A DNA stretch of 64,000 nt from Cloeon dipterum. Lineage: Eukaryota > Arthropoda > Insecta > Ephemeroptera > Baetidae. The stretch is from positions 3,462,501 through 3,526,500 of the forward strand of contig NC_088787.1 of assembly GCF_949628265.1 (NCBI RefSeq), given 5' to 3'. The notes beneath the pieces are model-generated. The model did not search any database and had not been told where the DNA came from. It saw nothing but the letters and a program-made list of their open reading frames with translations. Both the position numbers and the translations under genes were made by a program. Below, piece by piece: positions 1 through 64,000 of this stretch (position 1 is its first letter; each line of letters begins with the position of its first letter).

Positions 1-1083
1 GTTGGAAGCTGCATGAGGGTGAATAAACACTATGAAAAGAAAGAAAATAATGAATAATTTAATTTAACAAAAAATAATAATTGTGAAATTTGTCGCTTAT
101 TTATTGGTCTTATTTATTTATGAAACGAGTTAAAAATTAGCACTCACCAGACGGGATGATTCGCAAGAGAAGCAGCTAGCCGGCAAAGACTGCGCCTTTT
201 TATTTGAGACAAGAGACGCAGGGGAAAGGGAAACCGCATGGTGATAAATTGTTGTCAAGCAGATAAAAAACATAATTGGACATTAATTTGGGTTAGTTCC
301 ATATTGAAAAAAAGCAAGGAAAGAATTTAATCTTAGAGAAAAGAGGTTCAAAAACATTCTTATTGGCCAATTTTTGTTCCAAAAGTGTTAAACTTAAAAA
401 AAATGCGTACGTGCCGTAAAAGATTTGAGTATATAGTAGCATAACGCCAGAGCATGAGAGGCCGAAAAGGCTACCAGTGTTATCTGTTTGGTCTTGACCC
501 TTTTCCGTCTTTCAAAGCGAAAAACAACCCAATTGACGTTAAAAGGTTATTCCCAGAATAACAGTGGCCCAAAAATTAGAACAGCAATTAACGCTGGCCG
601 CACATTGGCTACCAAAAATGTGTTTTTTTCACGCCCTCTAACGTGCTTCTGTGCGTGTGATTGATTTTATCTTTTATCTGTTTGTTGTTGTGCTGGCTGA
701 CCGAGAAAAATGGTTAAGGATTGAAAGTAAAAGAAAATTTAATTGATTTCATTGCATTGCTCCACGTGTAGGCAGACTCGTCGGCAGAAATTAATTTTAC
801 CCATTGATTTTTTTAATTATATAGGCCCTGCGATTTTTTTACAGTAGAGACAGAGACCTTTTCAGGGTACGTCAACTTTTTCTTATTGCATTTCGACAGT
901 TTTATAAATCAAATTCTTATTAATAATACAGCTTTTTGTCAATTAATTAAATTACATGGGTATATTTTTGGCATGCATGCAACAAAAATAAATTTTCAAT
1001 CAGATGATTTTTATTCAATTAACAAAATTGGTGCAAGTCCATAGCAAACGAAGGTGCATTTTGTATTTTGGTTAAATTTTCCT
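1..1083. other. non-coding stretch, window start
   Basis: AT-rich sequence with scattered stops on both strands. I see no exon with credible splice borders, no RNA gene and no repeat shared with the rest of the window. It is the 3' flank of the minus-strand lectin-domain gene that ends at 1084. Confidence 0.5.
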
Positions 1084-4000
1084 TTACGGTTGCTCACATA
1101 TAAAGGCGTTAATGGAAGTTACTGCGGTAGGATCATTTTGTGTCTTGATGAATCCGTCGTAAAAGTCGAAATTGACAGTCTTCGACAACAACATTACAGA
1201 ATTTGCCTTGCCCGAAAAGTGAACGACGGAAGAGATGCACATCGAATTAAGCGAAAAGAATGGTTTGGTGCGACTTCCGCACCAAACTTCGTCAGTGAGG
1301 GAGTTGTTGACGGTGAGAATATCACCAAACATCAATTTGAGTGCGGAGTCTGCGAAAAATATATAAAAAATATCAGTGATCATCAATTTTAAAGTATTTT
1401 TGTTATTAAAAATAAATATTCTTTTACTGTTATTGAACGTGATGAAAGCCCATTGCAAGTCTTCAAGAGTTTGAGGTTCGAAAAGCCGCATTCCGAGTCC
1501 GCAACAGTGTTTGTACGCCAAAATTGGATTCTATGGAATTTACTCCGTCAGCAATAAATTGAAATTATAAACTCGAACGCTCACTACTCGTGAACCACTG
1601 TCGATATTTCGAACGTAGAATTTCTTGTTTTGATACGTTACCATCTGCCCATTGCCATCTTCGCCAAAAATTCAGAAAATAATTAAAAATGATATAAAAA
1701 AAACCTCTGCTCACCTAAACCATTATTGGCGCTCATTGCATCAATCGCAGTTTGCTATAAACTCGATGTATGTATTACATATAATTTTATTTCAATTCTT
1801 TGTAATTACGTTTATCTCGCAGGGAAACATATTCGAAAGCCAGCATGATCTGCGGATGGGAAGGCAAGGCACTGGAGGAGTAAACTACAAATCGCGACAT
1901 GAAATCGAAAAATGCTGCTTCTTAATTTTATAATTACCACCGTTGCGTTGCCAAAATTATTCGATACGATATCAGAGACCAAATTCGGCGTCTTCTCAAG
2001 GCCGCACTTGTACGTTTCGTAGGCAGTCACGCACTCGTCGTCAAAATCTGATTAAATTAAATGAAATATTCTGAAAAGATGACAAACTTTTTCCACTGCA
2101 TTCGTCAAAAGCATCAAATCCCTGTTCCATCTTGACAGGATCCTCTTGCGACGCGAATTCTATTTCCCGCAACATTGCTAAGCTATCCAAAGCTCCCAAA
2201 TTAAACTTAAAAAACACGGCGTAATAAATTAAAAATATAATTGATTATTTCACTGTACCAATCCGACTTCAATCCCGACGCATTTTAGAAAGCACTTATT
2301 TTGATGTAAAAATTCAAATTTTAATTAAATTAAAAAAAAAATACGCAAACCTTCAAATTCAAAGAGACGTTGGCCGTGAGAAACGCGCTGGTGTTCAGCA
2401 GCAGGTCAATTTCAGCTGCCACCAGGATTATTTATGAAAAACACCGCCTTTAAAGGTTAAAATACCGGGAGTGATGGCCCAAATGTCGGCGCACTCGGTC
2501 TGCATGGCCTTTTGGCTCGATGCCTTCTTCCGCACGTCGCACAAAAACGATTTCTTCTCAGCGCAGTCCGCAGTTGCCAGGAGCACGGATCTGTTTCTCA
2601 CTTCGAGGTAAACGCAGCCCAAACCCGCCTTCGGGTGTCCGGCCTTCCACCTGAGCTCAGGGTCGACGAATGCCCTGTTCAGCGAGCACCAGCGGAAGTT
2701 GGATGGACACCCGAGATCCGTCCCGGAGAGCCAGAAATCTCCCACGGTGTCCGGGAGGAATCCTTTGAAATAATTAATAACGAGGAGAGTTAAAATAAAT
2801 AAATTGGCGTAAAGACAGTCCTTGACGAAGTTTCTGAGCCCACCAATCGATTCCTGAGGTTCGAATTAGGTAAAGTAGATATTTTTTCGAACCAAAAAGT
2901 GAAGTGCGACGTAAGAACTTTTTCCCGCCAAAACATTTTATGAATGCGAAAATTGCGCTTGCGTCAGAGCTGGTTTTAGGACTTGCAGAGAGACCGCCTG
3001 TACTTCTTTGTCAGATCCAGTCAGCTCTCACGCATGCGCACTTCTCGCATTCATATTGTTTTGGCGGGAAAAAAGTTCGTAAGTGACGCTGCACTTCTTT
3101 AACGGGAAAAACATCCTCTATACCTAATTTGATCCTCAGGAATCGATTGGTGAGCTCAGAAACTTCGTCAAAGACGGTCTTTAATTGATTCAATTGATTC
3201 AATATACTGAAGGCGAGTTTTGAAAAGCAGCTCAATTTTCCGGCCGAGTCCAAAGACGCCAGAGTCAAGCCAACGTCGCAACAACGTTGCCAGGCTCCTG
3301 ACCAGTCCATCTAAAATATGTAAATTTAAATCGGGAAATTTTTGGAAACAGACGAATTTATTTACTGGAGCAGAGGTGTGGAACAAATAATTCCGGCCGC
3401 ATGAAGTAAACCAGTAACCAAACGTGGAAAAATCTGATTTTTGCCTTTTAATTCATGCGTTAAATCGAAAGAAAATCTACCAATCAGTTTATTTTCAGCG
3501 TCGAAACGGCTAGCCTTTTTGGTTTTGAAATAAATTAGTTTCTAGCATATCCCTATATAAATAAATTATCACATCTCGTTTGCAGAGTTGAGAAGGGCAC
3601 GAAGCGACGCACGGCTTTTCAGTCGTTATTATTGACGTCTGATTTTTTTAAATATTATTCTATAGTGCCTAAAACTAAATAAATTTAAATGCCTTGCAAG
3701 CGAAAATGTATTTGCTGTTGCAGTTTCTATCAGTCAAAATCGCGCCTGTGGAGTTGAAAACCAAGCGGAAGTGTGCACAGCTCTCGTTTCCTCCGCGGTT
3801 GTCGGGCTGGCCTGGTTCCCACGCGACGCCGGGGCTGAATATTGTCGGTCCCGTCGGCTCACACCAAGACCACTGTCCTGCTGGTGCCCCCTTGCACGTG
3901 CCGGACGTCCAGTAATTGAAATTCCCCTTCCAGTCGGCTGAAAGGGGATTATTTAAGTGAAATTTCTTAACCTTGAAATCCAGGTTAACTAATATTGTAG

Positions 4001-6465
4001 ACGACAGTCAGGTTTGTCAAGCCGAGTTGCTCGGAAGCATTGTCCAAGTTTAGTGCCTCCATCCCCAGGGTGCAGCACTGACGAAAGCTGGACATCCAAG
4101 TCATCTGACGCAGTATAAAAAGCGATTAAGGACATAAAATTGAATTTTTAAAAGTTAAAACCGGTTTGTTTCCCAATAAATAGGTGTAGTTTCCGATGTC
4201 AATCCACAAACCGTAGGAAGTTTTATCTAAATAAATTATCATAGGAATTTAAATCCTATAAATCTTGGCGTTTTCTACTTATCAATTTCCCAGATGCATC
4301 AAATAAAGAGTCCTGCATTTCATTTGGAAAGCAGAGTAAAATGAGAAACATTGTCAAAATAATGCAGACGTTTTTGGTGCAGGATTTGGCGCTGGGACAG
4401 TCAACGTTGGTCTGGCAAACGAAGGGCAGGGCATCGGCGCAGTTTTTCAGCACCATCCCCATCTGTAGGGGGTTGGCGGACGTGACGACGGCCAGACAGC
4501 GCTCCAAGGCTGAAGGCATGGCGTTGGTCGACAGCCAGAATTTTTCCGAAGAAGTTAGAGAAGTAGAAACGCTGAATCCCGTCGAGCACCACGCGAATTT
4601 CTTTTCGGCGTCGCAATTTTCATCCTCGTTTGAGCCACCCGTCCAAAAAGTGCCGACTGATTTAAGTTTAATTAAATAGTTGATAGAAATGAGTGAGAGA
4701 GACCTTTTAAACTGGCCAGACAGTCGAGTTCCTCGAGCGAAGTGACGGCCAAAAGTGCCATGCTCAGCAACGCCTTGCACCGCATTCCAGCCTCGTTTCT
4801 CGAAACCTTGACGTTTTTATGACTAATCAAAATTTAAAGACCGTCTTCAACGAGATTTCTGAGCACAAATATCGATTCTTGAGGGTCGAATTAGGTAAAG
4901 TTCATATTTTTTCCGTAAAAGTCAATGCAGCGCGAAGTGCGAACCTTTTTTCCCGCCAAAACAATATGAATGTGAGAGTTGCGCATGCGTCAGAGCTGGC
5001 TGGATGTGACAAAGAATTCATTTTCTCTCTGCAAGTGCTCAAATTAGCTCTGACGCATGCGCACTTCTCGCATTTACGTTCATATTGTTTTGGCGGGAAA
5101 AAAGTTCTTACGTCGCGCTTGACTTTTTTGTCGGAATAAACATCCTTTTTACCTAATTCGACCCTCAGGAATCGATTGGTGTGCTCAGAAATTTCGTCAA
5201 AGACACTCTTAAATTAAGGGTAATTTTTCATACAGCTACGGTTGAAACGTAGTATTGCCTGTTGCACATTTTGGCCGTTAGCAATGAACCATCCGCTATT
5301 TTTGAGAAAGAAAAATAATGGTTAATTTATTTTCTCCTAAAATGCTCTTTTAAGAAAATAATTTTTACACTGGGATGGCTTTGGTGTTGCGTCATTCTAA
5401 TTAACGACGAATTAATTAATAGAATTAAATTTAGGATGATTTTACCCCCAGAAAATTGTTAAAATCCTTGCACCCCATGCGGCACGGAACAGGCTGAGCA
5501 AAGGTTTAATTTTAATTTATAAAGCTATTAATCATTTAACTGTTGTGGAAGATGTCGATTTTGCGGTCGTGGTTGTCATTAATTCCGAATTAGTCAATAT
5601 CGTTACAGATCCTTTAAGGGTTGTCGCCAATTGTTTGGGGGTACTTTCTGTCACTTTATTAGACGTGCTTATCGCTTCTTTAAAGATTGTTGTCTGCAAA
5701 GGGGTTGCTGGCGTCGACGCCGACGAAATAATTGCCGTCAAAATAGTATCAAACGCAGAAGTTGTCGCTGCTCCTCCTGCACCTGTGCGGACGTCAGTTG
5801 TTGCTATTTCGCTCGAAATGACGTCTCTTGCTTCCGTTCCTTCCGGTCGGCGGCTAGTTTCCGCTCCAGCATCTGCGTCAGAGGCTTCGTTTCATTTTTA
5901 ATGAGAAAGGTTCTCACCAATTTTATTCACCTGCCTCTGTACCAACTTCCGGCACAGTCGGCGGTTCGTCATTGTTGCTGACGTCAGAGGCAGCTGTGCT
6001 TCCTTTCACTGCGCCCGTTTTGCTCGCAAGCTGAATCAAAGTTGACGAAATCGGACCATCGGCCTGGTCCAACTAAAATAAAATAATAATTCATTCTCTG
6101 CATGATATTTCTAAGAATTAAATACATTTTTTGTTCTTTTCTTTGAAGTTGCGTTGAATTTCGGCATGCATTTTTTGAAACCGCAGCACTTGATGATGTG
6201 TTTTCGACGGAGCTTCTTTGGAACGTGCAGTTTAATCGGAGCTGGAAATTTTAACAGCTTAAAAATTAATAAAAATACCTCGACACTATACCAGAGTTTG
6301 CTCCTGCAAGCCTGATTTTCAAAGCATGTTTCCTGTCCTGCAGTGAAACAAAATTATTAATTAAAAACTATAAGAGTATACAAAATTTACCCGTCGCTCT
6401 TGAATTTTCGTCTCTCCAATCCACACCAGCAGCAATAAAATGAGGCTGCAGTAGCACACGTTCAT
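1084..6465 (-). CDS. secreted multi-domain C-type lectin / OBP-like chimeric protein
   Basis: Multi-exon minus-strand gene of roughly 1,000 residues. The ATG at 6465 opens a signal peptide (MNVCYCSLILLLLVWIG), with exon 1 at 6465-6391. Exons near 6332-6279, 6241-6127, 6072-5931 and 5872-5541 encode a Ser/Thr/Ala-rich stalk. CTLD-1 uses 5493-5446, about 5302-5249, about 4800-4704 and 4656-4370 (GTFWTGGS, WCSTG, NCADALPFVC). CTLD-2 uses 4312-4279, 4226-4162, 4104-3990 and 3937-3693 (YGLWIDIG, FRQCCTLGM, FNYWTSGTC, WEPGQPDN). CTLD-3 uses 3638-3573, 3514-3481, 3433-3366, 3310-3208 and 2762-2466 (GYWFTSCGRNYLF, WQRCCDVGL, DFWLSGTDLG). An OBP-like part follows at 2415-2351, 2205-2097, 2047-about 1938 and 1884-1810. 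CTLD-4 uses about 1650-1588, 1530-1428 and 1349-1084 (YKHCCGLGM, VWCGS, FICEQP). Phases agree at every junction from 3638 to 1084 and from 4704 to 3675. A secreted recognition protein is inferred from the domains. Exons 2, 3 and 7 and the CTLD-2/CTLD-3 link are least certain; two adjacent genes remain possible. Confidence 0.72.
1810..2510 (-). other. odorant-binding-protein-like module between CTLD-3 and CTLD-4
   Basis: Directly after the last cysteine motif of CTLD-3 (FLCDVRKK) the reading continues through ECADIWAITPG, EIDLLLNTSAF, FNLGALDSLAMLREIEF, DAFDEC and then DDECVTAYETYKCGLEK. The spacing C-V-T-A-Y-E-T-Y-K-C is the CX8C signature of the fifth and sixth cysteines of insect PBP/GOBP proteins, and the helix before it has OBP-like length. 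The cysteines expected in the third helix are not visible at the exon joint, so the fold may be degenerate. A proline/cysteine linker (PCLPIRRSCWLSNMFPC) follows before CTLD-4. Confidence 0.5.
2811..3182. mobile_element. non-autonomous inverted-repeat element (MITE), copy 1
   Basis: About 370 bp with long imperfect terminal inverted repeats. The left end runs from AAAGACAGTCCTTGACGAAG, and the right end near 3182 is its reverse complement. The arms also match at the GAATCGATT-type and TTTCCCGCC-type blocks. There is no transposase ORF. It sits in an intron of the lectin-domain gene between the exons at 3310-3208 and 2762-2466. The target-site duplication is unclear (perhaps TTAA or TA). Confidence 0.75.
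4834..5214. mobile_element. non-autonomous inverted-repeat element (MITE), copy 2
   Basis: Second member of the same family as the element at 2811-3182, also intronic in the lectin-domain gene. The ends are TTTAAAGACCGTCTTCAACG and its complement at 5214. The interior keeps the paired GCGCATGCG and TTTCCCGCCAAAA blocks in inverted orientation. It has no coding capacity. Divergence from copy 1 is moderate, so both are old but recognisable. Confidence 0.75.
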
Positions 6466-6608
6466 CGCTTTCGAAACGACTATGACAAGTGAAGTGCAAA
6501 TTCAAACGTATACTTTTAAAACTCCGTGCAACGATTGCCGGATGCGCGTCATCCGCTATTGCCGCTTTTCCTGTTGAAAGCAATCGTAAAAGTGGAGCAG
6601 GGATGCGG

Positions 6609-6616
6609 TATATAAG
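6609..6616 (-). promoter_or_regulatory. TATA box of the lectin-domain gene (candidate)
   Basis: TATATAAG on the plus strand reads CTTATATA on the minus strand, about 145 bases upstream of the ATG at 6465. This spacing would place transcription start near 6580 and give a 5' UTR of about 115 bases. The core is nearly symmetric, so a plus-strand start cannot be excluded. Confidence 0.4.
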
Positions 6617-6619
6617 CAT

Positions 6620-7473
6620 AGGCAGCTATTCCTGTTTCTCCGAACCAAACAGGGAGCATCCAGAAAAGTTTTGTGCGTGAAGAGTTCTAAGAAGGAATTT
6701 ATAATCACTTCACTGAAATGAGGTTATGCAATCTATTCGTCTTGAGTGTCACGCAGGTTGCGTAAAATTATAGCCCATTGTGCCTTTTTTGTGAAGCCAG
6801 CAACAATAATTAACCGTCAAATGAACTCAAATCTCAAATTACGGGAAAAGAAATAGGGCTACCATAAGTTCCCCCGCGCCAGTTTAAGAGGTTCCAAGCT
6901 TAACCGCGCTTCTGCAAAGCAGCAGCAGGAGAGTGCAATCGGGAGTTAATTTTGTACTCATCTGAAATTGATAGAAATCATGGAAAAAACTATTTTTGAC
7001 CAATTTAAAGTAAATTTACACAATAAAACTTCATTATAAAATGCTCTAAAGATATAAATTTAGTTATTTAACATGGTTTTATGCAATGTAAACTTGTACT
7101 CCTTTTTGTACACCTCAATAACTTTCTTGGTTGTTTCACGATTGGCGCATGCGTGTGCGATAGATTCCAGATTGTCAGATTTGTCAGCGTCTGGTACGCC
7201 ATATTTCGAAACTGATTTGACGGGAGGGAACAAGGCAAATATCAGTGAATATCGTCGTCATCAGCTGCGATAATTGGCTCATTTTCTCTCAAAGTAAGAA
7301 TCGTGTCTCCTACCGTGTATCTCCGTTAGAAATTTTGCTCCTTTTACGATTTTAATCGACAAATTCCTTTATTAATACTGCATGATGTGAATATCTTAGA
7401 AATTTTCTTGAATAATAATTAATGTTTCAAGCATTGTTTTAATGAATTTTCAGCTCAATTATCATAGTTCGGC
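6620..7473. other. intergenic region between lectin-domain gene and BTB gene 1
   Basis: Low-complexity AT-rich sequence. A 66-codon ORF at 7073-7273 has no recognisable domain, splice partner or paralogue and was not called. The 5' UTR or promoter of the BTB gene is presumably here; an AG acceptor-like site lies at about 7452, shortly before its ATG. Confidence 0.4.
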
Positions 7474-9315
7474 ATGGAAATGAACGGAGAAGGTGGAAAT
7501 CAAGAGCGAAAGATCGCCACCAAGAAGCTGAGGGCATTGGAGGAGGGTAGGCTGCCCACTGACTGCGTCTTCCTCGTCGGCAGGAATGACCATAGTGCAC
7601 AAGTATGTATGTGATAACTTAAGCGATATATCCTCTTGAAGTCTGTTTTCTCACATGGAATGGTAGGAGGTTCGAGCATTCAAGCACGACCTGCAGGTGT
7701 GCAGCGAGTACTTTGATGGCTTCTTCAATACTTTTGGGACTGACACTGCTCTCAGGCTGAGGAATGTTGAGCCAAATGTCTTCAAACTTGTTGTCGAGTA
7801 AGCTGAATTTAACCTTTTTATTTGTCATTTTATAAATTTTGAAAAATATCAGATTCGCCTATTTGTCTGGACAACTTGTGACTGAAGTGTCCTGTCTCGA
7901 AGAGTGTCTGCATCTGGCTCAAGCAGCAGATGAATTCATGATTGACGAACTGAGCGATCTCTGTGTGAAGATCCTCGAGGAAAATTTTCTCACTGTGGAC
8001 AACGTGTGGAGAGTGCTGAGCGCCTGGCACCACGTGACAGCTGTTGGTCCGGCGTGTCTCAAGGTATATGTTTAATTCCAAGCCACTTACTGACAACTAA
8101 TTGAATGTTGCAGCTGCTGAGTTCCTCTGCAAGAGAGTGTTTGAACCCTAAAAGATTGTGTGAAGCCAACGAACAGGCCCTCAAGCTGTTTTTGAGCCTT
8201 GACAACGTGAACTACAAATCTGAAGTGGAGGTGTTTCGAGCTTGTATTGCTTACGTTGAGAGCACCTCGCAAAACAAGTAATAAACCTCGCATTTTTCAA
8301 GAATATTTTGTGAAATGGTTGATTTTGAATAATAGGGTCTGCCTGCCTCGACATCGAGCATTGCTCCTGGCGGAAGCTGGTCCCCTTGGAGAATTGATGC
8401 CCTTGTTGAGTGAAAAGGATCAGCATCGTGTGACCATGTTCACAAATAAACTGACCTCCTTGGAAGCCAAGCAAGAGACTGGTCTGTGTCTGAAAAGTGA
8501 AGAGAGGCGCTCCCGCTGCCAAGAGTTCCACTTGTTTCCTCGCCTTAAAATGCTGGACATGTTGTCAGTCTTCAGGGAAGGACGTGCTGAAGAGATCATT
8601 GACGTCTCGTATCTCACTGGCATTTGGAATTCACTCCATTTCAAGCTCTCTTTGAAAACGAAGAAGTGCATTTCCATCTTGGGGTTCGACCTTTTTAGTC
8701 AGGTGATGAACATCAATTCTGGAGACTACCTCAGCAGCACTCCATTTCGCAGGTATTTTGGAAGATGGATTGTTCTCTTTCATGTGTAGACGGTAAAGGA
8801 TAAAATCGAATTTATAAGTATCTCATTTAAAATATTATTGCGAATTGATTTCTTTTCTTGAAGATTTAAATTAGATGATGCTCATGCCTTGCTCTTATCT
8901 TGATCAACACTAAAACAAAATCTTTTTTTGCAGGTTGATGCTTGGCGACACTTACAAAAACAACATGTGTGTTGCAGTCCGCGCCACTTCTACCTTAGGA
9001 GGCGAACTGTCTCCCTTGGTGCAGTGCCCTGCCACGCTCACCAAGAACTCGTGGGCTCGCTTTGACACGCTTGTCACCCTCCCCAAAGGTGCTAGTTTGG
9101 AAGTCACCGTAAGCATTTACGACATCCCTTACTCCTATATGGGGGGCATGTTTCTGCGAAAGGTTGGCAACCGGAACCAAAACTCTGACCACTTCAGTCA
9201 AGTCAAAGTGGAGATTGCTACAATTGATATTAGTTTTGGTCCATGCAAGTTGTTTGACAATTATAGCGCCACTGATGTGGGCGTCTTCAAGAGCATCTAC
9301 TTTGAAGAAGTGTGA
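7474..9315 (+). CDS. BTB-BACK-PHR domain protein (BTBD1/2/3/6-like)
   Basis: Six exons: 7474-7602, 7667-7797, 7853-8063, 8114-8277, 8336-8752, 8934-9315. They splice in phase to 477 residues. The N-terminal part is a BTB/POZ domain (TDCVFLVGRNDHSAQ, FKHDLQVCSEYFDGFF, VFKLVVEFAYLSG). A BACK-like helical part follows (LEENFLTVDNVWRVLSAW, ALKLFLSLDNV, ACIAYVES). The C-terminal about 150 residues resemble a PHR domain (GDTYKNNMCVAVRATSTLGG, TLVTLPKGASLEVTVSIYD). In this family BTB recruits Cullin-3 and PHR binds substrate or partner proteins, so a ubiquitin-ligase adaptor is the family-based expectation. AATAAA at 9746-9751 could serve polyadenylation. Its closest paralogue lies tail-to-tail at 9939-11058. 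Confidence 0.85.
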
Positions 9316-9938
9316 ACTTGTACGTGGAAGCCTCAAACGTTTCTTTTTTCACATACTGAAATATTATGTATTTTGGCCAGATGGTCAACTCTTTTGATAG
9401 TATTTAAAATTGCGTTTCGTAATTTTGTGCGTAAGAAATGACGGAAACTTGAAACCTTGCTTTTGATTTAAAGGTTTTATCGTGGTCTACAAATTTAACA
9501 TTGTTTTATTTAAAAGTTTGAAATCAATACCAATCCGCCTGTTGTGAAAACCTTAAATTCGAACTACGTGAATATTCTTAATATTTTGCTAAAATTTTAT
9601 TTGCGAATGAAAGAAATAGGAGTTTTGTAAAAATTGAACAATTCACCTGTAATGTTTAGCTGACAATTTGTTTGTTGTTAAAACAAACGACCAATTTTTG
9701 ATGATTAACAAAGACAGCTGTGAGTTACGGACTAGGAAGTCGATAAATAAATGCTAATAAATGATCCTGAATAGTTTTTGTTTTATTTATCTTGAAAAGC
9801 CAACATTCCCATAAGTTATCTACGTCTTGCAGCTCTTTATATTTAATTTGACAAAGATTAGAGCGTTTACATTATTATGCGAGCGATGAGCCAATTTGCC
9901 GCGACACGAACAAATATGCAATTTCGATTCATTTCAAC
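9316..9938. other. shared 3' flank of two convergent BTB genes
   Basis: AT-rich untranslated or intergenic DNA between two convergent stops (9315 plus, 9939 minus). A plus-strand AATAAA occurs at 9746-9751, so the two transcripts may approach or overlap at their 3' ends. No coding signal. Confidence 0.5.
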
Positions 9939-11058
9939 TTAGTAGTAAGGTGTTGGGTAATACGAGGCACAATAAGAATCATAATCTTCTAGCGTGACTC
10001 TGGCACGGCTCTTGGTGAGGGCGGACAGGGTGGGCACGATTTTTGGACACCAGTTGCGCCTGAGAGGGTGTTTGAAGGCAGCCAAGCAAGTCAACTCGTC
10101 ATTCGTGAGAAGATGTATTATCTCTTGAACGAGATCCATCTTGATATCATCAGCGAAGAGTCGAAGACCCGGCAGACAAATGTCACGAAAGGTACTTCTG
10201 TAACGTGAAATTCACCTTTAATTTTGAGCTAATCTCCCGATTATTTTCATAATTAACCTCTGGTCAGCAAAGTTTCCAGTGTACTTAACACATGCTCTCA
10301 AGAGCTCCGACTCCGAGGAAATGGCCATCTCGTCCAGAGTTAGGAAAAGCTTCAAACCCTCGGCACTGATCTTGAGAAAGCTTTTATGCCTCAGACAATC
10401 TTCCGTCTTCAGACTCAGCAGCTAAATGTTAAAAATTAATTCTCGTGAATGCACTAAATAAGACTTATCCTTTCACTTTGAGACAAGGTGAAGCGATGGC
10501 GTTGACCAGGTGGTACTTGTGAAGCATTGCCCACACGTTGTCCACCTTAAGGAACTTGTCCTCGAGCAGCTTAGAGCACAGCTCAGCCAAGTCTTCAATC
10601 ATGTACTCTTCAGCGGCAGATGCCACCTTCAGGCAGGTCTCCAGATTGTCGACCTTTGACACAATCAGGTGACCGCACATGTGAATAAACCTGTAATGAT
10701 TTAAAAGTGTAATTAAAAAATACGAATTTTCTAAAAAAAAAATCCCTACTCGATGACAATTTTGAAGATTTCCGGCTCAATGTTCTTCAGTCTGATCTTT
10801 CTATCGCTTGTCTGCTGGGTCAAAGGGCTGTCCAACAGTTTTTCAAAGAACTCGCTGCTCACAATCAAATCTACACGAAAGGCTCGGATCTCCTGAAATA
10901 CACATTTTTGTTTTCACAGAAAAATTCGCGACAAAACAAATAGTCAGTTGTTGTACCTGAGCAGTTTCGTCATTTTCGCCAACGAGAAAAATGGTGTCCG
11001 TCAGGGAACCTTCTTCTAGGGCCTTCAGCTTCCTCAAAGCAACCGTCCCCTTGCTCAT
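9939..11058 (-). CDS. BTB-BACK protein, paralogue without PHR domain
   Basis: Five exons: 11058-10957, 10892-10750, 10690-10477, 10421-10258, 10197-9939. They join in phase to about 293 residues. The exon plan copies the neighbouring plus-strand BTB gene, including a fourth exon of 164 bases in both. Matching motifs are LRKLKALEEGSLTDTIFLVG, EIRAFRVDLIVSSEFFEKLL, VDNVWAMLHKYHLVNAIASP and LKLFLTLDEM. The protein ends in a short tyrosine-rich tail (SYYPTPYY) where the neighbour continues into its PHR domain. The ATG at 11058 is preferred because the longer upstream frame lacks an ATG and an acceptor-like TTCGCAG precedes it. Likely a diverged duplicate able to dimerise through BTB but lacking the substrate-binding end. 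Confidence 0.8.
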
Positions 11059-11302
11059 CACGCAAGCTGGAGCTGCGAAGATGCCCAAAAGATGAATTTA
11101 ATTTGGTTAAAATACGCTCCAGAAAATGATAGCGATGACACTGCAATCAACTGGAGTTTGTATGAAAAGTGAGAGAGGAGAGAGGGAAAAACCAATTTTT
11201 TCAGAACCCTCAATGGCTAATGGCTTTGTTTTCTCAGGTCACCTGAAGATATCAGGTGCGAGGAGCGGTTGAGGAAATTCAGTCAGGAAACAACTGGTAG
11301 AT

Positions 11303-11797
11303 AAGTCGAAGCCATGCAGCGGCATTTGGTTTGTGGGTGTGCAGAAGAGAGTTGGATCTGTTGAGCAAAAACTTCAAATTCCTGAATATTTTTAAACGAT
11401 TAGGATATGAAATTTCATAATTTAATAATAATGAATAGAAAAATTAAGATTTAATTGCCTTTATTACGATTATATTATGTCTTTATCATTAAGGTTTCTA
11501 ACTCTTTTCCTCACTATCCTCTACCAGCCCCAATTGCAATCAGCTGTCAAGTCGAAGCCATGCTGCGGCATTTGGTTTGAGGGTGTGCAGAAGAGAGTTA
11601 GGTCTGTTGAGCAAAAACCTCAAGTTCCTGAATATTTTAAAACGATTAAGATATCAAATTTCATAATTTAATAATAATTGAATATAAAAATCAAGATTAA
11701 ATTGCCTGAATTACGATTATATTGTGTCTTTATCATTAAGGTTTTTAACTCTTTTCCTCACTATCCTCTGGCAGCCTCAATCGCAATCACCTGATCA
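11303..11797. repeat. two-copy tandem duplication, unit about 246 bp
   Basis: Unit 1 starts near 11303 (AAGTCGAAGCCATGCAGCGG) and unit 2 near 11549 (AAGTCGAAGCCATGCTGCGG). Both then run through GTGTGCAGAAGAGAGTT and TCTTTATCATTAAGGTTT to CTCACTATCCTCT. They differ by scattered substitutions and small indels. Neither unit is coding; the 64-codon frame across unit 2 is not open in unit 1. Confidence 0.85.
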
Positions 11798-11863
11798 CCT
11801 GTCAAAACAATCATCTCTCACACTAAACTTTCTAGCCGCTCTTCTTGGTGTTTTTGAGGGAAA

Positions 11864-13042
11864 ATGCCATCAAAAAAGAACGCAATGTGGAAAATAACCT
11901 GCTGGGTGTGCAAGCAATCGGTGGAGCAGAGCAACACTGCTTTGGCCAGCGAAGTGCACCCCTTTCGAATTGATATTTGGGCGAACACCCACTGTCGACA
12001 CGAGCGGGAACTTGGAAATGTCGACTACCAGAGAATCTGCCAATCTTGCATTAGAAAATCCCTGTAAATATCAGAATATTTTGCTAATTTTTCTAACTTT
12101 ACCAGAATTTTCAGGTCTCTTGGGTATTTTGATTTCAAAAGTGAAATTCCGCAACCAGTCGCAAGAAGCATGATTAGCGATGCTGTTAACTCAAGTATGA
12201 TATATTTAGACATAACGAATTCCTAATTTGTTTTGCCGCAATTAATTTCCTCATTTCCCTCGTCTTTCAGGGCTTGATGGCGTCTTGGACGGAATCACTG
12301 GCGCCACAATGGTAACACCGAGGTAATAAAAATGCTTAAGGGAAAAACGCATTAATTTAAGATTATTTTCTATAAAGGATTACCTGGCTAAGTGTCAGTG
12401 ATCTGATGAAATACGGATCTGTTGGCCTGAAGGAGAGCGGTGCCTGGTTGATGGAGTTTCGGCTGCCGCACCGTAACGTCAACTTCTGCCACCTGTGCTT
12501 CAGCAACAAGCTTAGAAGACACCCTTCCCCTATTATGTTAGAACGCATTGAACCTGAGCTGGTTGGAGGGTTTTGCTGCGCAACAATCCTGAGATTCCTC
12601 GTTCGTCGCGCGACCTCTGTTTGGTGCATTTATCGGTGAGTTTATAATTTCTGAACGTTTGTATTAATCACCAAAATTCCTCCATTTTAGATTTGGAGCT
12701 GCTGGTTGGCGTTATAACTTCAGAGAAGCTTTAGTGGGAACTGCTTCTCTTGTGGCAGGCTACGCTTGTGGCTCGCTTTTTGACAGATTGACCCCTAGCA
12801 TTGGTGAGGTTTTTCATTGTGGATTGAAATCACTTTATCTGACAAAGATGATATAATTCCCAGTTGATGAATTCATCTCGCCTCCATACAGTTCATCCAA
12901 AATTATCGCAGGAGCATGTTACATCGTGTGCAACAATGTCGCCTCAGCTTTGGTTGGAGGAATGGCAGGGATGTGGATGAGGATCTGGCTGAATCAAAAT
13001 GAAAAAAGATTGAGGGCTCCACTTGGTTTTCTAACTCTTTAG
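11864..13042 (+). CDS. unrecognised cysteine-rich protein, probably membrane-associated
   Basis: Six exons (11864-12063, 12115-12194, 12271-12322, 12378-12635, 12691-12803, 12864-13042) join in phase into 293 residues. I do not recognise the family. The N-terminal about 70 residues have paired cysteines, CWVC and CQSC, with a single C and H between, suggesting a small zinc-binding module. A third pair, FCHLCF, lies near the middle. The C-terminal half has glycine- and alanine-rich hydrophobic stretches (ALVGTASLVAGYACGSLF; IIAGACYIVCNNVASALVGG) that could be two membrane helices with small-residue packing. Splice sites are canonical and phases agree throughout, which supports a real gene. Role unknown. 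Confidence 0.7.
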
Positions 13043-14282
13043 GCAAGTTGCAAATAATATAAACAAAATATTTCTTCTATCTCTTTTGCACCATCGTTCG
13101 CAGGCAAGTTCCCTTCCTTATTCCTATATGACGTAATCAAAATTCAAACACGATTCTTTTTACAGTTTCATCGAAAGAGAAACGCATCGCGGAAGATCAG
13201 AAAATTAAGAAAACCTTAAGGGACGACTGCCTATTTAGAGTAAAATCGTTGCGATTAGATAGCCTGAAATAGATACGTACAATGATTTTTTTATCATTCA
13301 AATTCAAGACGAAACTGTCAATTCAACTGCTAAAGAAGCGCGGGGATTCAGGGTGTAAATAAGGAAAAGAAGAAATCACATTACTAAAACCATCGCACTC
13401 TCTTATAATTGAATTTGTCAGTCTAACCAAAAAGAAAAATTAAATTTTTAAATTAAGATACGAATAAACATGGCCTAACATCTTGATCCCCCTTTTTTAT
13501 TTAATATTGTTCACCGGCCATTCAATAACATGGACTTCTGCGGCAAAGCTAATCGAATGCTCCTTAATTATTGTTTTTAAAGTGCCACAAAGAATTGAGG
13601 CGAACCAACCAGAGATCAGAGACGAGCTCCTTCCTTCTCCTGATTGGTCGCTGGCGTTCTTGTGGCACTTTTTAATTGGTTCAGACCGCAAACACTGCCA
13701 AAAATTACGGTTTTCACTGATTTTCGACAAATATTTGATTGTCAATCTGTCGGACGAGTGATTCATCTAATTAACCTCACAGGAATCGATTCGCTACTCA
13801 GATTAAATATTTAATTTTTTCAGTTTTTAGGTTAAAATACAGAATATTACTGTGATAATTGTAAACTCTTATTGTCGTTATTTACGAAAAGAATATTTTT
13901 ATTAGCATTTTCGCTTACTATTACAATAATTTGGTTTACTCTTCCATAAAAATAGACGAAATCATAAATATCGAGTTTAAAGGACCATAAAGATTGAAAT
14001 TCAATTACGGTAGCTGACGATGGACATTTTCTTGAGTGCGCAAACAAATTATTCGTTTCAAGTTTCCAGTCACTCATTTTCTGGCTCATCTTTCTGGCGA
14101 ACGCAATTTGATCTGAATCCAGATTATTCCTTAATCTTATTACATTTAGCTGATGTGAGGGGTGAATAAGAACCGAAATTTCATCTTGCTTTAAGTTGTA
14201 TTTTATATATAATTTTATCGCGTGAACAAAGGTAATAAAATAATTCTAAAGTCCCCGAAACCAAAATATCTGTGCAGGAAAG
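13043..14282. other. intergenic region
   Basis: No supported gene. Opposing ORFs near 13483-13766 overlap a weak inverted repeat (AAAGTGCCAC near 13580, complement near 13668) and look fortuitous. The rest is AT-rich spacer forming the 3' flanks of the unrecognised membrane-associated gene and the zinc-finger gene. Confidence 0.4.
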
Positions 14283-15391
14283 TCATTTGCTTTCGTGTCC
14301 ACTGATCAGCTTGTGCTTGCGAACCTTTTCTTCATTTACAAATTTCCGGTCACATTGTGAACATTTGAATTGCTCCTTGTGCATTTTCATTTGATGACTG
14401 TTTAATTCCCAAATGTAGTCAAATCTGATATCACAGTACGAGAAACATTGGAATTGCCTTTGTAGGTATTTCTCAAAATGGAGTTTCGTGTGCTCTTTTC
14501 TCTCTTCCAATGTCCCAAAGTAAATCGAGCACATGGCGCGGTTTAGGCACTTGTATGCATCTTCAAACTTGTGGCGTGTGTAAAAGTGGTACGGTATACT
14601 CTGGCGTTTCATTAGTTTTGGTTTTCCATTAGCGTCTAGTCCGCAGTAAAAGCAAGGAACAGAAGATTTCGAAAATTTACGGCACGGCTGCTGAGGGGCG
14701 GGAAGGGAAAAATCAATATCTCCCTCGTTTGGCTCGGCCACAGCTGAAAAGCATGACGCGTCACTTTAAAAAAAATAAATATGGTTTTTTAATGTTACCA
14801 GCGGCAGGTTCCACGTCCATAATGGGAGCTTCTTCCATCTCTCTGGAACTAAATAAGAAAATGGTCAGCTTTTAAAAGAGTTTTATTCACTTTAGTGCTT
14901 GCCCACGGATCCGAAAGCAGTTGCTGCAAAGAAAGTCGCCAGGTTCGAGCTTGACCATTTTATCATTGTACAAGTCGGGCGTCGGATGGAGGTTGTCCCA
15001 ATCGGACACGATCACGGTACCCTTGGCTACGTAGCATAGACGACACATTTTCCTACTGTCTTCCTCCGCATTATTTGCTAATTTAATAGTTATTTAATCG
15101 CTTTTATATTAAATTTGAGTTACTTTCGCTTACTGATCGCGGACAGTGGAGTTAAGCTTTGCAAATACGTGAAGAAACCTGGGCAGAAATTGGGGTTCGA
15201 AATGGGCTCCCTATTAAGAAAAGGTTAATTAAAAATTTTTAAAAAATAATTCTCCTAATAATATACTTGTCTATGCAGGCCTTGCAGAGTGGAACAGGCG
15301 TCAGAAGGGGCAAAGAGTAGCAGTGCTTGAAGTGTTTGCAAAAAAAACAAATTCGCCATCCAATGTCCTCTATGAACTTTTCCAACGGCAT
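14283..15391 (-). CDS. C2H2 zinc-finger protein with N-terminal cysteine-pair modules
   Basis: Five exons: 15391-15267, 15210-15134, 15077-14891, 14848-14799, 14743-14283. In phase they give 299 residues. Exon 1 carries CFFC and CKAC; exon 3 carries MCRLCYVAKG and FLCSNCFRIRG. Both are CxxC...CxxC arrangements reminiscent of ZAD or treble-clef modules. The last exon holds CFYCG...HFYTRH, CLNRAMCSIYFG...HTKLH, CFSYC...HQMKMH and a canonical final finger, FKCSQCDRKFVNEEKVRKHK. The finger layout resembles the first fingers of the family B proteins (20-59 kb), so this may be a single-copy relative outside that array. A DNA-binding regulator is inferred from the fingers. Confidence 0.78.
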
Positions 15392-16320
15392 TTTTTTCGT
15401 TCCTGAGGAGTGACTCGCGTGTTTTAACTTGACTCTGCTGCCACAAAACTGAACTCAATAGATTCGTGAGAGGAAAGATATCCTGCTTATTTGGAATATT
15501 TCAGAGAGAATGCTAGAAAAATATTCCTGATTCGTTTGTTTGGCCCAAAAATTCGTCTCCGAGATCTATGAAAAGCGTGCTAGGTTGCCAAACTTCTTTG
15601 GAGATCGAGAAAGCAGCGCGAGAGGCAATAGGCAGAAACGCACAGTGTCAAGAATAAGCCAATTAGAACAATCGTTTTTTTTTGTGATTGGTTGACGAAG
15701 CTGTTGTACCACTTTTTGAAATGGCTCAGACCAAAAACCGTTACCTTTCGAAATACCAAGCTTTGTTTTGGCTGGGTAAAATATTTACAATAATCAAAAC
15801 GGATTTTCTCAAAAACTATAGGGAAGAAATAATTCTCCTAGTTATTTTAGAGGTTAGAGATTTCGTCAGATTCGGTGCGGCATTAGCAATTTCTAATTTT
15901 TTTCTTTTTCAGAAGTAATTATTATTTGTCTATTTTCAATCCAGCACCGAAATATTTCATATTTCAATGTAATCTTTAGGAAGAAAGCGTCCTTTATTCT
16001 AAATTAAAATATTAAGAACCAGAAAATAGCGAATCAAATGTTCCTTTCGATTAGTTCCACAATCTTAAGACATTCAATTTGAAATAATAAGTCAAAATTA
16101 TCAAACAAAAATCGATTTATTCGTTACAACTGTCAGACATACTTGAAAGAACAAAAAGTCAAATACTTCTTTCAATATTAGTGTAAAGATTCTTGAACTT
16201 CAATAATAATAGATTGTCTCAGGACATCATGATGTCCTTGCTTGTTTATAAAAATTAAAGTTGACTCTCATTTGCATTCACAGATGAAAACTAGACTACC
16301 AAAGAAACGAGATGCTTTTC
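15392..16320. other. intergenic region with an 18-bp palindrome
   Basis: AT-rich spacer between divergent 5' and 3' gene ends. A 76-codon plus-strand ORF at 15688-15918 has no domain and was not called. A perfect 18-base palindrome, AGGACATCATGATGTCCT, lies at 16221-16238; it could bind a dimeric factor or be chance. Confidence 0.4.
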
Positions 16321-18295
16321 CTACTTTTTGGGCTGCTTGGATTTGAGCAGCAGAGAGAATGGCTTGGGCGCCGCATCCTTTGGGTTGTACCCTGGCAGAA
16401 GGGCGTTGAGGATCTGGTCCAGGTGGCGATTGACCCCAGCATCCTCCTCCCGGACAATAGCATTGCAACCAGTGCAGCGAGGGCAGCGCAACTTGTCCGA
16501 AGCCTCGGCAACCAACTTTTGGTAGCAGAGCTACACAGAAAATTAACATTCAGTTTTTAGTTTGATTAAAAATGATCTAAATCTCACGAGGCAAGCGTTG
16601 TGGCTGCAGGACAGGGTGATTGGCTCTTTGACCACCCCTTTGCAGACGCAGCAAGCAAACTTCTTGACCAGGGCAGCGATGAAGTCCTGAAAAGGTTTAA
16701 ATTTAGAGGGATTTCAAGGAAAGAAGTTTTATTTAAACTCACAGGGTAGCCAAACTGGAGGTGGGCTCTCAGGTCCTCCCAGTTGCTGCCATTGGCCAGG
16801 TCTTCCTTGATCAGGGCGTTGACGGTCGGGGGAAGGACGTAGGCCACCCTTTCCTTCTTCAATGTCACTCCTTCCACCGGCAACTTCCGCTTCAGTGGCC
16901 TCTCGTCAATGATACCCTGGAAAACGGAAATTATTTTTAAGGTCTTATAGCTGCAAAATCGAGTAATACATTAATAAAAGCATGCATATTGAAGAAATCA
17001 GCGATATCTCTTTTCTAAAAATACCCTCACCGCTGATTGCTGGACGCAACGCGCATGTCAGCAACTTCCACGGTTGCCTAGCAACGGCGTAAGTGTATTG
17101 CGCGGGAGATTTTGTCATGCGTTCAGCGTATCAGCGTAGAGAATTCTGGGAGAAATTAAATTTTGTTTCGTAATTTTTTAGATTTTCATTTCAATCAGTT
17201 AAATTGGTAAATAATGTGTTTGGCGCAGTTTTAAATCAATAGACCGTCTCTGCAACTGCAATTAGAGACCAAATAATTGGTTTTCCACTCATCAGAACAA
17301 GGAGAATGGTAAGCAATAACACACAACCCAATTTTAGCGCTTTCGTTGATTTATGAGAAATATATTTAGTAGAATTGCATGTTGTGCCGACTCTAAACGA
17401 CTCACAGGGTTAAATTGTAGAGTATTTCTTGCACAATTAAGTGAATTTAAAGATAAAAAAGTGAAATATTACCTCGAGGAAGCCGACGCTCCTGCTGATC
17501 ATGAAATTCACGCCGCTCAAGGACCACGGAGGAGGCTCATTGTCGTCTCTCCTCAGCTCAAACCTCCACACTGCGCCCTCCTTGAAGTACCTTTTCACCT
17601 TGAAAATTCCCTCGTACCTGTTTAAACCGCGTTCGATGCGAATTAAATCACAAAAGAAATTAAAAAAGCGGACCTGTAGCCCTCAGGAGGGGCGAATCGG
17701 GACACCTGTCCGAATCTGTGGCCGCGGACGAGTCTGATGGGCAGGCCTTTCATCCAGTCGACGGACACGGCGCCCTCTTTCGCGTTCAGTCCAGCGTAGC
17801 AAGACTGCGCCAGCGCCCTGCGAATAAAATAAATTCCAGTAAACGCGAAAGTACGCAAAAACCAATTTTACAGATCTAGTCCGGCCAGTCTGCGGGGTCT
17901 GGTCTTGGAGTCGCGGCCGCCCGACACCTCGAGCCAGTGTCCGTCGTCGTAGTCGCCTTCGAGGCTGTCCGACAGACACAAGCTCTGCACTCCGACGTTG
18001 ATGGCGCCGCACATGGACGCCTCCAGCGACCGGTGCACGCCCCAGAAGCACACCTGACACCCAATGAAAACCAAATTCAAGGCTAAAAACACTCACGTCC
18101 TTCCTCGAGGCCCAGAGTCGGCCGCTGGGCACGCCAGGGATTTTCCCAAAGTGATTTTCTGGCACCACCACGGCCGCACTGACAGGCGGGACAGCCGTCT
18201 TTGGAGTCTTCGGCTCCTCCTTGGCCTTGGAACCGCCCTTGCTGCCGAACATGGCCTGCATTTCTTCCTCCACAAAGCAGCAACCTGTGCACAAC
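16321..18295 (-). CDS. UHRF1-like SRA + RING protein (hemimethylated-DNA reader, short form)
   Basis: Exons: 18295-18097, 18053-17872, 17817-17674, 17617-17473, 16916-16743, 16686-16588, 16530-16321, all phase-consistent. The first four encode an SRA/YDG domain. It starts at HFGKIPGVPSGRLW and continues through FWGVHRSLEASMCGAINVG, EVSGGRDSKTR, ALAQSCYAGLNAKEGA, KGLPIRLVRGHRFGQVSRFA and RYEGIFKV, to RRDDNEPPPWS. The last two exons encode a RING finger (CCVCKG, CSHNAC, CPRC). The C-terminal tail (LDQILNALLPGYNPK) parallels the UHRF1 end. UHRF1 reads hemimethylated CpG and recruits DNMT1; nuclear action is expected from the family. No ubiquitin-like, tandem-Tudor or PHD exon is visible upstream. 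The phase at 18295 requires a preceding exon unless translation starts at the internal ATG (MQAMFGSK). Confidence 0.85.
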
Positions 18296-19369
18296 CTGAG
18301 ACAAATAGAAACAATATGAGTTTGATTTCTTGGAAAGTGCTTCTGAGACTAAATAAAATTCAGCAGTTACGCCCCCCTCTTCGCCTGTGGATCATTTCGG
18401 TTTCACGCTCAACAAAGTCTATGAGAAATTCATTGGAATGCTTAAATCTGAACGTCAAAAAGGGGCAACGGCACACGCTGATTTTGCCTTCATCTGCGGA
18501 ATTAAATTGAACCCAAAAGTAAAAAATCAATGATCAAAATCGGAAAGTTGACGCGCACGTCGCCGCCTCGCCGCAAGAATTTTTCAAGTTCTGAAAGGCA
18601 TATTGTTGCGAGCGCACCCCGTTTTTAGACGATTCTTTGAGTAGCCTGAGGGTTTAGAGACCTGAAAAGAACTAACCTTGCTGCTGGCAGAGACTAGAAT
18701 CCGTGTTTCAGGTCAATATCTGGCTGCGTCAGTCCTGCTATGTTTTCATCTGAAAGCTTCTACTTCTAGAAACAATGACGAAATTATGGCGCGCAATCAT
18801 TAGGGGAGCGAGTGAAGGAGCTAAGAACTTGGACTTCAAAAGTGTTTATTTCGACTTTAATCCCAACAAAGAGTTAAAGTTCCACTTATATAATTTGAAG
18901 AATATATTTTGCTTGTTTTTAAACTCAAATTGTTTACGTTATTACTCTTTTTTGGACTACTTTTTAATTTTTTTTTATACTCCTTTACAAACCTTTTGTT
19001 ATGACGTCACGTTCTGCAATATATAATTCTTTTTGGCTCATGAAATTGCCGAACTTGCCAATTAATTCATCAGGTTTCAATCTGCACAACTGATTGGACG
19101 CCTTTTAAGTGTGATATTTTGTCCGACGACGGGCACTGCATTATAGATCTCCCTGAAATGCTCAATATCTCCCGGCATATATTGATAAAATTTTGTGAAA
19201 AATTGCCTGAACAATGCGAACAAAAAAAGGAAAAAATATTAGATTTTAAAATTGAATTGCATTAATGCAATAGTGATTATTTAAACTGAGGTGGTAATTT
19301 AAATTAGTACGTGCTTTTTTCAAGCAGAAAAATTTATTTAAATATTTTGCAAAGTTTTGGCGAGAAATT
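18296..19369. other. intergenic region upstream of the UHRF1-like gene
   Basis: No exon fits the phase needed to extend the UHRF1-like gene. An open minus-strand stretch near 18510-18375 (KISVCRCPFLTFRF) ends in the wrong phase for splicing to 18295. The AT-rich ORF at 18775-19026 has no domain. A TGACGTCA palindrome lies at about 19003-19010, upstream of array gene A1. Confidence 0.4.
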
Positions 19370-20262
19370 TGTAGTGATTTGAAAAACGGTCTGATTTTGG
19401 AAACCCTCACACGGACAGACGTGCCCCACCAAGGGGCATCGACCAGTGCCAGAATCATCGCCCTACGACCCACAGGGCCCTACCAGGGCCCCAAATACAA
19501 AAGTTTGAAATTGTAACATACCACGTTTTTGGCTTTTAAAAATTAATGATGCGGCTGCGCTATTGGTCGTAGAATAAAAATCTAAAGTTAATTAAACGCG
19601 ACGTAAAATTCTGCTCTGAAAGAATCTAAAGTGGCCTCCGTCCCACCGCCGGCTGAGAGGCCCCCAAAGTATGCACAAAAATCCCTGTTTCTTCTAACAT
19701 TTTAAATCAGATAATTGGCCGGAGGGTAATTTTGGCTGCTTTTCAGACTTCGTTTCGCATCGAAAGGCGTTGATTTACCGGATTTCGCGCCAAAATTTGG
19801 ATTGGGAAGAAAGGGAAACTGTTTGATCTCGCGGCCCTCTGAAAAGGGGACTGGGTTATGAATTTCTTTGGGGCAGGTAGTGGACGCTGAAATCGGATTT
19901 TTTGTAACTTGAAAATAATAACCGTATCACGCGTATTGGTATATGGTTAGAAACAACTTCTCTTATAATTTTTGAAATAACGGAATATTTAATTAATCAA
20001 GATAAAAATTTGATCCATATCATTGTGTCAACAAAAGCAGGAACAAGGTATTTCTTTAGAAAGAGGATTTTCGTGGTGGAGAACAATTCCAGGAATTCGA
20101 GCCAAAAAATGTCAAACCTTTATAAGAAATTCCATAAATCTTTCAGCAAAATAGAAATAAGACTCTTTCCCCTGAGTCGTTGAGCCGATATTCTCCCGCA
20201 AAGATTTTCATTCTCAGACGAGCTACGCTTGAAGGAAAACGCGTCGACTTGGGCTCACCAAA
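19370..20262. repeat. A-upstream block, copy 1
   Basis: Non-coding block preceding A1 and repeated before A2, A3 and A4. Shared landmarks are GTCTGATTTTGGAAA, the run of GGCCC-rich sequence, TTCTGCTCTGAAAGAATCTA, TTTGAATTTCTTTGG-type sequence and GAACAATTCCAGGAATTCGAG shortly before the ATG. Copy 1 lacks the more distal 250 bp present in copies 2-4. Confidence 0.75.
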
Positions 20263-21478
20263 ATGGAAGCAGAGAGAAAATGCGTTAAATGCTTGAAAGG
20301 AGTGAAGATAGTCGGTGACGAATGCGCTCAATGTATACTGTAAGGAATCGTCCAGGGCCTTTATCAGGTATATGAACTTCTGATATTATATCAATGTTTC
20401 AGGGATCGTGAGTTGAATTTAGAGAATTCACCACCTTCAAATGAACAGAATTCTGACCAAACGGACGACCAGCTGTCGAAGAATGAAACTTTGGCACCAG
20501 TGAACGCTGCTGCCGATGAGCCGCAAGTCGAACAGACCGCAAGACCGGTATTCGAACAAGAATCAACTTCAGTTAATACTTCTAACTTTGGTGTTTGTCC
20601 TGCTTCAGGTGAGCTCATTCGAATGATTTTATTGAATTCTTTTTATATGAATAAAAAAATATTTTAGAGGGCATTTGTGAGAGCCAATGTGTTGCGATTC
20701 AAGATCAAATTACGGATTCGACAGTTGAAACTGTAGTCTCAGTCAGCAGGAGTGAACCTGGTGAGAAATATTTTCGTGATATTCGTCAGTAAAAAAAGAA
20801 AACTTCTGTTCAATTGATATGTAGATGACAAAAAATTAATAACACATTTTCAAAGCATGTTTTTTGTTTTCCAAAATTTAATTTCCAGAACCTTCTACAA
20901 GTGGATATTCAGGCCAAAAGCGGAAGAGGAAACCGAATACCGATTCAGCGGACGCGAAGAAACACTCAAGAGCCAAGAAGAGGAAAGCTAATGAGAATCA
21001 GAGTAAAAAAAGGTATAAGGAGGGCGTCTGCCAGGTGTGCAATGACAGTAAGAAACATGGCAACATTTATACTCACTTGAATGTTCACGAGGGTCAAGCA
21101 CAACAATCGGAAGACCAAGACGAAAAAAACTATACACACAAGATTGAAAATAAAAACGGAGTAAAAACATTGTTACGTGTACCAAAGACCGATGGGCACA
21201 TGAAAAAAGCGGTGAGAATTTTCAAGTGTGATATTTGTCCACATTACTCTTCATCCAGAAAGGATTGTTTAGAAGATCACATCGTACGCAAGCATTTTCC
21301 AAAAACAATCAAATGCGATTATTGTCCAAAGTTATTTGCGACAGAGAAGAATCTGAAGGAACACATATCAAAAGGTCATGCCATTACGTGGGAATGCCAC
21401 GTGTGCAATCAAAAAATGACGACGAATAAAAAGATATCTCACAAACATCCAGTTAAGCCGAATTGGAGAAAAATTTAA
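20263..21478 (+). CDS. A1: small CxxC/C2H2 zinc-finger protein of tandem family A
   Basis: Four exons: 20263-20339, 20403-20608, 20668-20760, 20889-21478 (321 residues). Exon 1 is a mini-module, CVKCLKGVKIVGDECAQC. Exons 2-3 are acidic, Ser/Thr/Gln-rich linker. Exon 4 begins with a bipartite basic stretch (GQKRKRKP, AKKRKANENQSKKR) typical of a nuclear localisation signal. It then carries fingers CQVCNDSKKHGNIYTHLNVH, FKCDICPHYSSSRKDC..DHIVRKH, IKCDYCPKLFATEKNLKEH and a divergent WECHVCNQKM. Relative to A2-A4 the exon-2 linker lacks about 22 codons (the RANEN..PKI segment). All splice sites are canonical and the frame is open. A nuclear DNA-binding role is inferred. Confidence 0.8.
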
Positions 21479-22300
21479 TACTCTCGCCAAGGTGTAAATT
21501 GAATGGTATCAAAAAACTTTTAGATTTAGCTAAAGATTTTAAAATTCCACGAAGAAAGCTTTTTGTACAGCAATTTTGAAACTGTAAAATATAGCAAATC
21601 ATGACATGTGTATATCAGTTAGAAAATTTTTAGGACGTAAGAATATGCAAATGACAAGATTGTGCTGTAAAAAATCAACGCTTGAAAAAAAATGTTTAGC
21701 AACAAGAGAAAAAAATTGTTTTTTCTTAACAAGTCTGGAAATCCGAAAATGCAGCCAGCACTGGTATTTTTGTATGATCTTTTCTTCGCTCCATAACCAT
21801 AATAACTTTGAATCATTCAACTTGGCTGTTAGGAACTGTCTGACATATTTAAAATAAACTAAATCAGTATAGACGTTTTTGCCTTATTATTTTCTCGTCC
21901 ATTGCTTTTTCTCTAAAGATTTTTTACAATCTTGGCTGTTGTTGTTTTGGTTTATCGCAGCTGCCGAGGAGCAAGAGGCCGCAGGTAGGAATATTTGGTG
22001 AGCGTGTTTTGGTCCGAATTCCACGGAGTTTTTCTTCTTGCATTCGCACTTGGCTTGACTTTTCCAAACACAGGCCCCGGTCTCTCTCGCCTCTCATACA
22101 CACCATCCATTTAAAAATTAATGTTTGTCGAGTCAACAAAGAAATTTCGCTACGTACTATATTGTTGTTTATAAGATTTTTTTGCTCTCTGTATAATTTT
22201 ATAAATTTATCAAAATGGTTCGTCTTGCCTTTATTCGTCTCTTGGCCGTTTTGCCCGGATGTCACCACACGCACAATTGAATTTTAAAATTGATTTAATT
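21479..22300. repeat. A-downstream block, copy 1
   Basis: The 3' flank of A1 with close matches after A2 (34436-35470) and A3 (46451-47330) and a shorter match after A4 (54680-55170). It contains the conserved segment TTGTTGTTTTGGTTTATCGC, then GCTGCCGAGGAGCAA, AGGCCGCAGGTAGGAATATTTGG and CCCCGGTCTCTCTCGCCTC. ORFs crossing it in either strand are not open in all copies, so I read it as non-coding (UTR or spacer). Confidence 0.7.
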
Positions 22301-22437
22301 CTATCGTGTCAAATCGATAGATTTGCTCAAGTTTCTTCCTGCGATTCTTTCTCCTTTTCGTTTACCCTGTAATCCACCTGACTACCCTGACTAACAGCAG
22401 CTGTTTCGATCTCATTCGCGCCATTTCGAGTTGCCGT

Positions 22438-22503
22438 GATGCCGCTGGTGAAGCCGCTCTGCCGCGTTTGCGAGCGTCCGACGGCGGACTGCTGCGCTGT
22501 ATA
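22438..22503 (+). pseudogene. B exon-1 fragment, truncated
   Basis: Starts exactly like the ZAD exon of family B (MPLVKPLCRVCERPTAD), including the B-type 5' flank just upstream (CAGCTGTTTCGATCTCATTCGCGCC). After the GACGGCGGAC block it breaks to CTGCTGCGCTGTATAA and stops. The remaining exon 1 and exons 2-3 are absent. This is the scar of a B copy deleted or rearranged before the inverted B1 pseudogene. Confidence 0.85.
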
Positions 22504-23061
22504 ATTGGACCAAGAGAAACTTCTTACAATTTTTCTTGACTAAAAGCAAATATATTTCTGCGCATCAAATTGTTTAGTTAGTTTAATTTATACTATTATA
22601 AAAAGGATATATTTTAGCAGTTATCTCCAATTGTAACTATACATCCAAATAAATATTTTGTACAAAAAGATACTGTGTGTTGTTCTGTTTTGCAGGAGAC
22701 TGAGGCAGCTGTTAATAATGTACATTCGTATTTTTTGAAATACGCTGGGACTGGTATTGATCGAGTTGAATTAAACTTTTCGTGTTGAACCTTTAAAACA
22801 ATTTATTTGAAAGTATATATTTACAAAGATTGGTTGGATTAAACGCTAATAATTACAGATTAAGTACACAAAAAGTGGGTATAGGATAGGAGGATTGTGC
22901 AGATAAATTTTTATGTACATCGAAATACCAAGCTTACATGATTTGAGAGATGGAAAAACAAAATTTATAGTAGAATACATGTACTAAGGACACACAATCA
23001 TGAAACAACAGTCCTCCCAAACAATTCTATTTACTCTCGACTTTTGGAGTGGATAGTTATC
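22504..23061. other. spacer between B fragment and inverted B1
   Basis: AT-rich sequence with no ORF of interest. It joins the truncated B exon to the 3' end of the inverted B1 copy and so should contain an inversion or deletion breakpoint. Confidence 0.35.
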
Positions 23062-25006
23062 TTACGGACTGCTAATTCCATGAATCGTCAACAAATGAGT
23101 TTTCATCGACTTTTCTCCCATTGATTTTCCACACACCATACATGATTTAAGACTTTTGTGCATCAAATGGGCAAATCTTGTGTGTGAAGCCAGAAAAAAT
23201 GAAGAAACAAACTTCTTCTGGCATTCACCGCATTCGAATTTGCGTTCAATCAAATTGTGTTTATAACCAAGTGGTTTTTCAAGTGAGCAAAATCAGGGAA
23301 GCTTTTGGGACAATGTGCGCAATGCTTCAAATTCAGTCTCTTGTGAATGCGATTCAAGTGGATTTTCAGTTGTTTTGCACTTTTGTAGTACCTTTTGCAC
23401 GGCTCGCACTTGAATCCAAGATTTTTGTGCCGCAAACCGAGCCATGAATTGTTTCTGTGTTTCTTTTTCATGTGGTACTCCAACAAAGCAGGTATTTTAA
23501 ATGACTTTGGGCACTTGTCACACTTGAGAAGAGTTGTTCTGCATGTTTTCAAGTGCAACTGGTACAAACCTGAGCATTCAAATTCATTCTGGCAGCGCCT
23601 GCACTTCATTCTTTTTAAATGGCATTTCATGTTTCCAACAATAACATCTGAAATGCAAATTGAGCACACCCGCGTCTCATGATTCATTCTTACATGTATT
23701 GCCAGATTCTGCTTAGTAGAAAACAATTTTTGGCATTTGTCGCACTTGATGGTCTTTGGCAAATGCAAACGAGAAATGTGCAGCAACAAGTTATTTTTAA
23801 ATTTAGATTTGAACTCACAATGGTGGCAATTGTAGACTTTTGCCTCGTCCTCTTTCTTGTGAACGGAATCAAAGTGGACAATCATTTCAGTTTCTGATTT
23901 GAAATAACAGAAGCAACCCAAGAATTTGCATTTAACGCCAAACTCGGAATGAACACGACGAATATGCTTTCTGATGTCTGAGTAGCTCCGAAACGTTTTC
24001 TCGAAAAATTGCATTTGATCAATTTCTTTTCATGCACTTGTTTTGTGTGTTTCTCCTTTTCCTCGACAGTGTGGAAATATGTGACACATTTACGATAGTC
24101 ACACCTGATGGCATTCTCGTGCATTTTTCTCACGTGATCCCCAATTCTTGCGAGAACATGTCCACAGTAGAAGCATTTCTTGTCTCCTTTTTGTTCACTC
24201 GTCTTTGGCTCGTACTCTGTATTTTATTCCTTCTCGCTTTTCGGCAGCGGAATCTTCTCGAGCTGCACCCAGCACTGCTCTGCTTTTCCTTCTGCAACAA
24301 TTAAACCAGAACAAATCACTTTGAAGGTATATAGATAGTAATATTAAAATAACATTTTGAAATTAATCTATTATATTTGGAGTTCGTCAGAGATTTCAAT
24401 CGGACCGCCAACTGCAGTAAAACCTTAAGTTTTATCGTCGTTGAATATTATTTTACATGTTTGAACGATATTTTTTATTTCTGTAATATTTTCAATACAG
24501 GACCAAATGATTTGTAATATTTACTGCCGTTTCCAGTTCCGTAATCATAGTTTTACTCATTCCGAATCCTTTTTTCAGTCACTAGTCTCATGTCATATTA
24601 CTAAAGTTACCTCAAAAAATTATATTTCTATTACAAAGTTGCATGCTCATATTTACCTAGATATTTCCTCCTCAGCTCTTTTGTTACGCCTTCCAAACAA
24701 ACCAGATCTTTTGTGGCCACCAAACTAATTCTTCGAGCTCGCAATCATGCTTGGCCAGAAACCTTAAAATAAAAAAATCGTTACTCAAATTGAAAAAGAG
24801 ATTCCCCGCTACTGCAGCTTTTACTCAGCGTGCCAGACGCAGAAATTGCAAACCAAGTCCGTTTCTTCGATTTCCTCTGCAAATTCGCAGCCGCAGACGT
24901 TCAAGAACCAAGTCTGCAGCTTCTCGTTGTCCAATTGGACAGCCTGGACAGCGCCGTCCGCCGTCGGACGCTCGCACAAAACGCAGAGTGGCCTCGCGAA
25001 CGACAT
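23062..25006 (-). pseudogene. B1: inverted ZAD-C2H2 family B copy with several lesions
   Basis: The only family B member on the minus strand. Exon 1 (25006-24825) is open with a diverged start (MSFARPLCVLCERP). Exon 2 (about 24760-24660) keeps the ELEELVWWP core but small indels after the CCACAA triplets disturb its frame. Exon 3 begins near 24300. It has TAA at 24226-24224 where paralogues read GAA, then a one-base deletion near 24006 in the third finger (paralogues read FCEK). A further replacement near 23256-23270 removes the HLAMTHF segment. Downstream the frame resumes (ERKFECGECQKKFVSSFF) to 23062. In total about 13 finger units are recognisable. Three or more independent lesions make a functional product unlikely unless the assembly is wrong. 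Confidence 0.8.
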
Positions 25007-26347
25007 TTCTTAGCGAGAATCCTCCGAGCAATGACGCACGAAAAATCATTGCTGTTGGAAATGACAGGAATTCGGGAAAATTTTTGAAATGGCATCTTTA
25101 GAATTCAGGTAGCTTGAATTGTGCTGGGGGAAAATAGGTGTTGTTTACATTGATTTATTTATATTTTGACAGATGCTATGCATTTTATATAGCTTACAAC
25201 TGCGGGACACATAAATGATGTAAATAAGTAATAAGTTTTTTTCGAATAGATTTAAATAAAAGACTTTGCGCCCTGCATTCATTTGTTTAATATCAATAAT
25301 AGGCTTGTTTAATAAGCAAAGTGATGAATAAAATATGCAATAAAAAAGGCATCAATTTAAAAAAGGCACCCAAAGTATTTGAAATTTTATTTTATCACTT
25401 AACACTTCATTGCAGAGGTGGCGCGGTGAAATAAAATAATAACTGACGCGCATTCATCCTGTGCTTATCCATAAACTTCCCTTGTTTAATGAGTTTTCCC
25501 TAGCGGCTCTGTGTCAAAATTACAATATTTAGTATTATTTTTAAATTTTTTAAACTTTATTGAAACGCCAAACTCTTGTCCTTAACAAACTGTAGAGACG
25601 ACCTTTGACCGCACCTCTAATATAACATAAGGCAGCCAGTGGCCAGGGAAAGGAGAAGCAAAACAATAGCCAAAAAGAAACGATTAACGACTCGAATGTT
25701 TCCGAACTGAAAAAGAATTATGTGATGACTCTATTACGAGAGGAGGCAGTTATTAAACTCTCATTATTTCAATTCAAGTTTCATTAATTTGTTCTCTTCG
25801 ATTCACGGCATATTTGCAGTTTCACCTCCGTTTTTAAACAGCGAGAAGGTTCGTTTTTTTGGCAATTTACACGTTTTGTTAAATCAAGCAGTTGTTTGTG
25901 AAGAAACTTTATTGATTTTTGAATAAATAGCACATTGATCTAATTCTTTAGGACAAAATTGTGCTTCTATTTATTAAATATAAATATCAAAGGGAAATCT
26001 CCCCACCACCCCCATTAAATACACTTAAACAACCAATCACTGAAGAGCATGACAAATTTCCGGGACTAAAGGCTGCTGCTTATTTTAAAGGAGAGTTCGT
26101 TTTGCTTCTGAAAGACTTTCGACTCACTGCGATCTAGCTGCAGTTTCGTCCCAGTTTTGACTCAGCCAGCAGGTTCGTTTTCTTGGAAGCTGGCATTTTG
26201 CAACTTTATTGTTTTAAAATATTCATCTCATAATATATACAAAAATTATTCGCGCGTCTAGAAGAAAAATAGGTTGCTCTTTATATTTTTTAATTTTTGT
26301 TTCTCCCAAGAGAAAATCAAATCAATTCTATTACCGCTTTTTTTCAG
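25007..26347. other. intergenic region and 5' part of yellow-like gene 1
   Basis: No coding signal before the ATG at 26348. A likely 5' UTR exon ends at CAGCCAGCAG/GTTCGT near 26171, and its acceptor TTTTTTTCAG ends at 26347. The sequence CTTTCGACTCACTGCG near 26117-26132 resembles an initiator context but no clear TATA box is present. Confidence 0.4.
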
Positions 26348-28036
26348 ATGAGAAACGTTAGAGTCATGAATCCTAGCTTGTTTTCCATCATTTTGCTCCA
26401 CTTTTCTTTGACAACCGCCGTAAACTTCACGCAAGTCTTCGAGTGGCCCGATGGAATGGACTACGAGTGGCCTTCCGAGGAGAGCAGGACAAACGCCTTG
26501 GAAGACGGAACTTTCAATCCAGAGAAAATTGCACCTCGTTACATGGCTGTGTACAGAACAAGGATTTTCCTAAGCCTTGAGCAATATGAAAATATTCCAG
26601 TGACTCTGGTGTCCCTGCCGACGAGCAACGCATCCTCTGCGTCCCCGAAGCTCACGCCGTTCCCATCGTGGGAGATGCATGTAAGCGTGAAAAGAAAATA
26701 GTATCAATCAAACCATATGCAATTAGCGCAAAACGTTAATTTGTAGTCGAAATTTGTAGATTTGTATTCTATTTTTATGAAATGGTCAGCCATTTTATTC
26801 TAATTTTCATATATTTCGAAAATTCCGTGTTTTCTCTAGCAAGATTAACAGAGTGCCAAAAGAGATATTCCGATGAAGATTTGTTAAAAACACTTGAATA
26901 TATTTTTTTGCAGGGAAAGGGTGACTGCGACAAAATTGAAGAAGCAAGAGGGCTGCAAGTTGACTCTGTTGGCAGGCTGTGGGTTCTGGACAGCGGTAGT
27001 GACAAATGCAATTCCAAACTATGGACCATCGACTTGTCCAACAATCACACTGTACTCGAACATCGATTTTCTTTCCGCGATTATATTATGCACGACTTAG
27101 GGCTCGACGAAACGCCCAATGGAACCGTGGCATTAATCTCATTTTATGGTGCAGATAAATACAGTATCGCCTTTAGTTTGGAAAGAAATCGCTCTAGGAT
27201 TTTGTCGCTGGAATATAGGTTCTTTTCCTTTGCCCTGTTCCCTAAGGTGGAATCGAGAAAGCTCTACGTTAGCCATTGGGAAACTAAAGTAATGTTTTCA
27301 TTTCATCCCATTGCCGAATTTGGCAATGCAACTTACATTTTTTATCATCCATTTATCGGAAAATGGAGTGCAATACCATATAGAATGCTAATTGACAGTC
27401 ACGGCACCATGTATGCCGCCTTTAAGTGGAAAAACTACATACGCTCTTGGAACACATCCCAGCTATTTGAGGAGCAACCTTTTTATGAGGTACGTCACCA
27501 ATTTAAAAATAAGAAATTTGCGATTCTATTATTGATTAATTATTTAACTCTATTTTAAATTGAAGAAGTTGTGGGTGGAGTCTTATCTCTTAAATGTTCA
27601 CCTTTGGTCTTAGCTATATAGATTGACAACAGCCCGTTACACTTTTTAGGTTGAAAATCTGGGTACTTGTTTTCCATTTACCTTTGCCTTGGACTCGTCG
27701 GGAACCTTTTGGATGACTGAGCTTAATAATACAGCAAGTAAGCCAACGTACAGACTACTTAAGGCTGCCACAACTGAGGTGCAGGAAAGCAACCTCCTGA
27801 CCGAAAATAGGATAATTATCATCATTCTGATCTGCGGCATCGTGTTGTTCAGTTTAATCATTCTTTGGCTCGTCCTGACACTGAAGAGAAAACAAAACAC
27901 TACTGAGGACCAGGAAATGTCCGTTTTATGTTACAACAATGATGACATAAGCCCCGCGGAAGTGCTGAACGAGGATGAAGTGACGCAGCCACGCCCCTTT
28001 CATCTGGTCTCTACGATCAGCCCGCGATCCGAATGA
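26348..28036 (+). CDS. yellow/major-royal-jelly-like protein 1, membrane-anchored
   Basis: Three coding exons, 26348-26680, 26914-27489 and 27650-28036, all phase 0, giving 431 residues. A signal peptide (SLFSIILLHFSLTTA) precedes the family N-terminus VNFTQVFEW. Family motifs follow: PRYMAVYRTRIFLSL, PFPSWEMH, GLQVDSVGRLWVLDSG, YIMHDLGLDETPNG and FALDSSGTFWMTEL. A C-terminal hydrophobic helix (IIIIILICGIVLFSLIILWL) is followed by a basic stop-transfer KRKQ and a cytoplasmic tail of about 45 residues. Yellow/MRJP proteins are usually secreted beta-propellers, some with dopachrome-related activity; the anchor here suggests a cell-surface form. It lies inside the zinc-finger array between B1 and B2. 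Biochemical activity cannot be read from the sequence. Confidence 0.85.
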
Positions 28037-28770
28037 AAGCGCTAGGAAAATTTTTCTCGTGGCTCTCTGGGTCGGCGTGTGCGCTGTGCGTCAGCGAGAA
28101 TTATGGAAAATTGGCTGCCGTTTGGGGCGATTCAAGTGGAAAAAACATAAATTATGAAAATATAATTGCATTTCGAGATATTTCAATCCCAGTTTTTTCC
28201 TTAATTTTTTAGTATTGCATTCATTTTAACAAATTAGTTGACACTCTGGCCAAGTTTATTAATCGAACGTACGGATAACAAATTAAATTCAGCGTAGCTG
28301 TCTCTTTAGATAAATATCTTTCATTCAGTCTACCTTAATGGATCTGAAACTAAAATCAAGGTGATTAAAAAACGCAAGTTGATTTTCATTAGCGACTTAA
28401 CAAAATTAACAAATTGCAAGTGTCGTGGTAATTCAGTTTCCCGCCATTGAGTTACTAAGGGAGAGAAGAGAGGGTGCTTAATAAGCCTTCGCCCAGGCCT
28501 CGTTTTGTATTATAGGAGATAAAACTGGAGGTGATATAACTACAACATATATGAATGTTAAAAATAATAATATTTGTATAAAAAAATAAAATACACAAAA
28601 TGCGGTATAAATTGAAAAATATTTTCTTCGTTAATAAATTCTATTTTTTAAATCAATTGATTTGCTGAAGTTTCTTTGAGCGTTTCCTTCTCCCTTTCGT
28701 TTACCCTATAATCCACCTGACTACCTGCAGCTGTGTCGATATCTCATTCGCGCCATTTCGAGTTACCGTG
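28037..28770. other. 3' flank of yellow-like gene 1 and B2 upstream block
   Basis: From about 28440 the sequence joins the B-upstream block shared with B3-B6 (GCCATTGAGTT, then GGGAGAGAAGAGAGGGTGC, TATAGGAGAT, and CCTGTAATCCACCTGACTACC-like sequence just before the ATG). The block is shorter here than before B3-B6. No coding exon seen. Confidence 0.5.
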
Positions 28771-30682
28771 ATGCCGCTGGTGAAGCCGCTCTGCCGCGTT
28801 TGCGAGCGTCCGACGGCGGACGGCGCTGTCCAGGCTGTCCAATTGGACAAGGAAAAGCTGCAGACTTGGCTCCTAAATGTTTGCGGCCACGAATTGGCGG
28901 AGGAAATCGAGGATGAAGATCTGATTTGCAATTTCTGCATCTGGCACGCCGAGTAAGCTTCGTGGATTCCATTTTGATGATTTTAATGACAATTTTTTTC
29001 TAATTTTCAGGTTTTTGACTAGATTTGACTCCGAGCTCGAAGCTTTGGTTTGGTGGCCTCTAGATCTGATCTATTTGGACGACGTGGCGAAAGAGCTGAG
29101 GAGGAAATATCGAGGTACACACACCATAGCTTTTGAATTTATTTTTAGAACTGAGGCAAATTACTGCTAAAAATGACGCGTAGTTACGGGATAGAAGAAA
29201 GGATTTGGAATGGGCAAGATTAGGATTATTACGGCAGAAGATAACTCAAATCAATTTTTTTTTAACAGTGATATGCTGACTGTAAATGTATATTTTATAT
29301 TTTGCGAAAATTGGTAAAAATACGGTTATGCTGCGGTAGACGGTATCACCATTGGAATTTCTAGCTAGCTCCAAATAATATATAGTTTAATTTAATTATG
29401 TAATTTTAACATTACACTATATACTTATTCAGTAATTTGAGCTACATTAATTGTTGCAGAAGGAAAAGCAGAGCAGTGCTGGGTGCAGCTGGAGAAGATT
29501 GAGCTGCCGAAAAGCGAGACGGAAGAAAATGCAGAGCACGAGGCAAATCCTGACGGTCGAAAGATCAAGAATAAATGTTTCTACTGTGGAAAAGTTGTCT
29601 CCAGAATTGGGAAACACATGAGAAAAATGCACGAAAATGCCATCAGGTGTGATAATCGTAAATGTGTCACCTATTTCCACACATTCGAGGAAAAGGACAA
29701 ACACACCAAGGAAGTGCATGGAAAGAAATTGATCAAGTGCAGTTTCTGCGAGAAAGAGTTTCGGTGGTCCAATGTCATGAGAAGGCATATTCGTCATGTT
29801 CACGCCGAGTTTTGTGTCGGATGCAAATTCATTGGCTGCATCTGTTATTTCAAATCAGAACCTGAAATGATTGTCCACTTTGATGCTGTTCACAAGGAAG
29901 AAGACAAAGCAAAAGTCATCAATTGCCACCATTGCCAGTACAAATCTAAATTAAAATTTGATTTGTCTATTCACGTCTCTCGTTTGCATTTGCCAAAAAT
30001 GATCAAGTGCGACGAATGCCACAAAATGTTTTCTACAAAGCAGATTTTGGCAGAACATGTAAGACAGTATCATAAGTTTCGGGTGTGCTCAATTTGCAAT
30101 TCAGATGTTATTCTAAGAGAGATGAGTCGCCATTTGGAAAGAATTAACTGCAAGCGCTGCAAGAATGAATTTGAATGCTCAGGTTTGTTCCAATTGCACT
30201 GGAAAACATGCAAAACAACTCTCCTGAAATGTGACAAGTGCCCAAAGGCATTTAAAAAACTCGCTTTGATGGATTACCACGTGAAAAGGAAACACAGAAA
30301 TGATTCCTGGCGAGGTTTGCAGTACAAAAATCTTGGATTCAAGTGTGGACCATGCAAAAGGTACTACAAAAATGAAAATCACCTGAAATTACACTTGAAT
30401 CACATTCACAAGAGACTGAATTTGAAGCATTGCGCACACTGTTCCAAAAGCTTCACTCGTGTTGAAAACTTGAAAAACCACTTGGCCATGACACATTTTT
30501 TGATTGAACGCCAATTTGAATGTGACCAGTGTGAAAGTAAATTCGTTTCCTCGTATTTCCTGGCTTACCACAAAAGATATACACATTTGAAAAACAAAAC
30601 TCTGGAAATGTGTCAGTTTTGCGGAAAATCAATGACTGCTAATTGTATGAAAATACATTTAGTGACCATTCATGGCATATAA
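28771..30682 (+). CDS. B2: ZAD-C2H2 zinc-finger protein, intact
   Basis: Exons 28771-28952, 29011-29114 and 29460-30682 give 502 residues. Exons 1-2 encode a ZAD-like dimerisation module: CRVCERP, then LQTWLLNVCGHELAEEIEDEDLICNFC in two parts, then EFLTRFDSELEALVWW. Exon 3 opens with the conserved EGKAEQCWVQLEKIELPKSE and holds 13 C2H2 or variant fingers ending MKIHLVTIHGI. Two units use C-X4-C spacing (RCDNRKC, GCKFIGC), one lacks the last histidine (CSICNSDV) and one is C2HC (CKRCKNEFECSG..HWKTC). The third finger helix reads RWSNVMRRH. The ATG directly precedes the conserved MPLVKPL. AATAAA at 30971-30976 is a plausible poly(A) signal. A nuclear DNA-binding regulator is inferred. Confidence 0.88.
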
Positions 30683-32079
30683 AATCCTTAGCTGTGCCGT
30701 TTTTGTAAAGATTCATCAAATTTGATAAGCTTTTGAAGTGCAGAAACGGTTAAAATGCTAGACAGCATAAATTTGTTTTGCCGAACTGATATTTGTAATT
30801 CCATCCTTTCGTTTTTTATTATTTTCTCCAGATTCATCAAGTAGACAAGCAATTTTCAGCTGTAAAATCTAGGTTTCGGGAAATTCTCTTCATATTTTGT
30901 CTTTGTATGAATTTTCTGAATCTATTAATAAGCGTAAATCCTGCGTTTGTAATTTGTAGCTAAAGTTTATAATAAAAATATATGAAAAAACATAGTATAA
31001 TTTCTTAATAATAATCCCTCTTAACTTTCAAAATTGATAACTATTTTCGGTTCAGTTTGACGCCTTCATATCGTACAGCTTATATGCAACCCGCCACAAG
31101 AATAGCACGCGACTCGAATGACGTCAGCGGCAATGAATGGTTTGGAAGAGGGGGAAGTAGAGAAAGGCCGACAGCGCAACCAATGAATGGATGAATGAAT
31201 GACATTTCAATGAGAAATCGCAAGGCGTTCAGGAAAGATTGCGTAGATCCGAATTTGGTTAGTGCGGAAAGGAGTTTGTTTCCATGTTTTCCCTTTCATG
31301 CCACCAATGTGTTGAACACAACTACATAATTGTGAAAGACAGAAATCTCAAGACGCGTGAGATAGAAAGAATTAATCGGTCTTGTTCACGTTCTCTTTTC
31401 AAAATGTCGATTTTTAGTTAATCTTGACCAGGTTTACTCATGTAACCCTAGTCATAAGTAGAAGAGGCAGCGCAAAATTCGGCAAGTCAGAAAAAATGCT
31501 TAAAATTGGAAAATTTTTCATGTTAATCAAAAGCAAAAATTTAGCAAAAATGCTAAATTTCGGACTTCAAACCCATAAATATTGGAAAATTTGGTGTCAA
31601 AAAATGCTTAACGATGGGGACAATTACATGAGACCAATTTCAAAACCCTGGGTTATAACACTGACCCTGCGGTATTTTTGAAAAACGCGTTTTTTCGATT
31701 TTTGGAACAATCTTGATTTTGCGCTAACTCCTTCGAGCCCCTCGTTTATGTTATTTTGACTCAAAAGACACGTAAATAAGTTCCCCAGGGGGTCAGATTT
31801 GTTGATTTTGGAATTTGAAACTTAATGTCTGTTAAAAAATCCATAGTAATTCGTAAATCGGTCCAATTTTGAAAAACTGTACACGGTTGTCTTAGCAAGA
31901 GGCATTGACTGGTGATTGAATCATTGCCCTGCGTCCCATAAGGCCCAGGCCGGACCCTGAAAAAAAAACTTAGGAATTTCACACCATTAAGAATTGATAA
32001 CTGGGCTCCTATTTGCCGCAGAGGCTAAAATTAATGTTCCTTAAGCCTACAAATTTACAAAACCCGCGTTAAAAGACAA
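30683..32079. other. B2 3' flank, TGACGTCA block and spacer repeated at 42.8-44.0 kb
   Basis: Non-coding. TGACGTCA lies at 31119-31126 in a conserved context (GCACGCGAC before, GCAATGAA after). From about 31240 to 31990 the sequence (GAATTTGGTTAGTGCGGAAA; CTCAAGACGCGTGAGATAG) is repeated at 43310-43990 after B4. ORFs here are not conserved between the two copies. Confidence 0.6.
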
Positions 32080-33142
32080 CATTTCTTTTGAACTTAATTT
32101 TATTTCACCTTTGGGCCAGAGGTTTTGACTAATCGACCTTCCATTTCGCACCGAATGGCGTCGATTGGCCGGCTTTCGTGTCCGTATTTGCGTTTTGTGT
32201 TCAATAAAAGAATTAAATTATTTATTTCGTCTGCGATTTCAATCTCATCAAAGCTGGAATGGAAACTCTCCCGCGCGACAGCTGCTTGCATTCGCCCTTC
32301 GAAAAGCTCTTAGCACCGACCTGAGTGCAAACACAGAAGAGGATCCGCACTTTTGAAGAGCTGTTTTGCTCCGGCCAACAGGGCCCCACCTGGACCCCGA
32401 ACACCAACGTTTAAAATGTGATAAACCACGTTTTTTGCTTTTAAAAATAAATATTCCGGCTGCTAATGGTCGTAGATTAAAAATCCAAAGTTGGTTAAAC
32501 TCGACGTAAAATTCTGCTCTGGTCCCAGCGCCGTCCCAGGCCCCCAAAGTATGCACAAAAAATCACTGTTTCTTCTAATATTTTTAATCAGCTAATGGGC
32601 CGGAGGGTGATTTTGATTACTTCAGACTTCGTTTTGCATCTAAAGGCGTTGATTGACCGGGTTTAGCGCCATAATTTGGGTTCGGAAGTAAGGGAAACTG
32701 TTTGGTCGCGCGGCCCTATGAAAAGGCGGCTGGGCTTTGAATTTCTTTGGGACAGGGAGTGGATGATTTAATCGGATTCTCGCAACTAGAGAATAATCAC
32801 CACATCACGCGTGTGTATTGGTATGGTTAGAAATAACTGCATTTATAATTTTTTAAATAACGGAATATTAATGAATCAAGATAAAAATTTCCATTCTTCA
32901 TTGTGTCAACAAAAGCAGGAAGAAAAGGTATTTCTTTAGAAAGAGGATTTTCGTGGTAGAGAACAATTCCAGGAATTCGAGCCAAAAAATGTCAACCTTT
33001 GAGATATTCCATTAATCTTTCAGCAAAATAGAAATAACACTCTTTCCCCTGAGTCGATGAGCTGATATTCTCCCGCAAAGATTTTCATTCTCAGACGGGC
33101 TACGCTTATTGAAGGAAAACGCGTCGAGTTGTGCTCGCCAAA
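32080..33142. repeat. A-upstream block, copy 2
   Basis: Extended version of the block before A1. The distal part (ATTTTATTTCACCTTTGGGC; GTGTCCGTATTTGCGTTTTG) matches copies at 44040 and 51940, and the proximal part matches all four. Opposing ORFs of 60-100 codons recur in copies 2 and 3 only because the DNA is nearly identical; none has a recognisable domain. Confidence 0.75.
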
Positions 33143-34435
33143 ATGGAAGCAGAAAGAAAATGCGTTAAATGCCTGAAAGGAGTGAAGATAGTCGGCGACG
33201 AATGCGCTCAATGTATACTGTAAGGAATCATCCAGGGCCTTTATGAGGTAAATTAACTCCAGATATTATATTAATGTTTCAGTGATCACGAGTTGAATTT
33301 GGAGAATTCACCACCTTCGAATGAACAAAATTCTGAGCAAACAGACGACCAGCTGTCGAAGAATAAAACTTTGGCACCAGTGAACGCTGCTGCCGATGAG
33401 CCGCAAGTCGAACAGACCGCAAGACAGGTTCCACGTGCGAATGAAAACGGGGTTGTTTCGAACGCGAATGCTTTACAGCCCGAATATCCAAAGATATTCG
33501 AACAATTAAAAACTACGGTTAATACTTCTAACTTTGGTGTTTGTCCTACTTCAGGTGAGCTCATTCGAATGATTTTATTGAATTCTTTTTATATGAATAA
33601 AAAAATATTTTAGAGGGCATTTGTGAGAGCCAAAGTGTTGCGATTCAAGATCAAATTATGGATTCAACAGTTGAAACTGCAGTCTCAGTCAGCAGGAGTG
33701 AACCTGGTGAGAAATATTTTCGTGACATTCGTCAATAAAGAAAGAAAGCCTCTCTTCGATTTATATGTAGATGACAAAAAAATGAATAACACCTTTTCAC
33801 AGCATTTATTCTGTTCTTCAAAATTTAATTTGTGAAATTTTCACATTCCAGAGCCTTCTATAAGTGGATATTCAGGCCAAAAGAGGAAGAGGAAACCGAA
33901 TACCGATTCAGAGGACGCGAAGAAAAACTCAAGAGCCAAGAAGAGGAAAGCAAATGAGAGTCAGGATAAAAAAAGATATAATAAGGGCGTCTGCCAGGAG
34001 TGCAATGGCAAGGAATGTGGCAACATTTATACTCACTTGAGCACTCACAAGAATAGAGCACAAAAATCAGAAGACCAAGACGAAAAAAACTATGTACACA
34101 AGGTTGAAAAGAAAAACGGAGTGAAAACATTGGTACGTGCACCAAAGACCGATGGGCAGATGGAAGAGCCACGGAAAATATACGAGTGCGATTGTGCACA
34201 GTTCTCAACATACTTAAAGGGTAAATTAGAAGATCACATCGTAAACAAGCATTTTCCAAAAACAATCAAATGCGATTATTGTCCAAAGTTATTTGCGACA
34301 GAGAAGAATCTGAGGCGACATGTAAAGAAATGTCATGCCATTAAGTGGGAATGCCACGTGTGCAATCGAAGAATGACATACAATCAAAAGAGTAAACACA
34401 AACATCCAGTTAAGCCGAATTGGAAAAAAATTTAA
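33143..34435 (+). CDS. A2: family A zinc-finger protein
   Basis: Exons 33143-33219, 33283-33554, 33614-33706 and 33852-34435 give 341 residues. Exon 1 is near-identical to A1 (CVKCLKGVKIVGDECAQC). The exon-2 linker is full length and retains RANENGVVSNANALQPEY. The basic stretch KRKRKP plus KKRKANESQDKKR precedes the fingers. The second finger is damaged: it reads YECDCAQFSTYLKG, giving C-X-C instead of C-X2-C, so it may not bind zinc normally. The third (IKCDYCPKLFATEKNLRRH) and fourth (WECHVCNRRM) are intact. All junction phases agree. A 140-bp MITE sits in its 3' flank. Confidence 0.8.
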
Positions 34436-35500
34436 TACTCTCGCCAAGGTGTAAATTGAACCAAAAGAAATTTGGAATCAAATAACTTTTAAAAACTTTT
34501 AGATTTAGTTAAAGATTTTAAAATTCCACGAAGAAAGCTTTTTGTACAGCAATTTTGAAACTGTAAAATATAGCAAATCATGACATGTGTATATCAGTTA
34601 GAAAATTTTTAGGACGTAAGAATATGCAAATGACAAGCAAGATTGTACTGCATTATTTCAACGCTTGAAAATGTTTGAAAAAAATAAATATGTTTAGCAA
34701 CAATAGAAAAAAATTATTTTTTCTTAATTAGCCTGAAAATCCGAAAATGCAGCCATTGGTATTTTGGTATGCTCTTTTGATCGCTCCATAACCATAATAA
34801 TTTTGAATGATTATTCTCCTTGGCTTTTGTTAGGAACACTGAAAGTCATGGGTGAGAAAATGTCACTGCGCTGCAGTGAGAAAATCTCACCACGCCGTAT
34901 GTCACTATACCTGGGGTGTCAAAGGTGATATTTTCTCACTGCAGCGCAGTGACATTTTCTCACCCCTGACTTGCAGTGAACTGTCTGACATGTTTAAAAT
35001 AAACTAAATCAGGATAGACTTTTTTGCCTGATTATTTTCTAGCCAATTGCTTTTTCTCTAAAGATTTTTTACAATCTAGGCTGTTGTTGTTTTGGTTTAT
35101 CGCAGCTGCCGAGGAGCAAAAGAGGCCGCAGGTAGGAATATTTGGCGAGCGTGTTTTGGTCCGAATTACACGGAGTTTTTCTTCTTGCATTCGCACTTGA
35201 CTTGACTTTTCCAAACAGGCCCCGGTCTCTCTCGCCTCTCATACACACCATATCCATTCAAATAAATTAATGTTTGTCGAGTCAACAAAGAAAATTCGGA
35301 AAATTATGAAATTCTTTCGCTATGTTCTATATTGTTGTTTATAACAATTAAGCTTTTGCTGTCTGTATAATTTTTAAAATTATCAAAATTGTTCGTCTTG
35401 CCCTTAATTTGTCTCTTGGCCGTTTTGCCTGGATGTCACTACACGCACAATTGAATTTTAAAATTTGTATTAATCACTTTTTCTTTGTAATATGCTTAAG
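34436..35500. repeat. A-downstream block, copy 2, carrying a MITE insertion
   Basis: Matches the block after A1 and A3 (TCGCCAAGGTGTAAATTGAA at the start; TTGTTGTTTTGGTTTATCGC and CCCCGGTCTCTCTCGCCTC further on). It is interrupted at 34838-34977 by an inverted-repeat element absent from the other copies. Confidence 0.75.
34838..34977. mobile_element. 140-bp MITE with ~54-bp inverted repeats and GAAC target duplication
   Basis: The arms start ACTGAAAGTCATGGGTGAGA and, at the other end, the complement of ACTGCAAGTCAGGGGTGAGA. They continue through GTCACTGCGCTGCAGTGAG. The element is flanked by GAAC at 34834-34837 and 34978-34981. The orthologous blocks after A1, A3 and A4 read a single GGAACTGTCTG, that is, the empty site. 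Confidence 0.92.
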
Positions 35501-36150
35501 ACCATATTTTTAATTAATGCCAGCTGCAATTTTTAGGACAGGTATCCATCACCCTCAATTCCAGCCAGTTGGAAGCAAAGCATTTTATAAGGCACGCAAA
35601 CTGCTAACTATTTTATGAAGTGCATAAAAGTCTAAAGACGTTTTTCCCCTTTTAATTTTTTGTTTACATTTTGATTCAAAATCAGCCAACTGATTCCATT
35701 TTGGCTCTGACTACTCGGCAATTCCAGCAATAATTATAATTGCTTATAATTGGCCTGCGCAGTAACAACACCTGTCATGCAATCGGTTTATTCACCTGAA
35801 TCCTTTATTTGCGCAATACAAAATATGCTCGCTATACCCTTTCGCTTGATTTTCAAGGAGATTAATCACAACTTCAGTTGTTTTGGACCAAATAAAAAAT
35901 ATTGTATTTATTATATTATATTATTATAGTATATTTATAATTCTGCTTTGTTGTTTCTATTCATTTTTATCTAAAATATTAACAGCAAGTGAATTGCAAT
36001 TTATCCGGCAATACTCCAACTATATCGATTTTTTCCTTTTTCTAAATCAAACATCAAGCGTAATTTCTTATTTCTGCAACGTTTGTAAAACTTCATTTCA
36101 TTTCCTCATTAAATTTTTTAAAACACAGGAATTTAATTTTTCCTGATTCT
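35501..36150. repeat. spacer block shared with 48.1-48.7 and 55.4-56.1 kb
   Basis: Starts near CAATTCCAGCCAGTTGGAAG and runs through CCCCTTTTAATTTT, CCATTTTGGCTCTGACTACT and ATTATAATTGCTTATAAT to CCTTTCGCTTGATTTTCAAGG. The same order occurs upstream of B5 and B6. Non-coding; the 87-codon ORF at 35883-36146 is not conserved in the other copies. Confidence 0.65.
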
Positions 36151-37194
36151 TGATGACGATAAGTTACTTAATATTTTTAAAATTAACTAACTAGTTTAAT
36201 GCCAGCAACACTATAGCAGCTTTTGCAACTCTCAAAAGAAGCGGTACGTGGCTCTATAGTGACGTCAGTGACAATATGAATGGCTTGGAGGAGGTTGGAG
36301 GAGGAAGAAGGCCGACGCAGCCCCACCAATGACGAATAAACGACTTGTCCAGCAAAAAAAACAACTTGATTTCGTTTATTGCTATAGTTTTCCGACGTTC
36401 GGTAAGAAAATGATTCCGGTTTCGCAATGCAAATAGCAATTCGGGGGCGAGCGAGACGACAGACCATAACGTTAAAAGAATATTAATCAATCATTCTAAT
36501 TAACGTGTCAATGCCAATTTAAAATTACAAAATTAACAATATGTATCGATAACTTTACGAGGAAGCAGCAATCATATTTTTGTTGCACCGTTTTTTTAAC
36601 ATTTTGCTTATGTGTAGCAGAAGGAATCTATCAGAAGAAGAATCTTTTCTTAAAAATGACTAATGCAGCTCCTTTGAAAACAGTATTATTAAAAATTGCA
36701 ACCTCATTTTTGCCTGCTCAATAATTTGAACACGCCAGCCGCAGATGTGGTTTTCGTGGATTAGAAATTTCAATGAAGGTCATTAAGAAGTAATGAACAT
36801 GAGTGAGTTTTACGACATAAGATATAATTAAATAAATGGCAAAGGTCGTGGCACTTCGTTTCCTCAGACGCGCAATTGAGTTTGAAAAGAAGAGAAAGAG
36901 CAGAGAGTACTTTTGTGCTTGCCGCTCTATTTTTATAGGAGAATGATCTGGCGTTAACTTTAAAAAACTTATAAAATTGATAAAAATCACAATATAAATT
37001 TGATGATAAATATTAAAATAATAAAAAATCAATCTTCACTTCCGTATTTTATTCTACCATCTAAAATTGATACATTTGCTGAAGTTTCTTCTAGCGATTC
37101 CTTCTCCTTTTCGTTTACCCTGTAATCCACCTGACTAACCTGACTACCTGCAGCTGTTTCGATTATCTCATTCGCGCCACTTTGAGTTGCCGTG
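36151..37194. repeat. B-upstream block of B3
   Basis: About 1 kb of 5' flank shared with B4, B5 and B6. It includes a TGACGTCA palindrome (36260-36267), a purine-rich GGAGGAGG tract with GAAGGCCGACGCAG, CGACGTTCGG and GGGGGCGAGCGAG. About 300 bases before the ATG it has CTCAGACGCGCAATTGAG followed by GCTCTATTTTTATAGGAG, the best core-promoter candidate. The last 100 bases (TTTACCCTGTAATCCACCTG...GATTATCTCATTCGCGCC) are nearly invariant in all copies. Confidence 0.65.
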
Positions 37195-38880
37195 ATGCCG
37201 CTGGTGAAGCCGCTCTGCCGCGTTTGCGAGCGTCCGACGGCGGACGGCGCTGTCCAGGCTGTCCAATTGGACAAGGAGAAGCTGCAGACTTGGTTCTTGA
37301 ACGTCTGCGGCCACGAAATGGCAGAGGAAATCGAGGACGAAGATCTGATTTGCATTTTCTGCATCTGGCACGCAGAGTGAGTTTATTTTTTGTGATTTTT
37401 TACAGTGAATTAACGTTTTATTAACAGGTTTCTGGCCATACACGTACCCGAATTTGATAATCTTGCTTCATGGACAGCAAATTCACAGCTCGACGATACT
37501 CTGAAGGAATTACGCAAAAAATATTTTGGTAATATTTCGCCTTTTGAATTGAATGCGCTCAACAATATAGTTTCGTTGTATTTATTTTATTAATCAAAAT
37601 GCGTAAACTACTCTTTGGTCTGGATTGTTACAGAAGGAAAAGCAGAGCAGTGCTGGGTGCAGCTGGAGGATATTGAGCTGCCGAAAAGCGAGACAGAAGA
37701 ACACGAAGAGCACGAGGCAAAGACTAACGATCGAAAGGAAGGGAAGAAATGTTTCTACTGTGGACAAGATTTCGCCAGCATTAGAGGTCACTTGAGAAAT
37801 CTGCACGAGAATGCCATCAGGTGCGATTATCGAAATTGTGTCACATATTTCCACACTGACGAGGAAAAGGATAAACACACCAAGGAAGTGCACGAAAAGT
37901 CACAAGCGAAGAAATCGATCAAGTGCAATTTTTGCGAGAAAGAGTTTCGGAGCTCCTCACACATTCGAGAGCATATTCGCAGTGTCCATTCCGAGTTTGG
38001 CGTCAGATGCAAATTCATTGGTTGCTTCTCTTATTTCAAATCCGATCCTGAAATGATTGTCCACTTCGAAGCTGTTCACAAGGAAGAAGACAAAGCAAAA
38101 GTCTACAATTGCCACCATTGCGAGTTCAAATCTAAATTGAAAAGCGATTTGTCACTTCACGTTTCTCGTTTGCATTTGCCAAAGACGATCAAGTGCGACA
38201 AATGCCACAAAATGTTTGCTACAAGGCAGATTTTAGAAGAACATGTAAGAGAAAATCATAGGTTTCGTGAGTGCTCAATTTGCAAATCGGATGTTCTTGT
38301 TGGAAACATGAGAATACCATTTGAAGAGAAAGAACTGCACGCGCTGCAAGAAAGAATTTGAATGCTCAGGTTTGTACCAATCTCACTGGAAAACATGCAA
38401 ACACACTTTTCTCAAATGTGACAAGTGCCCAAAGGCATTTAAAAAACTTGCTTTGCTGAATTACCACGTGAAAATGAAACACGGAAATGATTCATGGCAT
38501 GGTTTGCAGCACAAAAAATTGGGATTCAAGTGCCAACCGTGCAAAAGGTTCTACAAAAATGCTGGATCTTTAAAGAAACATTTGAATCGCATTCACAAGA
38601 GACTGAATTTGAAGAACTGTGCTCACACTGTCTCAAAAACTTCACTAATTTTGCTGAATTGAAAAACCACTTGGCCATGACGCACTTTTTGATTGAACGC
38701 AAATTATAATGTGATCAGTGTGAAAAAAAATTCGTTTCCTCGTCTCTCCTTGCTCACCATAAAAGATATTCTCATTTGAAAAACAAAATTCTGGAAACGT
38801 GCAAGCTATGCGGAAAATCAATCACTGGCTATTCTATGAAAAGACATTTGGTAACAGTTCACTGCGTAGACAATCCATAG
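37195..38880 (+). pseudogene. B3: ZAD-C2H2 family B copy with two frameshifts and a stop
   Basis: Exons 37195-37376 and 37428-37528 are open. Exon 2 is the divergent type (HVPEFDNLASW...LDDTLKELRKKYF) shared only with B5. Exon 3 starts at 37634 and is open to about 38309. There an extra base disrupts GNMSRHL, which becomes MRIPFEEKE before a stop at 38361. Near 38621-38636 two further extra bases (TCACACTGTCTC) restore the original frame. TAA at 38707-38709 replaces the GAA of the ERKFE motif. The last two fingers remain readable to the TAG at 38878-38880 (MKRHLVTVHCVDNP). At most a protein truncated after about the sixth finger could be made. Confidence 0.85.
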
Positions 38881-39779
38881 CTTTGCCCTTGTGTAAAAGG
38901 TAAAAAGAAATCTGCTAACATGAATATTAAAGTGTAGAATACAGTTAAATATTGATATAGGCGACGCTTGATCTTTATGTTCGACACTGAAAATTGGGAA
39001 AATTGTGTCCTTTCGTCTCTAATAATTTTTTTCCTGACACATTGAGTAAACACGCGTACTCTATATTACGTTATGTAAAAGCAAAGCTTCGGCAATTCTC
39101 TTATAATATCTTGTAATTTTTCAATTTTCTAAAACGAATGTCAAGCTTCATTTCTGTGACGTTTGTAACTTGATATTCTAATAAAATATTTGAAAAACAA
39201 ATGAGTTTAATAATTCAATGATCGCCATTTATTTATTTTAAATAATCGACTATAATATCAGTGCGGTGCAGCTTATGCAACCCGCCACATAATGGTTTTG
39301 CTTAATATTTGGCCAATTTGGAATTCATTATGCAAATGAAATCGTATTAAAATTTGGTTTCAATTTACTTAAGCTGATTTCCTCTCATCGAAAACTTAGC
39401 AGATTTGGGTTTAATGAGCAAGAAGGAAGTCATTATTTTATTCTGACGCACCTTTGATTTTCCATGTTTTGAAATGAGAGCACTCACTAGCTCTTACCCT
39501 ATGCCACTTATTTTTATAGGAGATGAGTCATCACGAGTTGAGTTGTTTTGGGCCAAATCTTAGAAATGCGATAATATAATAGCCAAGCTTGTCTTGTTCC
39601 ACTGCTGATACATTTTTAATTCTGTTCTTTCGTTTTTTTTTAATTTTTGCCTGACACATTAAGCAAAAACACCATATTATGCAAAATAATTAATTACTCG
39701 CATACTCCAACTATATTGCGTAATTTCTTTTTAATTCTCCAAATCGATTATCATGCGTAATTTCTGCTTTCTGCGAAGT
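38881..39779. other. B3 3' flank
   Basis: Non-coding. The segment with ACACGCGTACTCTATATTACG and TTGTAACTTGATATTCTAATAAAATATTTG is repeated after B6 (59200-59330), linking B3 and B6 3' ends. CTAATAAAA near 39180 may be a polyadenylation signal. Nothing else supported. Confidence 0.5.
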
Positions 39780-40830
39780 TTGTCAATAAATGTAAATGTG
39801 TCTTGATGATAGCCAAATTAGATTTTCAAAAATGATTGACTCGTGCAGATCAAGCAGCTTATGCAACCTGCAACAAAAGTTGAACAACGCGATTAGAGTG
39901 ACGTCAGTGGCAATGAAAAGGCAGGAGGAGGTGGCAGAGGAGGTAGAAGGCCGACAGCGACACAAAAAATGAGGAGTGAACGACTTCTCCAGCAAGAAAA
40001 CAGCTTGATTTTAATGATTTCCAGTTTTCCGACGCTCGGGAAGAAAATAATTTTGGTATCGCATTGGAAATTGGAATTTGGGGGCGAGCAAGGAGACAAA
40101 CTCCCGACTTAAAAAATTAATATGCGTCTTTAAAATGTACGAGTGTCTGCTAATTTGCCATTGCATAATTGACAATGCATCGATCGTTCTTTAAATGAGG
40201 GAGCAGCGATCGTATTTTCAAATGAAAACATGTTAATTTAAAATTTTTCTCAGCAGTAGAGAGACTTTCTTTATGGTTGATTCATCTCTTTTATGAAAAC
40301 CGCAACGAAATTCTATCTCATTTGCTTGGTATATAGTTTTAATAATTATGAAGTCACCAGCCGCAAATATTATTATATTTTCATGGGTTTGAAATTTAAA
40401 TCAAGATCACTAAAAAAGAACTTACGTGACATTTTGAGAGTTGTGGGAGAATTAACTAATGGCAACCGTCGTTGTAATTCTATTCTCAGACGCGCCATTG
40501 AGTTTGATAGGGAGAGGAGAGAGGGTGCTATTAATTGCCTTCGTCCTGGCCAAGTTTTTTACTATGGGAGAATAGTCAGGAGGTGAAGTAACTTCAACAC
40601 TAATAATTTTTTTAAATATGAATTTTAATTAATAATACAAAAATTTGAAAAATGCGTAATAAATTGAAAATTATTATCTACATTATTCAATGCTAGCCTT
40701 CAAAAACGATAAATTTGCTGAAGTGTCATCCGGTGATTCCTTCTCCTTTTCTTTTACCCTGTAATCCACCTGATTACCCTGACTAACTGCAGCTGTTTCT
40801 ATCTCATTCGCGCCATTTCGAGTTGCCGTG
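39780..40830. repeat. B-upstream block of B4
   Basis: Corresponds to the blocks before B3, B5 and B6. TGACGTCA is at 39899-39906, with CGACGCTCGG, GGGGGCGAGC and the CTCAGACGCGCCATTGAG promoter-like segment near 40487. A 97-codon ORF at 40293-40586 overlaps the block, but the equivalent stretch before B6 is broken by stops, so it is not called as a gene. Confidence 0.65.
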
Positions 40831-42752
40831 ATGCCGCTGGTGAAGCCACTCTGCCGCGTTTGCGAGCGTCCGACGGCGGACGGCGCTGTCCAGGCTGTCC
40901 ACGTGGACAAGGAAAAACTGCAGACTTGGCTGCTAAATGTTTGCGGCCATGAATTTGCAGAGGAAATCGAAGATGAAGATCTGATTTGCAATTTCTGCAT
41001 CTGGCACGCCGAGTAAGCGTCATGGATTCCATTTTGATGATTTTAATGACAATTTTTTTAATTTTAAGGTTTCTGGCTAGATTTGACTCCGAGCTCGAAG
41101 CTTTGGTTTGGTGGCCGCAAGATCTGATCTATTTGGACAACGTGGCGAAAGAACTGAGGAGGAAATATCGAGGTACACACACCATAGCTTTTGAATTTAT
41201 TTTTATAACTGTGAGGCAAGTTACTACTAAAAATGACGCGTAGTTACGGAATAGAGGAAAAGATTTGGAATGGGCAAGAAAGTGATTATTACGGCAGAAG
41301 ATAACTCAAATCAATTTATTTTGAACAGATAAATGCTGACTGTAAATGTATATTTTATATTTACGACAATTGGTAAAAAAAACGGTTATGTTGCAGCGTA
41401 GACGGTATATATCACCATTGGAGTTTCTAGCTAGCTCCAAATAATACATAGTTTCATTTAATTATGTTATTTTAGCATTACTATCTACTTATTCAGTAAT
41501 TTGGCCTTCATTAATTGTTTCAGAAGGGAAAGCAGAGCAGTGCTGGGTGCAGCTGGAGAAGATTGTGCTGCCGAAAAGTGAGACGGAAGAAAATGCAGAG
41601 CACGAGGCAAAGACGAGCGAACAAAAAAGAGACAAGAAATGCTTCTACTGTGGAAAAGTGGTCGCAATTATTAGTAGTCACGTGAGAAAAATGCACGAGA
41701 ATGCCATCAGGTGTGACTATCGTAAATGTGTCACATATTTCCACGCTGTCGAGGAAAAGGAGAAACACACCGAGGAAGTGCATGGAAAGAAATTGGTAAA
41801 GTGCAATTTTTGCGAGGAGTTTCGGAGGCCTGGTGACCTCAGAAATCATATTCGACTTGTTCATGCCGAGTTTTGCGTTAGATGCAAATTCTTTGGTTGC
41901 CTTTGTTATTTCAAATCTGAGCCTGAAATGAATATCCACTTTGATGCTGTTCACAAGAAAGAAGACGAAGCAAAAGTCTACAATTGCCATTATTGCGAGC
42001 ACAAATTTAAATTCAAAAAGGATTTGTTGCTTCACATTTCTCGTTTTCATTTGCCGAAGTCCATCAAGTGCCAAAAATGCAACAAAATGTTTGATACCAA
42101 GCAGCATCTTGCAATACATGTCAGAGAGAATCACAAGTTTCGTGTGTGCTCAATTTGCAATTCAGATACTATCGTTGCAAATATGAGTCGCCATTTGAAA
42201 AGAAAGAACTGCAAGCGCTGCAAGAATGAATTCGAATGCTCAGGTTTGTACCAGTTGCACTTGAAAACATGCAGAACAACCCTTCTCAAATGTGGCATTT
42301 GCCGAAAGTCGTTTAACAAACCTGCTTTGTTGGAGTACCACTTGAAAAGAAAACACAGAAACAATTCCTGGCGTGGCTTGCAGCACAAAAATCTTGGATT
42401 CAAGTGCGAGCCGTGCAAATGGTACTACAAAAGTGCTGAATCCTTTAAGAAACATTTGAATCGACTTCACAAGAGACTGAATTTGAAGCACTGCGCGCAC
42501 TGTCCAAAAAGCTTCACTGATTTGGCTTACTTGAAGAACCACTTGGCCATGACGCACTTTTTGATTGAGCGCAAATTTGAATGTGATGAGTGTGAAAGAA
42601 AATTCGTTTCCTTTTCTTTCCTGGCTAAACATAAAAGACAAACACATGTGGAAAACAAATCTCTGGAAACATGCAAGGTTTGCGGGAAAACGATGTATTG
42701 CTATAACGTGAAAACACATTTACTGCAAATTCACGGCATAGACAATTCTTAG
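40831..42752 (+). CDS. B4: ZAD-C2H2 zinc-finger protein, intact
   Basis: Exons 40831-41012, 41069-41172 and 41524-42752 give 504 residues. The ZAD-like exons match B2 closely (CRVCERP, ICNFCIWHAE, FLARFDSELEALVWWPQ). Thirteen finger units follow, ending VKTHLLQIHGIDNS. Finger 3 has lost one residue between its cysteine pair and phenylalanine (NFCEEFRRPGDLRNH), and its helix differs from every paralogue. The finger before the NSWRG linker reads CGICRKSFNKPALLEYH. The linker before finger 3 is the short type (VHGKKLVKC). Introns, phases and splice sites are canonical. Together with B2, A3 and B5 it is one of the best candidates for a working array gene. Confidence 0.88.
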
Positions 42753-44039
42753 CTGTGCCCATTTTTGTAAGGCTGTAGAAAAATCGATAATTTTTTGAAG
42801 TGCAGAAACGGTTAAAATGCTAAATAGCATAAATTATTTTTTGCCGAACTGATATTTGTAATTCCATCCTTTGGTTTTTTTTATTTTCTCCAGGTTCATC
42901 AAGTATACAAGCACTTTTTACCTGTAAAATTAATGTTTTTGGCAATTCCCTGTATATATTTTGTCTTTGTATCAATTTGCTCAATCGATTAATCAGCAAA
43001 AGTCCTGCGTTTGTAACAAAAATTTCTAATAAAAATATATGAAAACAACATAGTATAATTTCATTATAATAACCACTCTTAACTTTCAAAATCAATTAAC
43101 TATTTTCGGTTCAGTTTGACGCCTTCATATCGTACAGCTTATATGCAACCCGCAACAAGAGTGGCACGCGACCAGAGTGACGTCAGCTGCAATGAATTGA
43201 CTGCTGGAGGGGGGAGGAAGAAGGCCGACAGCGCCACCAATGAATGGACAAATGAATGAAATTCCAATGAAAAAGAGCATGCGTTCAGGAAAGGCTGCGT
43301 AGATACGAATTTGGTTAGTGCGGAAAGGAGTTTGTTTCCTTATTTTTCCTTTCATGCCACCAACGTGTTGAACAAACCTACATAATTGTGAAAGACCGAA
43401 ATCTCAAGACGCGTGAGATAGAAAGAATTAATCGGTCTTGTTCGCGTTCTCTTTTAAAAAAAGTCGATTTTGAGTTATTTTGACCAGGTTTACTCATGTA
43501 ACCATAGTCATAAGTAGAAGAGGCAGCGCAAATTTCGGCCAGTCAGAAAAAATGCAAAAAATTGGAAACATTGTCGCTTTTCATGTTAATCATAAGCAAA
43601 GATTTGGCAAACATGCCAATTTTCCAATTGCAAACCCTTAAATCTTGGAAAATTGGGTGTCAAAAATGCGTAATTATTGGTACACTTACATGAGACCAAT
43701 TACAAAACCCTGGGTTATTTTTGAAAAACGCGTTTTTACGATTTTTTGCACAAGTTTGATGTTGCGCTAACCCCTTCTCGTCCCTCGTTTATTTTATTTT
43801 GAGTCGAAAGACACGTAAATAAATTTTTTAAAGGTTTTCAGGGTTAAGTCAATGTCCAAAATCGGCTGTTTGCAAATCCTTAGTAATTCGAAAATTGATC
43901 CGATTTTGAAAAACTGAACACGTGTGCACGTGACTTATAGCAAGGGGTATTGACTGGTGCCTGTAACATTGCCCTGCAGCAAATAGGGACCATTGCCGCA
44001 GAGGCTAAAATTTATGTTCCTTAAGCCTACAAAACCCGC
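42753..44039. repeat. B4 3' flank and spacer duplicated from / to 30.7-32.0 kb
   Basis: Closely parallels the sequence after B2: the same 3' UTR-like start, AATAAA-type signal near 43028, TGACGTCA at 43178-43185, then GAATTTGGTTAGTGCGGAAA and CTCAAGACGCGTGAGATAG. The duplicated unit therefore includes a B gene plus the spacer to the next A gene. Confidence 0.75.
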
Positions 44040-45146
44040 GCTAAAAGACACCATTTCTTTTTAACTTAATTTTATTTCACCTTTGGGCCAGAGGTTTTGA
44101 CTAATCGACCTTCCATTTCGCACCGAATGGCGTCGATTGGCCGGCTTTCGTGTCCGTATTTGCGTTTTGTGTTCAATAAAAGAATTAAATTATTTATTTC
44201 GTCTGCGATTTCAATCTCATCAAAGCTGGAATGGAAACTCTCCCGCGCATCAGCTTCTTGCATTCGCCCTTCGAAAAGCTCTTAGCACAGACCTGAAACC
44301 GCAAACACAGAAGAGGATCCGCACTTTTGAAGAGCTGTTTTGCACGGGATTATCGAACTACGGCCCACAGGGCCCTACCTGGGCCCCGAACACCAACGTT
44401 TAAAATGTGATAAACCACGTTTTTTGCTTTCAAAAATTAATATTTCGGCTGCTATTGGTCGTAGATTAAAAATCCAAAGTTGGTTAAACTGTACATAAAA
44501 TTCTGCTCTGAAAGAATGTAAAGTGACTTCCGTCCCAAAACCGACCGAGAGGTCCCCAAAGTAAGCACAAAAATCCCTGTTTATTCTTTTTAATATGCTA
44601 ATGGGGCGGAGACCAATTTTGGCTGCTTTTCAGACTTCATTTCGCATCTAAAGGCGTTGATTTACTGGCTTTTGCGCATAAATTTGGGTTCGGAAGAAAG
44701 GAAAACTGTTTGGTCGCGCGGCCCTATGAAAAGGCGGCTGGGCTTTGAATTTCTTTGGGACAGGCAGTGGACGCTTTAATCGGATTTTTTGTAACTTGAA
44801 AATAATAACCGTATCACGCGTATTGGTATGGTTAGAAATAAATTATTTTATAATTTTTGAAATAACGAAGAGCATTAATCAAGATAAAAATTTCGATCCA
44901 TCATTATTTCAAAAAAAGCAGGAAGAAGGTATTTTTTTTTAGAAAGAGGATTTTCGTGGTAGAGAACAATTCCAGGAATTCGAGCCAAAAAATGTCAAAC
45001 CTTTATAAGAAATTCCATGAATCTTACAGGAAAATAGAAATAACACTCTTCCCCCTGAGTCGGTGAGCCGATATTCTCCCCGCAACGATTTTCATTCTCA
45101 GAAGGGCTACGCTTGAAGGAAACCGCGTCGACTTGGGCTCGCCACA
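44040..45146. repeat. A-upstream block, copy 3
   Basis: Near-identical to copy 2 over its distal part (ATTTTATTTCACCTTTGGGC near 44068) and similar to all copies proximally. The match runs right up to the ATG and first four codons of A3, after which exon 1 diverges abruptly. Confidence 0.75.
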
Positions 45147-46450
45147 ATGGAAGCAGAAGACATAATATGCACTGAGGCTGGATGCACTAAAATAAAGGAA
45201 TGCGGCAACTATTGCGTCGTTTGTTATATGTAAGAAAAAGTGCAAATAGCTTCTATTCAGGTAAATTGAATTCAGATATTTTATAATTGTTTCAGCTTGA
45301 ATGCGGAATCACCACCTCCAGACGAACAGAACTCTAAGGAAACGAACGACCAGCTGTCGAAGAATAAAACTTTGGCACCAGTGGGCGTGGCTGTCAATGA
45401 GCAGCAAGTCGAACAGACCGCAAGACAGGTTTCGCGTGCGAATGAAAACGTGTTTGTTTCGGACGCGAATGCTTTACCGCACGATGAATATCCAAAGATA
45501 TTCGAACAAGAATCAACTTCGGTTGGTTCCTCTAACTTTGGCGTTTGTCCTGCTTCAGGTTAGCTCATTCGAATGATTGCATTGAATTCTTTTTAAGTGA
45601 AAGAAATATTTTAGATGACATTTGTGAGAGCCAAAGTGTTGCGATTCAAGATCAAATTACGGATTCAACAGTTGAATCTACAGGCTCAGTCAGCAGGAGT
45701 GAACCTGGTGAGAAATTTTTTCGTGATATTCGTCAGTAAAGAAAGAAATCCTCTTTTCAATTGATATGTACATGGCAAAAAAATGAATAAAACATTTTCA
45801 AATCATTTTTTTCTTCAAATTATAATTTGTGAAATTTTCACATTCCAGAACCTTCAACAAGTGGATATTCAGGCCAAAAGCGGAAGAGGAAACCGAATAC
45901 CGATTCAGCGGACGCGAAGAAACACTCAAGAGCCAAGAAGAGGAAAGCAAATGAGAATCAGAGTAAAAAAAGGTATAGGGAGGGCGTCTGCCAGGTGTGC
46001 AATGACAGTAAGAAACATGGCAGCATTTATGCTCACTTGAAGGTACACAAGAATAGAGCACAACAATCGAAAGACCAAAACGAAAAAAACTACACACACA
46101 AGATTGAAAATAAAAACGGAGTTAAAACATTGGTACATGTACTGAAGACCGATGGGCAGGATGAGCAAACGAAAAAGCCAGGGAAAATGTACGAGTGCGA
46201 TATTTGTCCACATTATTCTTCATTCAGTAGAAAGGATTGTTTAGAAGATCACATCGCACGCAATCATTTTTCAAAAACAATCAAATGCGATTATTGTCCA
46301 AACTTATTTGCGACAGAGAAGAATCTGAGGCAACACATATCAAAATGTCATGCCATTAAGTGGGAATGCCGCGTGTGCAATCAAAAAATGACAAGGAATC
46401 AAAAGAGAAATCACAAACATCCATTTAAGCCGAATTGGAAAAAAATTTAA
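45147..46450 (+). CDS. A3: family A zinc-finger protein with a replaced first exon
   Basis: Exons 45147-45229, 45296-45558, 45615-45707 and 45849-46450 give 346 residues. After MEAE the first exon is unlike A1, A2 and A4. It reads IICTEAGCTKIKECGNYCVVC, keeping paired cysteines with different spacing, and the intron behind it is also different. From exon 2 on it is a normal family member: SKNKTLAPVGVAV linker, KRKRKP and KKRKANENQSKKR basic stretch, then fingers CQVCNDSKKHGSIYAHLKVH, YECDICPHYSSFSRKDC..DHIARNH, IKCDYCPNLFATEKNLRQH and WECRVCNQKM. The exon-2 donor is GTTAGC where the others have GTGAGC; it should still work. The frame is open throughout. Confidence 0.8.
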
Positions 46451-47400
46451 TGCTCTCGCCAAGGTGTAAATGTAACCAAAAGAAATTTGGAATCAAATAA
46501 CTTTTAAAAACTTTCAGATATAGTTTAAAAATTTAAAATTCCACGAGGAAAGCTTTGTACAGCAATTTTGAAACTGTAAAATAGAGCAAACTATGTGTAT
46601 ATATCAGTTAGAAAAATTTTTTATGGACGTAAGAATATGCAAATGACAAGATTGTGCTGCATAAAATCAACGATTGAAATTGTATGAAAAAAAATATCAT
46701 GTTTAGCAACAATAGAAAAAAATTATTTTTTTTTATAACAAGCCTGAAAATCCGAAAATGCAGCCACTGGTATTTTGGTATGCTCTTTTCATCGCTCCAT
46801 AACCATAATAAACTTGACTCTTTCTCCTCGGCTTTTGTTAGGAACTGTCTGACATATTTAAAATAAAGTAAATCAGGATAGACTTTTTTGCCTGATTATT
46901 TTCTAGCCTATTGCTTTTTCTCTAAAGATTTTTTACAATCTAGGCTGTTGTTGTTTTGGTTTATCGCAGCTGCCGAGGAGCAAAAGAGGCCGCAGGTAGG
47001 AATATTTGGCGAGCGTGTTTTGGTCCGAATTACACGGAGTTTTTCTTCTTACATTCGCACTTGGCTTGACTTTTCCAAACAGGCCCCGGTCTCTCTCGCC
47101 TCTCATACACACCAACCATTTAAAAATTAATGTTTGTCGAGTCAACAAAGAAAATTCGGAAAATATGAAATTTTTTCGCTATGTTCTATACTGTTGTTTA
47201 TAACAACCTTTTTTTGCTCTCTGTACATCTTTTTAAATTTATCAAAATTGTTCGTCTTGCCCTTAATTTTTCTCTTGGCCGTTTTGCCTGGATGTCACCA
47301 CACGCACAATTTGTGTCAATCACTTTTTCTTTATAATAAGTTTTAGGCCATATTTTTAATTAATGCCGGCTGCAATTTTTAGGACAGGTATCCATCACCC
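46451..47400. repeat. A-downstream block, copy 3
   Basis: Close match to the blocks after A1 and A2, including TTGTTGTTTTGGTTTATCGC and CCCCGGTCTCTCTCGCCTC. It preserves the uninterrupted GGAACTGTCTG site that is split by the MITE after A2. No conserved ORF. Confidence 0.75.
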
Positions 47401-49710
47401 CATTGAAATATTACGGAATTTGAACGAAATGACGTCCGTTTTTACGAGCAAAGTATTGAGGCTCAATATTTTAATTGGTAAGAAATTATAAGCAAAAAAC
47501 AACTGAAGGATTAAAAATTTCACAAATATTTGCTAAGAGTGGTAAGAATTACTGCTAGTCTTTGGCCCTAAAATTGTTGAGATAAGATGAATGGAAAACC
47601 ACCCGCCAGAGGATCTCGCCTTTTGATCTCGGCAGGCAGATAAGAATTCAAGATATAGCGAAGCAGAGTTTGTCCTTAAAGCCGCTGGAAATGTGCGAAA
47701 ATGAGAAAGTGGCGAGTCACCCAGCCTGTTTTTGAGTTATTTGAGCTTTTCGAAACACTTTATTAGCACTTATTTGCCATCTCTCATAACATTTGTTAGC
47801 CGAAAAAAATCCCAAATTTACCTCTACTTGGTATAATAAAGGAAAAAACAAGCTATATATTTGTTTTAGAATTTAAAAACACTACTGCCTATAGAGCGAT
47901 GCATGTACAGTACTTCGTTAGTTTAGGACGGATATTACCCAAAATATCCAGTTTTCAGCTCGTGTAGCAAAGAGACAGCTGTTTCTTCCAAATCTCCTGA
48001 GCCAGGTATAAATTTTGGCGCCACCTCTAGGTTTAATGTTGAAGTTTGGAACAGAAGGTGGAGGTTTGACACTCGATAAAGCAATAAAGGCCTCAGCCAC
48101 GTAGTTTTGAAGCGGTGGCTGGCTCAATTCCAGCCAGTTGGAAGCGAAGCATTTTTAAGCCAAATTAATTAATGAAGTGCGTAAAAGTCGAAAGACGATT
48201 TTCCCCTTTTAATTTTGTTTTTACATTTTGACTCAAAATTAAGCAACTAATTCCATTTTGGCTCTGACTACTCGGCCAATCCAGCAATAATTATAATTGC
48301 TTATAATCACAGCCTTGCACATCTGTCCAGTCGCGTGAGGCAATTGGTTTATTCACCTGACTCCTTTATTTGCACAACTCAAAATATGCTCTCTTTAGAA
48401 TTAAATTTAAATTTGGTTTAAGCTACTTGGGCTCTTACCCTTCCGCTTGATTTTCAAGGAAAGTAATCACAACTTTTTGTAAAAATCATAAAAAATCAGG
48501 ACTGATATTATTTAATTATTCTGTTAATTTTCATCTAAAATTTTCAACAGACAAGCACTATATTATATAGCAAGTGAATTGCAAAGTATTCGGCAATCCT
48601 CCAAAAACTATATCGAGTCTATTTTTCCATTTTTCTAAATCAAATATCAAGCGTAATTTCTTTTTTCTGCGACGTTTGTAACTTCATTTCCTCATAAAAT
48701 GTTTAAAATGCCATATTTAATTTTTGATGATTTTTGAAGATAAACCACTTATTTTTTTAAATTAACTGCTACAAGTTAATTAAGTCAGGAACACTATAGC
48801 AGCTAATGTAACTCTCAAAAGAAACGGCACGCGGCTCGAGTGACGTCAGCGACAATATGAATGGCTAGGAGGAGGAGGAGGAGGAGGAGGAAGACGGCCA
48901 CCAATGAAATGAACGACTTCTCTAGCAAGATTAAAACTTGATAATCGATGATTGCTAGTTGTCCGACGTTCGGGAAGAAAATAATTCTATTACCGCAATG
49001 CAAATTTGATTTCAGGGGCGAGCGAGAAGACAAACCCTAAAGTTGAAAAAAATTAGCTAATCATTCTAATGCCAATTTGAAATTGCAAAATTACCAATGT
49101 ATTTTGTAGATAACTATTCGAGGAAAGCAGCAATCATATTTTTTATTCCACATCTCTCTAACATCTATCAGAAGAAAAGACCAAATTCAACTCTATTGCA
49201 AACAGTAAAAATTTAAACCTCATTTGCCTGCTCAATAATTTTAATACACCAGTCGCGGATGTAGTTTTCGTGGATCAGAAATTTCAATGACGGTCATTAA
49301 GAAATAATGAACATTAGAGAGAATTACGACTTGAGATAAAATTAACAAATGGCAAAGGTCGTGCCACCTCGTTTCCTCAGAAGCGCCATTGAGTTTGAAA
49401 AGAAGAGAAAGAGCAGAGAGTACTTTTGTACATCCCGCTCTATTTTTATAGGAGAATGATCCAGAGTTGAATTGACTTCAAAACACTTTTAAAATTGATA
49501 AAAATCACAATGTAAAATTGATGATTAATACAGAAATAATAAAATAAATAAATCTTCACTTCCGTATTTAATTCTATCGTTTCAAATCGATAGATTTGCT
49601 CAAGTTTCTTCCAGCGATTCCTTCTCCTTTTCGTTTACCCTGTAATCCACCTGACTACCCTGACGAACTGCAGCTGTATCGCTCTCATTCGCGCCACTTC
49701 AGTTGCCGTG
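47401..49710. repeat. spacer and B-upstream block of B5
   Basis: 47730-48170 (GAGTTATTTGAGCTTTTCGA; GACGGATATTACCCAAAATA; CAATTCCAGCCAGTTGGAAG) is repeated at 55180-55480 before B6. 48120-48740 matches 35550-36140 and 55440-56100. The B-upstream part has TGACGTCA at 48841-48848, an expanded GGA trinucleotide run at about 48867-48890, and GCTCTATTTTTATAGGAG near 49436. A minus-strand frame of about 70 codons is open in both copies of the first part but starts with TTG and has no domain. Confidence 0.6.
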
Positions 49711-51390
49711 ATGCCGCTGGTGAAGCCACTCTGCCGCGTTTGCGAGCGTCCGACGGCGGACGGCGCTGTCCAGGCTGTCCAATTGGACAAGGACAAGCTG
49801 CAGACTTGGTTCTTGAACGTCTGCGACCACGAATTTGCGGAGGAAATCGAGGATGAAGATGTGATATGCACTTTCTGCATCTTGCACGCTGAGTGAGTTT
49901 TGAAATGCAATTATGTTTCCCCGAAATAACATTTTTTCCCCAGGTTTCTGGCCAGACAAATACCTGAATTTGATATTCTTGCTTGGTGGCCAACAAGTGT
50001 GCAGCTGGACGGCACCCTCGTGGAATTACAGAAAAACTATTTTGGTAATTTTTTTCTTTAAATAAATACAGCCAGCATTATTTTCATTGTTTTCAATTAA
50101 TTGATCTAAGGACCTCAGTTTGACTTTTATTTGCTTTTGGTTGTTGCAGAAGGGAAAGCAGAGCAGTGCTGGGTGCAGCTGGAGAAGATTGAGTTGCCGG
50201 AAAGCGAGACGGAAGAAAATGAAGAGCACGAGGCATCTGACGGTCGAAAGAGCGGGAAGAAATGCTTCTACTGTGGACAAGTTGTCGGATACATTGCGGA
50301 TCACGTGAGAAAAATGCACAAGAATTCCATCAGGTGTGACTATCGTAATTGCGTCACATATTTCCACACTATCGAGGAAAAGGACAAACACACCAAGGAA
50401 GTGCACGAAAAGTCACAAGCGAAGAAATTGATCAAGTGCAATTTTTGCGAGAAACAGTTTCGATTCTCATCTAACTTCAGAACGCATATTGATCGTGTTC
50501 ATTCCGAGTTTCGCGTTAAATGCAAATTCTTGGGTTGCCTCTGTTATTTCAAATCCGAACCTGAAATGAGGGACCATTTTGAAGCTGTTCACAAGGAAGA
50601 AGACAAAGCAAAAGTCTACAAGTGCCACCATTGCGAGTTCAAATCTAAATTGAAAAGGGACTTGTCACGTCACATTTCTCGTTTGCATTTGCCGAAGTCC
50701 ATCAAGTGCCAAAAATGCCACAAAATGTTTGCTACCAAGCAGCATCTGGCACAACATGCAAGAGAGAATCACAAGTTTCGGGTGTGCTCAATTTGCAATT
50801 CAGATGTAATTGTTGGGAATATGAGTCGCCATTTGAAACGAATGAAGTGCAAGCGCTGCAAGAATGAATTTGAGTGTTCAGGTTTGTACCAGTTGCACTT
50901 GAAGACATGCAAAACAACTCTTCTCAAGTGTGACAAGTGTCCAAAGGCATTTAAAATACTTTATTTGTTGGATTACCACGTGAAGAGGAAACACAGAAAC
51001 AATTCCTGGCGTGGTTTGCAGTACAAAAATCTTGGATTCAAGTGCGAGCCGTGCAAAAGGTACTACAAAAATGCTGAATCCTTTAAGAAACATTTGAATC
51101 GATTTCACAAGAGACTGGATTTGAAGCACTGCGCGCACTGTCCAAAAAGCTTCACTGATTTTGCTCACTTGAAAAACCACTTGGCCATGACGCACTTTAT
51201 GATTGAGCGCAAATTTGAATGTGATGAGTGTGAACGGAAATTCGTTTCCTCGTCTTTCCTGGCTAAACATAAAAGACAAACACATTTGAAAAGCAAAGTT
51301 CAAGAAACTTGCAAGGTGTGCGGAAAATCAATCACTTGCCAAAATATGAAAAAACATTTAGCTACAGTTCACTGCATGGACAATCCGTAA
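49711..51390 (+). CDS. B5: ZAD-C2H2 zinc-finger protein, intact
   Basis: Exons 49711-49892, 49944-50044 and 50150-51390 give 507 residues. The ZAD-like exon 1 is slightly diverged (NVCDHEFAEEIEDEDVICTFC). Exon 2 is the B3/B5 type (RQIPEFDILAWWPTSVQLDG). Exon 3 opens EGKAEQCWVQLEKIELPESE and uses the long linker (HEKSQAKKLIKC) before finger 3, whose helix reads RFSSNFRTH. The remaining fingers are all complete and end MKKHLATVHCMDNP. No frameshift or stop, and all phases agree. Intron 2 is only 105 bases here, against about 345 in B2 and B4, which follows the exon-2 type. Confidence 0.88.
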
Positions 51391-51939
51391 CTTAGCTCCT
51401 TTTTTAAAAGCCGTTTAAAATCGCTTTTTGCTGAACTGATCAAAATTGGAAACAGGCCAAGTTTGTTTTGCCGTTCAGATATTTATATGTATTCTCTTCT
51501 CTCTGATAATTTTTTTCTTGTTGAAAATAAGTTGACAAGCACTGTTTAGCAGGTGATGCAAAAACTATTTTGTACAATCCTCCAATCATATTCACTTTTT
51601 TCATTTTTAAAAACCGAATGATAATTATAACATGTAGTTTCTGCTTTCTGAAAAATTTGGAACATCTTTGTCTAATAAAATTGTTGAAAATTAATGTAGA
51701 GAGTTTATTTTTTCCTGATTCCAGATGGAAACTATTGTAATTTATTTATATTAACTGATTTATTTGCCGCCAGAAAAACAATCAAGTTATTAAACTAGAG
51801 AGGCACGCCACCCGCGTGACGTCAGAGGCAACGAAAGAACTGGAAGGAGGGGGAAGTCCGGCGGCCGACAGCGCCATCATTGAAATAAAATTTTTGCCTC
51901 AGCTATATACATGACACTTTTTCTTAGTTATTTATTTAG
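51391..51939. other. B5 3' flank
   Basis: Non-coding AT-rich flank. TGACGTCA lies at 51817-51824 in the usual context (GCACGCCAC before; GGCAACGAA and a purine-rich GGAGGGGG tract after). It is shorter than the flanks after B2 and B4 and lacks their GTTAGTGCGG segment. Confidence 0.5.
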
Positions 51940-53399
51940 AACTTTATTTTCTTTCACCTTTCGGCCGGAGGGTGATTTTGACTAATACTCGACCTTTCAT
52001 TTCGCACCGAAAGGCGTCGATTGGCCGGCTTTCGTGTCCTTATTTGCGTATTGAGTGATTGTGTTCAATAAAAGAATTAAATTATTTATTTCGTCTGCGA
52101 TTTCAATCTCATCAAAGCCGGAATGGAAACTCTCCCGCGCATCAGCTGCTTGCATTCGCCCTTCGAAAAGCTCTTAGCATCGACCTGAGAATAAACACAG
52201 AAGAGGATCCACACTTTTGAAAAGCTGTTTTGCATAGCTCCATCCCCATGTGACGTCAAATAGGAGAAACGTATCTGGGCATCGACTGGATTACCAATTC
52301 GGGCCTCTGGAGCAAGTGGGCTTCCGCAGGTTGGTGGCAGGGCCAGGGCAGGGGGCGGAAGCATTTCTGCTCATTGTCAGAACACATTTTGTGGGATTTG
52401 AGCTCATCGTCAGCGGCGGCGCTTAAAGGTGCACGGTGAGCCAATATATTATATTTATTCAAGTCAAAAAAAAAAGAAAAAAATTAGCATCATCTCCGAC
52501 GATGGGCGCAGGAAAATTCATTTAATTAATTTCGAAATTTTGGTGGAAATTTTTTAGTGATTTGTAAACAGTCTGATTTTGGAAAACCGCACACGGGATC
52601 ATCACCCTCCGGCCAACAGGTCCCTACCTGGGCCCTGAACGCCAACGTTTAAAATGTGATAAACCACGTTTTTCCTTTTAAAAATTATTATTTGGGCTGC
52701 TAATGGTCGTAGAAAAAAACCAAAGTTTGGTAAACTTGAAGTAAAATTCTGCTCTGAAAGAATCTAAAGTGGCCTCCGTCCCAGCGCCGACCGAGAGGCC
52801 CCCAAAGTATGCACAAAAAATCCCTGTTTATTCTTTTTAATAAGCTAATGGGCCGGAGGGTAATTTTGGCTGCTTTTCAGACTTCGTTTTGCATCAATTT
52901 TGATTGATTTACCGGGGTTCGCGCCAAAATTTGGATTTTAAAGAAAGGGAAACTGTTTGGTCGCGCAGCCATCTGAAAAGGCGGCTGGGCTTTGAATTTC
53001 TTTGAAGCAGGCAGTGGACGCTGAAATCGGATTTTCGTCACTAGAGAATAATCACCACATCACGCGTATTGTTATGGTTGGAAACAACTTCTTTTATAAT
53101 TTTTGAAATAACGGAGAGCATTTTAATCAAGATAAAAATTTCGATCCATCATTGTGTCAACAAAAGCAGGAAGAAAGTATTTTATTTTTAGAAAGAGGAA
53201 TTTGTGGTAGAGAACAATTCCAGGAATTCGAGCCAAAAAATGTCAAACCTTTATAAGAAATTCCAAGAATCTTACAGGAAAATAGAAATAACACTCTTTC
53301 CCCTGAGTCGATGAGCCGATATTCTCCCGCAAAGATTTTCATTCTCACAATCAGACGGGCTATGGTTGAAGGAAAACGCGTCGACGTGGGCTCGCCACA
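51940..53399. repeat. A-upstream block, copy 4
   Basis: The longest copy. The distal part matches copies 2 and 3 (TTCACCTTTCGGCC; GGCTTTCGTGTC). An extra segment of about 350 bp (52230-52590, with CATGTGACGTCAAATAG and GCAGGGGGCGGAAGC) is not seen in the others. The proximal part matches all four up to the ATG at 53400. Confidence 0.7.
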
Positions 53400-54679
53400 A
53401 TGGAAGCAGAAGGAAAATGCGTTCAATGCCTAAAAGGAGTTAAGATAGTCGGTGACGAATGCGCTCAATGTATACTGTAAGGAACCATATCCTTGGCCTT
53501 TATCAGGTATATGAACTTCTGATATTATGTCAATGTTTCAGGGATCGCGAGTTGAATTTGGAGAATTTACCACCTTCAAATGAACCGAAATCTAAGGATA
53601 CAGACAATGAATTGGTGAAGAACGAAACTTTGGCACCAGTGGGCGTGGCTGTCTATGAGCAACAAGTTGAACAGACCGCAAGACAGGTTCCGCGTGCGAA
53701 TGAAAACGTGGTTGTTTCGAACGCGAATGCTTTTCCGCCCGAATATCCAAAGATATTCGAACAAGAAAAAACTACGGTTAATACTTCTAACTTTGGTGTT
53801 TGTCCTGCTTCAGGTGAGCTCATTCGAATAATTTCATTGAATTCTTTTTAAGTGAAAGAAATATTTTAGAGGGCATTTCTGAGAGGCAAATTGTTGCGAT
53901 TCAAGATCGAATTACGGATTCGACAGTTGAGTCTGCAGGCTCAGTCAGCAGGATTGAACCTGGTGAGAAATATTTTCGTGATATTCGTCAGTAAAGAAAG
54001 CAAGCCTCTCTTCAATTTATATGTAGAAGACAAAACAAGAATAACAAATGTTCAAACCAATTTTTTTCAAAATTTAATTTCCAGAACCTTCTACAAGTGG
54101 ATATTCAGGCCAAAAGCGGAAGAGGAAACCGAATACCGATTCAGCGGACGCGAAGAAAAACTCAAGAGCCAAGAAGAGGAAAGCTAATGAGAATCAGAGT
54201 AAAAAAAGAATAATAAGGGCGTCTGCCAGGCGTGCAATGACAGGGAATATGGCAACATTTATGTTCACTTGCGCACTCACAAGGATAGAGCACAAAAATC
54301 AGAAGACCAAGACGAAAAAAACTATACACACAAGATTGAAAATAAAAACGGAGTAAAAACATTGGTACGTGTACTAAAGAATGATGGGCACACGGAAAAT
54401 CCAGTGAAACAGTACGAGTGCGTTATTTGTGCACAATACTCAGCATACTTGAAGGGTAATTTAGAAGCTCACATCGTACGCAATCATTTTCCAGCTCTGG
54501 AAAAAACAATCAAATGCAATCTTTGTAAAAAATTGTTTGCGACTGAGAATAATCTGAGGCAACACGTAAATGAATCTCATGCTATTAAGTGGGAATGCCT
54601 CGAGTGCAAACAAAAAATGACAAAGAATAAAAAGAAAAATCACAAACATCCAGTTAAGCCGAATTGGAAAAAAATTTAA
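53400..54679 (+). pseudogene. A4: family A zinc-finger copy with a one-base deletion in exon 4
   Basis: Exons 53400-53476, 53542-53813 and 53870-53962 are open, and splice sites match the other family A genes. Exon 4 starts at 54085 and reads normally through KRKRKP and KKRKANENQSKKR. Near 54209 it lacks one T present in A2 (A2 reads AAAAGATATAATAAGG, A4 AAAAGAATAATAAGG), which shifts the frame before all four fingers. The finger region is nevertheless fully open in the shifted frame to 54679 (YECVICAQYSAYLKGNLEAH, IKCNLCKKLFATENNLRQH), with conserved cysteines and histidines. Either a very recent lesion, an assembly error, or a rescued frame; exon 3 also lost the CES motif cysteine (now ISERQ). 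Confidence 0.75.
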
Positions 54680-57113
54680 TACTCTCGCTAAGGTGTAAAT
54701 TGAACCAAAAGAAATTTGGAATCAAATAACTTTTAAAAATTTTTAGATTTAGTTAAAGATTTTAAAATTCCATGAAGAAAGCATTGTACAGCAATTTTGA
54801 AACTGTAAAATATAGCAAATCATGTGTATATCAGTTAGAAATTTTTAGGACGTAAAGAATATGCAAATGACAAGCAGATTGTGCTGCATAAAATCAACGC
54901 TTGAAATTGTATGAAAACAAAAATAAATGTTTAGCAACAATAGAAAAAAAAATATTTTTTTCTTAACAACCCTGAAAATCCGAAAATGCAGCCACTGGTA
55001 TTTTGGTGTGCTTTTTTCATAAGTCCAAAACCAAAATATTTTGAATGATTATTCTTCTTGGCTTTCGTTTGGAACTGTCTGACATTTTTAAAATTAACTA
55101 AATCAGGATAGACGTTTTTGCCTTATTCTTTTCTAGCCTAATGCTTTTTTCTCTGAAGATTTTTTATAATCTAGGCTCACCAGCCTATTGAGTTATTTGA
55201 GCTTTTCGAAACACTTTATTAGCACTTAAATTAGTTTAGGACGGATATTACCCAAAATATCCAGTTTTCAGCTCGTGTAGCAAAGAGACAGCTGCTTTTT
55301 CCAAATCTCCTGAGCCAGGTATAAATTTTGGCGCCATCTCTAGGTTTTATGTTGAAGTTCGGGACAGAAGGTGGAGGTTTGACACTCAATAAAGCAACAA
55401 AGGCCTCAGCCGCGTAGTTTTGAAGCGGTGGCTGGCTCAATTCCAGCCAGTTGGAAGCGAAGCATTTTTAAGCCAATTTAAATTAATTAATGAAGTGCGT
55501 AAAAGTCTAAAGACGATTTTCCCCTTTTAATTTTGTTTTTACATTTTGACTCAAAATTAAGCAACTAATTCCATTTTGGCTCTGACTACTAGGCAAATCC
55601 AGCAATGATTATAATTGCTTTTAGTCAAAGCCTTGCACATCTGTCCAATCGCGTGATGCAATTGGTTTGTTCACCTGACTCCTTTATTTGCACAACACAA
55701 AAATGCTCGTTATAGAATTAAAGTAAAATTTGGTTTTAGCTACTTGGACTCTTTTAACCTTCCGCTTGATTTGCAAGGAAAGTAAACACAACTTTTTTGT
55801 TGACAAAATCAAAAAAAAAATCAGGAATAATTCTTTGTCTTGTAGCACTGATATTATTTAATAATTCTGTTAATTTTCATCTAAAATTTTAAACAGACAA
55901 GCACTTTCTAGCAAGTGAATTGCAAAGTATTCGGCAATCCTCCAACAACTATATCGAGTCTATTTTCCATTTTTCATCAAAATCAAATATAAAGCGTAAT
56001 TTCTTTTTCCTGCGACGTTTGTAACTTCATTTCCTCATAAAATGTTTAAAATGCCATATTTAATTTTTGATGATTTTTGATGATAAACCACTTATTTTTT
56101 TAAATTAACTGCTACAAGTTAATTAAGTCAGGAACACTACAGCAGCTAATGTAACTCTCAAAAGAAGCAGCACGCGGCTCTATAGTGACGTCACCGGCAA
56201 TGAATAGCTTGGAGGAGGGGGAGGAGGAAGAAGGCCGACTCAGCGCCACCAATGACGAATGAACGACTTCTTCAGCAAGAAAACAACTTGATAATCGATG
56301 ATTGCTAGATTCCCGACGTTCGGGAAGAAAATAATTCTGTTATCGCAATGCAAATTTTAATTCGGGGGCGAGCGAGAAGACAAACTCCCGAGATAAATAA
56401 TTAATTAATCACCTTTCAAATGTACGATTGTCTGCTAATTTGACATTGCATATTTAACAATGCATCGATCGTTCTGTAAATGAGGAAGCAGCGATCGTAT
56501 TTTCAAATGAAACCATTTTTATTTGAAATTTTGCTCAGAAGCAGAGAGTCTTTCCTTATGATTGCGATTCATCTCTTTTATGAAAACCGCAACAAAGTTC
56601 TATCTCATTTGCTTGGTAAATAGTTTTAATAATTATGAAGTCACCGCAGCCGCAGTCCCATTTTCATGGGACTGATTTTTTTTCCAGGTCCCTAAAAAGA
56701 ACTTAAGTGACAATTTTCGAGTTGTGGGAGAATTATCCAATGGCAACCGTCGTTGTAATTCTATATTCTCAGACGCGCCATTGAGTTTGAAAGAGAGAGA
56801 GAAGAGAGAGTGTTATTGCTTTCGACCTGGCCGTGTTTCTTAGGAAATAGATCAGGAGATGAAATACATAAAATATTTATGATTAATTTTTTAAACAATC
56901 GTTTTATATATGAGATAAATATTTCCAAAATTATCAATAAAATGATAATTATTTGCTTCATTATTTAATGCTTCCCTTAAAATATGATAGATTTACCAAA
57001 GTTGCTTCTAGCGATTCGCCTTCTCCTTTTCGTTTACCCTGTAATCAACCTGACTACCCTGACTACCTGCAGCTGTTTCGATTATCTCATTCGCGCCACT
57101 TTGATTTGCCGTG
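54680..57113. repeat. A4 3' flank, spacer and B-upstream block of B6
   Basis: 54680-55170 is a shortened A-downstream block that lacks the TTTGGTTTATCGC / CGGTCTCTCTCGCC part. 55180-56100 duplicates 47730-48740. The B-upstream part has TGACGTCA at 56186-56193, a GGAGGAGG tract, GGGGGCGAGCGAG and CTCAGACGCGCCATTGAG near 56768. No coding exon is supported. Confidence 0.6.
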
Positions 57114-58954
57114 ATGCCGCTGGTGAAGCCGCTCTGCCGCGTTTGCGAGCGTCCGACGGCGGATGGCGCTGTCCAGGCTGTCCAATTGGACAAGGAGAAG
57201 ATGCAGACTTGGTTCTTGAACGTCTGCGGCTACGAATTGGCAGAGGAAATCGAGGATGAAGACCTGATTTGCAATTTCTGCATCTGGCACGCCGAGTAAG
57301 CTTCATGGATTCCATTTTGATGATTTTAGTGACAATTTTTTATAATTTTAAGGTTTATAGCTAGATTTAACTCCGAGCTCGAAGCTTTGGTATGGTGGCC
57401 GCAAGATCTGATCTATTTGGACGACGTGGCGAAAGAGCTGAGGAGGAAATATCGAGGTACACACCAAAGCTTTTAAATTTATTTTTAGAACTGTGTGGCA
57501 AATTACTACTAAAAATTACGCGTATAGTTGCGGAACAGAGGAAAGGATTTGGAATGGGCAAGAAAGTGATTATTACGACAGAAGATAACTCAAATCAATT
57601 TATTTAGAACAGAGAAATGCTGACTGTATATGTATAGTTTATATTTTGAGAAAATTGCTGCGGTAAACGGTATATATCACCATTGGAATTTCTAGCTAGC
57701 TCCAAATAATATATAGTTTAATTGAATTAAGTTAATTTAACATTACTATCTACTTATTCAGTAATTTGGCCAACATTAATTGTTGCAGGAGGGAAAGTAG
57801 AGCAGTGCTGGGTGCAGCTGGAGAAAATCGAGGTTCCGAAATGCGAGACGGAAGAAAATGCAGAGCTCGTGAGAAAGACGAGCGAACAACAAGGAGACAA
57901 GAAATGCTTCTACTGTGGACAAGCTGTCGCAAACTTTAGTCGACACGTGAGAAAAATGCACGAGAATTCCATCAGATGTGAATATCGTAAATGCGTCACA
58001 TATTTCCACACTGTCGAGGAAAAGGAGAAACACACCAAGGAAGTGCACGAAAAGTCACAAGCGAAGAAATTGATCAAGTGCCAGTTTTGCGAGAAACAGT
58101 TTCGGAGGTCAGGTATCGTCAGAGAGCATAATCGCCGTCTTCATGCCGAGTTTCGTGTCAGATGCAAGTTCTTGGGTTGCCTATCTTATTTTAAATCCGA
58201 ACCTGAAATGATTGTCCATTTTGATTCTGTTCACAAGGAAGAAGACAGAGCAAAAATTTACAAGTGCCACCATTGCGAGTTCAAATCTAAATCGAAAGGG
58301 AATTTGTCACTTCACATCTCTAGTTTACATTTGCCAAAACCGATCAAGTGCAACAAATGCCACAAATTATTTTCCACGAAGCAGCATCTGGCAGATCATG
58401 TAAGAAAAAATCATATATCTCGTGTGTGCTCAATTTGCATGTCAGATGTTATTGTTGGGAATATGAGTCGCCATTTGAAAATATTGAACTGCAAGCGCTG
58501 CAAGAATGAATTTGAATGCTCAGGTTTGCACAAATCCCACTTGGAAACATGCAAAACAACTCTTTTCAAATGTGACAAATGCCCAAAGTCATTTAAAATA
58601 CTTTCTTTGTTGGAGCACCACGTGAAAGGGAAACACAGAAACAATTGCTGGCGTGGTTTGAAGTACAAAACTTTCGGATTCAAGTGCGAGCCGTGCAAAA
58701 GTTACTACAAAAGTGCGGTCCAACTTAAAATACACTTTAATTACATTCACAAGAGGCTGAATTTGAAGCAATGTGCTCACTGTCCCAAAAGCTTCACTGA
58801 TTTTGTTCACTTGAAAAACCACTTGGCCATGACCCACCTTTTAATTGAACGCAAATTCAAATGTGACCAGTGTGAAAGGAAATTCGTTTCATTGTCTTTC
58901 CTGGCTAAACATAAAAGGAAGACACATTTGAAAAACAAAATTCTGGAAACTTGA
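57114..58954 (+). CDS. B6: ZAD-C2H2 zinc-finger protein truncated at the last finger
   Basis: Exons 57114-57295, 57353-57456 and 57789-58954 give 483 residues. Exon 2 is the B2/B4 type (FNSELEALVWWPQ), whereas exon 3 has the long linker (HEKSQAKKLIKC) otherwise found only in B3 and B5, so the gene is a mosaic. Twelve finger units are complete, with a third-finger helix RRSGIVREH. The open frame stops at KNKILET because TGC, the first cysteine of the last finger in B2, B4 and B5, is TGA (58952-58954). The in-frame continuation to 59034 still reads MKRHLIETHVKDNP, so the stop is young. Exon 3 begins GGA where others have GAA (Gly for Glu). The product probably keeps most DNA contacts. Confidence 0.8.
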
Positions 58955-61317
58955 TTAATTTTGCGGAATTTCAATCAGTATAGAATTATAATGAAGAGAC
59001 ATTTAATAGAAACACACGTCAAAGATAACCCTTAGCTGTTCCAATTTTTTAATGTTGAGAAATATCTGCTAACTTGATATTAAAACGGAGAAAACAATCA
59101 AAGTTTTTAATTATGCAAAGTTTGTTTAGCAAGATTGACACTTAAAACTGTGTCCTTTCGCATGCAACTATTTTTTCCTCACAAGTCGATTAAACACGCA
59201 TTCTATAGCACGTTATGTAAAAGCAAAGTTTCAGCAATTCTAATAATATTTTGTAATTTTTCAATTTTCTAAATCGATTGTCAAGCGTAATTTCTGCGAC
59301 GTTTGTAACTTGATATTCTAATAAAATATTTGAAAAAATCAAACAACTTTTATTTCTCGATGATTGTCACCTTGAGTATTTTTAAATCGATTAACCATGA
59401 AGTTTTCCTCTTTATGCAACCCGCCAGAAATTTGGCACGCGACCAGAGACAAGAGTGACGTCAGCGACAATGAATGGTTTGGAAGACGGCTGACAGCGCC
59501 AGCAATGAATGAATGAATGGCATTCCCAGCTAGAAGAAGCAGGCGTTATGGAAAAACTGCGCATATTCCAATGTTATTAGTGTTTTGGAAGCCGCTCTGG
59601 TTTTGGATTGCATTTATTTATTATTCACGGCATTGGAAACGTAACTTGAATTGTCAGAACACCTAAAACAGCTTAAAAATATTTTATTTACGAGTAAAAA
59701 AACCCTGCTAGCTCGCATTTTCAAAGACATTTCATTTTCTGTTTTGAAAAAGTCTAATTTTATTTAATCTTTATCAGGATTCAGCTACTCATGTAACCCT
59801 AGTCATAATTCAGAAGGTTATTTTCTGCATTTTCATTTTTAAATTCCTCATCAAATGCTGCGATTAAAAATTCTTATTCTTGCGCAGCAGCAATTTCTGG
59901 ATTGCTCCTTGGAAGCACCTTGACCAATTATGGGGAAAATAATCAGCTTGGCCTGTTGGAGGGTGGCGAGGGTGAATTGAGATGACTCATGACGAAAACA
60001 CCTGTCCAATGATTAACTTTCAATTAATTAATATTTTTTAATCTAGAATTGACAGGTGCATTTATATTTTACGAGTTAAATTAGTTTTAATTGGCTCAAG
60101 CAGCTGGTCGGTTGGATGGAGCGAGACAAGAGAGAAAAAGGCGCGGTTCCTGTTTTTTTGCTCTCGAGAGTACAGCGCGATTAAAAGTCAAATTAGCAGC
60201 TTGTCTCGCACACAACAAGAACACGTTTTTCGTGTTGCTTTTGATAGAGCGAGAGAGATGAGAGAGATCGCTGCTCTTTGACTTTTTCTCTCCTCTCCGC
60301 CGGCGCGCAATCAGTGCCAGTTGCGGCTACTTGACTGATCTTATTAATCACCAGAACACGTTTGTAAAACTACAGTTGCCACCCAGTCCTTTATCTCGTG
60401 GAAACAAATGTTTTTTAAAAGCCAATCCCGATGTTTTAGACTGGCTTCTGAATCAAAGGAGATGCGAGCGAGAGGTGGTCTGATTTTTTTAATAAAAGCA
60501 GCGCAGGCGAAAACGCCGCGACACCAAAAGAGACGAGTGAGAAACCGAGAGTGGCTCGTTTTAAGAGCATTGGACTGTAATTTGTTTCATACAGTTCATT
60601 TTTTTAAATTTAAAATAAAAAATAAATGCCATTCAGAGATAGTTTAATCCAGCATCTTAATAAATAATTGTCAAATATCAGTGATTTTCTGTTAATCGAT
60701 TTTCATCTTTATTGGAAAATCAAAATATGCGATAGCTTTTTAATTGTGTCAAAATTAAATTTCAACTACGAAGTGCTGCATGAGCTTTATTACTGCGGAC
60801 ACTGACCTGACGAGAACGAAAAGCGAGAGCCAAAATGAATCTCCGCGCAAAACGTCTTTTTTTCGGCCGATCACGTGACTTGATTCGCGAGGTGGAGGCC
60901 ACCGCCCGGCGCTCTGCACAGCAACAGCACACAACGAGAAGAGGAGCCGCGAGAGAGGCACGCACGCGGGGTGAGTTCGCTCTCTTGCGATATTTTGTCG
61001 ATGCGCATTGAGACTCTTATTAATAAGGTACATTCAAATTCATAGTTTGGTCAAAAACGTTTCTAAAAAGCATTTTCTTTTTACTTGGTACTAAATTGCA
61101 AAGAGAAATGATTGTGTTTTTTGAACTCTGTACATTTTTTATTTGCGCAACTGTTCTTTTTAGTGATTTTCTGTCATTTTGGTCAAATTAAAAAAAAAAA
61201 ACTCCAAGTTGTTAGGTGCACAAAAGCCGGGTAAATTTTCGATCCTTTTGCGTCTCGTTCGTCGGTATTAATAAATTCTTTTAAATTTGATTTTTTTATG
61301 CTTTCAGCTCGAACAAA
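58955..61317. other. B6 3' flank and upstream region of yellow-like gene 2
   Basis: 58955-59034 is the relic of the last B6 finger. 59200-59330 matches the B3 3' flank, and the eighth TGACGTCA copy is at 59456-59463. From 60110 to 60330 there are repeated GAGAG motifs (GATAGAGCGAGAGAGATGAG) ending in AATCAGTGCCAGTTGCGG, a GAGA-factor/initiator-like promoter candidate. A probable 5' UTR exon ends before GTGAGT near 60970, and its acceptor TGCTTTCAG ends at about 61308. ORFs within are not supported. Confidence 0.5.
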
Positions 61318-63313
61318 ATGTCCCCGTTCTTTGCCGCCATCTTTTTGCTTGGCCTATGCCTGGCCAACGCCGTCAACTTCACAACCGTCTACGAGTGGGA
61401 CAAATTCGATTTTGTCTGGCCATCAGGAGCGGAAACGGACACTTCAGATAGACAGATTAAACTAAATTTCAATCCGATGAATGTTGACCTTCGTTACATG
61501 GCTGTTTTTGGAGAAAGGCTGATTCTTAGCCTTGACTCGCATTCCAGCATTCCCGCCACTTTGGTGTGGCTGCCAACGAGCGGCACGCCGACTGCACCTC
61601 CAAAACTTGCTCCTTTCCCATCCTGGGATTTACATGTAAGTCTTGAAAGAAAAAATGTAAAAATAAATTTGAAACTTGACGTGAAATCAACTCAATTAAT
61701 AGGAAATATAATTTTAAGAGTGCGGTGTCTTAAATGTCGGACCAATTTTCAAATTACTGCATCTTTTTATTCCTCGCAGTTTTAGATTTGGTGCATGCAA
61801 CATATTTCTTAGACAATCTTCATTCCACTGAGTATATTTTATTAAAAATGGAGCGATGGTATACTCAAAAACAACAAACTGGAGCATTTTTTTCACTTAG
61901 GCAAAATGTATTTCCCTTTTTACAGAAAAAAGACAACTGCGAGACTATTCAGGCGGCCGAAGGAATAGAAACGGACACTGATGGCCGGTTGTGGGTGCTC
62001 GATGAAGGTAGCACAAATTGTCCAAGCAAACTCTGGATTTTCGATCTGCTCAGCAGCGATACAATCGAGCGCGTTCACCAGTTCCCGGATACAGTCGTCT
62101 CTCATTCATATTCCAATAGGTAGCTGCGTGATATAGCGCTGGACAAAACACCAAACGATTACGTTGCGTACATCGCGGACTCTGAATCTGAGCACATCAT
62201 AGTTTACAGCCGAAAAATGGACAAATCCTGGTCAGTTGAAACACCAGGGAGTAAATGGATTTCCTTGGCCCTCTCTCATCCCAGCAAGGGACAGTTGTTC
62301 CTGGGAGGAGATGATTCAAAAGAACTGTATTCGGTGTCTGTGTCCGAGCTGAAGAATGAAGGCGGAAGTGCTGCTGTGAAATTCATCGGCACATGGCATG
62401 AAGAACCCTACAAAATGCTAATCGACAGTTCCAACATCTTGTATGCCGCCTTTCACTTCCAGAATTACACCTCCAACTGGAATATTTCGGAGCCCTTTCG
62501 TGAGCAGCGATTTCATGAGGTAATAATTTATTTGTTGAACCCAAGATTTTCCACACGAGGAAATTTAAAATAGAATTAAAAACTTTTGCTACAAAATAAA
62601 ATACCCTTTAATTTTTCTTATATTCCCGACTATTTTATGCTTTTTCTGGCCAACAATATCAAATCATTCCACTCTTTTAGTTTGGAAAACTGCGTGCTTA
62701 TCGGGCATTTACTTTTGGTTTGGACACGAATGGCAGTTTATGGATGACGGAGAGAAATTCCACTGGGGATGAGAATAAGTTTAGACTACTCCAGGCTGAA
62801 GTCGGCGCCAAATCGTATCAATACAGCACGTCCACTGCAGGTAAATATAAAGTACAATTATGTGCTCTCAATTGCAAGAGAAATACGCAAATATAAATCA
62901 TTTCTGTTCCAAAGTTTGATTTTTCTGCTTCTGAATTGAATGAATTTCCTTACTTAATTGCATGAGAATTAAATTTCTCAATGTAATTCGAAAGAACAGA
63001 CACCGCGCCCACAGAATCTAATCATTCTTCCGTTCCTGATCCTTTTGCAGCTTCGACGAAGCCTCAAGTTAACGTGAATGAAGAGACTTCGGAAGTCGTG
63101 AGAAGCGCGCAAGCTCCAACAATCGGTGGACATGCTGGTCTTGTAGGAAATCACCGCAACAGTCAGTCTTCGAACACAATTCCGATTTTGTTGCTCGTGT
63201 GTTGTTTTGTCATTTTGTGGCTGACCCTGAGGATGAGAAGAATGCAGACCTCTTTCAGGCAGACTCCCTTGGAAAATAACGGGGAAATGCACGTTTTCCC
63301 TGAACGCAATTAG
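61318..63313 (+). CDS. yellow/major-royal-jelly-like protein 2, membrane-anchored, one in-frame TAG
   Basis: Exons 61318-61635, 61926-62519, 62681-62840 and 63051-63313 join in phase to 444 codons before the TAG at 63311-63313. The signal peptide (SPFFAAIFLLGLCLANA) precedes VNFTTVYEWDKF. Family motifs are LRYMAVFGERLILSL, PFPSWDLH, GIETDTDGRLWVLDEG, DIALDKTPNDYVAYIADS, YKMLIDSSNILYAAFHFQNY and FGLDTNGSLWMTE. The C-terminal helix IPILLLVCCFVILWLTL is followed by basic RMRRMQ. In exon 2 a TAG (62121-62123) interrupts SYSNR and LRDIALD with no indel; everything after stays open and conserved. It may be a pseudogene, an allele, or recoded. Exons 3 and 4 are split by an intron absent from yellow-like gene 1. 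AATAAA at 63372-63377. Confidence 0.72.
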
Positions 63314-64000
63314 TTGTCTACTGAGACAAATATAAAATGTCGTGTTTTGCATTGTCAGAAAAAATTATTCAATAAAGGTGAACATAAAATAATCTTTTGT
63401 AAGAATGGTTTGGGGCAAATAAAAATATATATTGCATATATTCCCTTGCTTAACTGTTGGTTTTCCTTAAATCATTCATAATTGTAGAGATGCTGCAAGT
63501 ATGCCAATGGCAAAATATCATTCTCAATAATAATTTTCTAATAAAAACTTGCAAGAATTTCTCGGACGTTCTGCATCATTCTTAGTAACGAAGTTAAATA
63601 ATTTTGACTCTTGCTGAGTTGTCTAATTTAAGATTTTTATTTTTCCTGCTTGCACCACGTTTGACATTTAAAATTAAACAACCAGCAATCATGTGAAAAA
63701 GACTCAATTTGAGAATTTGATTGCATTTATTCGAAGACAGTGTACGCGGTAAGGAAATGATAAATGTTATTATTATCATGAAATATATGAAGCGTCGTGT
63801 TCATTTTGCTATTTAATTCCTGCTGATAATTCAGAGTGAGTCATAAAAATATATTTATAACCAGGAAAACCCGCGTTCGTTTTAGCACGTAGTAAAGGCA
63901 GTCAAATCCTAGCTGCCACTCGTATCGGTCTCTCTGCTCCGCATTTTTCAACTAATGAATATTTCGGTCTTCTAATTTTAAAGGATGGCTCGGTACATCC
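63314..64000. other. 3' flank of yellow-like gene 2, window end
   Basis: AATAAA at 63372-63377 is a good polyadenylation signal, 59 bases after the stop. Beyond it the sequence is AT-rich with no supported exon; the small minus-strand ORF at 63594-63779 has no domain. Confidence 0.5.

Follow-up and report, generated by a model that had tools for sequence, protein, structure and literature searches.

Odorant-binding proteins (OBPs) and C-type lectin domains (CTLDs) are both well-known folds. Classic OBPs of the PBP/GOBP type, among them LUSH, honeybee ASP5 and the mosquito OBPs, are small free proteins, and multi-CTLD proteins such as the mannose receptor, DEC-205 and the PLA2 receptor, as well as secreted insect C-type lectins such as the mosGCTLs, carry CTLDs in series. 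OBP folds also occur within longer secreted proteins, namely the D7 salivary proteins and double-domain OBPs, where OBP is joined to OBP (PMC3285218). For the mayfly Cloeon dipterum, a published 180-Mb assembly yielded 191 OBP genes, 167 of them with complete models, a record count for which the largest OBP repertoire was claimed; by expression, most of these OBPs belong to nymphal or pre-nymphal clusters, gill expression is recorded for 82 of the 167, and gill cell clusters are also where three tested OBPs were located, a neural marker being reported as well (PMC7250882). The main text of that paper treats the genes as OBPs and does not contain the word 'lectin'. Another mayfly, Parafronurus youi, is listed with only 10 OBPs of 135–252 aa (PMC13205551). 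What appears to be new at the locus described here is the occurrence of the OBP and lectin folds, each familiar separately, in one protein. Among the open PMC papers listed, judged mostly by title and start of the abstract, no lectin-OBP fusion was found.

We analyzed a stretch of 64,000 nucleotides of C. dipterum DNA, referred to as the window. On its minus strand, from 6465 to 1084, 28 in-phase exons give a protein model of 1053 residues. Exon boundaries were placed by eye, the least certain splice choices being those of the Ser/Thr-rich exons 4–5; a purpose-written spliced aligner that was fed the 1053-aa protein recovered the identical 28 exons. The introns are GT-AG in 26 of 27 cases and GC-AG in one, after exon 14 (donor at 3692). 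This donor is likewise GC in L040 (C2:4503000-4509800), a whole-gene duplicate on the opposite strand about 1 Mb away that is 95.5% identical, and GT in another relative, L041. From the N-terminus, the model comprises a signal-peptide-like start, a basic segment with IIKCCG, a Ser/Thr-rich stretch (Ser/Thr content of 33% over residues 127–256), CTLD1–3, the OBP module, a linker and CTLD4. By eye, no C-terminal anchor was noticed in the window model, and Rfam gave no match within the window. The features of the gene are as follows:

6391–6465, minus strand: exon 1, with the start codon and a hydrophobic N-terminus that resembles a signal peptide (MNVCYCSLILLLLVWIGETK...), judged by eye and the same in L040
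5446–6337, minus strand: exons 2–6, basic segment with an IIKCCGFKKC motif followed by the Ser/Thr-rich stretch; counterparts aligned in L040 and L041
4370–5396, minus strand: exons 7–10, CTLD1 and the linker after it; Lectin_C 17.9 bits, under the cut-off of 22.6
3693–4312, minus strand: exons 11–14, CTLD2 with a QPD motif; Lectin_C 26.4 bits, over the cut-off
2536–3638, minus strand: exons 15–18 and the start of exon 19, linker and CTLD3; Lectin_C 19.6 bits, under the cut-off
2466–2762, minus strand: exon 19 (junction exon), end of CTLD3 and first OBP cysteine C1 (ECADIWAITP) in a single open frame
2351–2415, minus strand: exon 20, OBP interval between C1 and C2, from the splice model
2259–2294, minus strand: exon 21, OBP C2-x3-C3 (CFLKC), CFLKCVGIEVGL, from the splice model and the cysteine pattern
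2088–2205, minus strand: exon 22, OBP to C4 (DECSGK), from the splice model
1938–2047, minus strand: exon 23, OBP C5-x8-C6 (CVTAYETYKC) and C-terminal segment, from the splice model and genome matches
1810–1884, minus strand: exon 24, linker with a cysteine, leading to CTLD4, from the splice model
1084–1754, minus strand: exons 25–28, CTLD4 and stop codon, recognized by eye from the exon pattern and a CC..GM.L motif

The first-pass annotation had placed an OBP-like module inside a multi-CTLD protein at this locus. The motifs on which it relied (CCDVGL...FLCDVR, ECADIWAITP, DEC, CVTAYETYKC, and CCGLGM...FICEQP with the stop) are all found on the minus strand, in this order and in compatible intron phases, and the architecture is borne out by the 28-exon model, by the same plan in L040 and L041, and by paired exons genome-wide. 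Its named OBP exons are all there; the exon at 2294–2259 with C2-x3-C3 had been missed, and with it the module has all six OBP cysteines.

Against the PBP_GOBP family (PF01395; cut-off 22 bits), the full model scored 32.6 bits and the module alone 37 bits (E 4.1e-9), and each of 15 copies matched separately (15/15, E up to 0.01). The six cysteines of the window module are spaced 30-3-42-8-8, including C2-x3-C3 and C5-x8-C6, a six-cysteine pattern that is kept in 31 of 31 copies. A profile of 15 OBP copies run against PDB gave 26 matches with E no higher than 0.01, the best at 2.1e-10. Of these, 23 carry names of odorant- or pheromone-binding proteins, and the other three, which have a mosquito gene id alone, are presumably OBPs as well. 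In its cysteine spacing and PBP_GOBP score the module is thus like the classic OBPs, and solved OBPs align over almost all of it. It differs from them in its setting, since it is embedded in about 1050 aa of lectin: the model of 1053 aa is far from the ~120–170 aa of a small secreted stand-alone OBP and, unlike the free OBPs, the module has by eye no visible signal peptide of its own. It differs from D7 and double-domain OBPs in that the OBP is joined to lectins. Taken together, these matches support a true OBP ancestry of the module, in agreement with the PBP/GOBP relationship proposed initially. Chance similarity was considered and ruled out by Pfam, the PDB profile, the cysteine pattern and the paralogues.

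An HMM search of the spliced protein against both families, which had been put forward with the first-pass annotation, gave a match to one of them: the Pfam scan of the full model at E 0.1 returned PBP_GOBP and no other domain, Lectin_C included. Of the individual domains only CTLD2 exceeds the Lectin_C cut-off, with CTLD1 and CTLD3 below it, and CTLD4 of the window gives no Pfam Lectin_C match. A CTLD profile built from 13 copies (11 of CTLD3 and two of CTLD2), 12 of which match Lectin_C at E up to 1, produced 138 PDB matches at E up to 0.1. Serial-CTLD receptors stood at the top (best 4.8e-21), and the best 60 of the 138 matches are almost all named C-type lectins or CTLD receptors. In its serial CTLDs and PDB profile matches the protein resembles the mannose receptor, DEC-205, the PLA2 receptor and the mosGCTLs, from which it is set apart by the OBP between CTLD3 and CTLD4. 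QPD marks galactose-type sites; in CTLD2 it is present in 24 of 26 covered copies, with five further copies lacking coverage there. In CTLD3, 27 of 31 copies read HPx, and no canonical sugar motif was seen by eye in CTLD1 or CTLD4. A canonical-looking sugar motif appears to be limited to the QPD of CTLD2. Since the WND-like site of this domain reads TD (LTDRNC), calcium binding by CTLD2 may be impaired.

The join between the two families needs no splicing, because one exon, 2762–2466, stays open from the last part of CTLD3 (FLCDVRKK) through to OBP cysteine C1 (TECADIW). Downstream, the reading frame continues in phase from exon 23 (C5-x8-C6) into exon 24 and CTLD4. The junction exon occurs in the genome at no fewer than 97 places at E ≤2.2e-26 without a stop, 96 of the 97 extending beyond C1. 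Tandem arrays are frequent among the chimera copies, and such arrays could let a multi-lectin gene and a separate OBP gene next to it be read as one. This reading is highly improbable: CTLD3 and C1 share an exon that is stop-free at all of these places, no signal-peptide start was seen in the CTLD3-OBP junction sequences that were read by eye, intron phases agree throughout, and CTLD4 comes after the OBP in L040 and L041 as well. We rejected it on the exon common to CTLD3 and OBP. Some more divergent members have an intron in this region. In L043 and L045, a phase-0 intron lies exactly at the CTLD3/OBP boundary, and L044 has a nearby intron in phase 2; no intron at the boundary was found among L010–L042. 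We read the boundary intron of L043 and L045 as a probable old fusion seam that was later lost in the main group. The OBP introns at residues 781, 793 and 832–833 are common to L042–L045 as well, which favors a single origin.

The 28-exon plan is repeated outside the window. L040 carries all 28 exons, with 1009 of 1056 aligned positions identical to the window model, and L041 also has 28 exons with 536 of 1052 positions identical (51%). All 27 intron phases of L041 are the same and 24 of its 27 intron positions lie within one residue of those of the window model, the recovery of its first exon being unreliable. Apart from the window gene, near-complete alignment to the model was obtained for these two alone and, because they were aligned to the by-eye window model, they are not independent gene predictions; the recurrence of the structure in both indicates that it is not due to chance. 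Five introns in or after the OBP have the same positions and phases in 32 of 32 loci (L010–L041, some of them repeats of one gene). The alignment of L045 extends into CTLD4, and frame lists read by eye show CTLD4-like open frames after the OBP in L042, L044, L047 and L048. The possibility of pseudogenes was rejected, as the aligned paths of L010–L048 are free of stops and L049 has one; the aligner tends to bypass stops, which it penalizes heavily.

To count related genes, we searched a genome of 190.1 Mb in 10 contigs, five of which measure 33–43 Mb. The PBP_GOBP profile run directly against the genome matched four places with E of 10 or less, a single one of which had E <0.001; this search is almost blind because the OBP exons are short, and queries made from exons and modules replaced it for the genome counts. 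With the OBP C5-C6 exon (exon 23) as query, 134 places were found at E up to 10. The junction exon gave at least 150 matches (the best 150 of 368 candidates scored), which we split into 97 strong and 53 weak ones where the E values jump from 2.2e-26 to 7.5e-18. Among the matches listed, 125 of the 134 OBP exons are preceded on the same strand by a lectin exon at a distance of 411–1552 bp (96 strong and 29 weak matches), nine lack a listed lectin partner, and no lectin exon of the opposite strand lies within 2.5 kb of any of the 134. Seen from the lectin side, and again among the matches listed, an OBP exon lies downstream of 96 of the 97 strong and 29 of the 53 weak junction exons, the other 24 weak ones having none. 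Queries from two divergent members added 30 places (E up to 0.01), seven of them with a listed lectin partner. Six fetched loci without a listed lectin partner all align as CTLD-OBP: L047, from the nine unpartnered exons; L049, L051 and L053, from the 23 unpartnered among the additional 30; and L050 and L052, whose OBP exons (E 0.011 and 0.019) fall outside the 30. This puts the number of chimera-compatible places at 125 or more, perhaps near 160, most of them judged by paired exon matches rather than by full gene models. The median spacing between neighbors is 6.6–8.7 kb on five contigs, and the window gene is 5.4 kb long. The single gene noted initially is accordingly one of many copies.

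The size of this family is similarly extreme to that of the 191 published OBPs of the same species (PMC7250882), and many of the latter may be lectin-OBP chimeras. If many of them are proteins of about a thousand residues, both the claim of the largest repertoire and the odorant-binding reading of the gill expression would need restating, and large OBP families in such insects may need rereading. The low count in Parafronurus youi may mean that chimeras are limited to some mayflies, or they may have been missed there.

Constraint differs between the modules. Pairwise comparisons were based on 27 distinct close copies; L017, L018, L020, L021, L022 and L037 were omitted as same or near-identical genes, as were L042–L045 from all pairwise figures. 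Median identity is 67.6% for the OBP, 61.7% for CTLD3 and 55.8% for the post-OBP linker (351 pairs each), and 35.3% for CTLD4 (153 pairs). For CTLD1 and CTLD2, comparison is limited to the window, L040 and L041; between the window and L041, identity is 55% in CTLD1, 67% in CTLD2 and 69% in the OBP. For pairs with dS of 0.05–1.2, median dN/dS is 0.21 in the OBP (43 pairs), which is lower than in the four other stretches that were set against each other in this way, 0.25 in CTLD3 (47 pairs), 0.31 in the 8-residue junction (141 pairs), 0.41 in the post-OBP linker (85 pairs) and 0.60 in CTLD4 (just 18 pairs). The order is different between the window gene and L040, the two closest copies: there the OBP (dN/dS 0.34, seven changes) is less constrained than CTLD2 (0.06) and CTLD3 (0.09), and CTLD4 stands at 0.72. 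Distances in OBP and CTLD3 correlate (rho 0.66, 0 of 999 permutations), and those in CTLD4 do so weakly (0.18 with OBP, 0.16 with CTLD3). The general picture among the copies is one of constraint on OBP and CTLD3 and of rapid change in the C-terminal lectin. The fastest-changing part relative to L040 is exon 28, with pN/pS of 0.81 compared to 0.20 elsewhere (Fisher p 0.0014, the exon having been picked for this test after the data were seen). As dS is also higher in exon 28 (8.2 of 58 sites versus 44.0 of 656), exchange between copies is possible, and the divergence of CTLD4 could reflect either relaxed constraint or such exchange.

The similarity among OBP copies (median identity 67.6% over 351 pairs) does not point to diverse ligands and would suit an OBP that has no functional ligand pocket and only holds the lectin domains rigidly apart. 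However, it is not obvious why such a spacer should require a median dN/dS of 0.21 or cysteines kept in 31 of 31 copies and, although stability alone could explain both, we regard this role as unlikely. The reading we prefer, to which we assign a probability of roughly 60%, is a secreted lectin-OBP chimera, probably fused once and then multiplied, that acts as a glycan-anchored binder of small molecules. Probably in a single, ancient event, a classic six-cysteine OBP would have become fused downstream of the third CTLD of a multi-CTLD protein, and the fused gene would then have multiplied to well over a hundred loci. CTLD2 with its QPD motif would provide a constant sugar site that holds the protein on a sugar-bearing surface, for instance mucus, cuticle or a microbe, the conserved OBP a constant pocket that captures a hydrophobic ligand at that surface, and the fast-changing C-terminal lectin a target or address of its own for each copy. 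Secretion, sugar binding, ligand binding and this division of labor between the modules are predictions from the sequence.

Such chimeras would suit a role in water chemosensation, given the published OBP expression in gills and head, if those OBPs are the chimeras. More tentatively, well over a hundred secreted proteins might form a combinatorial receptor-like repertoire that reads glycan and small molecule together in water, for example on nymphal gills. Its members would have in common the sugar-binding lectin CTLD2 and the OBP pocket and would vary in the C-terminal lectin, and the record mayfly OBP expansion would not consist of free odorant carriers. The main rival to a chemosensory role is an immune one. 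Immune functions are known for secreted C-type lectins of insects, and a large tandem family whose C-terminal lectin changes fastest is also what might be seen in a pattern-recognition repertoire in which the lectins bind microbes, the OBP binds a microbial lipid, and the C-terminal lectin diversifies by host-microbe co-evolution. The published nymphal and gill expression of the OBPs fits chemosensation at least equally well (PMC7250882), and we consider the immune role possible though rather doubtful. With a glycan-anchored small-molecule binder as the preferred reading, the family offers a testable case of a chemosensory domain tied to glycan recognition in an early-branching winged aquatic insect.

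Two further loci of the same genome contain one of the two folds. An OBP-like exon (CFMEC...) followed by a C-x8-C frame lies on the reverse strand of L009 at about 1501–1671; no lectin exon was noticed in the 3.2 kb covered at this locus, and L009 is probably a stand-alone OBP. L046 (C2:956800-961800) is a three-CTLD relative in which no OBP was found in the 2.7 kb covered downstream, so that the OBP may either have been gained by one branch or lost at L046. Within the window, two introns of the chimera gene contain copies of a MITE-like palindromic element of about 380 bp (2810–3186 and 4834–5215). A scan for this element gave at least 82 matches (the best 40 of 1631 candidates scored), many of which represent both strands of one palindrome. 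A copy is also present in intron 18–19 of L040, which indicates that this insertion is older than the duplication that separated the window gene and L040. Elsewhere in the window, inspection by eye revealed a run of long C2H2 zinc-finger-like open frames at 20882–58954, mainly on the plus strand, and an open frame resembling a yellow/major-royal-jelly-type protein at 26740–27558.
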